Positions 1-64,000 of a stretch of DNA of 64,000 bases are shown here, piece by piece. Numbering within the stretch: the first letter of the stretch is position 1; each line of letters opens with the position of its first letter. Source of the stretch: Moniliella sp. 'wahieum' (lineage: Eukaryota; Basidiomycota; Moniliellomycetes; Moniliellales; Moniliellaceae); NCBI GenBank assembly GCA_003971905.1, contig RSEE01000018.1, positions 310,001 through 374,000 of the forward strand, in the 5' to 3' direction. Made by a program: the position numbers and the translations under genes. Below the pieces are notes generated by a model. It worked only from the letters and a program-made list of their open reading frames with translations. It was not told the origin of the DNA and made no database searches.

Positions 1-498
1 CTGGCTCCGATCCTCATTCGAAGTGCCTTCCCTTCCGCCACGTTCACGTTCACGTTCACGTCACAGTCATATCGGCATTCACGTCGACGTTATATTCCTC
101 TCTTCGTCACGTGCGGGCGGGGGGAATAAAGGCAGCGGCGCGTGAGTAGGTGGCAGCGTCGGTGGCACGGTTAGAACGGACCGAGTCGGCAGAGTCGGTA
201 GAGGGGAGAGGGTGGGCAGAGGGGATAGAGTGGATAGGGTGGATAGGACGGGGAGAGTGGGTGGGGACGTTAATGGAAGGAGGAGGAAGCACGGGCACAG
301 GTGCAGGCGCAGACGCAGACGAATGCGTAGCTCCTCTCGCGTGGGGCGGGGGAAGGAAGCCTCCACCTCGCTCGAGATCGAAGAGCGTACAGAACCAGAA
401 TCAACGGCAGAGCAACGTCGTTTGTAGCAGAACCCCGGCATCCTCAGAACAACGGAGGCGCCGTTCACGCCTACCACACCAGCATCGCCGCCACAATA
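1..498. other. 3' flank without a supported gene
   Basis: This stretch holds a short direct repeat of TTCACG near positions 42-60 and purine-rich low-complexity DNA. Open frames exist on both strands but their translations are compositionally biased and match no family I recognise. I treat it as the downstream flank of the minus-strand FHA-RING gene. Confidence 0.6.
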
Positions 499-1797
499 TC
501 ACCACCACCATCCTCCGGCCCTGCACCAGGCCGTTAAGTCCCCCTCGGATGCAGGGGGCACGACGGCGCCTTCGGGGTCGAGCTGCAGGGCGCGGGAGCG
601 TGTTTGGAGCTGGACACTACTGGTTCGGGCGGCCTCGGCAAACGCGCGGTCCAACTCGGCGGCTTCCTGGGGATCTTCCACATCCGCTTCCAAGTCGGCG
701 TAGGCGCGGCACATAGGACACGTAAACGCCGGATGACAGCGGAGCAACAGGGGGCGAATGCACTTGTAATGAAACGCATGCGAGCACGGTGCGAGAAACA
801 ACGATTGGCACACCGATACGTTGAAGAGGCAGATGCAGCATTCCGATACTGGGGGGGAGGTGGCCGGGGAAGAGGAGGAAGTGGAGGTTGAAGTGGAAGT
901 GGACGTGGAAAGGGAAGTGGAAGTGGGGTGGGAGGAAGTGGATGCACCGATCGGAGCAGCCGTTGTAGTTGCGCCAGCGGCAGCCGACGCGCCAGGCAGA
1001 GCGTCCCCCCTCGTAACTGGCTTGGCAACGCTGGTGGCATCGGGTTCAGCGTCGTCGGGATCGTTTCTGGGCTCGTCTCTGGTTCGGCCGGCCGACTGGA
1101 GCGTGCGCAGTTGTCGCAAGGCAGCCATGTTGAACTCGTTGGGACGATGTTGCCAGGAGCGATTGAGTTCAACACGCATCAAGACAGCACGATAGTTCTG
1201 TTCGGTGCGCGACTGGTAATCCACCCCGAGCTGAATACAGTCGCCATCGCGAATTTGGATCGGGGGCGAAGTATGGCCCGGCTCGGCAAGCCGGTGGTGG
1301 TTGAGAAACGTACCAGAACTCGAACCGGTATCACGAAGGAAAAATTGCCCCGTCCAGTCGCACCAGAGATGCGCGTGACTGCGACTGACCACCTTGCTCA
1401 AAAACGAAATCCGCTCTTGGTCGATCCACCCGCCTTCGCCCCCCTGGCTGGGATCGTGCCGCCCCGTGCGCCCGGACGCGGGTGCAAGACCGCCGTGGGC
1501 AGGTGGGCAAACATTCGGCCTGCCACTCCGGTCCGGTCGGTGAAGCGGCCAACGTGAATCACCGGCGATGGCTGCACTGGCGAGACGGGGTCAAGTCGCG
1601 CTCGATCGCATCGAACACGACGGGAGTGCGGCTGCGGGAGATATGGGGGACGAGACGGATGCGGTAGGTGGGCGGTGTGGTGGAGGGAGGAGGGGTGCTG
1701 GCACGGAAGCGGGATCGGAGGGAGTGGAGGGGGCAGAGGGGGCAGAGGGGTCGGGCGGGGCGTGGGGCGTGGGAGCGGCCATGGGGCGGTCGGACAT
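499..1797 (-). CDS. DMA1: Dma1-like FHA-RING E3 ubiquitin ligase (frameshifted in assembly)
   Basis: The product combines an N-terminal forkhead-associated (FHA) phosphothreonine-binding domain with a C-terminal RING-H2 finger, the architecture of fungal Dma1/Dma2 (related to RNF8/CHFR), which ubiquitinate cell-cycle and septin-associated targets. Visible FHA elements are RIRLVPHI, IHVGRFTDR, FLSKVVSRSHAHLW and DTGSSSGTFLN. The RING runs from CCIC near 837 through CSHAFHYKC to CPMC near 700. A Ser/Thr-rich linker separates the two domains. The first in-frame ATG (MSDRPMAAPTPH) lies at 1795-1797 and opens a proline-rich leader. Three frames are needed: for example GGGG at 1587-1590 needs one more G to join DAIERDLTP to the GRFTDR segment. 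Identity is confident; the exact start and linker frame are less so. Confidence 0.85.
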
Positions 1798-2535
1798 GGC
1801 GGCAATAGCGACGACGGTAGCGACGGGGGCTAATGGGTGGCGCCAGCGATGGAAATGGGGCGATGGGGCGAGGGAGAGGCGAGGGCGAGGGTGCTGGCGA
1901 AGACGACGGCGGTGGCGATGGCAAGGGGAGGAGAGGAGGCGGTGGTGGAAGCGAGCGCTTGGGCCGAGTGGAGAGGCCGCCAGCCAGCTGCGGCCCCCCC
2001 GCCCGCCCACGGAGCTAAGCTAACCCGTTCCGCCGCCCCGTTCCGCCCCGCCCAGCCCCGACTCGGCCGCAGCCGAATTGAACACCAGACGGAAGACAAG
2101 CATCGAGGTACGACCTGCGATCTAAGCGCCACCCCTCTCCCCTCCCCCCGCCAACCTGTCCACTGGATCACTGCATCCGACAGCCCCCCTTTCTTGCCCG
2201 TCCGCTGGTGTGTGCTCTCATCCGCACCACGACAGTCATTCGCGACCCGTGGATCGCAGCCCCCCACCCCTGAGATCTGATAACACGATCGCATCCGTGC
2301 ATTGCAAGTCCATAGCGATAGCCAACGTAGCTCTCTCCTTCCTGCCGCCCGCCCATCCCACGCAACGTTCACCCCACGAATCATTCCCGCCCCGGCCCAG
2401 TACACGCTTCAGACCAGTATGCTTCAAAGTTACACGCTTACACGCTTCCAAGCCTCAAGCTTACAAGTACGCGGCGAGACGGGGGCAATGGAATAAATGG
2501 CAGGAACACATCACGGCAGAGCTTGGCCGCGCAGG
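1798..2535. other. intergenic: FHA-RING gene 5' side, RING gene 3' side
   Basis: No convincing gene or RNA is seen. The frames that cross this stretch change composition with the strand and have no recognisable motif. It should contain the promoter of the FHA-RING gene on its left and the 3' end of the next minus-strand gene on its right. Confidence 0.5.
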
Positions 2536-5339
2536 CTACGCGCCAAAATCTCTCTCCGCAGAACACTTGCACGACTCATCAAAGCGAGATCCTTTCCGTT
2601 TCGACACGGAGACCACGCACTTGTCTTGCGGCCCTTGCTGCCGTAGCTGCCCTTCTCGTTCCACTCTTCCACTCTTCCCGCCTTCCTTGATCCCATTTTC
2701 TTTGCTCTTGGCTCGATCCGCCCCCTCTTGGCTCTTGGGTCCGTAGCCCCCTCGTTGGTCTTGGCTCCTATCCTCACTCTTCCTCCGAATCCACCACCTG
2801 GACCCGGCGCGTATTCCGCGTCCGGCCCGTCCGGCCCGTCCCACGCGGCTCGGTCGCGGTCGGGTCGCGGTCGGAGCCAGCCTCGCGGTCGGAAGCGTGG
2901 TCAGAAGGAACGTGGGCAGGGGGTGGGGGTGTGCCCCCCGTGGCGAAGCCGACATGACGTCCGTAGTACCCGCCACTGCCTCTTCCTCTTCCTCCTCCTT
3001 CCTCCTCCTCTCATCCTCCTCATCCTCATAGTCGTCATACTCAGGCCCATCCGAATCGTTGTCAATGAACCCCGCCAAGTTCCCATGAGAATCAGCGTCG
3101 CTTGCGTGGTCCGATTCCGAGTCCACCGACTGAGCCGGCGAATGGGCATGGGAATGGGAACGGGAATGGGAATGGGGACCCGAAGGGGGATACGAACGAT
3201 ACGAAGGACGAGACGAAGGAGGTTGGGGTGGAACAGGGGCCATTCCAGCTCTCCTCTCCCCTCCCGCACCCGCACTCCCACCCCCTAACACCGGGTCGCA
3301 AGCCCGGTAGAACCGAGGGCAAGGACGGCAAGGCGGACGAAGAGGTGGCAGATGAATTCTGAAGGTCAGCGCGCACAAAGGGGCGAGGAGGTCGGATGCC
3401 GCGTGCGTTTTCCACTTCGCCAAGGACCCGGGAAGCGCGTCCAGGGTCCGGTGGGCCAACGACGGTACACCCGGTGCGTTTGTCGCCGACTTGCGCATCC
3501 GGATCATGACCACCACACGGTCCATTGCTTCCGACACCAAGCCCGATGCCGACGAGCGGGAGGAGGGAGCATCCGTGCTTGTCACAAGGTAGCCTTGATC
3601 CACCAAACCCATCATCACATTCACAATCCGGCGGTCGATCTCGGCAAAGCGAGTGCGCAAGTCAATGGGATCTGTCTCGTCGTCGGGATGGTACGAGAGG
3701 GGCATGGGGCCGCTCCGGCCGAGAGAGGGCGTGGTCAGGGACACGGTGGGTACTGGCAAGGGGGGGTACACGGCGGCATCGGAATCGGAATCGGATGGGG
3801 AGTGAGACTCGCTTTCGCCCCCGTCCCACTCGGCGCCCCATGCTTCCAGCTCGTTCATGGCCGCCGAGGGGAAGTGGGAAGGTCGTCGCGCGTGTAACGG
3901 TGGCTACTGCGAACACGAGTTGGGTCAGTAATTCATATCCACAGAGGCCAAGAAAGAAGGACAGTGAGGAGCGAAAGAGGGTACGTACCACCCCTGACAA
4001 ATCCAATAGTCCACTTCACTGTGGCATCGGGGACACCGCCAAATAAAGTCCTGCTCGTCCCAGCTTAGCGCGAACGAAGGGGCATGGTCTGGAAACAGAT
4101 CGTAAACACACCCCGACCGTTTGCCTTGGGCCAGCGTTTGCGCTTTACGCAATCGCTCGGTCAGCCCGGCCTGCTCGTCCCGCTCCGCTGCGGTGGGGAT
4201 TCGGGACTCGATCTGAGCCTCCCCCGCGCCCCGCCCCCCCCTGATCCGACGAGGCATCGGGTTCGACGTGGATTCCAATTGGGGGGCCGACGTGGGGCCC
4301 GATGTGGGGCCTGATGTGGGATTCGTTGGATTCGAGTTGGGTTGGCGGGAGGGAGGGACGTGGTCGTGCCGATACCTTGTCCCAAGTTGGGAAGCTCCCT
4401 GGATAGGTATTTAACATGACCGGCGTACATCCTGCGCAGCTGGGCTCCTCCGCTATCGAGGCGTTCGGTGATCGATTTGGGGATCCACAACTCGATCGGT
4501 GCATGGGTGAGAGTGGTGCGGCACCGAGGACAGTGCTTACGTTGACTCAAGAGCGATTCGTTACCATTCAAGCTGTGGTGGAACCAGGAATGAGGCAGCC
4601 AAGGCAGAACACGTGGCCACACGGAACCAAGCTGGTGCAAAGAGCGCGTCAGTTTTGTTGTCCTTCCTTCCGTCTGTCCGTCCGTCCAGCACTTGGGGCA
4701 GGCGGGTTGGGTTGGACCGACCGGACAGAGATAGGACAACGACCGAAGAAGAAGAAAAGACGTACGTATGAGGCCGCCAGAAAGGGGAGCAGCAGATACC
4801 ACACACGTCACGTCTTCTTGGATCCCGCCGAGCAGCTGGGTCTCGCATTTGGCCACCAGAGCGTATGCGTCAGCCTCGGTCGCTAGCGAAGCGTTGCGGG
4901 ATCGGAGGGTGCGTGTGAGGAAATGATTCTCTATGTCATCAGGTGCAACACTGGCGCAGCACAGCGCAGGCGCAGCTGCAGACGCACCGTCAGGGCCAGC
5001 AGAAGCGGAAGCCGAGGGACCCCGACGGAGGGCGTCGGTGGGTGCCGAAGCGGCGGGAGGAGCGGATGGGTCCAAGTTTTCGGCGTTTGCGCACAGGCTG
5101 GCCCTCGGCGTCTGGGTCAAGGTCAAGAGTGGCCTGCGGAAGGGGAGGGGAGGGCGAGGCAGCGGTGCGGGCGGCGCGCTTGCGTTTTTTGGAGCGCAGC
5201 CGCTTCTTGCCCTTGCGGTCGGCGTCGGCGGGCGCGGGCGAGGGCGAGTGGGCGGGGGCGGCGGTGGTGGAGGTGGAGGCGGAGGCGGAGGCGGCGGCGG
5301 CGGGGGCGAGGCGCGCTTGCTCTTGCTCTTGCTGGCCAT
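2536..5339 (-). CDS. RING-finger protein with C-terminal zinc ribbon and acidic tail
   Basis: Translation starts at ATG 5337-5339 (MASKSKSKRASP) and passes through a proline tract and basic patches. A RING-type finger follows around 4520-4830: its first cysteines are in CGICCSPFW, its last in KHCPRCRTTLTHAP, with a likely intron starting GTACGTCTTTT inside the finger. A second zinc module follows, CPRCHSEVDYWICQG, interrupted by an 82-nt intron (3907-3988, GTACGT...CGCAG). Splicing restores the fourth cysteine in CQGCSHRYTRDD. The C-terminus is Ser/Asp-rich (FIDNDSDGPEYDDYEDEED). The order RING, CxxC ribbon, FIDxD acidic tail resembles an uncharacterised family I associate with basidiomycetes; a ubiquitin-ligase role is inferred. 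The 3' end is uncertain because frames shift after about 3360. Confidence 0.65.
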
Positions 5340-5371
5340 CGTGGTGGAGGGCAGCGGGAGGCAGCTGGACC

Positions 5372-5413
<42 letters not shown>

Positions 5414-5658
5414 GTCTGTCTGTCTGTCTGTCTGGGCCACCTGGCCCCCTGCCCACCGCCGCCCCTTGCAGGTCCCGTCGGCCGCCCGTTCCGCCCATTC
5501 CGCCCCAACCCTACGGCGTGCCCAAAACATCACCCCGTCACGTGCCCGCCCAGACACCCGTCACATCACCATCCCCCCAAGGCAGAACAGAATCGATACA
5601 AAAATAGAAAAAACCAAATAAACCCCCACCCTCTCGCCCTCCACCGCCTTCGCCCCCC
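5340..5658. promoter_or_regulatory. divergent promoter between RING gene and zinc-finger gene
   Basis: The two genes start 320 bp apart on opposite strands. The interval contains the TCTG microsatellite and a CACGTG E-box (GTCACGTG, 5537-5544), the core site of Cbf1/Tye7-class bHLH proteins. An A-rich stretch precedes the plus-strand ATG. Function of the box is inferred from sequence only. Confidence 0.45.
5373..5434. repeat. (TCTG)n microsatellite
   Basis: About fifteen tandem TCTG units with one TG interruption near 5411. The array sits 34 bp upstream of the minus-strand start codon at 5339, so it probably lies in that gene's 5' UTR or core promoter. Confidence 0.95.
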
Positions 5659-8339
5659 ATGGACGCCGCCGAGCACGACCCCCCGCTCAACCAGGCCGAC
5701 ATCGACGCCGTCGCCGCCGCCATGGCCGCCTCGGGCTGGAGCCTCGACGACCTCGGTGCCCTGGACGACGACGCTGAGGCCGAGCCCGAGCAGCGCCCCC
5801 TTCCTCCTCCGCCGCCGCCGTGCTCCTCCGCCGCTTGCCGCCCGCGCCACGTCGGGCGCCTCGGATTCTTCCGGTGCTTCGGTGGTCGCAACCAACAGGG
5901 GAGGAAGAAGCGAGTCATGCCGCCCTCTTGGCCCTCTTGTCCGCCGCCACCGCCCCCGCCCTCGCCCAAAGCCACCGCTCCCTCCAGCTCCGACCCCCGC
6001 CCACAACGCTGCCCGCCTTGACGAAGCAGGCGGACAGACGCCGTTGGATCCCACGCTGTCCACCCCTTCCATTCCTGCCCCGGCCCCTGCCCCTCCTCCT
6101 GGCGCCGGAGCAGCCCACCCCACCCCGCCCCCTCCCTGGCCTCACCCGCCCCCCCGCCTTCTGCTTCGTCGCGCCCTCCCCTCCCTGTCGAAGGTGGAAA
6201 ACGACGGCGCGGTCGGCCACCCAAGGCGCCCGTGCCGGAATCGACGCAGTTCATTACCACACACCAAGGCCACGTGATTGGAGAAAGTACCTTCACCGCA
6301 GCCGGGGTGCACTTTGAGTCGCAATCGCCCATCCCAGCTGGGTTGATGGACGATTGGAGTCATGCCGAGCCGCATCGTACGGCGGCTGGGGACGTGATCT
6401 GTCCCTTTCCCGGCTGCGGGAAGTTTTTCCCCAAGAACCGCGCGTACAATTTGAAAGCGCATTTGCGTTGTCATGGCCCGTTTCGGCCGTACAAATGCCT
6501 CCGGTGCGACATGGCGTTCACGCGCAAACACGATCTCGAACGACACGCACGCAAACATGTACGTTTCCCCCTTCCTCCTTCTTAGCAATGCTCCCGCCCC
6601 CAATCCGATGGAGAGGTTTCTGACTTACCACCCCTCCCCTCCCCCACTTTCTTTTTCCAAAAACAAACAAACAAACTTCAGACTGGGGATAAACCGTACC
6701 TGTGCGAAGTATGTTTTGCCTCGTTCCAACGCTCCGACGCGCTACGGCACCATTGGCGTTCGGAACGTGCATGTGGGCTCAGGATTGCCGAGATGGCGCA
6801 GGAGGGTACGTTGGGTCAGCACGCCCATGATTTGCTCACCAACGACCCTTTGTTGAGAGCCCCTCTGCTGGACGCCCCCGACCACGACCGCCGTGCGCCC
6901 GCGCCCGCATCCACCACCACCACCGCTGCTGCCGCTGCCGCCGCCGCCGCTACCCCAACCCCACTCCCGCCCGGACCTATGTTCCCACTCGGATTTGGAC
7001 CGGGCCCCGGCATGCCTACCTACCTACCTCCCCAGCCCATCAAACGCAAACGCGGTCGACCACGCAAACATGCTGTGCCACCTGTCGCACCGAGCGCACC
7101 TGTGCCGCCCCCGTGGTCGATGATGTCGTTCCCCGGGGCCGGGATGGGCGCTGGGATGAGCAGTGGGATGGGAGCGGGCATGCCGCCCGTTCCCTTACAA
7201 TCCGTATGGCTTTTCACCGTTTATGCCGTTTGTCCCGTATGGCTACGGCATGGTTCCTGGCAAGCAGTCGGACCGCCGCTGCCGCAGGGGTAGCCAGTAT
7301 CGGCAGTATCGCTCCCGTCCTCGTGGTCGTGCCCACCCGCATTCGCGCTCCCACCTACGATCGCCGCTCCACGTCTTCGCGCTCCTCCTCGGGATCGGAT
7401 CCTCGTCGGATCTACATCGGGGTCGGGAACTGCGTCGGGTTCGGGGGGATCGGGGTCCGGTCGGAATCGGGTCCGGGTCCGGTCCGAGTCGGAACCCGAG
7501 ACGGATCGGGTGGGTGGGCGCGCCGAACTGGCTCCCGCCACTGAGCGCATGGAGACCAGCCAGGTGACGCAGGCGCAGGAGGATACGGGGTGGCGCCGCA
7601 CTGCGCCAACTTCAGCGCTTGCAAGATCAATTGGACCGCGAAGAGGCGGTGGGAAGCCTGCCGCTGCCTCAACCGCTACCCCGCCGCCGCCCCCCACCGT
7701 ACTCGCACACGGCGCCGCAATCTGTACCTGCACCAGAGCCTGCGCCTGCTTCTGTGCCTGCATCTGTCCTGCATCTGCCCCTGAACCTGCCCGAATCTGT
7801 ACCACCGACGACGTCGGCGAAGGGGGTGGAAGAGCGTGGGGAGTTACCGTTTCGCCTACGTTGCCCACGTCGGATCCTTCCCGCATTCCGAGCGAGAAGG
7901 ACACGGCGATGAGACCAACGGGTCGAGGGGGCTTGGCTTCGGGTCCTGCTGCCCCCCGCATGTCGGATAAGGATACGGATGCGGATGCTCCAGGGCGGGA
8001 GGACCGTGAGTCGAAGCGCAAAGGAGATGCCGCCAAGCTTCCGGCTCCACCCAAGGCTCTCTGCGAGCTCTGATGTGGGCTCACATGTGGCCCGACCTGC
8101 GGAGGAGGTGCGGATGCAGAGGGGGATGCCGGAGAGGAGATGGAGCTGGGGGATCTGGACGAGGCGGACCTGGCGCTGCTGTACGCTGCGGCGCAGGAGG
8201 TGGAGGTGGAGGAGGAGGCGGCGGCAGAGGCGGTCAAAGAGGCGCAGGAGGCAGAGGTGCCAAGACGAGGGCGAGTGCGGCGCCGAAGCGTGCGGCCGAG
8301 GGGAGCGCGGTGGGCGCCAAGCGGCTGCGTGTGGGCTAG
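5659..8339 (+). CDS. Swi5/Ace2-like C2H2 zinc-finger transcription factor with AT-hook
   Basis: The ATG at 5659 begins an acidic leader (MDAAEHDPPLNQADIDA). Three adjacent C2H2 fingers lie at about 6400-6780: CPFPGCGKFFPKNRAYNLKAH, YKCLRCDMAFTRKHDLERH and YLCEVCFASFQRSDALRHH. The third finger is reached through a 123-nt intron (6559-6681, GTACGTT...CTTCAG). This spacing and the NLKAH/KHDLERH helices resemble yeast Swi5/Ace2, which drive M/G1 daughter-cell genes. Downstream come an alanine tract, an AT-hook-like KRKRGRPRKH near 7040, a Gly/Met-rich part and a C-terminal KRAAEGSAVGAKRLRVG ending at 8339. Several frame changes (for example near 7195) need single-base additions. DNA binding is secure; the Swi5/Ace2 assignment is by finger pattern. 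Confidence 0.75.
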
Positions 8340-8570
8340 GAGCAGGCGCTGTCCGAGGCATGGCTGCTTGCTAGCTTGCTGGATGTATGGATGTATGAAT
8401 GATGGAGAGAGCGTCTCTTGCCTTTCCCTCGCCCGTTGCGGGATGGGATGTTGTGTGTAGATGAGCTATAGATCGGCTATAGTTCCCGCAAAACGCGCGC
8501 GCCCTGCCTCGAACCAGCGGCGCGCGGGCGGACGCCAGCCTCCATCAGCAGCCCACACCGAGACTAGAAA

Positions 8571-11500
8571 TTGAAACGAGCACCGCCGCCTGGCGCTTCC
8601 CACCACCTCGTCTTCTCGCGTGCGCTGCTTCCGGCCATCGCGCAGCCCCCCCGCCGCCACGCCCGCCGCCGACTCGCCGACGCGCCCCGCCCACGCCCAC
8701 GCACCCCGCCCCGCCCCTCGCGCACCGGGCTGGTGTACAACCCTCATGCTCCTCCACCGCCACCCCCCGTCGACGCCCACCCCGAAGCGCCCCTCCGCAC
8801 CGCCCACATCTTCCGCCTGCTCAAGACGTCGGCTACCTGGCCAAGCTCGTGCGCGTGCCCACGCGCGAAGCGCGTCGCAGCGAGATCCGCCGTGTCCACC
8901 CCAGGCTGTCGTGAGCGGCGTGTACAACAGCGCGCTCCTGCCCCCCGCTGTGCTTTCTGCCCAGGCTCCGCAGCTCGAGCGCGACAGCAGCTTGTACCTC
9001 AACGAGTACTCGGCTGTCTGTGCGCGTCTGTCGGCCGGCAGCTTGGTGGAGATGTGCGAGGGTCGTCTCAGGCCGCATCCGTAACGGCTTTGCCCTCATC
9101 CGTCCGCCCGGCACCACGCCGAGCCCGACCGCTCGATGGGCTTTTGTCTCTTCAACAATGTCGCGATTGCCGTGCGCGCCATGCAGGACCGCTACCCAGC
9201 CGGGAGGGGCGGTGCGACGAGTTGATGATTTTGGACTGGTCCGTCTTGCTCTTCCTTTCGCATTTGCGTTTTGTTGGGATGGTTGTTTTTTTTTTGTGCT
9301 TGTATGCGGACTGCTGACCCTTCTCTTTGCTCTCGTCGCCTTCGCACACAGGGACGTACACCATGGCAACGGCACCCAGGCCGTGTTCAACGACGATCCA
9401 TCGGTGCTGTACGTGTCACTGCATCGGTACGACGATGGCACGTTTTATCCCGGTGGTCCCTTTGGTCGGCGGAGAGCGTGGGTGTAGGTGCCGGACCGCG
9501 GGTACAGTGTCAATGTGCCGTGGCCGACGTATGGCATGGGCGATGGCGACTACCTCGCTGCATTTGACCAGATCATCATGCCCATCGCTACCGAGTACGC
9601 GCCCTGACCTGGTCATCATCTCGGCCGGGTTTGATGCGGCCAAGGGCGACCCGCTCGGGCTGAACTTGGTTTCGCCCACGGCTATGCGCACATGACCAGC
9701 CGTCTTGCCGAGCTGGCCGGCGTCGCTTGGTGGTGGCGCTCGAAGGCGGGTACAATGTCGATGCCATCGCTCCTCTGCCTTGGCTGTGACACGCGTCTTG
9801 CTCGGCGAAGCATCCTCCTGCCTTGCCACCACGCACCATCGCATCGCCAACAGCACGAAGGACGTGTGCCAAAGTGCGCAGTGTGCATGCTCGCTTTTGG
9901 ACCAACCTGGCCGACCCGGATCTGAGCAGTGAGGCCGACCCCTCGCGCTCTGCCACTACTACCGCTACCACTACTTCAGCTTCTGCTACTACATCTGCCG
10001 CCGCCGCCTCGCCAGCCTCGAGCGGAGAGGACAATCACCCCCGGCCAAACGCCGCCGGATCGCCGCAACCGGACCGGCATGGTTATGCCATCCAGCCCTC
10101 GCCATCCCGGCGACCGAGGCGGACTTGCTGCAGATTTGGCGGGAAAAGGTATATTGGGACCACTACCAGCTGACCCCGTTTGCCCTTCCCGACCCACCAC
10201 CGTATGCCTACCTGCCCGACCACTCAGACCTCCCGCCCGCTTCGCTCGCCGAGCCAGACCAAACCCAAGATCAAGGCCAAGAGCAGACCCCGTCGCGGGT
10301 CGAACCGGCACCTGCAACAGCATCCGCAACCGCTACTACCACAGCAACTTCCACAGCAGCAGCAGCAGCAACAACACGGGCGGACCCTGTTGACCTTACA
10401 GCCGGTGCGAACGGTGCGAACGGTGCGAACAGTGCGAACGGTGCGAACAGTGCGAACGGTGCGAACAGTGCGAACGGTGCGAACAGTGCGAACGGTGCGA
10501 ACGGTGCGAACGGTACGGCGGGCGGTGGCTCTACTCTGCCCGCTCTACCCGCTCTGCCCGGCGGGCTGACGACGTGGCCGGTGCCCACCTCGGAATCGGA
10601 CGCGCCCCGGCGCAAACGATGCCTCCCACCACCGCCCGTTGCCCCGCTGGTTCACGCCATGCTGCCGTACGACTTTTTCGCCTCGGCCGACCAAACGGCC
10701 CACGGTGTGCCCCCTGACCCCTGTAGCTCCGGGTCTGGGTCAGGCTCCGGCTCAGGATCGGGCGTCCAGCCTGCTACAACCTCAGCCAAGGGCTACCGTG
10801 CCGTGATGCTCTACGTGCACGATACGGGGCCCTACCGTGCTGGGTGGGTGCACGAAAGTGGTACGCCGCTGGACAACAGTGGGGGCTGGACCTTGCCTCG
10901 GTCCCGGACCCCGCACGCTCGTCGCGTGAACCTGAGCCCGCGTCCAATCCCAACCCCAACCCCAATACCAATACCAACCCCAATCCTAATCCCAACGACC
11001 ATCATGATCGTGATCCGAACCGGGACGATGACGTCGCTCTTGACCTGGGCGCGGGCCAACCGGGTGGCTGTGGTGGACGTGTGCGCGTTGGTGGCGCCGG
11101 TCCTATCGGCTCCGATGGCGCAACGACCGTACAGTACCTCGTACACCGGCGTGGGGAAAGAAGTGATGGCGCAGCTTGCGCGCTGGGCCGGCTCTCGGTA
11201 TCGTGCTCCGGTGAGTGTGCAGGACGCGATTGGGCTCGCGGCGATCGCAGCGTGGGATGGGGCGGTGAGTTTGTGTGGGCTTCCGCGGATTCTGGTGGGC
11301 AGTGGCAGTGCCGGTGTGGACGGCGTGATGGCGGTCATAGCGGCGCGCGGGACGGAAAGTGGCTGCGATTGTCCAACTGGCTGGCATGGGCGCTGTGCCG
11401 CACACGCCTGGACCAGCACGATCGCCGCTCATTTCCCCAGGGCGGGAGCGGGACTGGGCGTGTCGCACCACGACCGTCTGTTGGCCGCCCGGTTGGAAGC

Positions 11501-12027
11501 CGAACAGGTGACGCAAGTGTACCACGATCGGTCCTTGGTCTTGCTCCCCCACACGCATCCGGCTGCCTCCCTCGCGGTCCCTCTCGGCGCGACATGGTAC
11601 GATTTCCGTGTCGAGCTGTGTTAGTCCCACCCGGCTCGTCGCTGAGGAGATGGGCCGGATCACCGCGTTCCTCAACGACAAATTGGGCTTTGCTTCTGGC
11701 CCTGCCGTGTCGGACTCTGCTCCTGCTCCTGCTGATTCTGCTCCTGCTCCTGCTCCTGCTCCGGCTACTGCTACTGCTCCGGGCTGCACCGGCTGCTGCT
11801 TCCGCCCCTGTTCCTGCTGCGCCCCCTGTCCCGGCCGCGGCCCCTGCTCCTGCTCCTGCTCCCGTCCCTGCTCCTGCTCCTGCTCCTGTCCCTGCTCCAG
11901 CCATGGCCTCAGCCACACCTCAGCCTCGACCTCTGCCCCTGCTGCCTCGACTGCTCCAACCGCTCCCACCGCTCCCACTGCTCTCCCGCCCCCCGAGGCG
12001 GGCGCGACGCATGCCGCCGCAGTGTAA
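8571..12027 (+). CDS. HDA1: class II histone deacetylase, Hda1/Clr3 type, with Arb2 domain
   Basis: The deacetylase domain spans about 8720-9900: [47 protein letters not shown], the catalytic [72 protein letters not shown] and [11 protein letters not shown]. Zinc-ligand and catalytic His/Asp positions are all present after frame repair. The His-His pair needs one C added near 9111. A 113-nt intron (9239-9351) splits DW|DVHH and has an unusual GTCCGT donor. The C-terminal half (about 10640-11620) looks like the Arb2 domain of fungal Hda1: [51 protein letters not shown]. Two in-frame repeats separate the domains. No ATG is seen upstream in frame, so the start is approximate. Expected role: nuclear H3 deacetylation in repressive complexes. 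Confidence 0.88.
10404..10512 (+). repeat. 9-bp in-frame minisatellite in HDA1 linker
   Basis: Twelve tandem copies of GGTGCGAAC or AGTGCGAAC encode alternating Asn-Gly-Ala / Asn-Ser-Ala triplets between the deacetylase and Arb2 domains. The unit is a multiple of three, so copy-number change would keep the frame. Confidence 0.9.
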
Positions 12028-12087
12028 CGGAGGAAGAAAGGTAGGCAGGGCAAGCGCAAACTAAACTAAGGTAAGGTAAGATCACAA

Positions 12088-14332
12088 CTAAGCCCAACCC
12101 AACCAATGAACACGAATCACCCCCGCAATAAGGCCCAAAGGAAGGAAGAGGGGGGGAGGTAGGCAACCCACACATGATTCATCGTTCGTATCAACGTTTT
12201 CAGTGGCACGGGTTTTTTCCGGTGTACAACATTCGTATACAAGTACACAAGTCGTCCAAGCAACTGGAGCAAACAGCCGGCCTACCACCACCCACGGGAC
12301 TTGCACTGAGTAACTGGCCCGATCAGAAATTAGGTACGGCAGGTGACGATGGGGTGGTCGGCGCGGTGCTGAGGGAAAGGGAGGGAAGGGGGTGGGGAGC
12401 AAGCGAAGGAGAGAGCGCGGGGACCGAGGGGAATGAAGGGCATGAGAAAAACGAGAAGCGCGCCACCTCGATCGGCTCGACCCGCTTGACTGGTGAGACA
12501 GAGCGACCGAAGCCAGTGAGGGAGCCCTACCTGGCGCTGGAGCTGGAGCTGGAGCTGGAGCCGGGGCAGGAGCGGACGCAGGCGCATGCGCCAAAGGTAG
12601 AACTGGAGCTGAGACGGGAACTGGAGCCGGAACGGGAACTTGTCCCGCTCGTTCTTTCAAGTAGAGCGAGATGGCGTCCAACTCGTCCCCCGTACGAAGC
12701 AAAGCGTGAGCCAAGTGGGTTCGATCCGCCATGGGCAACGCGTCGGCCATACGTTCCAAAGCCTGAGGGTCAACATCGGGGTGGGTGGGTCCCTGTGTCG
12801 CACTGTTGGGCTCAGGAAGTCCTACCTCGCCTCCGGATGGGCCGACGGGGCCAACGGGGCCAAAGGCACCATCTCCGCGCGAGAACTGTAGGAACGGGAG
12901 AAACCATGGAAGACCGAGGTTGGCTACGCGGTAGCGGAGCAGACGACAAACGGTACGAAGGGTTGGGCAACGGAGCAGGATGGAACAAGGGGGGCGCGTG
13001 CGAACCCGAACCGAAACCGAACCCGATCGAGACCCAAATCCAGATCCAGGCCCAGACCCAGACCCAGACCCAGACCCAGACCCGGATCTGGATCGAGAAC
13101 CAGGTCCCAAGCCCGCGGAAGGGGGGGGCGCAGAAGCAAAAGAAGACGGGAGACCCAGACCCAAGTGAGTGGAAAATCGTGGAGAGAGGGGCGAACGGGG
13201 GGAGCGTGTGCTACCGCTACTGTGTAGCAGGGGGACGAGAGGTCCGTAGGTGGACTGCGGGGGGCAGGAGGAGGGGGACGGGGAAGGATAGGAATGCAAA
13301 TCCGAGGCGGCAGGGAGCGAGCTAAGGACAGCTTGGTACTGTTGCGGTCGAGGTGCGGCGGGCCGGAACCGGTGTAAGCACTCTGTGCGCGCACATGCGC
13401 AGCCATGGATGCAGTAGATGGGTGGATGCGGCGGGCAGGATCGAGGCGCCGTTGCCCCGTTCGCGCAGGGGGGCAAAGAAGGAGCGGCGCACACGCGACC
13501 GATCGGGTGGCGAGGAGAGACTGAGACGGTGTGGACGCCGAGAAGCACGGCGGAAGATGGATTGGATGGGGGGATTGCGGCAGAGCATTGGGGGAGGTAA
13601 AAACGAATGTGGTGTCTGCGCGCCTGGTGATGGGGCACAACCGGAGGGGAGGCGGCATAGGAGGAGGCGGAGGAAAACGGGAAGGCAGAGACGGGAAGGT
13701 GCGCGAGTGGACGGCGAGGGGATGTCGTGCAGGCTCGAGGCAACGGCAGGACGAGTGTGTGTGAGAGAGGGAAGCGGTGTCTGCGGGAAGGAACGAGCAG
13801 GACGAACGCCGGATGTCAGCCACGGCCATAGCCGTGGCGCGCTGGGACCATGCGGGAAGCGCAGTGGGGTGGCAAGAAGCTGGACGGTGGCAGCACGGTA
13901 CATGCGGGCAAGGTCGCCTGGGATCAATGCGACCAGGTCGCCGTGCTCGTCACGCGGCACGGCGGAGCAAAAGACGTCGGGCCAGGGGCAGTCCAGTCCG
14001 AATACAGGCATGGCCCCAGAGCCGCCTCCAGGTCGTTCTCTCTGCCTCCTCCGCCTCCTCTGGCTCGTCCTCGTCGTCATCTCCTGGGGACATGAGGTGG
14101 AATGAAAGACGGCGGCACGGGAGAAGGCAAAGGGGTGGAGGAGGACCTGGGGACGGATGGGCGGATGCAGATTGAGGTGGCTGCGCATGTGAGGAGTGGC
14201 TGCTGGTACTGCTGCTGCTGTCGCTGGGGGAGGGGCTGTGGGTGTGAGGTCGAGGATGGAAAGGGTAGCGGAGGGCGTCAAGGGTGCTGTCGGGGGTGCT
14301 GATGCCGGGCGGCGTGGGGCCATGGCGGCCAT
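12088..14332 (-). CDS. unrecognised protein, low complexity, frame-broken
   Basis: I do not recognise the family. The best start is ATG 14330-14332 (MAAMAPRRPASAPP). A recurrent non-repetitive segment reads GLDCPWPDVFCSAVPRDEHG followed by DLVALIPGDLARMYRAA (about 13880-14000), with an acidic-to-basic run before it. Another ordered piece near 12640-12790 reads DPQALERMADALPMADRTHL then DELDAISLYLKERA, which looks like a short helical bundle. Between them lie Ser/Gly/Arg dipeptide runs and an Ala-Pro run. The gene converges on HDA1 with about 60 bp between the ends. The 3' end is uncertain, and an intron starting GTAGGG after the Ala-Pro run is possible. Confidence 0.4.
13010..13100. repeat. 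hexamer-like CAGACC/CCAGAC repeat
   Basis: Imperfect tandem CCAGACCCAGAC units inside the minus-strand gene encode a Gly-Ser/Leu-Gly dipeptide-like run. It is one reason the reading frame of this gene is hard to choose. Confidence 0.6.
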
Positions 14333-14404
14333 GGGGTGGGGGGGGTTGAGAGACGGTGGTGGTGGGGGGGGACGCAGGCGAGTGGCTCGCAAAAGGGAGC
14401 AGGG

Positions 14405-14428
14405 GTCACGTGACTTGGTTTAGCCAAT
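14405..14428. promoter_or_regulatory. palindromic GTCACGTGAC E-box followed by CCAAT box
   Basis: A perfect 10-nt palindrome GTCACGTGAC (14405-14414) matches the Cbf1/Tye7-type bHLH site, and CCAAT (14424-14428) matches the HAP complex site. They lie 73-96 bp upstream of the minus-strand ATG at 14332. The promoter role is inferred from position. Confidence 0.55.
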
Positions 14429-15022
14429 AGCAGAAGCGCTTCCTATGGTACCACCCTCTTCCCGCATCCGCACGTGGCTGTCTGTGTGGGATGCGGGCTG
14501 CCACGGACGTCGGCATGTTCAGCGGAGACATGCGGGGGGTGCGCGAGGGAGGGATGGGGAAACGGCATGCTGATTACTACAAAAGGGGGGACGCGAGGAG
14601 GGCCTGGTGCGGATGGGGACGCGAGGAGGGGCCTGCATGGTGCAGATGGACGACGGCGGGTGCAAAAGCGTGGTTATGACATGCTGCATGCTGAGGGTGG
14701 ATTGGATGGGGCCCCAAGGTGGTTGCCGACGCGCCAAGGCGCCAAGCGTGGATGGCCGACAGGGGATGGGGGATGGAATGGGAGGCATGGGCGGCATGGC
14801 AACCTCCGACGCACTGGCCGCGTGTGGCGTGGATCGGAATGGCAGCGGCGGGGGACGGAGGTGATGGGATCGCTGATCGGATCCAGCCGATCGACTGATC
14901 GAATCGTCGGTCGATCCACGCCCGATCGCTCGTCTCGCTATTCGAGGGGAATCGCGCAGGGCAAGAGTATAGGCGAGTGTGGCGCAGGGGTTGTAGGTCT
15001 ACCATCCATCCATCCCATCCAT

Positions 15023-15119
15023 CCTATCCATCTCTTCTACCCCATCCATCTCTTCTAACCCCATCCATCTCTTCTACCCCATCCATCTCTTCTACCCCCC
15101 ATCCATCTCTTCTACCCCC
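15023..15119. repeat. 19-bp pyrimidine tandem repeat
   Basis: About five copies of CCCCATCCATCTCTTCTAC with small length differences. The following C/T-rich tract runs to CTCTACAG just before the plus-strand start, so the array could be in a 5' UTR intron. Confidence 0.85.
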
Positions 15120-15219
15120 ATCCGTCCCATCTGCTCCCTGCTTCTCTTCTTCCTTCCTCCCTTCTTTCTTTATCTCTCCTTCCTCTCTCTTCTCCCCCCC
15201 CCTCTACAGCCAGCACGCC

Positions 15220-17146
15220 ATGCACCCCCCCACACCTCCCTCTCCCAGCGCCGCACCGCCCGCCGCCACCACCGCTTGCCCCCCCCCCCCCCCCCCCATC
15301 CCCCCATCCTCTGCCCCCGTTGGGCACCTGCCCCCTGGCCTTGGTCCGCTTCCCCTTCCGCCCAATCTGCCCCGCCTCCTGGCCTCGTCCCCACCCCTCC
15401 CTCCACCACATCCTCTCCCCCACCCCCCTGCCCCTCCTCTTTCTCCCCAATAGCCCCCACCCGCATCTCGCCCCCAAACACATCATCCCCGCCACGTCGC
15501 CACCCAGGTTGCCCTCAGCGCCTTGTCCCTCGACGACGACGATGACGATGACAACGACCGCATCAACAACTACCAATACAATGATTACGACAACGACGAC
15601 CGCAGTGGTCAATCGCCCGCGTCAAACCATCAGCCCGACCCATCCATCGAGCATTTGCACACGCACCCTCCCAGTCAAAGGGGGCGTATTGTGCAGACAA
15701 GCATGCACTTGTTCTTTCTCTTCCTGCCCCCTGTTCTTCCATCTTGGCCTTCCCCGGTCAATTGCCTGCCGACCGATCGCCTGTCTCCCTCACGGACTCC
15801 TCCCTGCCACCCGACCAAGGCACCCGGCGCAAGGGCCGGGCACGCATGAGCCAAGAAAACGGCGCCGCCTCGCCCGCCGCCGGGAACGCGAACGCGAAGC
15901 TGCCTTGGCTGCTGCCGTCTCCCACCGCTCCCTCCTTGGCCTTCGCACACTTGGAACCCCCCTCGCTCGCGTCCCAACATCCCCGCCCCCCCTCGGCCAG
16001 CACAGTAGCAACCATTCGCCTCTTGCTTCACCATGCGCAATCGAGCCGGAAGACCACGGTGACCTCATACCCGCCTCCTCCCGTGGGCTGGGGTCCGTAG
16101 GGAATAACTCACTGGGTCTAGCTGTGTACCCTGCTGGTCATGCGACGACTGGCAACGTCCTCATCTCTCCCAGGATCACCGCCCACCCCCGTCGCACCCA
16201 ATGGGGCGACCCGCTCCCCACGCCCCATCCATCGCTCCAGTCCGTCGCGAGCGCAGGGCCAGAGGGCGCTTCATCTCCTCGCCACAGACCAATCGGGAGA
16301 TCGGGGCCATCAGAGCAATCGAGCCCGTGGCCCCCCCGCATCTTCTTTCGCCACTACCGCCCCCTCGCGCTCGATGCTCCGACCGCACCTTTACCCAGCA
16401 GACCAAGGCCTGGCATTGAGCCTGAACCTCAACCTGAACCTAAACCTGAACGTTGACAGCGACGAGGACCGGGACCGGGACCGTGCCTGGATCGCGACTG
16501 GAACTGGGACCTGGAAAGGAACCGAAAAGGACCGGGACCTTCACCTGCGCCCGCCCTCCTCCACCACGCTCCGCCCCTCCACACCTATCCACCTTCCCCC
16601 GTTCTCCCCTTCACGTGCCGTTGCCCCTTCCCCAATCCCAACCTCCAACCCAGCCTCGACCCCAACCACATCGCCGTTGCCGCACTGTACACTGTGCCCT
16701 CCCCTCAGCCCACCCTGCCAACCACAGCTCCCATCTGGTCTGCGGCCGACCCCTCGTCGCTTTATCCCGCTACCTTACCCCCTGGCCTACTCCCTACGAC
16801 TGACGCTGCTACGCTCGCGGCTGCTCCTGTGCCACCTCCACCGCGATCCCGTGTGCCCAGTCCGTACGCGCCTTCCCCCTCGCCGCGCCTGGCATGGTCG
16901 CCTCCCCGCCCGGTGACGACACGCACGCCGGGCCGGCACTCCTTGGCTCCCGTCCCACTGCTTCACTACCTTTGCGCTCCTCTTCTTCCCAACGACCTTC
17001 GCCTCTGCCTTCACCCCTGCCTCGCCCTTGCCTTCGCCCCTGCCTTTGCCGCATGCCGTGTTGCCCTCGCCTCATACCCAGCGCTCCACCACGCCTTGGC
17101 CACCGCATACACCACTCGGCGCCCTCCCGCGCCCACCTGGCCCTAA
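15220..17146 (+). CDS. unrecognised Pro/Ser-rich protein with short basic segment
   Basis: I do not recognise this protein. The ATG at 15220 follows a CTCTACAG that could be an intron acceptor. The start is proline-rich and includes a 19-base C run. Around 15520-15620 the frame reads SALSLDDDDDDDNDR followed by an Asn/Tyr/Asp-rich stretch. At about 15820-15900, after frame repair, a dense basic cluster reads RRKGRARMSQE followed by RRRLARRREREREAALAAA, which could be a DNA-binding or nuclear localisation segment. Further on come a Leu-Asn dipeptide run (LSLNLNLNLNLNV, about 16416) and an Asp/Arg run. The 3' end near 17146 is tentative. Confidence 0.4.
15279..15297. repeat. 19-base poly-C tract
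   Basis: Nineteen consecutive cytosines lie inside the proline-rich start of the plus-strand gene. A run this long is unreliable in single-molecule reads, so its true length and the local frame are uncertain. Confidence 0.95.
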
Positions 17147-18023
17147 TTCACCCCCCTTACCTTACCTTATTTTACGTCCTTTACCCTGCCCTGCCCTGCC
17201 CTGCCCTGCCCTGCCCTGCCCTTTCCCGCCCTGTCCTGTCCTTTCCCGTCCTGTCCTGTCCTGTCCTGTCCTGTCCTGTCCTATTGCATGCATTGCCCCC
17301 TTTCTCCTTTCGTTTGTCTTGCGTTGCGATGTGGATCTGATTCAGTGCGTGTCCGTGGACGCGCGTGGACGTGGGATTGGGGGTTGCGGGGAGCACTGAA
17401 GCGATCTGGTTCGCTTTTTGGGGCGTGTTTTTCTTGGTTGTGCTTACCCACCAAGTGTGGGAGTAGAGCCCTGAACCGGTGAGATCCAACCTTTCATCGT
17501 TAGTGGAGGGTCTGTAACCGTTCTCGGAGTCTCCATCTTGTGTCCTCTCCCTTCTCCCTTCTCCCTTCTCCCGTCCGACCCGCCCTGTCCTACACACTCA
17601 AGATACCTCTTTGTCCCCACTCCTTTTCGCCTCGTGTACCTCGGGACCTTGCGCCCATCCCGTCCTTGCAATTGATCAATCCGAATCCGATGCCGCACTG
17701 TCTCCATCCTCCGTCTTTAGACGTTACTCGACAAGAACACAGGACGCCCACGTCCACAGGTTCGTTACCATCTCTCTCGTCTCTTTTGGTCTGCTACTTA
17801 CTCTCCCGCCTTGACGCCTTCACACCATCCGTCTCCCTCGGTCCAGGCTTAACCATCAGTCCATTGTACCTTGACCTACTTACACCGTGGATCCAGCGTA
17901 TTCTGGGTCCCCTGCCCCCGTTGCAACCCACCGCGCGAGGCAGGTAAGTGCAAGGGACTGGAAGACGGACCGGGGGCAGGACGGGAGTAGGGGGTAACCC
18001 GGGCGGTGGTAGGTGGGGTGAGG
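17147..18023. other. intergenic between convergent genes
   Basis: Apart from the CCCTG/CCTGT array, I see no gene or structured RNA. Short open frames here have no recognisable motif. The plus-strand gene ends on the left and the bHLH gene on the right ends toward it. Confidence 0.5.
17184..17282. repeat. pentanucleotide array CCCTG then CCTGT
   Basis: About eight CCCTG units (17184-17222) are followed, after a short CTTTCCCG spacer, by about ten CCTGT units interrupted by another CTTTCCCG. The two related unit types in blocks suggest local slippage and conversion. Confidence 0.95.
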
Positions 18024-19632
18024 TTAGGTAGAACCCTGGCTTGGCTGGGTCGGGCGCGTACCGTTCGCTCCCCCTGGCGTCGCCACAGGGCGGGGTGGGG
18101 TGCGGGTACAGTTCGGTCTGGGGCGTAGGCACCGTTGCAGGATCCAGCTCGTTCTCAGGCCCGGCGTCGGGCGCAACAGTACGGAATCCAGGCCAGACGA
18201 ACCGGTACGATGACGAGGCGCTTCCGCTGGTGCTTGGGTCACGGCAACTGTAGTACTTGCCTGTGAGGACATGGTCTCCCCCCCCACCGACCAAGATGGG
18301 GTGGCCAGGGCGGGCGGAGGGTAAGGGAGAGCAGGTAAGGTCCCACCGATCGCGACGGGCGGTACGACGCTCTCGACCTGTTCGACCCGTTTGGCACGTT
18401 CGGAGCCAAGGGCCAAGACACCGGGCAGCGCGGACGGGAACGTCGGTGGAAATCGACGAGCTAGGTACGGCAGCCGACAGACTGTAGTGGCGTAAACGAC
18501 GATCGTTCCCCCGTTCCGTCCAGTCCCCGCGATCCCACCGATCTCACTGATCCCACCGACCCTACCGAACGGCGCGCGCCCACGACCGGTCCAAGCCGAC
18601 GGCGAGACGAAGAGGGGGGCACAGGGGCAGCGGGTGCATCTACCCGCGGTCCGGAAGAGGCAGTAGAGGCACAAGAGCGGGTGGAAGAACTGCATGTTGA
18701 AGGCGAAGCAATGTCGATGAGGACGACGACGAGGGTGTGTTCTCCGCGGCCAAACATCCACTGGACCGACATCTCCTCTGCGCCCGAGCGGCGTGTCCAG
18801 GCACTTGGAAAGATGCTGCCCCTGCTCGGCTGTTGCGTGGGAGTGCGGGCCCGCGGTGACTCAGTGGGTGTACCGGCAAGACGGAGTCTGGTCCTTGGGA
18901 GGGTGCTTTGGGCATAGGGGGCGGACGGACGGTGCGCGCGAGACGGGCAGCGTGCTGGGTGCCCGGGACTCGCGAGGAGAAGGTCAATGTACGCATGCAG
19001 CTCGGCAATGTACTCTGCATCCACAGTTCACGCGGCCGAGGAGAGGAGAGGAACGGGATGACAAGGAAAGAAGAACGCAATGACAGACAAACAGGGTTAG
19101 TACCACCCCTCCACCCAACGAAAGCAAGAGCAGGCAGCACAACGTACCAACGGTATGAAGTCAGCACATCCAGCTGTTGAGCCCCAGCTCCTCGTCGTAG
19201 TTGGGCGGTGGGGGCGGCGGGCCGCGTCGCCGTGGCCGCGGGACGGCGGGCGTGACCCCTCGCGTTCGCCATCCTCGTCGGGCGGGCCATCGCAAGGGCT
19301 GCGAGGCTAGCGGTGGGCGAGCGGGCCAGTGAGGGGCACGGTGTGGCCCAGGCGGCGGGCCAGAGGCGCACAGGCGGGCACGGTGTTGCGGAGAGAAACG
19401 AGGCGACGGTTGATTTTCTCGCGCCGGCGTCGTTCGATCTGCGAGTGCAGCGCCCGCTTTGCGCCGTCCCGGCCGGCGGGTGGCCGCGCGGCGTCGGTGC
19501 GGAAGGTGGCATGGCGGTGTTGGGGGCGGTGGCGTCGGCTGGGCCACAATGGACGGTCACACGACGCGGGGGGCGGACGTCCAACGTCAAACGTCAGGGT
19601 CGACGTCGAAAGCGCCTGGCTATGTCGGCCAT
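18024..19632 (-). CDS. bHLH transcription factor
   Basis: A basic helix-loop-helix domain is clear: basic region and helix 1 read ALHSQIERRRREKINRRLVS then LRNTVPACAPLARRLG (about 19350-19455). A proline-rich loop follows, then helix 2 reads LDVLTSY and continues after an intron (about 19015-19150) as YIAELHAYIDLLLAS. Bases after the intron splice cleanly to give SYQYIAELHAYI if the donor is GTTGGT; the nearby GTACGT would need a frame correction. The ATG at 19630-19632 (MADIARRFRR) is the best start but needs a frame change to join the main frame. The glutamate and arginines of the basic region are compatible with E-box binding. Downstream sequence to about 18024 is Ser/Pro-rich with no other domain; the end is approximate. 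Confidence 0.7.
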
Positions 19633-19765
19633 TGCGCACGTGCGGGGCACAGCGGCAGTGTCCCCGCCCGCCTGCGCCCCGCAGCGGCGAGGATTACATT
19701 GTATTGACGCCTGTCTGGCTGCCCCCCACACGACCTGCCGCGCCGCTTGCCACATCACGCACTGC

Positions 19766-19770
19766 AAAAA
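19766..19770 (-). terminator. Pol III T5 terminator of tRNA-Gln
   Basis: On the minus strand a TTTTT run lies three bases past the 3' end of the tRNA gene, as expected for RNA polymerase III termination. Confidence 0.7.
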
Positions 19771-19773
19771 GAA

Positions 19774-19860
19774 AGGTCCCACTGGGATTCGAACCCAGGT
19801 TTCAGGAAGGCAATCAACACGATCAGAATCCTACTTCCTAACCAACTAGAACATGGAACC
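19774..19860 (-). tRNA. tRNA-Gln(CTG) with intron
   Basis: On the minus strand the gene starts GGTTCCA, which pairs with TGGGACC at the 3' end (one G-T pair). The D arm is TTCT/GGAA around AGTTGGTTA. The anticodon stem TAGGA/TCCTG encloses TTCTGA with anticodon CTG. The T arm is CTGGG-TTCGAAT-CCCAG. About 14 nt (TCGTGTTGATTGCC) interrupt the anticodon loop after position 37, the usual site of nuclear tRNA introns. A-box and B-box (GGTTCGAAT) are intact. Reading the D arm with a shorter loop would shift the anticodon, but the stem then no longer pairs. Confidence 0.82.
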
Positions 19861-20133
19861 GGTGGCTGCCTCGCGCGGATGCAATAGTGCCGCTGCCTTT
19901 CTCCCACTATGCCCCTCTCCATATTCTGGGGAGAGAGAGCACTGCGCCTACCAAGCTATCTATGCACTCCCACCGGCCTTCGCCACATGGACTGGCACAT
20001 CGACCATCGAACGCAGATAGTAGACCAGATGGACGATGGACTAGAATGGGGCTTTTGGGGGGGGGCAGGGGACAGAGGGGGCGGTGCAGGCACCAAATAG
20101 GAAACGAGACGGGACGTTAACGGGAACGAACGG

Positions 20134-20717
20134 CTAGCGAATCAGCAGGTACACATACTCGCCACTGTGATCCCGCTCAAATGCCTGTAGGACCCAGTCA
20201 GGGCCATAAGCAGTCCCCCAAACGAGCCATACACAGTCACCGTGTCGCCATGGCCATCGTCAAACTTGTAGATCTGCCGGCGCAAAAGACGAGACGCGGG
20301 GGGGGGAGGGGTTAGCACACACACCCTTTCTCCTCCTTCTTGACACTGTTTCCACTGGACGCCTTCTGCGTTCAGAGCCAAAGAAAAGAGCACGTACCTT
20401 GCCATGCATCACATAATCAAAGTCCGCCGTAATCCCCTCGTTGCCCGGGATATCGATCCGCCACTCTTCCCTCCCGCGCTTCGGCTCATCCTCGCCGCCT
20501 GTCCCTCGTGGCGGTGGAGGGTGCGTGCAAGCTGGAGGGTGAACTGGCGCTTGTTGGCCATGGGATAAATGTCGACGGCAATGTCGATGGAGAGCTGGAT
20601 GTCGGACGCCGGGGCATGGGCAACGATGCGCGACACGCGATCGAACTTCTTGCCGTCGGGGTCGATCTGCTGCACGTGGAACTGCGCGTCGAACAGGTTG
20701 GTGGGGTCGGTGGCCAT
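20134..20717 (-). CDS. RPB8: RNA polymerases I/II/III shared subunit Rpb8 (RPABC3)
   Basis: The ATG at 20715-20717 begins MATDPTNLFDAQFHVQQID, matching the N-terminus of Rpb8. Conserved pieces follow in order: KKFDRVSRIVAHA, LSIDIAVDIYPM, FTLQLARTL, FDYVMHGK, then after a 124-nt intron (20274-20397, GTACGTGC...CCGGCAG) IYKFDDGHGDTVTVYGSFGG, LLMALTGSYRHL and the C-terminal EYVYLLIR stop at 20134-20136. The last exon needs one extra base: the single C at 20178 should be CC, which converts SGITVASM to ERDHSGEY and reaches the expected LLIR end. The family is about 145-155 residues, in line with this model. Rpb8 is an OB-fold assembly subunit of all three nuclear RNA polymerases. Confidence 0.93.
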
Positions 20718-21075
20718 GGCGAGGGAACGAAGGCGACGGCGGGACGGGGGGGGGGTTGGGTTGGGGGGCCAGGAGGACGTGCCAAGCGCCCAGCGACGAG
20801 CGACGAGGCAAAGGACAGAAAAATCAGCCATTCCGCCCGCGACGGCAAATTCCGCTTGGCGGAAGCGCTGCGCGGCAGATACCGGGGATACCGGCGACCT
20901 AACAACGCCAGCTCGCCGCCACTCAAATTGCCCCACCGAGACCCAGCGCCGCGGCTTGGTCTGTGCGCGTTCCCATCGTCCTTCCCGCCGCCACCACCAC
21001 GCCCCTCCCCCCTCCCCCTCCCCACTCCCACTGCCTTCCCCCTGCCTTCCCCCTGCCTTCCCCCTGTCCGTCGCC
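20718..21075. promoter_or_regulatory. divergent promoter RPB8 / FMP52
   Basis: The two start codons are 358 bp apart on opposite strands. I see no TATA element. The only notable structure is C/T-rich repetition (CCCTGCCTTCC-type units, 21031-21066) just upstream of the plus-strand ATG. Confidence 0.45.
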
Positions 21076-22087
21076 ATGGCCGCCCCGCTGAACACGCCGG
21101 TCTGACATCCATCATGTGCGTCCTGCGCCTGCGCCCGGGCCCTGGGGATGATGCTGGTGTGCTCCGTCTGACCCACACCCTGTCTGCTTCCCCGGCGCAG
21201 CGTCGGCGCCACTGGTGCCGTGGGCAAGGAACTGTTCTCCCTCCTCGCTCGTCCAGAGTACAGCCACGTGCACAGCTTTGCGCGTCGCCCCAGTGGTGTT
21301 ACCCACGCCAAGCTCAACGAGGCACGACGTGGACTTTACGGCGCTGCTCAACGAGGCACCGCGTACGTTGCGTGGCCTCGCCGGGCTGCAAGAGAGTCTG
21401 CCTGCCAGCTCGGAGCCCGCCGCGGCTGACGACAAGCTGCCGGATCTGGCTACCTGGACCGGTACGGAAGGAAGCAAGTTCCGTCAAGTGCACGCTGACG
21501 CAGTGTTTATTACCCTGGGCACGACACGCGCCCAGGCGGGTCGATGAGTGCGTTGAAGTGATCGATCGCGGGTACGTGGTGGCCTCGGCGGCAGCCGCTT
21601 TGAGCCCTACCAAACTGGCAACGACGGGACAACGGTTGCTCTACTGCTCCTCTGGAGGCGGCAACAGTACCTCCCACTTCCCCTATTTGCGCAGCAAGGG
21701 CGAAACGGACGAAGCCTTGTCCGCCTTGCCCTACAATGATGTCACCATCTTCCAGCCCGGCATGCTGTTGGAAGCCAAGCGCTCGTCCGCACGGTACGCG
21801 GAAGCGGTAGGCCAGATGCTGGGTAAGTTGGTGGCTCCCTTGACGGATTCGTACGGTGCGCCGGTGAGTAAAGTGGGGCAGGCGATGGCCGCTTTGGGTG
21901 TGCAACCCATTGCGCAGTACCGTACCACCTATGGCATTGCTGCCCCTCCGTTGCAGGGTAAGGGGTTCCCCACTGCGGCCACTACAGCCCAGGACTTGTT
22001 GAGCAAGATCGGAGGCCAGGGCGTCCTCACCCGTGCCTCGGGGGCAATGCCGAATTGCTCAAGGTTGCGCGCCAGGTGAACGCCTAA
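21076..22087 (+). CDS. FMP52: Fmp52-like NAD(P)-binding mitochondrial outer membrane protein
   Basis: A Rossmann-type start VGATGAVGKELFSLLARPEY is followed by FITLGTTRAQAG, LLYCSSGGGNSTSHFPYLRS, KGETDEALSAL, VTIFQPGMLL and GKVGQAMAAL-like KVGQAMAALG, the order seen in yeast Fmp52 and other atypical short-chain dehydrogenases. Exon 1 is very short: ATG at 21076 (MAAPLNTP), then an intron ending CGGCGCAG before GTCGGCGCC. The donor there is not a clear GTRNGT. Frames change near 21325 and 21540. At 22040-22044 the run GGGGG needs one more G to give NAELLKVARQVNA and the stop at 22085-22087. The yeast protein is about 230 residues; this one is somewhat longer. Its substrate is unknown. Confidence 0.82.
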
Positions 22088-22256
22088 TCTCCTTCCCCTT
22101 CCCCCCTCCCTTCTTAAAGCCGTCCGACAGACAGGCTGAGCTGTGAACCATCGATTCGTTTCGACCGTGCCTTTCCTTGTTCGAATCATGAAATCAGAAC
22201 CACATAACATTAGTATCTATCCAGAGCAGACAAAGGCGTTTCGTTTGCCCCGAGCT

Positions 22257-24117
22257 CACATGCCGGCCAACGCCGACGCTGGATCATAGTCGAGGCCCTT
22301 GCGCTCCACCATCTCCGCCACCAACATGCGGCCCAACAGGACGAGGTGGGCGAGTGCATCCGGGCCATCAGGGAAGGGGAAACAAGGGCGGGAACCGTGG
22401 CGGCCTGGCCTTCTGCCCCCCCGCCTCAAGCGAGGGAAGCACCGTGGGATCCAAGTCCAATGTGTGGTCCGATGCGCCCTTGCGGTCCGACGGCAGCGGC
22501 GCCAAGCTGCCCCACGAACGAGGAAAGTGGTGGTGCTGGAGCATCAAGGGGTTGAGCCAAGCCCTCGCCTGGTTCTCCCGTGCCCAGCTGCGATCGGTCT
22601 CCTTGAGCGCCAACGCCACTCGGACGCAAATCCATTCAAGTCGTCCAAACTGGGCTGGATCGGGCTGGCATGGGTCTCCGCTTCGTCCTCAGCCGCACCC
22701 TCTGTCTCCGCATCTACCTTGGCTTCTGCACCTGCCTCCGCTTTCGCCTCGGCTTGGCAATGGTGCGCCAGCATGGTCAGTTTGCGCGACGCCGAGCCTT
22801 GGCGGTACGCGGCCGACAAGAGCAAGATGCGTGCCTGCAGCGTCTGCAGCATGCTTCCAGTACATTTGTTCCGGGCGTTGGGGTCTTGCGCAGCTGTTTC
22901 GTCACATGTTCCAGCAACGGCTGCAGATCCAACCAATCCTGCACGCCGCGCTGGTTGGTAGACCGTTCCAGCGCCAGGGGCAACCGCATGGTCTGCGCCT
23001 CGGCTTGGCCAGAAGCAGCCGCGCCAGACGGGGCCATGGGATCGAACCGCAACCCTTGGTCCCGCGCCCAGGACGCATAGGCATACAACAACAAACTGTC
23101 GATCCACATGACCTGCGCCACCTGTACCTCGGCCTCGTTTCTTCGGCCCGCACTGATCAGGTGGTCCGCACGCTTCTTGAGTTTATGGGCGACAGAACGG
23201 TAGCGCGTGTAGAGCTTGTCGCAGTAGGCCTTGTTGGTCCACCGGTCCAACGCTCGTTTGGCCTGCTTGCGAGGCGAGCCGGACGACTCGGATCGGCTCC
23301 GCCGGCCCGGCGAGAGGGGCACCGAGGGCAAGGTCCCCCAGCGGGGGTGGTAGGTGCGAGGGGCGTGAGGCTGGGAGGGCGAGTGTTTCTGCGCGGGGGG
23401 GGGGAGGCAGCAGCGTCCGGCATCTTCGAGGGCTGGTCCCATCGAGATCGGCGCGCCGAGGTAGGCGCAGGCTGGGCGAGGGCAGGGGATGGGAGGGTGC
23501 CAGAGGGCGGATCAGGTTGCGAGATGGTGGCCGTCGCGGATCGTCGGGGTGCAGCCTCGCGCGTGCGGGCACGAGGCGCGTGCGGCTGGGTTGCGACCTG
23601 GGTCTTGGCCGGGGCTGAGCTGAGGTGGGACGCGCTGGAGCGGGCACGGGAGGTGGGGTGGAGGTGGAGGTGGAAGTGGAGCCGGTGGTGGTGGTGGTGC
23701 TGGGGGTGGTGCTGGTGCTGGAGATGGCACTGGTCGAGGGCAGGCGCAGGCGCGGCGGGTGGTGTGGCAGGGCGTCGATTGCCTTTCAGAGGTACAGAAA
23801 GGGTAGGTTAGTTAGAGCACGCCAGATGGCTGAAGGCCCGGCGAAAGCAAGAAGACACACCCGGATGCGGTCGCCGATGCGCTCGAGGAGGAGGAGGGAG
23901 GTGGGGTCCAGGCTGGACGGGTGGGAGGCGGAGCGGGAGGCAGGGCGCCGGCGAGGCGGGGCCGCTTGGCCGGTGGGCTGGAGGCGGAGGGGGAGTCGGA
24001 AGCGGAAGCCGCGGCTGAGTCGGGCGTGGAGCGAGGCTTGGGGGTGGACTGGGGCGTAGGGGCGGTGCTGCGGGGCGCACGGCGGGTGAGGCGGAAGCTG
24101 GGCAGCGGTGCCTCCAT
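22257..24117 (-). CDS. candidate AF4/FMR2 (AFF4, Ebp1)-like C-terminal domain protein
   Basis: The ATG at 24115-24117 opens MEAPLPSFRLTRRAPRS, followed by a Ser/Pro-rich part with a PAKRPRLAG nuclear signal and a long disordered region. From about 23270 the sequence becomes helical: KQAKRALDRWTNKAYCDKLY, YRSVAHKLKKRADHLI, AEVQVAQVMWIDSLLLYAYA, WLDLQPLLEHVTKQL, LQTLQARILLLSAAYR and SRKLTMLAHHCQAEA. The C-terminus LLGRMLVAEMVERKGLDYDP ends at a stop at 22257-22259. A lysine-rich helix, then a TPR-like helix pair with W and Y, is reminiscent of the AFF4 C-terminal homology domain and fission yeast Ebp1 of the Ell/Eaf elongation complex. That assignment is my inference. At least three frame corrections are required. 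Confidence 0.55.
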
Positions 24118-24434
24118 TGGGATGGCGGTAATAGGGACGGAGGGGTGGGGGGGTCGCGGTGGGGACGGCGCTGTAGATGGCGGTGGCGATGGCGATGGCG
24201 ATGGCGATGGCGAGGGCGATGCCGGTGGAGACAGGGGAGACGCGGCTGCTGGAAACAGAGATCCCGACAGCACAACGCGAGCCCAGTTGGTTGCTAGCGG
24301 ACCACATCACCTCTCATCACCTCCCAGCAGTTGCACGCCGGCAGGCTCAGTTCATTTCACATTGATCGCCTGCCTCATCACAGCGTTGCGCTGCCGGTGC
24401 CCATGCTCCCATCCACACGCACAGTCGTGTCTAC
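24118..24434. other. intergenic, contains GATGGC hexamer repeat
   Basis: The plus strand carries tandem GCGATG/GATGGC units at about 24174-24222 just upstream of the minus-strand start. The open frame of the downstream gene continues into it, but without an ATG. No other feature is seen. Confidence 0.5.
24174..24222. repeat. (GCGATG)n hexanucleotide repeat
   Basis: About seven imperfect GCGATG units, with GCGGTG and GCGAGG variants. On the minus strand they would encode Ser-Pro dipeptides if the upstream gene began further out. Confidence 0.85.
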
Positions 24435-25548
24435 CTATCTACCTTGGGTGCCCCTCCCCCGCCTCCCCACCAGCCCGGGGAGCGCATCGATCCGTCTCCA
24501 TTTGCATTGCCCCATAATGATAGCCTTTACCCAGTAGCTCACCCCGCCCCGCCCCCAGCGCGCGTCCTTGCTCAGATCGTACTCGGTCCGGATCCCCGCC
24601 GACGCAAACGGCACCGTCTCCAGCACGACACCCTCGCCTTCTCCACGCGCTCCTGCACATGGTACTGCTCCATCAACGCATCTGCCTTGCGGTCCATGCC
24701 CATGGTGCGGTAGAGCCAGGAAAGCAGCTTGCGCGCCGACCCGCGCGGCAGCACCTTCTCCATCACCGCCGCCACCGGAAAGAGACCGAGCAGGAAATAC
24801 ACCATCGTACTCAGCGTCCGCAGTGCCAGCTCAGGCACAATCGTCGGGGCAGAAGCGCTGCGCCCGCGGCGACGCCGAAGAGAGGGAAAGCGAGTACACC
24901 CGAAAGTCTGGCGACACGGCAATGGGGCCGTGACCAAACGGATACTCAGACGAAAGTACCCGTCGCCGGCGATCGCGGGGATGCGCACCGCAAACGTACC
25001 TACCCGCACCAATCCTCGAATCGGATGGGGCCCGGGCAGGTCGGCAAAGTGGGCTTGGGCCTGACGCTGCTCGAACTTAGTTACGCCCTTGTCCCATTTT
25101 TCCAGCGTTCGCTCGGCAAAGTCGGTGGGTGCCATGGTGGAGGAAGCGTCGTTGCTGGATGCGGGAAGATGCTCATGGCGCTCGTTGCAGCCTGGGTAGG
25201 GCAGTGCGGCGATGAGAGACGCAGGGCGTCACATTGATTCCTTTGACCGTCTTGGCACCCAGCCACTTGGCCAGGGACCAGCCGAAGATCCCGGCGCGCC
25301 AGCCGCGGCGGACGAGTGGATGGTGAGCGAGTCGGGGGCGACGGAGGCCGGAGGAGCGTGTGGCCATGCTGGATGGCAAAGAGGGTGAGGGGACGTAGGT
25401 GTCGCTGCCTTGGTACACGACGAGACGGCGTGTGTGCTGGAGCACGACCCACTGCGGCGTCGCTGCGCTCTCCTGCCCGCCGAGGCTTTTGAGCAGCAGA
25501 AACACCTGGCGCACCAGGGCGAAGAGCAGGTCGAAGAAGGTCGGCCAT
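24435..25548 (-). CDS. conserved-looking protein of unknown function with hydrophobic segments
   Basis: I do not recognise the family. The ATG at 25546-25548 (MA, then after a one-base correction TFFDLLFALVRQVFLLLKSL) opens a hydrophobic, possibly membrane-anchoring helix. It is followed by PQWVVLQHTRRLVVYQGSDT and YVPSPSLPSSMATRSSG. The middle contains MAPTDFAERTLEKWDKGVTK, LPGPHPIRGLVRVGTFAVRI and GDGYFRLSIRLVTAP, which read as beta strands. A second hydrophobic stretch is LRTLSTMVYFLLGLFPVAAV, followed by LLSWLYRTMGMDRKADALME. The C-terminal part reads LETVPFASAGIRTEYDLSKD and GGVSYWVKAI. The non-repetitive composition and complete exon-like blocks support a real gene. Frames break at least three times; the end is approximate. 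Confidence 0.55.
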
Positions 25549-27020
25549 GGCAAGGGTGGGGGGTGGAGGGCGGCGGACAAGGGCAAAGACAGGCAGACAG
25601 CCCACGCCGACCGATCAAGAGACCAATGCCAGCTCATCGAGCCCCATTCATCCATCCATCCATCAAGCCGCCGATCGCAGTCCAGGGGGCATGAGCGTAC
25701 TGAGTGTACTGAGGGCAGCCAGAGTACTCCGGCTGAGTGCGAACACCATGACGTCATAGGCACGCCCGCCTGAGATGGGGGCAAGACATGTGCGTGTGAC
25801 ATGTGACAAGTAGAGGGGAGGGGCATCACGTGTGTGGCTGTGATGTGATGCGGGGGAGGCTGGGCGCCACGTCGACGCTGGGACGGGGCTGTCAGTCGGC
25901 GGAGGGGCGAGGGTGCTCTTGGTTTTTCGCAATGGCAGGGGACGGTACGCCTGCCATCCAGAAGACGTATCACAGCCAGCGGTATGGCCTGGTGCCTCTG
26001 GCTGTAAAGAGAGAGTGGCAAGCCCACTCTGTGGTCCTGCGGGACCATCGAGATCATCCATCATCCATCATCCATCATCCGCAAAAACACACAGGCACGC
26101 CACTGCGTTTTCGGGTGCCAGGAGAGTAAGTACATTTTTGTAAGCGCGCCCGCGCCTGGCCATTACGCCGTCTTGTGTCTGTCCGATTACACACGACGCC
26201 CAACCTGGCCGCTCGTTAAGCGGGGCGAGCAGGTGAGGTCTGAGATATGTTGGGCAGCTCCGCGCTCTCGGCAGCTGCGTGTTCCTCCGTCTCAGCACAG
26301 AAGGGTCCCCGGACATAGGAAACAGAGACGCCCGAACGGCGAGATAGGCTCGGAGCGTGTGTCGGAGCCCCACACTCGGGGGTTACGGAGAGACCCGAAA
26401 GTGCGCGACGCTCAGATGGAGGGGGTAATTGCCGGTTATGCAGGTGTGGGGCAGGCTGTAATCTGCTACAAACTACAAATGGTCTACAAATCCACCTGAT
26501 CTCGGCTTGATCAAGCTTCCGCCTCCTCTTCTCCCGCCACCTACGCTCGGCATCCACCGGCCGCAGCCCAAAGAGCAGCCAGACCCGGCAACGGCGAATA
26601 GCCACCCCGTCCTCAGGCCATTCCGCGCATCCTGTCCTATTCCATCCCACATCCACATCCCATCTTCCCTCTCTCTCACACGGGCGCGGCACACCCGCGG
26701 AGCTCTGGCCCGCTTCTTCTCCCATCCGCCCCTGTTGCGCGCTCACGCCGCTCTCGTTCCTGTCCTTGTTAGGCACTCGGCTGATCCATCCTCATCCATC
26801 TATCATAGGTCGGTTATAGTATGTCTCCTGCCCCTCCCCCTTTGTGCCGCTGCCCTGTCGCCTGTTGGGTCCTACCCTGTGCCATTGCACATTGCACCCC
26901 GTGTCTTTCCCGCCCGCCACCATCCCATCCCCCTGGCACCTTGTTAGCACAATCCTTCCTTGCCGGGCCCGCCCACCACGGCTCCCTTCCCCGCCCCCAC
27001 CCCCCACCGTACCACCCACC
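25549..27020. other. intergenic region with dispersed motif clusters
   Basis: No gene is supported across about 1.5 kb. It contains a GTACTGAGTGTACTGAG-type cluster at 25698-25738, a TGTGACATGTGAC pair at 25795-25807, and CATCCATCATC tandem units at 26052-26078. The right part is the promoter region of the MYB gene and includes a GGTCGGTTATAGTATG element at about 26809. Confidence 0.5.
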
Positions 27021-28739
27021 ATGTCCTCCCCGCATAGCCCGCACCACGTCCCCGACGACGTGCTTGTCCACCCTACGTTGTCATCCTCTGTCCCCATCAT
27101 CCCTATGACGTTGGTCCCGCCCACGGGCCGACCTCAGTCCAGTCCTCCCACAGCATCCGCTCCCCGCCTCCAGCAGTCCCCAGCAGAGCGAAGCGGCAGA
27201 ACAAGGTCCAACACCGCCCCTCGTCCCCGTGCGCGTCACATCCAAACGCGGCTGGCCCACTGAAGACGACGAGCGTCTACGAGAGGCAGTCATGCGCCAC
27301 ACCAAGCCCGTCCACCCATGAAGAAAGACGACGAAGCAAGCGTGTCGCTGCGTTCTGCCCATCCGTCCGACCCCAAGTCCAGTCTTGGTCCAAAGTTGCA
27401 TCCACAGCCTTTCCCGACGGGAAACATACCAAGTTGGCGTGCCAATCGCGCTGGCGCATCCTTCCTCCCGACCCATACCAAAGGCACCTGGTCCCCTGCG
27501 GAAAGTGAGCGTCTCACCCAGCTGTCCACCAACTGGGCGAAAACAGCTGGAACGAGGTGGCGAAGCTGTTGGGATCCCGAACGTCCAAACAGTGCCGCGA
27601 GCGGTGGCGCAATAAGCTCGATCCCCGTATTAACACTGGCAAGTTTACCCAGGAGGAGGATGAGCGCATCTTGGCCGTGTACCGTCAACGCGGAAGCAAA
27701 TGGTCTGAAATGGCCGCCCTCTTGTCCGGTCGTCCTGACAATTGTATCAAAAACCACTTTAATACCGTCTTGTGCAAGCGCCTTGCCCCCCACGAACAAC
27801 CACACCACCGTGCCCGTTCGGCTCAACAGACTCAACCTGCTGTGTCGGATACGTCTCCTGTGTCCTCTCACTGGACCCATGCGACCTGCCCGTCGGATGG
27901 TAACATGGACCTGGATATCGTGTCAGGTGCAAACAAACAGGGCGGCTCCTTTGTCCCCTTCTCTTCGTCCCCCATCGACGAGCCTCACACGGGCGGTCCG
28001 AGTACCTTTGCCCTCCTATCCCTCGGGGATGAATCCGACGATTGGGGGTGCTCGTATCGACGGAGCTTGCGGGCAACTGTTTCCCACGCCCACCTCCTCC
28101 ACCTCTTTTCATCCGGTTGGTTCGACCGCCGTGCATACCTCTCCTGTCACGCCGCTTGGGGATCCTAGCCGCCAAGCTACCCACCCACCCCCGTCCCTTC
28201 CCACCACCTATCTCCCCTCTACCTAACTCCATCGGTCGCCACAGTAGCTCCACCCCCTTACCCACTCTCCTCGCCATGGACCTCCTCGCCGACACAGCAC
28301 CTCCCACTCCCGGCCTATCCCTCTACCACTGTTTCCGTTGATTCACCCTCCTGGCTCTTCCCGCCCTCAAGGTACCTCACCTTTCTGGTCCCATCTTTCC
28401 TTCCGCTTCGAACTCCTTGTTACGACCCAACCGCCTCCGCTGTCGGCCCCACTTGCCTCAACTGAACCGCCTTCGCCACGCTCGACTCCGGCTCCCTTTG
28501 CCATGCTGTCGCCTACGAAACTTGACCCTTTAGCCAACACTTCTTCGGGGATGTCCACTACTTCTGTGCCCTGGGGGAGCACCCTGCTGCGGCAGCCGGA
28601 TCCCATCTTGCCTCTCACGGTACGTTTCCTATAATATACCCAACCCCCTTCCTTTTTCCCCGTGCTCTGGTAGCCTGCTCCGATGGGGCACTGACCCGTC
28701 TTTCATTTCTTTTCCCTCCCGTGGAAATAGTACTCATGA
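27021..28739 (+). CDS. MYB transcription factor with three SANT/Myb repeats
   Basis: The ATG at 27021 begins MSSPHSPHHVPDDVLVHP. Three Myb-type repeats follow. R1 starts RGWPTEDDERLREAVMRHTK and, after a short intron, continues SWSKVA..FPDGKHTKLACQSRW. R2 is KGTWSPAESERLTQL...WNEVAKLLGSRTSKQCRERW. R3 is GKFTQEEDERILAVYRQRGS then KWSEMAALLSGRPDNCIKNH. Tryptophan spacing fits c-Myb-like repeats (first Trp of R3 is Phe, as is common). Fungal three-repeat relatives include Bas1. The C-terminus is Ser/Pro/Thr-rich. A final intron (from 28620, GTACGTTTCC, to ..GAAATAG at 28730) leaves only TAC TCA TGA as last exon. R2 and R3 join with one base added near 27545. Target genes are unknown. Confidence 0.82.
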
Positions 28740-29713
28740 AGAGAAACAAGAGGGGCTATGCTGCACCTGGACCACGACCTCACAACCCCCCTGCCCTTCG
28801 CCTTTAATTTAGCAGACTGTCTTCCTCTTCCGCACTTACGACTTGTCTTTTCTTACCGGCCCCCACCTTTGCCGTTGCTCGGACGGGTGGGTGCCTTTGC
28901 TTTTTTCGGCTCCCTTTCTCTCCCCCCGCTTTCTGTCCATCCTTTCCCGACCCGCGGGCCACCTGGTGGAAGGCGCATGCAATGCACGAACCATTGCGGC
29001 AGAGGTTTGATCGTAGACGGCGGGCGGTCTTGAAGCTTGAAGCTAGAAGCTTGAACGTGGAACGTTGAACGCGTCTGCTGTCCTCGTCACGCTGCCCCCA
29101 GACGGGGAAACGGCAGCAGCCGATCTGCCCGACGCCCCACCGCCTTGGGGTTGAAAGTTGCATGTGACCGCCCCAGGAAGCACGGGGCGCGGGGAAGCGA
29201 TCTTCTTCTCACATCGCATTCCGCCGGATGCACGGAGGCACACGCGGCAGGGAGATTCTCGGGGGTTCCTGCCTGGTTCTTTCCCGGCGGCAGCCGCACA
29301 GCGCCCCCCTGCCTGCTGCTGCGGCGGGTGAGCATCCATTTGTCAGCGCCCGCCCGGCGTGCGCGGCAGCCGGCAGCGCGCCTGTGTCGCGCGCGCGCAC
29401 CCCCCACTGCTCCCGTGCGGGCCCGGTGCCTCGGTGCTCTCCGGGCAGCGGGCGGCCGCCTCCGATCGCAGGGGCAGCGCAGCCAGATTCACATCTTCAC
29501 ACCGAAACTTCTTGGGCCGCCGCCGCGCCCGCACGGCGCCAGTCCCCGCGCTCACCCATTAGTAATGCCCCCACCGCGCCAGTGTCGCCCCCATGCGGAT
29601 CCGGCTTGACCCGACCCCTCGCCTGCCCCGGGCCCGGCCGGCAACGGAATAAATAGCGTCGGCGGCTGGCCAGCCCCGTCGTTTCTTCCTCCACCCTCGT
29701 CTCTTTCTTCAAT
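28740..29713. other. intergenic, cytochrome c promoter region
   Basis: No gene is supported. A degenerate tandem of GAAGCTT/GAACGTT units lies at 29031-29070, with HindIII-like AAGCTT cores. Short A/T-rich blocks precede the cytochrome c start. Confidence 0.5.
29648..29655 (+). promoter_or_regulatory. TATA-like element of cytochrome c gene
   Basis: AATAAATA lies 59 bp upstream of the cytochrome c ATG in an otherwise GC-rich stretch, a plausible TATA-like core element. Evidence is position and composition only. Confidence 0.4.
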
Positions 29714-30134
29714 ATGCCTTTTGCTGCTGGTGACGCCAAGAAGGGTGCCGGTCTCTTCAAGACCCGCTGTGCCCAGTGCCACACTGTCGAGGAGAGTGGC
29801 TCCACAAGGTCGGCCCCAACCTCCACGGCCTCTTTGGCCGCCACTCGGGCCAGGCCGAGGGCTACGCCTACACCGAGGCCAACAAGAAGGCCAACGTGCT
29901 CTGGGACGAGAACACCCTCTTCGACTACCTTCTCAACCCAAGAAGTACATTCCCGGCACCAGTATGTCTTTCTTCCTCTCGCCTTGTCTCCTACCCTCCC
30001 CTCCACGCCTCGTTCCCATTCTCACACGTTCTTCCTTGTTTTCTTCTCTTCTTTCTCGCAGAGATGGCCTTGCTGGTCTCAAGAAGGAGAAGGACCGCAG
30101 CGACCTCATCACCTACCTCAAGGAGAGCTGCTAA
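29714..30134 (+). CDS. CYC1: cytochrome c (three homopolymer frameshifts)
   Basis: The ATG at 29714 begins [20 protein letters not shown], followed by the heme-binding CAQCH and TVEE. The next part reads [20 protein letters not shown] and [16 protein letters not shown], then KKYIPGT, and after a 100-nt intron (29962-30061, GTATGT...CTCGCAG) [20 protein letters not shown] and KESC stop at 30132-30134. The axial Met lies in GTKMAFAGLKK. Three single-base corrections are needed: near 29800, CCC at 29937-29939 to CCCC, and TT at 30070-30071 to TTT. Length after repair is about 108-110 residues, normal for fungal cytochrome c. It carries electrons between complexes III and IV in the mitochondrial intermembrane space. 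Confidence 0.96.
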
Positions 30135-31114
30135 GTCTATCCCCGCTTGCCTGGCTCCTGTCGTCATGCCTGTCCCCATTGCCGGGATGTGATCTAGCCC
30201 ACCTGGGCTCCTTCCTCTTGGGCATGCAAAATGCAAAAACACAAAGTATGCGCGAACGTGCTAGTGCTAGTACTCTGTCTATTTTGGTGTGACGGCGAGG
30301 TGTGCGTCGCGACGTCTGTTCCTGTAGACCTCGGGTGCCATGGCAGGTATGCATAGTTCCTATTTGTGGATTCTCTTTAGGCTTTGCTACCTACACGTTG
30401 CCCGCGCTTCGTGACAGGTCGGTGGTACGTGCGATCAAAGTGGTGTTGGTGCCAGCGACAACGATCCACGTTCCCGTCGGAAACGGATCCATTAAAGCCA
30501 AGAATATCAGAGCGGGCATTTTCAACGTGGGAAGCTTTACCGGCGACGAGGGTCAGGACAGAAGGACAGCGTGCAGGAAATATCTACAATGTAATCGGAC
30601 GCGATGGAAGGCTTGGGAATGACGTTCCAGCTTGAGCCGGCGACGGCGAGCGGGGGGGGGGATAGGGGTGGAAGAGCGTGGGGGGAAAGGGGAGAGTTGC
30701 AAACAGCACGCGTCCACGGGCCTAGTGAGCAGGGTGGAAAGCTACAGTGGGCAGTAAGGAGCGTGCGACAGGTAGGTTTAGCACCTATGTGAGCAGGAAA
30801 GCGCGGGGCAAGAGGATGAGAGGGAAAAGGGAAGACGAAAAGTGATGAGCGGCGCGGGAAACGATCACGTTCGATCGACGATCGATGGTGGGATAGGACA
30901 AAAATGCGAGAGGGACAGGGACGAGGATGGGATTCTCCTCCCATGGCGCCCATGAAAGGGGCATGGAACGACGGGGTGGGTAACGACAAGTAGCGAACCT
31001 AGGAACAGCCAGCCCCAATGACGGACAGCCAAAACCAGCAGGACAAAACTAAAACCAACATCGTAGACCCAACAGAGGAGGCGATGGAGAAAACCGAAAC
31101 TCGATGGAAACAGG
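30135..31114. other. intergenic between convergent CYC1 and PBS2
   Basis: No gene is supported in this 980-bp interval. Open frames lack motifs and composition is mixed. It presumably holds both 3' UTRs. I see no tRNA, array or inverted repeat. Confidence 0.5.
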
Positions 31115-32774
31115 TCAAGGCGCAGGTTCCCGCGCGATTGTCGGAGATGCTGCGCCAGAGCTTTGAGCAACTTGCTTGATTTGCAGTGTCTCTTTGATCC
31201 ACGAGGCCATGTCCACATCGTCGTCGCTCTCTGCTCGTGCCCGGTCTTCCAGCAGGAAAGGGTGGTTGAGCAAGTCGGCATACGAAGCACGCTCATTTGG
31301 GTTCTTGGCCAAACACCGCCGGACAAAATCGTTGGCCTGCGCCGAGTAGCCCGGCGGCAACGTCGGCGGGTCCCCCATACGATCGCCTGCAGCTGGGCAA
31401 AGACATCCGAGTAGGTCTCGGGCGGGTAAGGGTACCCTCCCTTGGCAATTTCTACTATGCTCAACCCCAACGACCACACGTCGGCGGCGACGGTATAGGT
31501 GGAAGTGACTTGCTGCGGGTCGATCCGCTCGGGCGCCATGTAGGACTGGAAGCCAATGTTGGTCTTGGCCAAAGATTTTTCCAGTTCGCCCGACACGCCA
31601 AAGTCGCAGAGCTTGACTTGGCCTTGCGTGTTGACCAACACATTCGTCGGTTTCACGTCGCGGTGGTGGATGATGTTGAGGCTATCTTTGAGGAAGCGGA
31701 GACCCGAAACCATCGACCACGCGATCCGCGCCAGCACTGGTTCCGGAACATGGCGGCCCGGTACGCAGAGCTTGTCGAGGCTGCCGGCATCCATGTTCTC
31801 CATGCAATAGTACACGCATCCTTCAACAAAAAACGCCCCGTAAAACTCGACAATCTGCGGCGCCACTGCTCGATGCAAAATGTCAAGCTCCATAATGATC
31901 GCCTTGAGTTTGGGGTCGTCGAGTTCGAGCCGGATCTCCTTCATGGCCATCAGAACCTTGGTTGGTGTGGCGGACTTTGCGCACTGTACCGTAGTTGCCT
32001 CGTCCAAGCTCATTCAACAGCTCAAAGTCCTCCAGCTGGATATGGAAGGTGGTGCCATTGCCAAACTCGACGCCATGGGCATGGAGAATGGCTTGTCGGC
32101 AAACTTGAGGCGACCATCCGTATCGACAATGTTACTGTACTTGTCGAACGCAGTCGACAGCTTCCCGCCTTCGGATGCGGCGGCCAAAGGGCCAGGCGGG
32201 GCCAAGCGCCGCCCGCCGGGTACGGGCGCACCGGACGCTGTGCCGGCCAAGTCGCCCAGACGGAGGGGGGGGCCACGACGTCGGCCGGCCAAGCCACCGC
32301 CGGGAGGCACACGACCGCCCGCGACCGCACCAGGAGCGCCGATCCCACCGACGTGGCAGGGGGCAAGCCGGGGCGGGAGGGGCAGGTCGATCAGAGCGCA
32401 TCTCAGAGCCGCGTGGGTCGTAGGCACCAGACCGCGCGGTGGACAGAGGAGCAGCGCTGCCGGGGGGGGGGCGGAGCGGTGTGGCACCCGGCAGGCCTCC
32501 CAACCGCGGCGCGCCGGGCCGCACCATTCGCGGGCCGTGCGCCGGGCAAGGCACCGGGGAGTGCGCCGCCAAGGCCGGGCAGACTCCTGCCGGGCGCTGC
32601 GCCGGGAGGCGGGCGGATGCCGGCGGCGGCAAAAGGGCGTGTGGAGGGGCCGGAGGCGGAGGGGGCGCTGCGCTTGAGCGGCGGGGGCGGGTGGTGGGGA
32701 GGGGAAGCGGTGCTTGGGGGGCCGAGGGACAGGTCGGCGGCGCTGGCGGCGAGGTCCGCAGACGAGTCGGACAT
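31115..32774 (-). CDS. PBS2: Pbs2/Wis1-type MAP kinase kinase of the HOG stress pathway
   Basis: The ATG at 32772-32774 (MSDSSADLAASAADLSLGPP) opens a Pro/Ala-rich regulatory region. The kinase domain begins LEDFELLNELGRGNYGTV near 32050. It continues with AMKEIRLELDDPKLKAIIME (catalytic Lys), VYYCMENMDAGSLDKL, IIHHRDVKPTNVLVNTQG (catalytic Asp), VKLCDFGVSGELEKSLAKTN and IGFQSYMAPERI. The activation loop keeps the Ser and Thr of SLAKT that are phosphorylated in Pbs2/Wis1. The end, NDFVRRCLAKNPNERASYAD to REPAP, stops at 31115. GVSGxL...SLAKTNIG.QSYMAPERI is typical of Pbs2 rather than Ste7 or Mkk1. A two-base gap after RKVRHT and one correction near 31383 are needed. It should activate a Hog1-type MAPK in osmotic and oxidative stress. 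Confidence 0.9.
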
Positions 32775-33025
32775 GGCAGGGCGTGGTGGGGGTGGGGGGA
32801 TGGTGGGGATGGATGGAGGCGGGCTGGCGGTGGCGGCGGCGGCCAGTGTGGTCTGGTGCGGCTGCGGCCGCGTCGGAGCGCTGAACGTTCAAGTTGGAGC
32901 GACGCCGGGCGGATTCCGCGGGGCGGAATGGGGCGGCGGGCGACTCGTGCGGCGTCGGGCGGCGGCGATCGCTGGGGCAGCGATGCATGCATCCATCCCG
33001 CCATCCATCCCGCCCGCAACCGCCC
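32775..33025. promoter_or_regulatory. divergent promoter PBS2 / PIN-domain gene
   Basis: Only 251 bp separate the two divergent start codons. The interval is very GC-rich, with a GCATGCATCCATCCCGCCATCC stretch near the plus-strand start. I see no TATA or E-box. Confidence 0.4.
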
Positions 33026-35291
33026 ATGCCGCCGCCGGCCGAGAGCGTGGAGGAGCGCGAGGCGCGGCAGGCCAAGATGAGCGCCGCCATGGGGCGCATG
33101 TTCCTCGCCGACCGCGTCGCCAAGCTTGAGCAGCAGACCGCCTCCGCCGGCCCAGCGCCTCCTCGGGCCCCGCGCCTCCCCGCCGTGGTGGCTTTGCGGG
33201 TCGCGGTGGTCTCCCTCCTGGCGGCTTTGCGGGCCGTGGTGGTTTTCATCCTGGCGGATTTGCGGGCCGCGGTGGTTTTCATCCTGGCGGATTTGCCGGC
33301 CGCGGTGGTTTCATCCTGGATTTGCGGGCCGCGGTGGTGGTGGTGGATTTGGGCGAGGTGGCGCGCGAGGGGCGGGGCAGGTGGCCTGGGCGCTCGAGGC
33401 GGCGGTGCGGGTGGCCTGGGTGCTCGAGGCGGTTGGGCTGGTGGCCCGGGCATGGGGCCTGGCCGCGGCGATACATGGCCGCGGTGGCACTCGGCTCCCG
33501 TGCACGGCGGCGAGGAGGCGTCTCCTTTCCCTGCGCGCACATCTCCCGCCTTCGTCCCCCTGCTCCGCCATCCCCACCCCCTCCGCCGGTCACACCTCCG
33601 CCACCGGTGCTTTCAGACTCCGTGATGTCCTCTTCGCCTCGATCGGCTGTCACGCCGATCGATTTGTCTCCACATCCGACACGTCCCCGGTGCTTCCGGC
33701 GGCAGCCCTCCGCCTCCCGTGCTGCCTATGCGACGCATCGAGGGGGCGCGCATCGTGGACGCCAGCGTCCTCGTCTACTCGCTGCGCACGGTTCATGACC
33801 TAGTACAGGCCAAGCGATGGCGGATTGTGGTGCCGCTGGACGCGCTACACACGCTCGACCGGCTCAAGTCGGCGCGGGACCCGCTGGTGACCCATGCGGT
33901 GCGCCGAGCGATGCGGTTCATCGACACTTACCTTGTTTCGGGCGGGGGCGACAAACCTGCCCTGTGAGCCAGCGACCCACCGAACAGGCGAGCTGGGACG
34001 CGGTTCTGGAGCGCTTTGCGAATGATGACCACGAGCGCGTGGAGAGGAAGCGGAAGAGAGCCAGGACGAGGGCAGCTCCTCATCGTCTGCGTTCAGCTCC
34101 GTCTCATCCGCGGCCTCCTCCAGCGCTTCATCCCTCTCCTCCTCGGGCTCAGATTTCTCCTCCTGGGCCGGCTCGTTGCCCGGGGACGCAAGCTTCGATC
34201 CGGAGCAGCTCCCACCTTGGATCAAGGCGACCCTGCGCTGCGCTGCTTTTTACGCCGCCCAAGACGCCCTCCTCTTGGTTGCCCATCCACCGCCCTGGGA
34301 AGCGACCCAGCCTGTCAACGCGCAAGAACTGGAGCCGATCGATGGACATTTGCTCCTGCGTGCTGCCCACCGCGCGGGCCTAACGGTCGAGGTTGCACCC
34401 ACCTCCCAAACCTGGTTGGCTATCGCGCGAGGCCAGCCTCCCTCGTCTGGTCCACACCGCCACCACCACCACCATCACCACCATCATCATCACCATCACC
34501 CTCCTCATCCTCATCCCCATCCTCATTCGCATCCTCGTCCCCCTTCCCCCCCTCCCACCACCCTCCGCACCATCATGCGCGCCACCCTGCCCACCATCCG
34601 CACCACCATTCCCCCCATTCTCATTCGCATTCGCATTCGCATTTTCATTCCCATTCCCATTCCCATTCCCATTCCCAGTCCCAGTCCCTCGACCAGCACC
34701 ATCCGTCACCCGATTCTCACCCCCATGCCCCTTTTCATCATGATCATCACCACGATTCCCCTCGTCGTCCACGCGATGCCATTTCGGGACCGAACTCCAG
34801 CTCGCGCCCCAAGATGGAGAACGTGCGGCGAAGAAAAGCAGGAGACAGAACCGAGAAGCCAAGACGGCACGGTACTGAACCTGGTTCGCAGTTGATGCCG
34901 CAGGAGGCACAGGGGAAGAAGAAGGAGGAGCCGGAGCAAGAGCAAGAGCAAAAGCAGCAGGAGGAGCCTCACAAGGACGTGGAGGATCAGGAGGAGCAGA
35001 AGAAGGAGGCAGGGCGACCCCCCTTACCGCCTACTTTGGCATCCGTTCCGCCCATTTCCGCAGGGCCAGGCTTGCTGGGTGGGATGCCATACAACCCTTT
35101 CCCCGCGCTGGGCGCATCCACGTCCTCCCTGCTTCCTCACACTCGCGCCCTGCAGCTCGAGATGACACAGCGCACGCCGCGTCCGAACAAGAAGCCAATT
35201 TCCCCTCCTTGCCATCGGTCCCGAAGCAAGAAGAACTGCGCTCGGGGGTGCTCCGCGCCGCCATGCCAACACCACGACGCAGGCGGTAATT
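33026..35291 (+). CDS. RGG-repeat, PIN-domain and His-rich protein
   Basis: The ATG at 33026 begins MPPPAESVEEREARQAKMSA with a short coiled-coil-like helix (ADRVAKLEQQ). Next comes a repeat region of GFAGRGGFHPG units, then other RGG/GARGG repeats (33180-33480), an arginine-methylation and RNA-binding type sequence. A PIN-like nuclease fold follows: RIEGARIVDASVLVYSLRTV, RWRIVVPLDALHTLDRLKSA, AVRRAMRFIDTYLV, and after frame repair LPPWIKATLRCAAFYAAQDA, LLLVAHPPPW and LEPIDGHLLLRAAHRAGLTV. Acidic positions of the PIN core (VDAS, LHTLD, PIDGH) are visible. The tail has a His run, His-Ser repeats and a Glu/Gln/Lys-rich stretch, ending at 35289-35291. EST1/SMG6-like or Swt1-like roles in RNA cleavage are possible, not shown. 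Confidence 0.65.
33188..33345 (+). repeat. 33-bp coding repeat (GFHPGGFAGRG)
   Basis: Four to five imperfect 33-bp units encode an 11-residue RGG-type repeat. The TTT near 33308 should be TTTT by comparison with the neighbouring units. This is direct internal evidence for a one-base deletion in a homopolymer. Confidence 0.9.
34450..34690 (+). repeat. CAC/CAT trinucleotide and CCCATT hexamer repeats
   Basis: A (CAC/CAT)n block (34458-34500) is followed by CATTCG and CATTCC hexamers (34617-34680). In the plus frames they encode poly-His and His-Ser repeats of the PIN-domain protein tail. Confidence 0.85.
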
Positions 35292-35455
35292 GATTGGTTG
35301 GGTTGCTGGGAGCACACAAGTGAGCGTAGCTTGAAAGGGGTAGAGAGGAAGGAGAGCAGCAGTGGGCAGCTACGTAGATGCACGCTACCGCAATAAGCAA
35401 ACTGTACATGCACACACAAACATACATATGCAGGGGGATTACTACGAGAATGTTC

Positions 35456-35955
35456 CTAACCAGCACGAAAAAGACCGCCTGGACCGGGCCAGAAGACGCG
35501 TCCACCATTGTGGTACGATAGCCGAGACGGGATCCGGGTGGCTTCGCTTCCCGGTCCCTCGCGTCCGCGCTGACGAATTATTCCCAGCCAAACTGATGCA
35601 GGCAACGTGCAAACCCAGTGGGATCCCCCTCGACCGTCGCAAACAGCCGTTCCACCCCATCCGAGGCAAGTGCGGATGCGCCGAGAGGACGGCCAAGAAC
35701 CGCGGATCTGTTGCCGTGCCCGCCGCGCACTCATCTCGGGCCCCATCCAATACGCCACATGCCTGCGCGCCAGACCATAGTCGTGCTGCAAAGCGCGGAT
35801 TTGGGCAGAAGAAACGCGGCGTGCGCCTCGGAGCGGGCCATGCTGTGCCGCCCCGTCGCACGGGAATGGGAACGAGAATGAGAACGGGTCGAACGCGAAC
35901 GCGAATGTGAATGCGAGCGTTCGCTCCCGGTCCGCACCGAACCAGAAGGAGACAT
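35456..35955 (-). CDS. probable exon(s), unrecognised, minus strand
   Basis: A Ser/Arg/His-rich start (MSPSGSVRTGSERSHSHSRS) leads, after a one-base correction, into QHDYGLARRHVAYWMGPEMS and ARRARQQIRGSWPSSRRIR, which is non-repetitive and protein-like. It could be the 3' end of the large minus-strand gene to its right or a small separate gene. Family unknown. Confidence 0.35.
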
Positions 35956-36010
35956 CAGAGACGATTGCCTAGCCGTTTCCTGGGTGGCCTAGCCGCCGTC
36001 CCATGACCCG

Positions 36011-37639
36011 TCAAGCGATCTCCGTCTCTTTTGATCGCCTCCTCTTGGTCTTGGTATTGGCCATGTTCTTGCTCTTCGTCGTCTTCTTTTGCCCTCCTCC
36101 TCTTCTGACGCCATTCGCTCCCGCGTTTTCGCCTTCGATCCTGGGCTGAGTTTGGTCCTGGGCCGCATGGTGCGCGGACGCGTTCGAGCGAGAGCGCGCG
36201 GTGTGGGTCTCCGTGCGTGCTGACGCGGGCGTGGGTACCTCCTCCACGGTTTGTAGCTGGGAAGGAGGGGAGTGGAACGCATGGTAGGCCAACGAGGCCT
36301 CAGCTTCCAGTGTATCCACCATCCGGGGCAGCGGGGGCAAACTCCACTGGGTCTCGGACTGGGCGCCATCGTCGGGCATCTGGCTGGGGCGGCGCTTCTT
36401 CGTATTGGCCCTTGCGTCCGGGTAGGCATCGTGTTAGGAGGCAGGTCGAACGAGCCATCTTGCCCACTGTCTTGCCTTGGGCTGTCCTGTGTCTCCTCCC
36501 TGCTCTCGGCTCGCTCTGGACGCTCCCCTCGGGTGCTCGCTCCGGTGCTTTCTCGGGTGCGTTCGCGGGTACCGGTGCCGGCTCCCACCCCTCCCCACGC
36601 GCAGATCCCTGCGTAGTGGGAAGCTGACCCACCGACTCATCCACAGTCTGTGCCTGGGAATGTGCCTGGGAATGTGTGTGTGCCCCCAAATACGCCAAGT
36701 CCGACGAAGTAGGTCCACGGCGGAGCTCGACGGGTCGGACGTAACCGGGGCCAGGAAGGTCGGCCCGCCGGAAGCAGGCGGCAGCACGGCGGTAGAGGGT
36801 GGGGGATGGGAGGACCAGGACAGCCGTGACTCGGTTTCGAGCGATGCGGGCAGGTGGGAGAAGAGCGACTGGGTCGCGGACCGATACGGTACGAAGGGGT
36901 ATGAGACATGGAGCGGGCCGAAGGAGATGGGCGGGGGGAGGGAGAGGCTGGCTGGGCGGGTGGGGCCGCGGCGGTTGGGGGGGTGGGGTAGTGCCGGGCC
37001 CGGTCTCCTGCAGCTGGTCGACCACGGCTGAGGCAGAACGCCGTCCAGGAGCAGACGCAGCGGGGAAAGGCGTGGGCGCAGGAGGGAGGGCGTCGTCGCC
37101 CAGCGCACTTGGGCCTCTCCCTGCTGTCTTCGTCGTCCTCGGATTGTTCTGGAGACATGGAAATCGGAGCGAAGGCGAACGAACGTACCGCCTGCGCACC
37201 TCGTGCTCCTGTTCTGTTCTGCCTCGCTGGTGGTCGAGCGGCTCCTCATTCGACTCGTTCACTTTCGATTCGCTGTTGCCCGTGCGCGCCTCTTCCTCAC
37301 GCCGTCGTCTGTCTGCAGGGGAGGAGGGCGGGGTCGTTTGGGCCCTCCGCCTGGTGGATTCGTCCGTCCAAACCGACGCGATTCCCTCCTCGCCGTGCCT
37401 TGGCCAAAAGGGCATTTGGCTCTGGCTATCGAGTGGGTTGAAGGAGGGGACGGGAGCGTCTCCATGCGCAGGTTGCAGTTAGGGAGAAGTGTATGGGGTT
37501 CTCGGCGGTCTCGGTTGTGGTTGGTGTTGGTGGTTGTGGTTGCGGCTGCGGCTGCGTTTGTGTTTGGGTCCAAGGCCACGTTCAAGCTCGATGCAGGCCT
37601 CGCCTCTGCGGCCTCGCCGCCCCGTTCGAGGTTTTGCAC
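36011..37639 (-). CDS. unrecognised Pro/Ser/Lys-rich protein segment
   Basis: Frames on the minus strand carry HAVQNLERGGEAAEARPASS at the right, then AKCPFGQGTARRESRRFGRT, a long Pro/Ser region, HTHSQAHSQAQTVDESVGQL, and at the left QWSLPPLPRMVDTLEAEASL plus a lysine-rich end KNMANTKTKRRRSKETEIA stopping at 36011. No domain is recognised. The coding frame of the Myb-like gene to the right appears to run into this region after corrections near 37700, so it is probably the C-terminal part of that gene. Confidence 0.4.
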
Positions 37640-37741
37640 TGCGTGGGCACGCAGTTCCTGGTCAACGTCATTCGCCCTGGGAGCCAGGACAGTGGTGGTT
37701 CGGTCTCGGGTGCCTCAGAGAGGGACGAGCTGGATGCCGAG

Positions 37742-39423
37742 CTAGGTAGAGAGATGATCTGGACGGACTGTCGTCCGGCCCAGATTCAGCAACTGCGCCC
37801 AACGAGGCCCCGGGCCCCGTAGCGTTCCGAGCACGCGGCCAGGGTTCGAACCGTAGCGGTTGGGGCGATCGGGACGGCACGTCAGCTTCCAGGCTTGGAA
37901 GTCCAGGTTGGCTATGACCAAAGTAGGACGGCTCGGTGACCGACTCGGTTCTCCGACGCACCCGCCGTTCCGACCAAGGTGCCGGCCTGTCGGTGCCCCT
38001 GGGAGCGGGCGGGCCGTGACCCCCGAAGGCGAAGATAATGTCTGGGTAGGACCGGCGAGGGAAGATTGCGTGGGTCGCATTTGGCTCCAACTTGGGGGTT
38101 GTGGCCGAGACTGAGAGTTAGGCCGAGGGCGGGGCGGGGCGAGCGCCGCAGAGCCAGAGGACATGTGGACGGTTTGGGTCGGGCCACTGGGGAGAAAGGG
38201 TTGGGTGGGGATGGAAGCTGTGACTCGACGTGGAGATCGAGGGTTAGGGTGGGGTGGAGGCTGAGGCTGAGATTGATGCGGTGATACGCGTGGGGGTGGT
38301 AGTGGTGACGGGGACGCGTCCCGCGGTGGATGCGGAGAGGAGGGGAGGAAATTTTCGCCAGTAACGGACTGGGTGCCTGGGCTGATACCCGTCCCTTCCC
38401 CTGCTCCTTTCTCTGCTCCTTCTCCACTTCATCTTCTTCCAATTCGTCCACCTCTTCCTCGTCCTTGTTTTCCATGCCCTCTTCGTCCTCCGCTTCTTCC
38501 TCTTCCTCCTCGTCCTCCGAGGCAGTCGAGAGGGTACGGAAGTGCAAAGCAAGTTCGGTATAGATGGCTGGGTGGTGCTCGTAATGCATCCTCCATTCCT
38601 CGGGGGTGGGGCCGTCGGAACCTAAGGAAAAGGGGTCAGCCGTGCAAAACGATATAGGGATTGCAGGGCGGACAAGGAATACGTACCAATTCTGCTAGCT
38701 CGATGAAGAACCGATCAGGAGGAGCGAGCGGAGCGAGCGACAGCCGCGCCCCCGATGGGGTGGTCGATGCGCCGGATGAGGGGAGAGGACGATGGAGCTG
38801 AACGACATCGTCGGGAATGAGGTGGGAGAGCATGGCGGCCAATTGGTTCTGCATGTCGGGCGAAAGCACGAGCTGGGCCCTTGCTGCCCCTGGAGGACTG
38901 GAATGCTGCGGAGGACCAGATGGCGGGGCGCAGGTGTAAGCGAGTGGGCGGGGCCTGTGCTTCCACCGTTTTCCCTCTCGACCTCCGCGGGCAGGGGAAA
39001 GAAGCGGTGGTTGTGGCGGTTCATCCGGGTTCGGGACGAGGAGTCGGAGCAGCAACATCAGGCGGAGCAGCAACATCAGCAGGAGCAGGATTCGGATTGG
39101 GCTGGGCAGAGGAGCGGAGGCGATTGACGCGGTAGCGGAGGTTGAGGCCGCGGTCGAGATTGTCGCGGATAAAGGACTGGTAGGAGGCCGGCGTGTGGCG
39201 CGGGTTAATCGTATGGAGCATCTTAGCCGCCGCTAGGCCGCCCCAGGGGGTGCTGATGCCGGCCAGGCCATTGACGATGTACTGCTGGTCGTGCTGGGTA
39301 AAGGCAAGGCGCCTGGCGTGATGCGCACGTCAGCCACCAGCGCCGCACACGAGGATGGAGGGGGGATACGCACTGTGTCGAGCGGGCATTCGTGGTGCCG
39401 GGCGTGGGCCCGCTGCGGGACAT
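37742..39423 (-). CDS. Rap1-like Myb-domain protein, N-terminal part
   Basis: The ATG at 39421-39423 begins MSRSGPTPGTTNARSTQ, and a 61-nt intron (39313-39373, GTGCGT...CGCCAG) joins it to RLAFTQHDQQYIVNGLAGIS, TPWGGLAAAKMLHTINPRHT and PASYQSFIRDNLDRGLNLRY. An FTxxD start, LAxxxxxxNPRHT and a SYQSFIRDNL third helix resemble the Rap1-type Myb fold. A second partial copy may be PTPEEWRMHYEHHPAIYTEL (about 38590), followed by a long Glu/Asp run (EDEEEEEEAEDEEG) and a Pro/Ser region with DFQAWK. The Rap1-like reading is inference from motif pattern; a telomere role is not shown. The gene probably continues leftward. Confidence 0.5.
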
Positions 39424-39637
39424 GATCCCTGGCTGGATGCGCGCGGCAGCGGCGGAGACGGTGGAGAAGAAGCGCGGGAGAAGGCGTCGACGGACAAATG
39501 ACAGTTGCGCGCGTGGTAGAACTCCGTGGACGGGTCGCGTCGCAACCCTAGCATCCATTTTCTGGCGATTACTTCAGCAGATGCTCTTGCTGGTGCTGAA
39601 GATCGCCATGTACACTTTCCCCTCGGTCATTCACCTC

Positions 39638-39720
39638 GCCTCTTTGGCTCAGTGGTAAAGCATCTCACTAGTACCATGTGCTGGATGAGAAGATCGGTCG
39701 TTCGATTCGGCCAAGAGGCA
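39638..39720 (+). tRNA. tRNA-Thr(AGT) with intron
   Basis: The acceptor GCCTCTT pairs perfectly with AAGAGGC. The D arm is GGCTC...AAAGC-like around AGTGGTA. The anticodon stem TCTCA/TGAGA holds CTAGTA with anticodon AGT. An 11-nt intron (CCATGTGCTGG) follows position 37. The T arm is GGTCG-TTCGATT-CGGCC and the discriminator is A. The CTAGTA loop is typical for tRNA-Thr. Confidence 0.88.
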
Positions 39721-39725
39721 ATTTC

Positions 39726-39731
39726 TTTTTT
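39726..39731 (+). terminator. Pol III T6 terminator of tRNA-Thr
   Basis: Six T residues begin five bases after the discriminator base of the tRNA-Thr gene, a standard RNA polymerase III stop. Confidence 0.75.
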
Positions 39732-39792
39732 GCAGGTAGTTCGCCTAGCATTCCCCTCTCTATCCATCCTCAAAACAGGTACGCACTCGTCC

Positions 39793-39810
39793 TGACATGT
39801 GACATGTGAC
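39793..39810. repeat. TGACATGTG tandem pair
   Basis: Two tandem TGACATGTG units 70 bp downstream of tRNA-Thr. Longer or related arrays occur at 43508, 25795 and 58211. Confidence 0.85.
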
Positions 39811-39878
39811 AAGAGACGATGTCGCTGATGTCAGTGACATGGCATGGACCTAATCGATATCAATCAAGTACTGAGATC

Positions 39879-39897
39879 AGTACTCAGTCTGAGTACT
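39879..39897. repeat. 19-nt palindrome with CTCAGTCTGAG core
   Basis: AGTACTCAGTCTGAGTACT has perfect 9-nt inverted arms around a central T. The same CTCAG-T-CTGAG core recurs in a second palindrome at 63901-63915. Confidence 0.9.
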
Positions 39898-41702
39898 AAA
39901 TTAATTCGAGTATCGAGACGGAGCCATGTGCCTACAGTATCTTGTGGATAGCACAGGATAGCACCCATGTGGAAATGTGATGGGTTTTCTGACCAAGCAG
40001 GATTTTGCACATCAACGTTTCACGTTTCACACTGAATCCAATCGCTGATGCATGATGATACTAGGCATCTCAGATCGGTGGCTCTATAGTTGTGGGTTTT
40101 GCGATGTGGTACACCAGTTCGAACCGCTAGTAGTACTTCGCAACGGCCGGGTACACGCTGTACTCACTCGGCCCGATTGTGAAGTGCTGATGTGATTGGT
40201 GTGATGCGGAGCTGCGGGTGCTATCGGGCAGGGGGCATGTGCTCAGTATGCCAAAGAAAAAGACGGATTGTGGGGCCTCTCCAAGATTTAAGATGACAAT
40301 GAAAAGATGGATGTCATCTATGTGTAGTGTTGAACTCGAGTACTCAGTGTTGCTGATGAGAGTTGTTGAGTACGTTGAGTAGTGACTACCAGATAACCGG
40401 AGCCTGTGTGGGGTAGGGGTGGGGCGCAAAGAGAGGAAGGCGGGGACGTAGGCTGAGAGAGCAAAGCGGGGGCGCGACGAGAGTAGGAAGGCGGGGACGA
40501 GGTTGAGATCTGCGTGAGCAAAGCGGGGCGCGAGGCTCTGGGTGGCGGCGGGGATGCTGTGGGGCGAGCGACCTAGCTGCGTTAATTAGCAAGCGTTGCT
40601 ATGAATATTGAATGGACAACAAAATATTCAACGCGCAGGTCTCCACGAACCACACACAGCCGACCAACACAGGTGGAGTTCAAGTTGAACGCTGAAGTTC
40701 AGCGCTAGCTGGTCACTTTGAGATCTGATCGATGATCGACCTAATCGAAGAACCCTGATCGAATGATCGATGATCGTCGATCGCACCAGCTGCACGTTGA
40801 GTACGTTGAACGGAAACGCTAAACTCCACCGAGGAGGGGAGGGTGTGCGGGGTGGAAGAGGAACCAGGCACTGGCTGGCTCAATCCTCCTGGCCAAGCCC
40901 AGGCAGGCGCGTGGCTGTGGCATGTTTGCGCTGCTCGCCTAGAAGGGGAGCGTTCTAGCCGCCGCTCACGGAAAAAGAGATGGCTGGATGGAGGGCCGCT
41001 TTGCTATCGCAGATAGCCAGCAGTCACGCGTCACGTGCGCTGCCCGCCCCGCTCGTCCCGTGTCCCGCGTGGGCGTCAGCGTCGCTATCTCTAGTGAAGC
41101 GCGTGAAGTGACTAGCCACTTGGCGGCTGGGAGCGTCCAGTGCGTCTGTCAGTGCTTCTGATTTTTTTTGCGCCGCCAGAAAACCGTGGCGGCGGCATTG
41201 AATATTCAGTTTCAGTGTCGGTGGGTATTTACTCAGGCAGCGCACACGGGCACAGGCGCAGTGTCCATGCGCCGCTGAGGCCAGCTCGGGGGGCGCACAG
41301 GGGCAGTCACGCCGCGTGCGCTGCCCCGCCTGTCGGCCGCCTTTCACCCAAATCCAAACGGCCCGACCCGCCCGGGCATGTCAGTGCTCAGTAGGCCGCC
41401 GCCACCCGTCCCAGCCGCTGCCCCCGTGCCCCGCGCCGCACCGAGGTGGATGCGTGATGGGATGGGCGCGGGGGCACACTGCGCCCGGTGGGCGACGGGT
41501 GAGGCGATGATGCTTTCAGAACACCGCGCAGGCGCTTCTCCCGTTCTGCGTTCTGGGCGCGGCGCTGCCAAGCCAGCACAGGAGCACTCGCTCGGGTGTC
41601 TCGCCCACCCCGGCTGCGCCGTGCGCCGACAGCACACACACCTCACAGCCAGCCCCCTTCTTCGCCCCCGCGTCCACGCCATCCTGGCCCTGAGCCTGAG
41701 AT

Positions 41703-41732
41703 CCAATGGCCCCCCGCCCGTCCCTTTTATAC
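41703..41732 (+). promoter_or_regulatory. CCAAT and TATA-like elements of desaturase gene
   Basis: CCAAT at 41703-41707 and TTTTATAC at 41725-41732 lie 64-93 bp upstream of the desaturase ATG. Their spacing fits a core promoter; function is inferred. Confidence 0.5.
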
Positions 41733-41795
41733 CCCCGCCTTCCCCGCCAGGGCCACACCCCGCCCCGCCTCCTCCCCCCTCCCTCCCTCCCTCCC

Positions 41796-41837
41796 ATGGC
41801 CTCCCTCCACGTGACAGCGCCACCCAGCGCAAGGCTC

Positions 41838-41868
<31 letters not shown>

Positions 41869-43356
41869 AGAGAAGCCCCGGCCAAGCCCACCACCTTCTC
41901 CCGCAAGCACGCTCAGCGTTACGACCCCGCCCAGCTGCCCCAGGTACCTATCCCCGACTTTTCCGTCAAGGACCTGCTCACCGCCATCCCACACTGCTAT
42001 GAGCGCAGCGCGCTCCACTCCAGTCTCTATGTGCTGCAAGACATCGTCTTCATGTCGGCCGCCTTCTACGCCGCCACCTACATTGACCCCTTGGTCGCCT
42101 CGCTCGACTTGACCCACTCGCCCATCCCGGCCAGCTGGCTCTCGCCCTCCACCCAAGCACGCCTTCTCACCTGGGCCCTGTTTGGGCTGTACCAAGTGTT
42201 CCAGGGTTTGGTGTTTACCGGGATCTGGGTCAACGCCCACGAATGCGGCCACCAAGCCTTTAGCACTTCCAAAATCAACAACTCGGTCGGCTTTGTCTTG
42301 CACCTTTCCTCCTGGTTCCTTACCATGCCTGGCGCATCTCCCACGCGCGCCACCATGCTGCCACGGGCCACATGACGCGCGACGAGGTCTTTGTCCCTCG
42401 CACGCGCGAACGTCGTGGTTTCCTCCCGCTCCGCCCTGCGTTGCCCGCCGACACGGATGCGAGCGAGGTGGATGAGTTTTTGAAAACGCCTGTCGACAGC
42501 GCGGCCGCGACCGAGGCAGTGGTACCAAACTACCGAGAGCGCGTTGACCTGGGGCCAGTGGATCACGAGACGTTGGAGGATGCGCCGATTTATGCGCTGG
42601 TGATGCTCGTGTTGCAACAACTGTTTGGCTGGCAACTGTACCTGATCAAGAACGCTTCTGGCCAGCTTCACTACCCCAAGGGCACCAACCATTTCAACCC
42701 CAACAGCGTCATCTTTGATGCGCGTCACAAGTGGCAGATCATTGCGTCGGACATCGGGATTGCCGTGATGATTGGTGTGCTGGTCGCAGCTTCGTGGATT
42801 GCGCCCCATGGGTTCTGGGACGTGGCGCGGTACTACTTGATCCCGTATGCGTGGTGCAACCATTGGTTGGTGATGATCACCTACCTCCAGCACACCGACG
42901 CCCAACGCCTCACTACCACGCGGAGGAATGGACGTTCCCGCGGGTGCGCTGTCGACTGTCGACCGCGAGTGGCTCTGGCCCATCGGCCCGCTCTTCTTCC
43001 ACGGCATTGCTGAGACGCATGTTGCGCACCACATCCACTCCAAGATCCCGCACTACCATGCGTGGGAGGCAACGGAGGCACTCAAGCAAAAGCTCGGCCC
43101 CTACTATGTCCACTCGGACCAGAATGTCTTCCGATCTCTCTGGACCAACTACACCAGCTGCCGCTTTGTCGACCTGGCAGACCCCATTGCGTTTTACCGC
43201 AACTCGTGGGGGGTGCCCACGGCGACACCAGTCAAGAGGACCAGCGAGGAGACATCCGACTCGGGTGTTCACCCTGGACTAGACGCGGACGGGACAGACG
43301 GGATGGGAGTGGAGTGGAGCGGATTGGATTGGATTGCACCCAGGAGACATTTGTGA
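41796..43356 (+). CDS. delta-12-type fatty acid desaturase
   Basis: The ATG at 41796 begins MASLHVTAPPSA. After frame repair the protein reads YDPAQLPQVPIPDFSVKDLL, TAIPHCYERSALHSSLYVLQ, a hydrophobic DIVFMSAAFYAATYIDP, then the three histidine boxes: HECGHQAF (42239), HARHHAATGHM (42340) and HVAHHIHSKIPHYHA (43024). Hydrophobic segments around 42180 and 42740-42900 match the two membrane hairpins of ER front-facing desaturases. HECGH as first box is typical of delta-12 (oleate) enzymes. The end is at TGA 43354-43356, about 510 residues. Three C/G runs need one more base (42303, 42901-42903, 42942-42944). It likely makes linoleate from oleate on phospholipids using cytochrome b5. Delta-12 versus delta-15 cannot be decided from sequence alone. 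Confidence 0.9.
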
Positions 43357-43507
43357 GAAGGCTGGCCGCCACCAGCAGGGCGATTGGGATAGCATGCAAC
43401 AGAGGACGATAGGGTTGCCCTATGTAGCTTGGATCTTCCAAACCCGGCGGAAGAACTGAATCTGGGTCAGCTTTAAAATTTAAACTAACCTAGGAGGTGG
43501 CTGCTGG

Positions 43508-43546
43508 GACATGTGACATGTGACATGTGACATGTGGCATGTGACC
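43508..43546. repeat. ACATGTG tandem array
   Basis: Four tandem ACATGTG units plus one ATGTGGC variant. Each unit contains the palindrome ACATGT and overlaps the CACATG-type E-box. Confidence 0.95.
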
Positions 43547-45109
43547 CCACTGCGGCAGTGTTACTCTGACTAGTGACTGCGGCTGATTCAAACGGACGGT
43601 GGATTGATGCTAAAAAGCTCTCTGTGCAGTCTCATTTACAGCCTACCATCATTAATTTGTGAGTACTCAACTGAGACTGAGTATGAGTCGTGGCAAGTAA
43701 TGATCGCCATTGCCATGCCATGGTTTTGGTGGTCTTTAGATTGTCTTGTGCATGCCCTCAACCGGCCATTCCTCTTCGTCCTCCGGCAGCCACGTCGCGC
43801 AGCGCATCTTCTGTCCTCTGTCCTCTGTTGCGGTTGCTCTCTTCACCTTACCCAGTCCTGCCGTCCCCCACACGCCGCGCGCTCTGGTTCGTTCGATGCG
43901 ACGAAAGGGTGGGGCGTCCTTCGTCTAATGAACAGGTGAGGCCTGTCTCGGTCCACCGCCAGATCCGCCAGTTGCAGATGCCCCACAACAGGAAATGGTA
44001 CATCTGTATACTCTCTGTTATACTGATAATCCCACGGTCCATCGTATAATGTCCCTACACCCACTTTTTCCCTCTCCAGCTGTGCCTATCGGTTCCTCCG
44101 TTATACGTGATGGGCTTTTTCCCTTGGCTCGCACCTTCTCTCGTCTTTCCCATAGATCCTTCCTGCGTTTGAAAGAGTGAGGGACGCTTCAGGCTGCAGA
44201 GCGCGTATTACTGATTCCCAAGACAGAGAGGCTGAAAAAGCAAAATATTAGAAGGTGAAGAGAAGCAAAGGAGGGAGGAGGAGAGGGGGCAACGTTATGT
44301 GGTTCTTGTTCGTGATGGGGATGACAATCGTGTCTTCGGCCCGGGACCCCTTCCTCTCTATCCATTGTTATCCGTCACGAAGCTCTCTGACAGGAGACGG
44401 ATGTGGCCGTGGTGGAGGGCGCGGAGGTCAAGGAAGAGTCGTTGGCGCCAGAAAAGTTGTTCATCTCGGGGGCGACCGCGTTGGGCGCAATGGCGAGCGT
44501 GCGGCGATTGAGCATGGGGTAGAGGGGGAGAGCGGACGGAGAGAGATGGCCAACGAAAATGAGATGGGTGTTGGTTGGGCAGAAAGCCGAAAGTCTGGTA
44601 GGGTCCTACCTGACAAGAGATGGAGATGGGGAAAATGATATGGGAGTCGAATGTCAAATCAGAGGGTCCAGTCAACCTGGTGACTGTGTGTAAACAGATG
44701 AATCTGATCCCGGCACTCTCCATTTCTCTCTCCATTTTCGATTTTTCCTCGGGTTCCTTATGCTCCCCCTTGTCCTTGCTTCCTGTTTGTCGTGTATTTT
44801 CGTCCTCACGGCGTCCCAATGATGACAGGCATCTGCTTTTGAGACGAGCGGTCATGTGGGGAATGTAGATGGACTAGAGGCGAATTAATGACGGTCGATT
44901 TGATCGTTGCATCGCGGATGGTCCATGTTAGGAAACGTGTGAGATGGAGGATAGGGAAGTAGTTGAATTAATTGCATCATAGTACGTCATATGGACGCGG
45001 ACTGGAGGTAACGTCCATTTCATTGGCAGACTTAAGAAGGCTGGGACAGGGGGAACGCTACGTCTAAACCTAACCGTTCATCTTGCGGGGGTTACTTAGG
45101 GGCGCCACC

Positions 45110-45460
45110 AGGGTCAAGGAACCAGGGGGATCGCCAGGATATCAGGACCCTCCGGCTCATGCCATCCGGTCCCGTACCCTAGGAAGCGCGTATGGACACG
45201 GAGGAACGTGGTTGACATCCGAGCGAGGAACCATTTCCACTGAGACTTAGTAGCCAACTCCTTCCAATGCGCAAACAACTTGCTCGCCGTCTTGGTGCCG
45301 TAGTATCCTCGCGTCGTCAAAACAGGGGGAAAAACGTCTCTTGAGTGCGTCCCTGGTACTTGGGGAGGTATATGTACACCTCATACACCTTACAAGGAAG
45401 GGGGGCGTAGTCGAGAGCAGGTGGACACAGATCGCCGAACTGACAGGAATCACGCCATAG
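45110..45460 (-). pseudogene. possible decayed coding fragment
   Basis: On the minus strand, frames read YAPLPCKVYEVYIYLPKYQG, then after a stop and frame change GTKTASKLFAHWKELATKSQ and WKWFLARMSTTFLRVHTRFL. Composition differs from local genes. A relic of a mobile element is possible, but I recognise no reverse transcriptase, integrase or transposase motif. Confidence 0.25.
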
Positions 45461-45983
45461 TACCCAGACGGAGTTAGTGGGACAAAGGCCCTCTATAGCA
45501 CAGTGTGAGTCTAACAGTCTAGGGATCGATCCGGTAGGGGTCTGTAACTATTAGGCCTCTATTAGTGCTCTATATGTGCAAGGGGGCACAAAACAAAAGG
45601 TCAACAGTCATAGGACGAAAGGCTTAATTCTTTGGGTGCCATGCTTGTGTGCGTAGGACCAGGGTGGGACAGAGCTATCAAAAACGGACAAGAGAAAGGA
45701 AACAGGGGAGAAGAGGGGGTGAGACGACCCTACAACTTCACCTCGAGGGAAACAAGTGCGGACGCGGATGTCAAAACAGTATTTCAGCGTTAGACCACAA
45801 GCTCCATGCGCGTTCGCTGAGACGTACTTGTCGCAGAGTCTGAATGGCCTCAAAGGTAGGCTGGAGAAAGGGCGAAGCGCAGGATCGGAGACTTGCTCTT
45901 CCCGTCTTGTGCCAGGTTACAGCTTGGCCACATCGGTGGTCGAGGAGCGACGTGTAGTGACCGTGGACGAAGAGACAGAGACG

Positions 45984-48115
45984 TCACCCGTGCCGTCTCC
46001 GCCGCCGCCACTGCTTCCGTCGCCGGTCCCGCCACATGTCCGACCAAATCGTGATAAACTTCTCAGCACAGCTCAGGCGGAGAAACTGGGGACTGGCCAA
46101 ATGGGCTTGGGTGGAAAACATCCCGCTCCGTGCGCACATGCCATGCAGTGCCAGGCACCTGCTCGGCCCCCCCAACGCTTGGGTCAGCCACGACTCAAAG
46201 ACCGTCACATTGCTCGCATGCGAAATGAGTGCTTCGGCGACCAGGCCCACTATCGCCGCTTGCACAGGCCCAGACACCGTTCCTTCGTGCACAGCGACCT
46301 TGACAGTCTCAGTTTGCGCAGAGACAGGTGCCGCCTCCTGTGTAGTCGGCACTGTCGATGTCGTGGTGACAGGTGCCGCCTCCTGTGTAGTCGGCACTGT
46401 CGATGTCGTGGTGACAGGTGCCGCCTCCTGTGTAGTCGGCACTGTCGATGTCGTGGTGACAGGTGCCGCCTCCTGTAGTCGACACTGTCGATGTCGTGGT
46501 GTCCGTGGTTGCAACGGAGGTCGAGGCGGCAAGTTGGGCTTGGCGCGTATCCGCCTCCTCCACCTTGCGGTCCGTCTCCTTTTTCATGTGCTTGTACATT
46601 TCCATTCCACCAACGCCTGCAAGCGCAGCGCCGCCCAAGCCAGCAGCGACCTTGAGCTTGTGGTGGTGCTCGTCACCAGCATTCCCACCATAGCGAGTGG
46701 AGACTGTACTGTAGCCCGTGGTGGCACCATTTATCTGGGTCGCCAGAGCGTGATAAACTTGTCGTCCAGCCGGAGCGTCAATAGGTCGCCCCCGTTCGTC
46801 GCGGGCAGGTAAAACGAATCTCGCGACATTGGCCCGCCAGCCGGGGCCAAACTGCGTGGTAATACGGTCGGTCAAAAGCGCCGTCAGATGAGACTCTTTA
46901 CCCGTCTGGGTTGCCTCATTGACCGTGGCCAGCACAAGGTCAATGAGCGCGCCTTCCACTGGGCCTGCAGCGAGGAGAGATGGTGTTCACAATCACGCGG
47001 GAACGCAACGCTTCGAAGGACGACCCAAAGGCCATGGTCGAACCCAGCTGCTGGCCAGGGCCGAGGGTGAACTGGGAAGATTGCATCGTGTTCTGACCCT
47101 CGTTCCACACGGTAAAGCTGCGTCCGCCCGAGCGAAATACCATAGCCGACGGCACTTGATAAAAGTGCTCCGTCGTTTCTTGCACTTGCCATCCCGGGCC
47201 GAGATGCTTGCACAGGTGGAAGATCAAGTGCTGGTTCAGCGCCTGGCCTGCGGCCACGGGCAAAGAGAGTGCCATCCGGAGCACATGCTCCACCCGCTCG
47301 CGCACTGCCTGCCCTACATTCTTCACCTGATCGATAGCCACTTCCACCCCACCGACCATAGCGTCGGCCGTCTGGTCAAGCGCATTCGCGTTCTTCCACG
47401 CTGTGATCCAGACGGGACCCACATCTGTTTTGGAACAAAGAAAATATGAAGGCATCAGTATTCGCGTTCCACGACGGTCCACGACGGACAATAAAGAAAA
47501 GGAGGGGTAAAAACACAACATACTCAAGTTCAACAGCGAGTTGGGACGATCCGTCACCGTAAACGCAAAGGCTGGTCCGATAATGCACGACCACCGACCT
47601 CCCAGGCGGCTCTCCAGCCCGCGGACAATTTGCCGCGTCAAGGCTTGCTGGTCCCGTAGCGCTTCTGGCCGTTCGAGGCTGGTGCGGAGCACGGCCAACG
47701 CCTGTTCGCGCGTCTCGCCACTGATGCTTGTCGGCGCACTAATGTCCAGCGGGGCCGAGAAGGGAGTGGGCTGGGCGAGACCGAGCGGGGCGTGGGCAGC
47801 AGGCAGGAGAGAAGCTTGGTACGCATCTTGCACCTGGCCGCCGGCGAGCCAGGCGTTGGGCGGGTAGGCGCCCCAGGCGGAGGCGGGGCCCGCGAGAAGC
47901 GGGGAGGGCAGGCCAAGGCCGAGGCCCAAGCCGAGCCGGCGACGCTGAGTGGCCGCGTCGATAGGGCTGATGGGCAGGGAGGCGAGCGACAGAGCGGGGC
48001 GCCCAGGGGCAGGAAGGTAGAGGCTGTTGGCGGCGTAGCCCGAGGTGGCCGACAGCGCTGGATTGGTGGCGCTGACGACGTCGGAGAAGACAGGGTAGGG
48101 GGTGGCGGTGGGCAT
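45984..48115 (-). CDS. protein with repeated LC8 (dynein light chain)-like modules
   Basis: The ATG at 48113-48115 begins MPTATPYPVFSDVVSATN. The first module is clear: QALTRQIVRGLESRLGGRWS, CIIGPAFAFTVTDRPNSLLN and, after a 99-nt intron (47425-47523, GTATGT...AACAG), VGPVWITAWK. This aligns with LC8's helix, W-C-I-x-G strand and L-G-x-x-x-I-x-x-x-K end. Weaker modules follow: NQHLIFHLCKHLGPGWQVQE, HLTALLTDRITTQFGPGWRA, and near the end FESWLTQALGGPSRCLALHG. Between modules three and four lie a glycine-zipper segment (KVAAGLGGAALAGVGG), a charged helix and 15-residue Thr-rich repeats. The end at about 45984 is Arg-rich and tentative. Cargo-hub or membrane-linked roles are speculation; LC8 proteins normally are single-module dimers. 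Confidence 0.65.
46323..46502 (-). repeat. 45-bp coding minisatellite
   Basis: Three full copies and one diverged copy of a 45-bp unit encode the 15-residue repeat QEAAPVTTTSTVPTT in one frame. The last copy lacks two bases relative to the others, which shifts the frame; this may be an assembly deletion. Confidence 0.93.
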
Positions 48116-48180
48116 GCTTCGAGGGGGTGAAGGGAGAGGGGTGGGGGGAGAGGGAAAGGGGGAGGGGGGCAGGAGGGGAT

Positions 48181-48189
48181 CTTTATATA
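48181..48189 (-). promoter_or_regulatory. TATA box of LC8-like gene
   Basis: On the minus strand TATATAAAG lies 66-74 bp upstream of the ATG at 48115, a well-placed canonical TATA box in GC-rich DNA. Confidence 0.6.
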
Positions 48190-48359
48190 GGGCGACGGAT
48201 GGCCTGTGCTCAGGTGGCTGCTGTGCGAAATTAAGCTAAGGGGGGGTCTATTAGCCGGCGGAGGGAGGCAGCGCAGGCGGCACAGGGGCAGTGTGGGGCT
48301 GCGGCGGTGGTGTGTGGGAGCAGATGCAATTTCCGACGCTTCTATTTCACTGTACTTAC

Positions 48360-50946
48360 TTAGTACTTGGGTGGGGCCCAGGCGGCGGGATAGGAGGAGG
48401 GCGCGTAGGGCGAGTAGCTGTTGGGGGAGAAGCCGTACGAGTAGAAGGGCTGGGGCTGCTGCTGCTGCTGCTGCTGTTGCTGTTGGGCTGCTGTTGCTGC
48501 GGCTGCTGTTGCTGCTGCTGTTGCGGCGGCTGTTGCGCGGGCGACGTCTGCGTCTGCCCCTGCGGTTGCGACGTGGGCTCCAGATGGGCATAGTCCAGCG
48601 GCCCAGCACCCGCGCCATAGTACTTGCCATAGTCGGCTCCACTGTGTGCTGCTGCTGGTGGTACTGATGTTGCGGTTGGTGCTGCTGCTGCTTGCTGCTG
48701 CTGCTGGTGCTGCTGGGCCTGTACCAGTGCCTCGTAGCTGTACCCGCCGTACCCAGCCCAGTCTGCCGCCCCGCTTGTCGCAGCACTCGACGCGCCTGCG
48801 TACGGTGACGCTGGCGCCGCCTTGGACGCTGCCGCTCCGGGCGCCTGGGCCTGGGCTTGGGCTTGGGCCTGAGCCTGGGCCTGAGCCTGAGCTTGGGCTG
48901 GGCTTGGGCAGTCTGGCCATAGAGAGGGTACTGTCCGTACGCCTGCGGCTGGCCATAGTGTTGGAACTGGTGGCCGGGCATGTAGTACGGCGAGTAGTAG
49001 TACGGCATCATCCCAGCATACGGCTGGCCGGTGGGCGCCTGCGGCCCGCCCTCGCTGTGCCTGTCTGGTTGGCACCCTGCGCCCCTGCTGCTTCCGCAGC
49101 TGTGGCCGGCGACTGTGCCGGGGCCGAAGCCTGGGCCGGAGCCAAAGGCGGGCCTGCTTGGGCCGCCTGGTTCTCGTCGGGCCGCGCCCGGCTTGCCTCA
49201 TACGAGCCGTACAGGTTGGCCAGCTGGGCATCCGGGTAGGCTGCGTACCCGGGCGCCGAAGTGCCAGGTCCAGAAACCGCAGGCGGCTGCGCAAAGCCAG
49301 CTGGAGCAGGTGCGGCAAGCCCATACGGCCCGAGGGAGTGGGCATGGCCGTTGCTCCCGTCCCCGTCGAGGCAGTAGAGTAGTTGGGGCTAAAGCTAGAG
49401 TACGCCTCGTAGCCTGGTGCTGGGGCCAGCGACGCCGTCGGCGCCGCAGCTGAAGCTGGGGGCTGTGAAGGGGCTGGAGCCGGAGCGGAGGGGGGCGGCA
49501 GGAGGGAATCGATCGGGGAGCTTCAAAGGCAAGCTTGCCGGATCCACGTTGAGCGAACCAAATTGCACCCCAAGCTCTCCAACGACGCAGTGCCACCCGG
49601 CATAACGAGAGGAGGGGCTTGCTTGGGCCGTTGTGCTACACGCGGCGAAGGTTTCGTCTGCGCCACCGTCCCTTGCAGCGACGCTGCGGGCACAGCTGAC
49701 ATGGGCGTAGGCTCCACGGCCACCACGGGAGGAGCGGGGGCAACAGTCTCGGGTTCTGGTTCGGGCTGTGGCTCGGGCTGGGTTAAGTGGGGTTGTTCTT
49801 CGGGCTTAGATTCAACTTGGGGTGGAAGGTCGGGTAGAGAAGAAGGGTCTTGGGGATGGAGAGGGGTTGGGAGGGGGGTTGAGATTGGGACAGAGGCGCA
49901 AGCGGCGACGTACTCGGTTCTTGGGCTGAAACAGGCGTAGGTCCAGGTCCAGGCACAGGTTTCGCTACTGGCTTCTCGACACGAGGGGCGGCCACTTGAG
50001 CCCAACTCCTGCCCAACTTGGACGGCGCCGGGGCGGCGGGGATGGGGTCGGGTTGGGACGGTGTTTCAGACGGGGCCGTGGGACCGGCGTCGGTTAGCTT
50101 GGGCGCCGCTGTGGCCGGGCCCTCGGTACCGGCCACCGCAGCTGCGGTGGGGGCGTGAGGAGGACTTGACTCTGTTACCGGTGGTGGCGGCGAAGCATCT
50201 GTTGGTGTTGGTTGCGACGAGGCAGGGGGTGCGGCAGAAGTGGGCAGAGGGGTTCTTGCGGGATGGGCAGCAGCCACTTGCTTTGCACGCGAATTCTTGA
50301 TCCTGTCCGCCCAGCTGGGCGCAGAAGGTGCCGGTGCAGGCGCGGGTGCGCGGTAGAGGGTGGAGCATTATGGGTCGCGGTAGCGGCCGCGGGTCTGGTA
50401 GATGTATGAGCGGACTTGCCCTGGGCGCCTGAACCGGCACTGGACGCAGCTGGGGTGCGGCTAATGCGCGACGAGCGGCCGGCTGCGCGGGCGCCGCCAG
50501 TGGCTGCAGTGTGGCTATTCCCACGAGAGGTGTGGGGGACGGCGCCGAAGCGGAGGTCGAGGTGGCCTCTCTCCGCGGCTCTTTCCTGTGCGACTTGACC
50601 GAAGCAAACTGGGTGGCAAAACCATCGCCAATCAGGCCGACAGCCTGCTCGACATGGCCGCCAGCATCACCGAGCACAAGCAGCAGGTCTTCATCCGTCC
50701 AGTCGGGGAAGACGGCGCGCAGCTGGCGGAATTCAGCAGGGTAGCGTGCGCGGATTGCACGCGCGGCCGCGCTCTCGTCGGCGGCGGGGCGGGCGGATGG
50801 GCCGGCGGAGCCTCCGCCGCGGGTGCCGCGGGTGCGGCGGGCACGACCGCCGCGGGTGCGTGTGTCGGCGGGGGATGATGGCGGGGCGGGGCGGGTGGAT
50901 GTGGCGGAGGAGGCGGGTGTGGGTGTGGGCGCAGGTGGAGCAGACA
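48360..50946 (-). CDS. DEF1: Def1-like RNA polymerase II degradation factor
   Basis: The ATG at 50944-50946 begins MSAPPAPTPTPASSATST, followed by an Arg/Gly-rich stretch. A CUE-like ubiquitin-binding domain comes next (about 50540-50750): YPAEFRQLRAVFPDWTDEDL, LLVLGDAGGHVEQAVGLIGD and GFATQFASVKSHRKE. FPDW is the hallmark of fungal Def1. The middle carries LGRSWAQVAAPRVEKPV and Glu/Pro repeats, then a conserved-looking block with MPGGTASLESLG. The C-terminal third is Gln/Pro/Tyr-rich (YYSPYYMPGHQFQHYGQPQA, Gln runs) and ends FYSYGFSPNSYSPYAPSSY...PPKY at 48360. In yeast, Def1 recruits elongin-cullin ligase to stalled Rpb1; its Gln-rich end keeps it cytoplasmic until proteasome cleavage. Frames shift several times. 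Confidence 0.8.
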
Positions 50947-52637
50947 TGGCGAGGGGCAAGCAAGTCGACGATGGAGGAGAGGAGCAAGAGGGGGCGACGA
51001 ACCCGACGCGCCCATTCGCCGCCGTGCCGACGCGGCGTCGCGTCGGCAGGTGCAGGGTGACTGCCCCCGTGCCACAACCCTAACAACTCATTTCACGTCG
51101 CTTCGTTCTCCGTTCGGCCGGCACCGCTCCAGTGTGGCCAGACAGGGCCGGGGGATGCAAGTGGCCTCCGCGCCATCTTGATAAGCTCACCGTCGCCCCC
51201 TCCGCCTTTCGCACGTCCGGGGCGTTGCGGCCACGCTGCAGGCCGTAGCCAAAGCAGCCGCGCAGGATGGCGCCCATCCTGGATTGTTCTTGACATGGCA
51301 GTCTACCGATCGTGACCACGCGCGGCGCGCCAGGCCAAGCCCTCCGCGACAAGTACGGCAGATGGCAACCTACTGTCGTCCCAATGGCTAACCCTCAAGA
51401 GGGCGCCAGGCTAACCCAGGCATCGTGGACGACAAACCGGACAGGATCCGAGAACATTTGGGTTCGTTCACACATTTCACCAGGAGAGTTGGGGCGTGTT
51501 CACTGGTACCGAGGGTGCTGGAACGAAAGCTGCCAGCAGGACTCAATCGAACCTGTGGTTATCTACGTCTGCCGCCTTCCCTCCCTCCGCATTCCTCCGC
51601 TTCCGCAGGCAAAGGCAGCAAACCCCACTCTCCGGCTCAACGTCCAACGGTGTTGTGACCTTCTGCGGGGATCTATCGGAATCGAGGTTTGGGGGGGTCA
51701 GGAGAGGCCGTCGGTAGGATGCAACCCGGGCAATTCGGCTCCCGGCACCCACGCCACCGCCACCGCCATCCCCGTCCTCCGACCTGCTGTCACATCATGC
51801 TGCCCATGCCGAAACGAAGAGGATGTACTGTTCTCTATCGTTAGAGGGACCGGAATCGTGGGGGGCATCGGCGGATCACCCGCCGACATACCACCCCCGC
51901 GTCTGGGCCCGCGTCTGCGTGGACGCCTTCGCCAACCCCTACGTCAAGCGGCAGTGTATGTATATATGGGGGAGGGAAGGCGGGCAAGCCCGGACATACA
52001 CATTGGCAATCATTGGAAGTGAGCAGCTGAGGAGGGTATATGCAAAACGGGGTATATAGGGGGGGGAAATAGGATAATCCACGAGCGGGTCGGCAGAGGT
52101 ACTTATACAGTCCCCATCTCTCCCTTGGTCGGTCTCCCCACCGATGAAAGCGAGAGGGAACCTGATGCCGATGAAACGGTCACCGCCTCCCAGAACTCCT
52201 CTCCTCCTCATCCTCCCATTCCGAGTCGGACGCGGGGTCCGCATTCTGGGCTGCAGGCCCACTGTCGTCCCATGGCAGAGTGAAGTGGATCGAGTGGCCT
52301 GAGGAGGACAGGGTGTGCGTGTGTGCCGCCCGTGCTCGCACCGGGCCCTGAGAGATGGGCGGCAAAGACGTAGGCCGGATCCTGGTGGGAGGGATATCAG
52401 ACGTAGAGGAGGAGAACGAGGGAGGGGGTGAGGAGGAGGACAAGGGCAGAGACAGTGACGGAGACAGAGAGGTAGAGTCCGGCGTAGATGGAGGAAAGTA
52501 AGGTGAGGGGGGAGAGGTGGAAATGGGAAAAGTGAGTTGGTCAGATAGAAAGGTGAGCTTCTTAATCTGGGGCTCAACAAGCGGCCCAAGGTCCGGGCAA
52601 AGCAGAGAAGAGAGTGAAGGAAGGAATGTGACGCGGC
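50947..52637. other. intergenic with unconvincing open frames
   Basis: A plus-strand open frame at 51312-52022 (MTTRGAPGQALRDKYGRWQP) and minus-strand frames at 52180-52590, including a hydrophobic run and the acidic end SDSEWEDEEERSSGRR, are the only candidates. None has a recognisable motif or consistent start, so I do not call a gene. A TATATATGG-like motif occurs near 51960. Confidence 0.4.
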
Positions 52638-54101
52638 TTAGTCGTAAGTAAATGTAGTGAGGAGCTCAGTCAACCCGGCGTGGCGCAATAGAGCATACAC
52701 TTCTTCTCGTCCGGTGGAGGTAGAACCTGCACCTGTGCCTGCCCTTCGCTGGGATTCGGCCGGCCAGTCAAGGTGGCTGCACATGCATCAAACCTTTCTT
52801 CGCCGGGAGCGCCGATGCTGCCCTGATGCTGCGGCGGGTGGCCGCCTCCTCCCAACCCATCCAATGGGCCCAGAGTACGATCCGCTGGCGGTCGAGCGTG
52901 CACGCCAACAAGATGTCCATAACCCGATTCAAGTTGCCTTCCAGTCGTGGGGGCGAAAGGGGTTGGAAGGGGGCAGCGCTTCCGCGGGTGGCGCAATGCG
53001 GTAGCCTCCGCCACCGAACCACTCGGACCGGGCGGGGAGACGGAGGTCTTTGGAGCAAGCGTACCCAACGTCGATGGCGGACAAAGCTCAAGGGTCCGGG
53101 AATGGGAGACCATGGATTCTTGTTCCAAGCTGAGGAGAGCGATCGCAGGACTGCCTCCCATCCCCGGTCCGCCCTCTGTGCGCGGCGATCGGTGCGGCGC
53201 TGGGCACGGAGTTCCAGCTTGAGCAAGTGCGCTTCCACTCTCTCCTCGGGGCGGAGATGGCGAGCAAGGAGAGAGCGAAGAAAGCCTGCATGACGACGGT
53301 TGCCTGCTCAGCACGTGGCAGAGAGCTAGCGAGGCGACGAAGGATACGGGTGTAGGCAGAGCCGAAATCGAGGGCGTACTGCCACCCGGCATCGTCTGTG
53401 TCCAATCCCATGTCCACCGCCCAGCAGGGCCATACCCATTCCCACTCCGACTCTTGTCCCATCGGCGGCGCCGAGCTGGTGGCAGTGTAGGCGACCTTGC
53501 GCCCCTCCGCATTCGTCCAGGGCCGGGATCAGTGAAGTTCAATGCATGGGAGCTAAAGTGGCCAACACCACGAAAAACCACCCCTCGCTGGTTCTCCCAC
53601 AGCACTTCGGTCCGCGTCGACGCTGCCGACGGTTCGGATGGTGGTGGGAGCAATAACTCGCTGGTTGATTCACTCGCACGTTCGCTCTCATTCTCAGGAT
53701 GTAAACGAGGGTCGAGTCGATGGAGGGAGCAACCGAGTGGGAGTTGCGATTGTTGGAAAGGGGCAGGGCGGCGCCGAAGGAGAGGCGCAGAATGGATGCA
53801 CCTAAGGAAGAGATGCGCCGGAGGGATGAGGGGCAGAGGTAGGGCAGAGGTAGGCGCAGAGGTTGCCGCAGAGACGCAGGCGAGGGAGGGCAAGACGTGT
53901 GGGACGAGGCGTATGGGAGGCGGAGTGTGGGGTCGGGGAGAAGCGGGCGAAGGCTTTGGTGTTGGTGGGTGGGGCCGTGAGGCGTTGGCGGGCAGAGCGC
54001 GCGAGGGAGCGGAAGTGGGAATCGAGGTGTTGGCGATAAGGTGAGGGGGGTGCCGGATCGGGCCCAAGTAGCGGCGTGGCGCTGGGCACGGGTACGGCCA
54101 T
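52638..54101 (-). CDS. dysferlin-domain (DysF) protein, Pex23/Pex30 or Spo73-like
   Basis: The ATG at 54099-54101 begins MAVPVPSATPLLGPDPAPPS, leading to FRSLARSARQRLTAPPTNT. A dysferlin domain then reads EVLWENQRGVVFRGVGHFSS (DysFN: ENQRG..), HALNFTDPGP, and after frame repair WEWVWPCWAVDMGLDTDDAG and WQYALDFGSAY. The DysFC signature is RHRRWVRLLQRPPS (about 53030). This N- and C-half arrangement occurs in fungal peroxins Pex23/24/30-32 and in Spo73. No clear membrane helices are seen, which favours a Spo73-like short form, although missing frames could hide them. The C-terminus LLRHAGLTELLTTFTYD stops at 52638-52640. Such proteins act at ER-peroxisome contacts or in membrane biogenesis. Confidence 0.68.
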
Positions 54102-55016
54102 GGAGCAGCTCGTGCCGGCGGGGGGGTGGGCGTCATGGGTGGGCAGCGGGACGGGGATGGGGGAGCGGCAATGCGGTGGCGGTGGCGGTGGCGATGGAGA
54201 TGGCGGCGGCGCTCAAGCTGTTGCAGGCGGGCGCCGGCAGAATGGCAGTCAAAGGTGCCGCCGCGGAGGGGAGCGGTGGCGGTCTGTCCATCGCACCGGC
54301 ACGGAGAGGTGTTGGTGGGTCAGACTAGGATGCGTATGACGGCAGTGATGACTCGATGACTACTGGTTAATGACGTCGGCCATCGGGCTCCAAAAGGGTC
54401 ACGTGTGCATCCGCATCCCCCTGTTTCTCTTCACATCTTGTCTCACTTCTTCGCCCGGCACCTTTGTCCTTCGCTCCCTCGGTTCGCTCCTGGAAAGAGC
54501 TAACAGGCTCCACCCAATGTCCTGCATTTCCTTTAGCTTGGAACTAGCTGATGCACTGAGCAAAAGTTATAACTGTGCCGGAGAGGGGGGCCTGATGTTG
54601 TCCGGGGAGTTCTCTTTATCTCGTTTCTCTCCCTTATCTGTCACACAGAATCCATCGAGATAAAGCGTGAGCCCCGTGGCATGACTCGCTGAAGATACTC
54701 AAGCACAGTGGCGAGGCCGACCTCATATGAGGAGAAAATGTAGTGTTTTTCTACGGGAGTACTACACACACACCTCTAATATACTAGGACCAACAAGGCC
54801 CGTGGCAGTGCTGAACGTTATACACATTTCATCTCATCAGAACAGGAGGGAGGTGAAGGGAACCAGTCGAAGCCCAACGTCTTTTGAAAACAAAAAGAGG
54901 GGCATCACAACGGTGCCGACGATGGATGAGCGTAATGGGAACCAAGAAGGAGAGGGGGTAAACACCTGACGGACGTGCGTAAGAGCCGCGACATCATTCA
55001 TCGTTTGTTTTTGTTA
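54102..55016. other. intergenic, no feature seen
   Basis: The left 200 bp are GC-rich and the remainder is noticeably AT-richer. No open frame with recognisable content, tRNA or tandem array is seen. It holds the DysF gene promoter and the 3' flank of the sugar porter. Confidence 0.5.
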
Positions 55017-56938
55017 TTAGGCCGAGTCGGTCGCATAAAGGTTGCCATCCATCTTTTTGTCCTTGTGAAGTTCTGGTGCCTCGCCAACCAATGCGGCTGG
55101 CGTAGCCGACCACTTGCCTTCGTCGGACTTCATGTCGTCCACCGACAACTGGGCCTCGGCCGCGGCCGGTGGCGTCCAATTCACACTCGTCCAAGGCTTG
55201 CAATTCGGGTCGTTGTACATGACCCCAATTTCTTCGAGCGTGAGGCCCTTGGTTTCATACATGTCAAGGCCGTGAACACTGCAGCGAACAAATTCACTCC
55301 TCCGAACACGAATCCGTAACTGAACCCAATCTTGGCAGTGATGGGGTCGTAAAGAAGGCGAGCAAAAAGTTCCAAATCCATTGGTGCAGGACGCCAGAGC
55401 TGCCTGCTTGGCTCGCGTTCGAGTGGCACCCGTCTCACCACAGACAAGCCACACCCCGGGGCCCAGGTCGCTGCGTACCCCAGTAAACCAAAGCAAGCAG
55501 ATACCACCATCAGGGTACCCATTGCCTTGGAAATCTTAGGTCTTCCGACGTGCCCGTATTGCCAACAGTACCCGAATGGCATAGACAAACATCCAGATCG
55601 ACATCCACAGACTTCCGACAATAAGGGCGTCGACGACCAACAAACTCGAGGATGTATAGGCCAGGCAGCTCACAGGCAACACTGACGCCCCAAAGATGAT
55701 TGGGTCACGAGTGAGTCTTGCAGACCAAGGGGCTTCATCACCTGAGCGCCGAAGTAGCTGCGAAGAAATAGTCACAGGGTCAGTTTACCATTTTGTATTT
55801 AGTCGGGGAGTGCCAAGAGAGGGAGTAAATACGAACTAAACTGTTGCAGAAGTGAAGGAAAGCGCAGGCCGAAGGTCAGAAAAGGAACGAAAAGCAGAAA
55901 TTCGCGGAGGAAGCGATGCGTACGATAGTTGGCACCCGTCAGCTGCTGCAGCACTTGGAGCATGCAACAGTAGGGTCCGGTAAAGAACTCGGTTACGAGG
56001 ACGGAAGCAGTCAATCCATCCTGCTTTGTTCGTCCGCTCTTCTGCTTTGAGTAGATCTCCTCAACTTCCACCTCTACCAACATATTGGGTTCATTCGGGT
56101 TGATCCCACGGGTACGAGCAATTGTTTTGCGCACTTCATCCCGACGACCGTGAAGCGCATCAAATCGGGGCGACTCGGGGCAAAACGAGACACCATACAA
56201 AGTGTCAGACCGAAAACAATGCAAGGCACACTGGGATGCGCCACGCTGCGGAACGCTGCGTGGTCCTAGGCGTCCATGGACATTGCGAGCGGCAATGTCA
56301 AGATGTATCCAAGCAAGATGCCCAAGAAGATGAAGAATTGGTACGCGGCCACTCATCCCACGAATGTCTTTGGGAACCAACTCGGCAATGTAGGGAGGCA
56401 CCACCGCCGATAGAGATCCCACGCCCAGACCGGCCACGAGCCGGCCCATGGTGAACTGAACCCATGACCACTCGCTGGTGGCTTGGACGATGATCCCAAC
56501 AAAGAAAAAGACCGTTTCGACTTGAATGGCTTTCCGGCGTCCGATCCAGTCGGCCAAATAGGGAGAAAGTAGGGCTCCAATCAGACACCCAATCGAGAGC
56601 ATTCCCACGAATACACCTTCAATCCATGGCTTCCAAGCCGGCACCCACATCTGACCGCCAGCTCCGTCATTTTGCAATGTGGCATGCTTGTGGTCGGTGG
56701 CAAAGCGCAAAGAGCGTCACTGTCAATCAGAATGCTGGATGAGTAGCCCTGGCAAGTTGGGGTCAGTGAATGTACTCTTTACCAGAAGAAAGGGAACAAG
56801 ACCAGGTTGGCAGGATGGCCAGGAGGGAAGTGAAAAGGATACCATGTCGTATCCGAATAGGGCCCCAGCAATGGTCGACATGCAGACCGTGTAGACGCTG
56901 ATCCACCCGATGGGATGGCCACGCACTTTGAACCCCAT
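55017..56938 (-). CDS. MFS sugar porter (hexose transporter family)
   Basis: The ATG at 56936-56938 begins MGFKVRGHPIGWISVYTVCM, followed by STIAGALFGYDM, typical of the first helix of sugar porters. An intron follows (GTATCC...). Downstream pieces: WIEGVFVGMLSIGCLIGALL, SPYLADWIGRRKAIQVETVF (the GRR loop 2 motif), GRLVAGLGVGSLSAVVPPYI, AELVPKDIRG, PESPRF, VTEFFTGPYCCMLQVLQQLT then GANY. The C-terminal part reads KIGFSYGFVFGGVNLFAAVF and ETKGLTLEEIGVMYNDPNCK, ending at 55017. These are the PROSITE-style sugar transporter signatures of a 12-helix plasma membrane permease of about 520-550 residues. Several one-base corrections and at least two introns are needed. Substrate specificity is not predictable here. 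Confidence 0.87.
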
Positions 56939-57027
56939 GTTGGTTGTATAGCAGTAACAAGTGGGGGTGGGAGGGGGGAGGGTTGCGGACGATGTGGAAG
57001 GGGGGGGCAGAGCACATTTAAACCAAA

Positions 57028-57034
57028 ATATATA
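57028..57034 (-). promoter_or_regulatory. TATA-like element of sugar porter gene
   Basis: TATATAT on the minus strand lies 90-96 bp upstream of the sugar porter ATG at 56938. Confidence 0.5.
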
Positions 57035-58210
57035 GCGCTGCCGAAACGAGATCGATAGCAGCAAAGGCTGAATGGAATCGGTCAACGCCGCGGTCAGCTG
57101 AGGGGGGCATTGCTGTGTGGTAACTAAACGCTTTGGAAGCTGACGCTGGCCCCTCTGCTGCGCGATGCATTGCGTCGAGACAAAGGACCGTCGGTATTAG
57201 GCCTACGTCCCAATCTCCCTGCCCTACCACAGCGCTACTGGGCTCCATACTCATCGACGATCCCACGAAGGGCCCATTTGGCCCCTGGCAATCACCAAAA
57301 ACGCCACGCGTGTGGTGGCCTGTGCAGTGGATACCATGTACGCATGTACAACAGGCACAATGATGACGCGATGTCGCCTGCCGCTCCCCAAGACGGCGCT
57401 CTTCCAAGTGGATCGATTGAGGCAGGGCATATGCAAGCGTACACTTGCCGCCTAGCGGGCGGCTCCGCGGCCGGTGGGGGTGATGAGGCTGGTGACGGCG
57501 GTGACGCGCGTGACGGCTGATCGTTGATGGGCAATGGGGAGTAGCATAGTGTCGAACGCGATGGGGCCCCACACGCCAGCGCGGCCAGCACGGGGGCAGT
57601 GAGAATGCCGTTGGCCTGCCCCGCATCGCCCAAAGCTATTACAATGTTAACACAGCCGCCCATCAGGAACACAGCAACAACGCCCTTCGCTGTGGCGGGC
57701 GCATCCTAGGCTGAGGTTGTTGCCGCACCGAACCGAGCGGCTGAGTGCTGGCCCCCTTTGAAGAGCGTGAAGCTTCCACGTTATCGACAGAGAACCCATC
57801 TCGATCATCGAGACCATCACTGGCTGCACCAGGCTGCACCCCCCCATCCCCGGGTCACCACCGACTGCTTTGCTGTGGACAAAAACGGTTCTCAGTTCAG
57901 CTAGCTTTCCATCCAGTGCACAGCGCTGTGTCAGCTCGCCAGTGTGCCTCAGCCTATGTACTGGCGCTTCTTTGCACCGTGCGTCCTCTCTCTCCTCTGC
58001 GCTCCTCGCTCCTCGACCCGCCCCCATCGACCCCAAATCTACGCTCTCCTTGGAGGTGCAGCCCCATCGCGTCATCAGATCCCCATCGCGTCCTGCGCCA
58101 CAGGTTGATACCACGTGGAGATTAAAGATTCCCCGATGGACCCTTTTATCGATGATCGATCAAGAGACGACCATCGTCCACCGCGACGCCATTGCAGCGG
58201 TTCTACCATC

Positions 58211-58241
58211 GCATGTCACACGCCACATGCCACATGCCACA
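58211..58241. repeat. CACATGC tandem repeat
   Basis: GCATGTCACACGCCACATGCCACATGCC-type units, related to the ACATGTG arrays elsewhere in the window, occur in intergenic DNA. Confidence 0.75.
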
Positions 58242-59510
58242 CCGCGACGATGATAGTAATCTACTTGTCCCACAGCAAGTGCCTTACCCTTTTCCCGCCC
58301 ACCCAGGATGACGAGCCGGCATTTTTGAGCTTGGTCTGATATACGAGGCAAGGCACATGCTGGATGCCCAACCGGGGTTAAACGTTTTCCTGTACACGTG
58401 CATTGGTAGAGAGTATACCCAAGGATGGGGGGGACGAGCTGGGATGCAAACGAATAGCCTGCCCCTGCTCCCGGGGCCCCGGCCATTTCGCCCCAACTGA
58501 TGTCACCGGAGTGGCGGAGGTGCCCGTTTTTCCACAGTTCATCGAATGGAAAGAGGGCAAGCACAGTAGGGGCACGAGAACGCCACCGCTGTGGCGATGC
58601 GAACAGCAGTTTTTAGATGGGCCAGACGGACTGAGGCGCCTTGCTCTCCTTCCCTCGGGCTGCGTCTCCGTCAGAACAGAGGATTTGCTCTGACAGCGGA
58701 GCGCATGATGAGACCTGGAGTCCTGATGGTCCTCGAGGGTGATGCAATCGCACTGGTGGTGGTGTGGCAACCAGCAATGCCTACAGAGGAACATCAAACA
58801 GCGAGTCGCCATCAGGGGCTAAGCTCGGGCAAGGAGGGAAACAGGAGAGGGGAACAGCAGAACTCCTAGGCCTGAGGAGGAGCTGAAGCGACATTGGCCA
58901 AATCACGAGCCACTTAGCTCAACAGCGCACACGCGTCTCTCCATGTGCCCCGTGGATCATGATCCTTAGCTTCTTGGTGCGACCCACTCGACGGGGAGAA
59001 AAAGGTGTCGAACCACATCATCCTAAGTAGTGTAGAGTACTGGCACGTAGTTGCGGTCCCTCCCCATCAGAATGCAAGAGGAGCTGCCACAGTGACATGT
59101 CCCCATGGCGTGGGCGGAGATACGTCTATCCACGCTACATTCTACTCACGCTGGTCATATACCTCTCTCCTCTCCGTCTCTCTTCTCTCTTCTCTCCTTC
59201 CGTCAGTCCAGCAACGACTTGGACCCTGGAATGCCACTAGTGTCTGCTCGCCCCCTTGGTTCATAGAGGCGCCAAGGGACCGTCCCAGCCCTACGAAGCC
59301 CACCCGCGCACGAACACGAACCAAACCAACAAGCATTACAACACGGCATACTGGTGAGCGTCCCTTTTCTCCCAGCAGGGACGAAAAAAAAACAAAAAAG
59401 ATCAGGCAGCAAAGCAGGCGCAAGCAAGTAGTCCCCCCCCCCTAGCGCCCCAGCCGCCGCCACCGCGAGCAGCCACGCGACCAGGTAGGCCTTAGGATGG
59501 TCCTGCCCCG

Positions 59511-62114
59511 CTACCAGTCGCCAACGAATTGTCCCTGGGGAGGGGCGAGCGCGGGGAGGGCGGGAGGAAGGGGCGGGGCGAGGCGGTGGGAGCGAAGCGC
59601 GAGCCAATCAAACTCGGGTCCGGGCGCGGCGTGCGCCGACGGTGGAGGCGGGTGCAACGTGGCGGGCGAGCTGGCGGACCAAATCGGTTGTTCCGAAGGC
59701 TCGATGGGCGAGGCGGTGGCGCGCAAGCCAAACCAAGGGTGCCGCTCAATGTCCTTCCTCCCGCCACCAGTGGCCAAGCGGAAGGAGAAGGAGGGATTGA
59801 GCAAGCCAAAGAGGAGGTGCGTGACGTGCTGCAGTTCCGCCCCGGGCGCAGCGGCAAACGCTGGCGCCAACGCGTCTGCCACAGGTACCGACGTGATGCC
59901 CTTGAGAATCAGCTGGGACAGGCGGTCGTTGCGTGTAGGACGCACGTGGGCTGAGGGGCGACGTGCGTGTGGAGCTGGCCGGGTTCGCTTGTGTCGAGTC
60001 GGACCAAGGACTGGTAATGAGTGGAACCTGCGCCTTTCGTCGTGGCCATCGGGAGCAAACGGGGTGTGACCGGCGAGCAACTCAAAGAGCAAGATGCCCG
60101 TGCCCAAAAACGACCGCGGCTGTGTAGCTCGTTTTCTGGATCACCTCGGGGCAGTGAACTCGTCCAGATCGACCAACGGCAATGGAGGCAGCGTAGACGG
60201 TCGGCGTTCCGACAAGGCGCCTGGGTCGCCCTCATAGGGTATGGGTGCCGGGGGTACCGGAAGCAAAACTGGGCCTGGCCAAACCCAGCAAGCTTGATAT
60301 ACCCATCCGAACCAAGCAGCACGTTTTCGGGCTTGAGGCCGCCATGGACAATGTGGCGCGAATGGACAAAGTCCAAGGCGTCCAGAAGGCTAGCAAGGTA
60401 AAAGCGGGCCATCGAGGGAGCCATGCGGTGGTCCGTGCAGTGATCCAACAGTTGGAACAGATTGCCCCCGGCACATACTCGAGCATGACAAAATCGCGCG
60501 ATTCGTGCCGGAGCGAAGTGTAAAATTCGACAATCAAGTCGTGCTTCAACTGGAGAGCAGTCGGGATCCGTTGTCCCCTTGTTTTTCGCGTTACCTTGAC
60601 GACAGCCAGCTCGCCCAATCGAGCGGGCGAGCGAGTTTGTTCCTCGGGTGGACGAGGATCGACAGGAGCACACGACTGCGCCGCCCGCATCCAGGGATTG
60701 ACGAACACGGATCGTGTCCAAGCGAAACTCGGGAGGCGACGCTCGCCCGATCAAGTTGGAAAAGGGGGCGCGGACGAGGCGTGCTGCGGCGAAGTGGAAA
60801 CGATGCGGGGCGGGGACGAGGCGCATGCGAGGGGTGAATCAGCCCGGGCAAGACAGGAAGGGCCTCCGCTCGTCTGAGACGCATGAGGGGAGTAGTGAGC
60901 AGGATAGGCCGGTGTACCGCTGTCCCATGGATGCGTTCGTGCCACGCGAGAGGCGGGTCGCGGGTCGCGCGACGACAGGTCCCAGGGACGCTGCGGTGGC
61001 GGGTAGGACGGATGGGCGGAGCGGGGGGCATGATGCGGGCCAAGCGCGCGAGTCCAATCTTGCGGCAAGCGTCCTGGTGACAGGGGACCAGCAGAGTGTG
61101 ATGCACGCGGCGAAGTCCGCGGCGGGTTCACGAGCGAGTAGGAACCTGTCCGCCGATGCAACGACGAAGCGTAGGGCGCGGGTAAGGGCGGACACCTAAC
61201 GACCGCAGCGAAGGCAGTGGACTCGCCCTTGGTCGTGTTCGTCCTTCCTGCGGCAGGACCCAACAGAGGTCCCGTCGACGATCCTGTGGACTTGCGAGCG
61301 GCTGGGGCGGCGGTCGGGTGGGGTAGGAGGGAAGATGTAGGTCTGGCTCCAGGAGACGGGTGTGTAGTGGGCCATACAGGGGGACGGGCAGCGTTTCGTT
61401 GGAGCCCCACGGCGGGTTAGCAGCGGGTGCTGAGGCAGGCGGGCGGTCGCGGTGGGAGGCAGTGTGGCTGGCCCTGCGCTCAAGAACGGCTGGGTCGGTT
61501 TGGACGGAAAGCTGCATGGCTGGAACCTTGCGCCGCTTGGCAGGAGGAGGGTGGATGAGCGAGGGAGAGGTGGTGGTGGATGAGGCGGGCGAGAGATGAT
61601 GGCGGCGGTAGGCGTAATGGTAACTCCGTGCTCGCGGGCCCATAAAAGGGCGGTGCGGGAGAGCTGGTGTTCGGCGAGCTCGAGGCCGAGGTGTTCGCGG
61701 AGGGACTCGCGGACGAGGGAGGGACGTTATTGGGAGGCAGAGATGCTAGGGGAGTGTACGGTGGCACGCCCGCCTTGGGAGAGTCGGAAGACGCGGCGCT
61801 GGGCTGGGCGGTGGCCCAGGTACGCAACAAGGTCTGGTCTGCCGTATCGCGCACCGTTCGAGGCGGGAGCGGAGGGAGGCAGGCAGACGGGCGGGGCCTG
61901 TGCGCCGCAGAGTGCCGGGCGGGGACATGCCAGTGCTGGGGGAAGGGGAGGGCGAGAGGGGGAGGGGGAGGTGGGCAGGGAGAGTGCCTCGGCGAGGGAA
62001 AGGCCGGCCCAGGTTACGATGGGGTCCGGGCGGTGTGGTGGTGGACGAGGAGGTGGCGCTGGGCGAGCGCGCGATCGGGGTCGGAGGTGCCGCCGCAAGA
62101 GCGGCAAGCGCCAT
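59511..62114 (-). CDS. AGC/PKA-like pseudokinase
   Basis: The likely ATG (62112-62114, MALAALAAAPPTPIARSPS) opens a long Pro/Ser/Ala-rich region. The kinase-like domain spans about 59700-60620: ELAVVKV (Lys kept), HDLIVEFYTSLRHESRDFVM, LEYVPGGNLFQLLDHCTDHR, MAPSMARFYLASLLDALDFV then HSRHIVHGGLKPENVLLGSD and GYIKLAGFGQAQ. HRD is HGG and DFG is GFG, so both catalytic aspartates are glycine. The activation segment keeps SGTPG and APEVIQKTSYTAA but with about 30 extra residues between them. ILLFELLAGHTPFAPDG and DIERHPWFGL follow as in PKA, then PEFDWLAL and a tail ending at 59511. A possible 49-nt intron (GTAACG...CTCCAG) follows the lysine; the alpha-C region is short or missing. Function is unknown; N-terminal frames are poorly resolved. 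Confidence 0.65.
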
Positions 62115-63479
62115 GCGGTCGGTGGACGGCGGCGGGGCTGGGGATGGGTGTCGGAGAGGAGAGGCGGCATGCTGGGCGGGGGGCGGCGGCAGCAGCAGGA
62201 GCGGTGGGGAAGGCGGTGGCGATGGAATGGCGGTGGAATGGCGGTGGGATGGCGTGGGAATGGCGGTGGGAATGGGATGGCGGCGACAGAGAAAAGATGC
62301 TGGCGTGGCGATGGATGGATGGGTGGAGAGGGGCAGCGCGCTGCCAACTCCGCCTGGCGGCACGCGGCGGTCCGCGGCGACACGGGGGCAGCATTCTGCG
62401 GGCTGCCGCCTGTCGCCCAGCCGCCCAGCGCAGCGCAGCGCAGGGCAGCACCCTGCCGCGCCTGGCCACCAGCCCGCCGCCCCAGACAGCCCCCGTGCCT
62501 GGGTGTGAACATGGCTAGTGGCCAGTGAAACTTGCAACCAGCTGTCGCGACTCGTGACGCGTGACGCATGCAAGGGCAGCATCTCATGCATCATGCATGC
62601 ATGCTGCTGCTGCGGCTGTGCGGTGCTCCGATACGCTGACACTCACACGCACACTGCTCCAGCAGGCAGGCCGCAGCATCGATCATCCGATCATCTCCCT
62701 TGCATGCATGCGTCCAGCTTGCCCTTGCCGTGCTGCAACCAGCACGCGGCAGTGCTGGGGTGTGCTGCGCCCCATCAAGCATCCCATCGCCATGCAATGC
62801 ATCATCACCCATCTGATCATGCACCTGCGCTCTGCTGCGCACCCACCGCTCCTCTCAGATCTCAGCACCGACAGCGATCGACACGCCGGAGCAGCGCCAG
62901 ACAGCGCCGTTTCCCCGAGGCGGGCTCCGCTGCCAAGGTAGGTGGCCCTGTGCCTGCTGCTCCCAGCCGCGTACCACACAGCAGCGAGCCAAGCCGTCCC
63001 AGCATCGCCGCCACGGGCTGTCGTCGGGCAGCAGCAGCCAACAGCAGCCACATCTGCTGGCTAGGCTCTGGCTATGCTCTGGCTAGCTCTGGCGCTTCCC
63101 CCATCATCGGCCCCGCCGTCCTTAAATTGATGGGGAGTACTGAGTACCCCGATTGAGTACCGAGTTTCATCGGCATCGGCCCTGGCCGTCACGCGTCACG
63201 CGCCATGCACATGTGCGCAGTGCGTCAGTTACATGATACACGCTTACCGGCTTGGGTTTGTGAAACGCATTGTTCGGCTCGACACGAATGACCCAGTGCT
63301 TTGGCGTGAGTACGTGAGTAGATCTTAGCGCTTAGCAGGCTCTAGCAGCCCTAGCGCGGGAGGAAGCGCATGGAGTACGGGTGCCGGTGGCAGTGCGTCT
63401 GGACACCGTCTCCACCCAGCCCCCCGAAGTCCCAGGGCGGTGTGGAGCGGGTGGCGCGGAGCGCAGCCATCGCCATCGG

Positions 63480-63545
63480 CCATCCATCCATCGATCATCG
63501 ATCATTCAGATCGATCATCAATCATCGATCATCGGCCTCATCGAC
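63480..63545. repeat. CATCGATC/ATCATCG repeat cluster
   Basis: Imperfect tandem CATC and ATCGATC units. Similar GATCGATGATCG motifs occur at 40725-40785. Confidence 0.8.
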
Positions 63546-63900
63546 CACTGACTCATGCATTGATTAGCAGGACCTGGTACATCCGTAGCTAGTACCAGGC
63601 ATATCGCATGGAAATGGCTCCGACCTGCTCCAACCAATTGGAACAACCGCAGCGCTGACTCAAAGTTGAATCAAATGATCGGCTGATTCTAGGGTGACGA
63701 CCGGTGACCGGTGTTCAACGACCGGTGATCACATATGTCTGGAGCTCTTGAAGCTCTTGAAGCTTAGGACTAGCGCTGAGCAGCTCCGCGCTGACTAGCT
63801 CTGAATCAGACTAGTGACTTTCCCAACGTCGCCCTCTGCGGAGCACCGGCAGCACAGCACCAGCCCCGTGTCTGGCTCGCACGCCCAAGGTCTCAGTATA

Positions 63901-63915
63901 TTCTCAGTCTGAGAA
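63901..63915. repeat. 15-nt palindrome with CTCAGTCTGAG core
   Basis: TTCTCAGTCTGAGAA has perfect 7-nt inverted arms around a central T and shares its 11-nt core with the palindrome at 39879-39897. Confidence 0.9.
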
Positions 63916-64000
63916 CTCAGTTGCCTGTCTTCAATCTGTATAACGCTCTAGCGCTGTAGCTAGCTTCAAGCTTCAAGCCGCCATCAGCCATCGATAATCA

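Follow-up and report, generated by a model that had tools for sequence, protein, structure and literature searches.

We put at roughly 0.8 the probability that this fungus carries a functional, selectively maintained and probably catalytically dead AGC pseudokinase, a reading that rests on comparison of sequences. The gene lies on contig C18 (positions 310001-374000) of an assembly of 69.5 Mb in 223 contigs; "the window" means that whole stretch of 64,000 nucleotides. The assembly has 21 matches to the chitin synthase N-domain, which mark it as fungal. The gene, its kinase-like domain and the positions that bear on catalysis are as follows.

59511..62114, minus strand: pseudokinase gene, from the ATG at 62114-62112 to the TAG at 59513-59511, with a frame interrupted by many one-base gaps.
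59730..60733, minus strand: kinase-like domain, from PEFRLDT to HPWF, recognized by PF00069 matches and by its best phmmer match in the PDB.
60595..60597, minus strand: codon for the beta3 lysine, which is retained (VVK), read from the sequence.
60338..60346, minus strand: HGG replacing HRD (CAT GGC GGC), the same in the copy on contig C9.
60278..60286, minus strand: GFG replacing DFG (GGG TTT GGC), the same in the copy on C9.

The PF00069 profile matched both copies of the domain above its cut-off of 31.7 bits, with 48.5 bits for the window piece (E = 1e-12) and 111.7 bits for the C9 copy (E = 5.1e-32). The top phmmer match of the domain in the PDB was the yeast cAMP-dependent kinase 1fot (E = 2.8e-26). 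An uninterrupted minus-strand frame of the window, MARFYLASLLDALDFVHSRHIVHGGLKPENVLLGSDGYIKLAGFGQAQF, contains both HGG and GFG, and a single minus-strand frame gives VHSRHIVHGGLKPENVLLGSDGYIKLAGFGQAQF. A pseudokinase is expected to have lost at least one canonical catalytic motif within a conserved kinase domain. Here HRD has become HGG, DFG has become GFG, and the glycine-rich loop is degraded. The sequence-only reading of this gene had described a kinase domain in which catalytic residues have been lost and a continuous frame over the HGG piece and IKLAGFGQAQ; the profile matches, the replaced motifs in both copies and the minus-strand frame within 59511..62114 bear this out. Outside the piece from HGG to GFG the frame is broken: relative to C9, the window lacks single bases at 12 positions within 954 bp of kinase sequence, and C9 lacks 2 relative to the window.

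Searching the kinase-region DNA against its own genome returned three matches: the region itself, C9:671727-672957 at 94% identity, and a 57-base piece on C46. Probes at C18:340800, C18:352000 and C18:369500 found C9:643461, C9:654642 and C9:671727, a collinear arrangement of the two contigs across the stretch that was probed, and most of the window from 27.4 to 63.5 kb is covered by C9 in a pairwise alignment at 91-95% identity. By these comparisons the two contigs resemble haplotypes or subgenomes that have diverged. On C9 the gene has a stop-free frame of 715 residues that includes HGGVKPENVLL and LAGFGQAQ. The HGG and GFG codons there are identical to those of the window, although synonymous divergence between the copies is about 7%. 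Because the codons recur in the stop-free frame of a collinear copy (94% DNA identity), HGG and GFG are not local errors, and the earlier claim that they are substitutions stands. We considered A-to-G hypermutation and substitution error in the assembly as sources of these codons. Both were ruled out, since GGG requires two changes from GAC or GAT and the codons are common to both copies.

Other genes of the window also have relatives in the assembly. A MAP kinase kinase-like gene, named by eye, at 30865-32013 on the minus strand (PF00069, 138.8 bits) has copies on C9 (97%) and on C72 and C123 (both 76%); thus the genome has both close pairs and older duplicates. A fatty acid desaturase gene (PF00487), in a plus-strand frame at 42000-43100, has a 96% copy on C9 and copies at 74-76% on C47, C10 and C32. 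Contigs C10 and C47 are also home to the sister kinase described below, which may point to an ancient duplication of a block or of the genome. The window further contains, at 499-1590 on the minus strand, a protein with an FHA domain and a RING-type zinc finger, and, at 29657-30292 on the plus strand, a piece of a cytochrome c gene whose likeness to cytochrome c ends after the heme motif. By eye, that end is a frame break or an intron. Elsewhere in the genome, eight matches to the bacteriorhodopsin family (PF01036) lie on C8, C39, C15, C43 and C23; C39 and C23 each carry two of them less than 6 kb apart in opposite orientation. These matches did not narrow down the affiliation of the fungus, and the radial spoke family gave no match in a search that had no positive control.

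For the anatomy of the pseudokinase we relied chiefly on C9, comparing it with the fungus's PKA-type genes (on C20 and C6) and with an apparently active paralogue on C10 and C47. The glycine-rich loop GxGxxG reads DAGRRS, with two of the three glycines lost. The beta3 lysine and the conserved helix C LL are separated by 11 residues, compared with 20 in the paralogue and in PKA, so that nine residues are gone before or within helix C. This stretch was read by eye because MAFFT placed it slightly off; again by eye, Asp occupies the position of the helix C Glu. The Lys and Asn of KPEN are retained after HGG, and the C9 copy still has APE, as well as the helix F Asp (AVDFWALG). The window reads APR in place of APE because of a one-base gap. 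With the beta3 Lys, KPEN, APE and helix F Asp in place (as read on C9), the protein would be expected to fold like a kinase. It would probably be unable to bind Mg-ATP productively or to transfer phosphate, because it has lost the glycine-rich loop, part of the helix C region and the two Asp residues that serve catalysis and metal binding.

A kinase of this kind could in principle be cryptically active, working without Mg2+ as CASK does. CASK is active and has the same GFG, according to PMC4042850 and PMC2639636, and the beta3 Lys is retained here. However, Table 1 of PMC2639636 shows that CASK keeps HRD and an intact glycine-rich loop, whereas our gene has lost the catalytic Asp, two of three loop glycines and nine residues between beta3 and helix C. 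We regard cryptic activity as extremely unlikely.

Among the proteins compared from the literature, human VRK3 is the nearest analogue. According to PMC2639636, VRK3 has a degraded glycine-rich loop (TRDNQG), a retained beta3 Lys, HGN and GFG, has the active paralogues VRK1 and VRK2, and acts as a binding protein; the degraded loop, beta3 Lys, GFG and active paralogy are features of our gene too. VRK3 belongs to the VRK family, not to the AGC group, and the pseudokinase described here differs in its HGG, its shortened helix C region and its long inserts. EphA10, as tabulated in PMC7586955 (Table 1), reads HRG and GFG, with Gly replacing both the catalytic and the metal-binding Asp as in our gene. 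It differs in being an Eph receptor with an intact glycine-rich loop (GGGRFG) and a His in place of the beta3 Lys that the pseudokinase keeps. Another comparison is Fam20A, which, according to PMC5413348, allosterically activates its active relative Fam20C, an effect for which residues of its dimer interface matter. VRK3, EphA10, CASK and Fam20A are analogies of mechanism, not of membership.

The activation segment and the regions that follow it were located as follows.

60144..60286, ends approximate, minus strand: activation segment with a 23-residue insertion; the activation-loop Thr and the P+1 Thr are absent (read on C9).
59931..60044, minus strand: C-lobe insertion between GHTPFAPDG and NDRLSQ, at a position similar to that of an insertion in the active paralogue.
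59511..59612, minus strand: putative AGC-type C-terminal tail (FDWLALRSHRLAPPLPP...GDW and stop), within the ORF 59511-60140.

From xFG to APE, the pseudokinase has 42 residues, the PKA-type gene on C20 has 19, and the C10/C47 paralogue has 51. An insertion of roughly 30 residues in the activation segment had been reported from the sequence. It is present, but it amounts to 23 residues relative to C20. It had also been counted toward the divergence of the pseudokinase. The insertion is no part of the loss of activity, because the segment of the active paralogue is longer still. The window copy is in frame from RKDIERHPWF through FDWLALRSHRLAPPLPP to the stop. The likeness of this tail to that of PKA was judged by eye and on the window copy, C9 being out of frame there.

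Neither copy offers a single unbroken gene: late in its kinase domain, C9 leaves frame after LLNPS (LLNPSSLFLLAW...), at a place where the window continues to HPWF. In the window copy, gaps continue along the remainder of the gene. This raises the alternative that the gene is a decaying pseudogene, with HGG, GFG and the frame breaks all products of neutral decay. In its favor, the 12 one-base gaps of the window kinase region relative to C9 are clearly denser than the 3 gaps found in C10 across 879 columns of the paralogue C-lobe, and there are the further gaps beyond the domain. Their density is, however, similar to that of the paralogue N-lobe (3 gap events in C10 across 207 columns) and not far from that of the C6 PKA-type gene. 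An alignment of 546 columns between the PKA-type genes on C20 and C6 contains 6 gap events, of which 5 are bases missing in C6, a gene that loses frame in its activation loop; the C20 gene has 2 one-base gaps in 226 N-lobe columns. Between 27.4 and 63.5 kb, where C9 and the window were aligned, one-base gaps also affect each of the two sequences, and the C9 copy is stop-free over its 715 residues. Since this assembly also breaks the frames of a PKA-type gene and of the active paralogue, the frame breaks of the window are most likely errors of consensus or assembly, not decay. The window has 35 and 36 one-base gaps in the two 2-kb bins from 56 to 60 kb, compared with 4-29 in the other 17 bins; this excess at 56000-60000 is perhaps a local drop in consensus quality.

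To measure selection, we compared C9 with the window, counting only gap-free codons (304 of 318), and found 15 synonymous and 7 non-synonymous differences (dS 0.067, dN 0.010). The resulting dN/dS of 0.156, which reflects the joint history of both copies and not that of the window copy alone, had a bootstrap 95% interval of 0.05-0.38, with 0 of 2000 replicates at or above 1. The dN/dS check proposed by the sequence-only reading thus gave a value well below 1, far from the value near 1 that marks a pseudogene. Differences fell at codon positions 1, 2 and 3 in the numbers 4, 1 and 17. A second alignment gave dS 0.074 and dN 0.0138 (306 codons, 12 skipped for gaps), and a Fisher test on rounded counts from that alignment gave p = 1.9e-5. 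For the N-terminal tail, dS was 0.0737 and dN 0.0163 (325 codons, 8 skipped). The C10/C47 pair, for comparison, had a dN/dS of 0.099 over 290 codons. Random base errors would push dN/dS up, not down. We conclude that purifying selection acts on the pseudokinase between the two copies, and we consider neutral decay unlikely.

Where the pseudokinase belongs among kinases was addressed by searches and a tree. The 48-residue piece from HGG to GFG matched 117 places in the genome. We read 12 of these; the window and C9 have HGG and GFG, and the other 10 have RD and DFG. After C9, the nearest matches of this piece were C10 and C47 (54%, 5.3e-10), followed by C20 (52%, 7.4e-10), so close behind that the short piece alone is indecisive. 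With the paralogue as query (47 matches in total), C9 was the best match after C10 and C47 themselves (42%, 4.8e-37), and C136 and C119 came next (1.2e-33 and 2.0e-33). In a tree of 21 kinase rows, built on 194 of 265 columns, the pseudokinase grouped with C10 and C47 with support of 95/92, and the PKA-type genes on C20 and C6 formed a separate clade (97/96) that excludes it. Eight rows, the pseudokinase included, read as AGC kinases with moderate support (80/90), and this fork was drawn open. The pseudokinase branch has a length of 1.1, and its two PKA rows have a mere 114 and 103 residues. Three further matches of the paralogue query were added to the sampling and L019 was left out; the window copy was omitted because its frame is broken.

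The paralogue frames show canonical motifs, with GVGTFG, AVK and RERNLL on C47 and FRDLKPEN, DFG and CGTEEYLAPE on C10. The pseudokinase and the C10/C47 paralogue have in common an N-terminal motif, LLVDP, and insertions between beta2 and beta3, in the activation segment and in the C-lobe after GHTPF. They differ in that the paralogue has GxGxxG, AVK, RD, DFG and the Thr of the P+1 loop, none of which the pseudokinase has in canonical form, although it retains the beta3 Lys. On this evidence, the pseudokinase is placed as the sister of a separate AGC kinase on C10/C47, not of the PKA-type genes.

The gene had been called PKA-like from the sequence, and it had been suggested that it could act as a scaffold or as a decoy, a catalytic-like protein titrating the regulatory subunits of cAMP signaling. 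Some observations point that way. By phmmer, catalytic subunits of PKA such as 1fot and 1atp make up most of the best PDB sequence matches of the pseudokinase, as they do for the active paralogue, and the short-piece score of C20 almost equals that of C10/C47. The best 60 PDB matches comprised PKA, one rac-type kinase and RSK. For the C20 piece, in comparison, the best match was 1fot at 301 bits, and every one of the 57 PDB sequences that it matched with E no higher than 1e-60 was PKA or a PKA fusion. The pseudokinase itself differs from PKA in lacking the catalytic residues, in carrying large inserts and in grouping with another AGC kinase in the tree, apart from the PKA-type genes of its own genome. 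Moreover, PLPLVDL aligns with the TWTLCGT segment of PKA, with PLP in place of the activation-loop TWT, and the Trp of TWTLCGT serves the docking of the regulatory subunit. Membership of PKA proper is therefore not upheld, and a role as a decoy in cAMP signaling seems very unlikely. A second, intact PKA gene had been named as something to look for. PKA-type genes with canonical motifs do exist on C20 and C6, but "intact" cannot be claimed for them because both frames are broken in the assembly.

A similarity to the sister kinase was also found outside the kinase domain.

61622..61723, minus strand: N-terminal motif PSxVRESLREHLGLELAEHQLSRTALLWAREHGV, common to the active paralogue.

This is an ungapped match of 34 residues, whose score was reached by 0 of 5000 shuffles for C9 and 1 of 5000 for the window. 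The piece upstream of the motif was not significant on its own (537 of 5000 shuffles). The N-terminal region of the paralogue (L039:3489-4982, minus strand; residues about 60-135 of protein P0003) was searched against the whole genome. Its matches were confined to its own two copies, on C47 and C10, and included neither C9 nor the window; the N-terminal link is consequently supportive but not strong. Outside the kinase domain, the paralogue protein matched no Pfam family at E up to 3.

The history that we favor for this maintained pseudokinase is that an AGC kinase was duplicated, one product becoming the pseudokinase and the other, on C10/C47, keeping the canonical motifs. The gene in the window would then be one of two diverged chromosome copies, its assembled sequence damaged by indel errors. 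Tentatively, the protein may work without catalysis in the pathway to which its sister kinase belongs, as a binding partner or a competitor, using the kinase-fold surface and the N-terminal region that the two proteins share. More speculatively, the two might form a fungal kinase/pseudokinase pair in which the dead product persists as an allosteric subunit of its partner, the two being joined by the shared N-terminal module.

This pseudokinase opens no new class of system. What the genome offers is a pseudokinase together with its canonical sister, each in two diverged copies, and constraint is therefore directly measurable. A gene under constraint can lie concealed in a poorly assembled copy, and a dN/dS based on substitutions, with a second copy at hand, helps to separate assembly error from decay.
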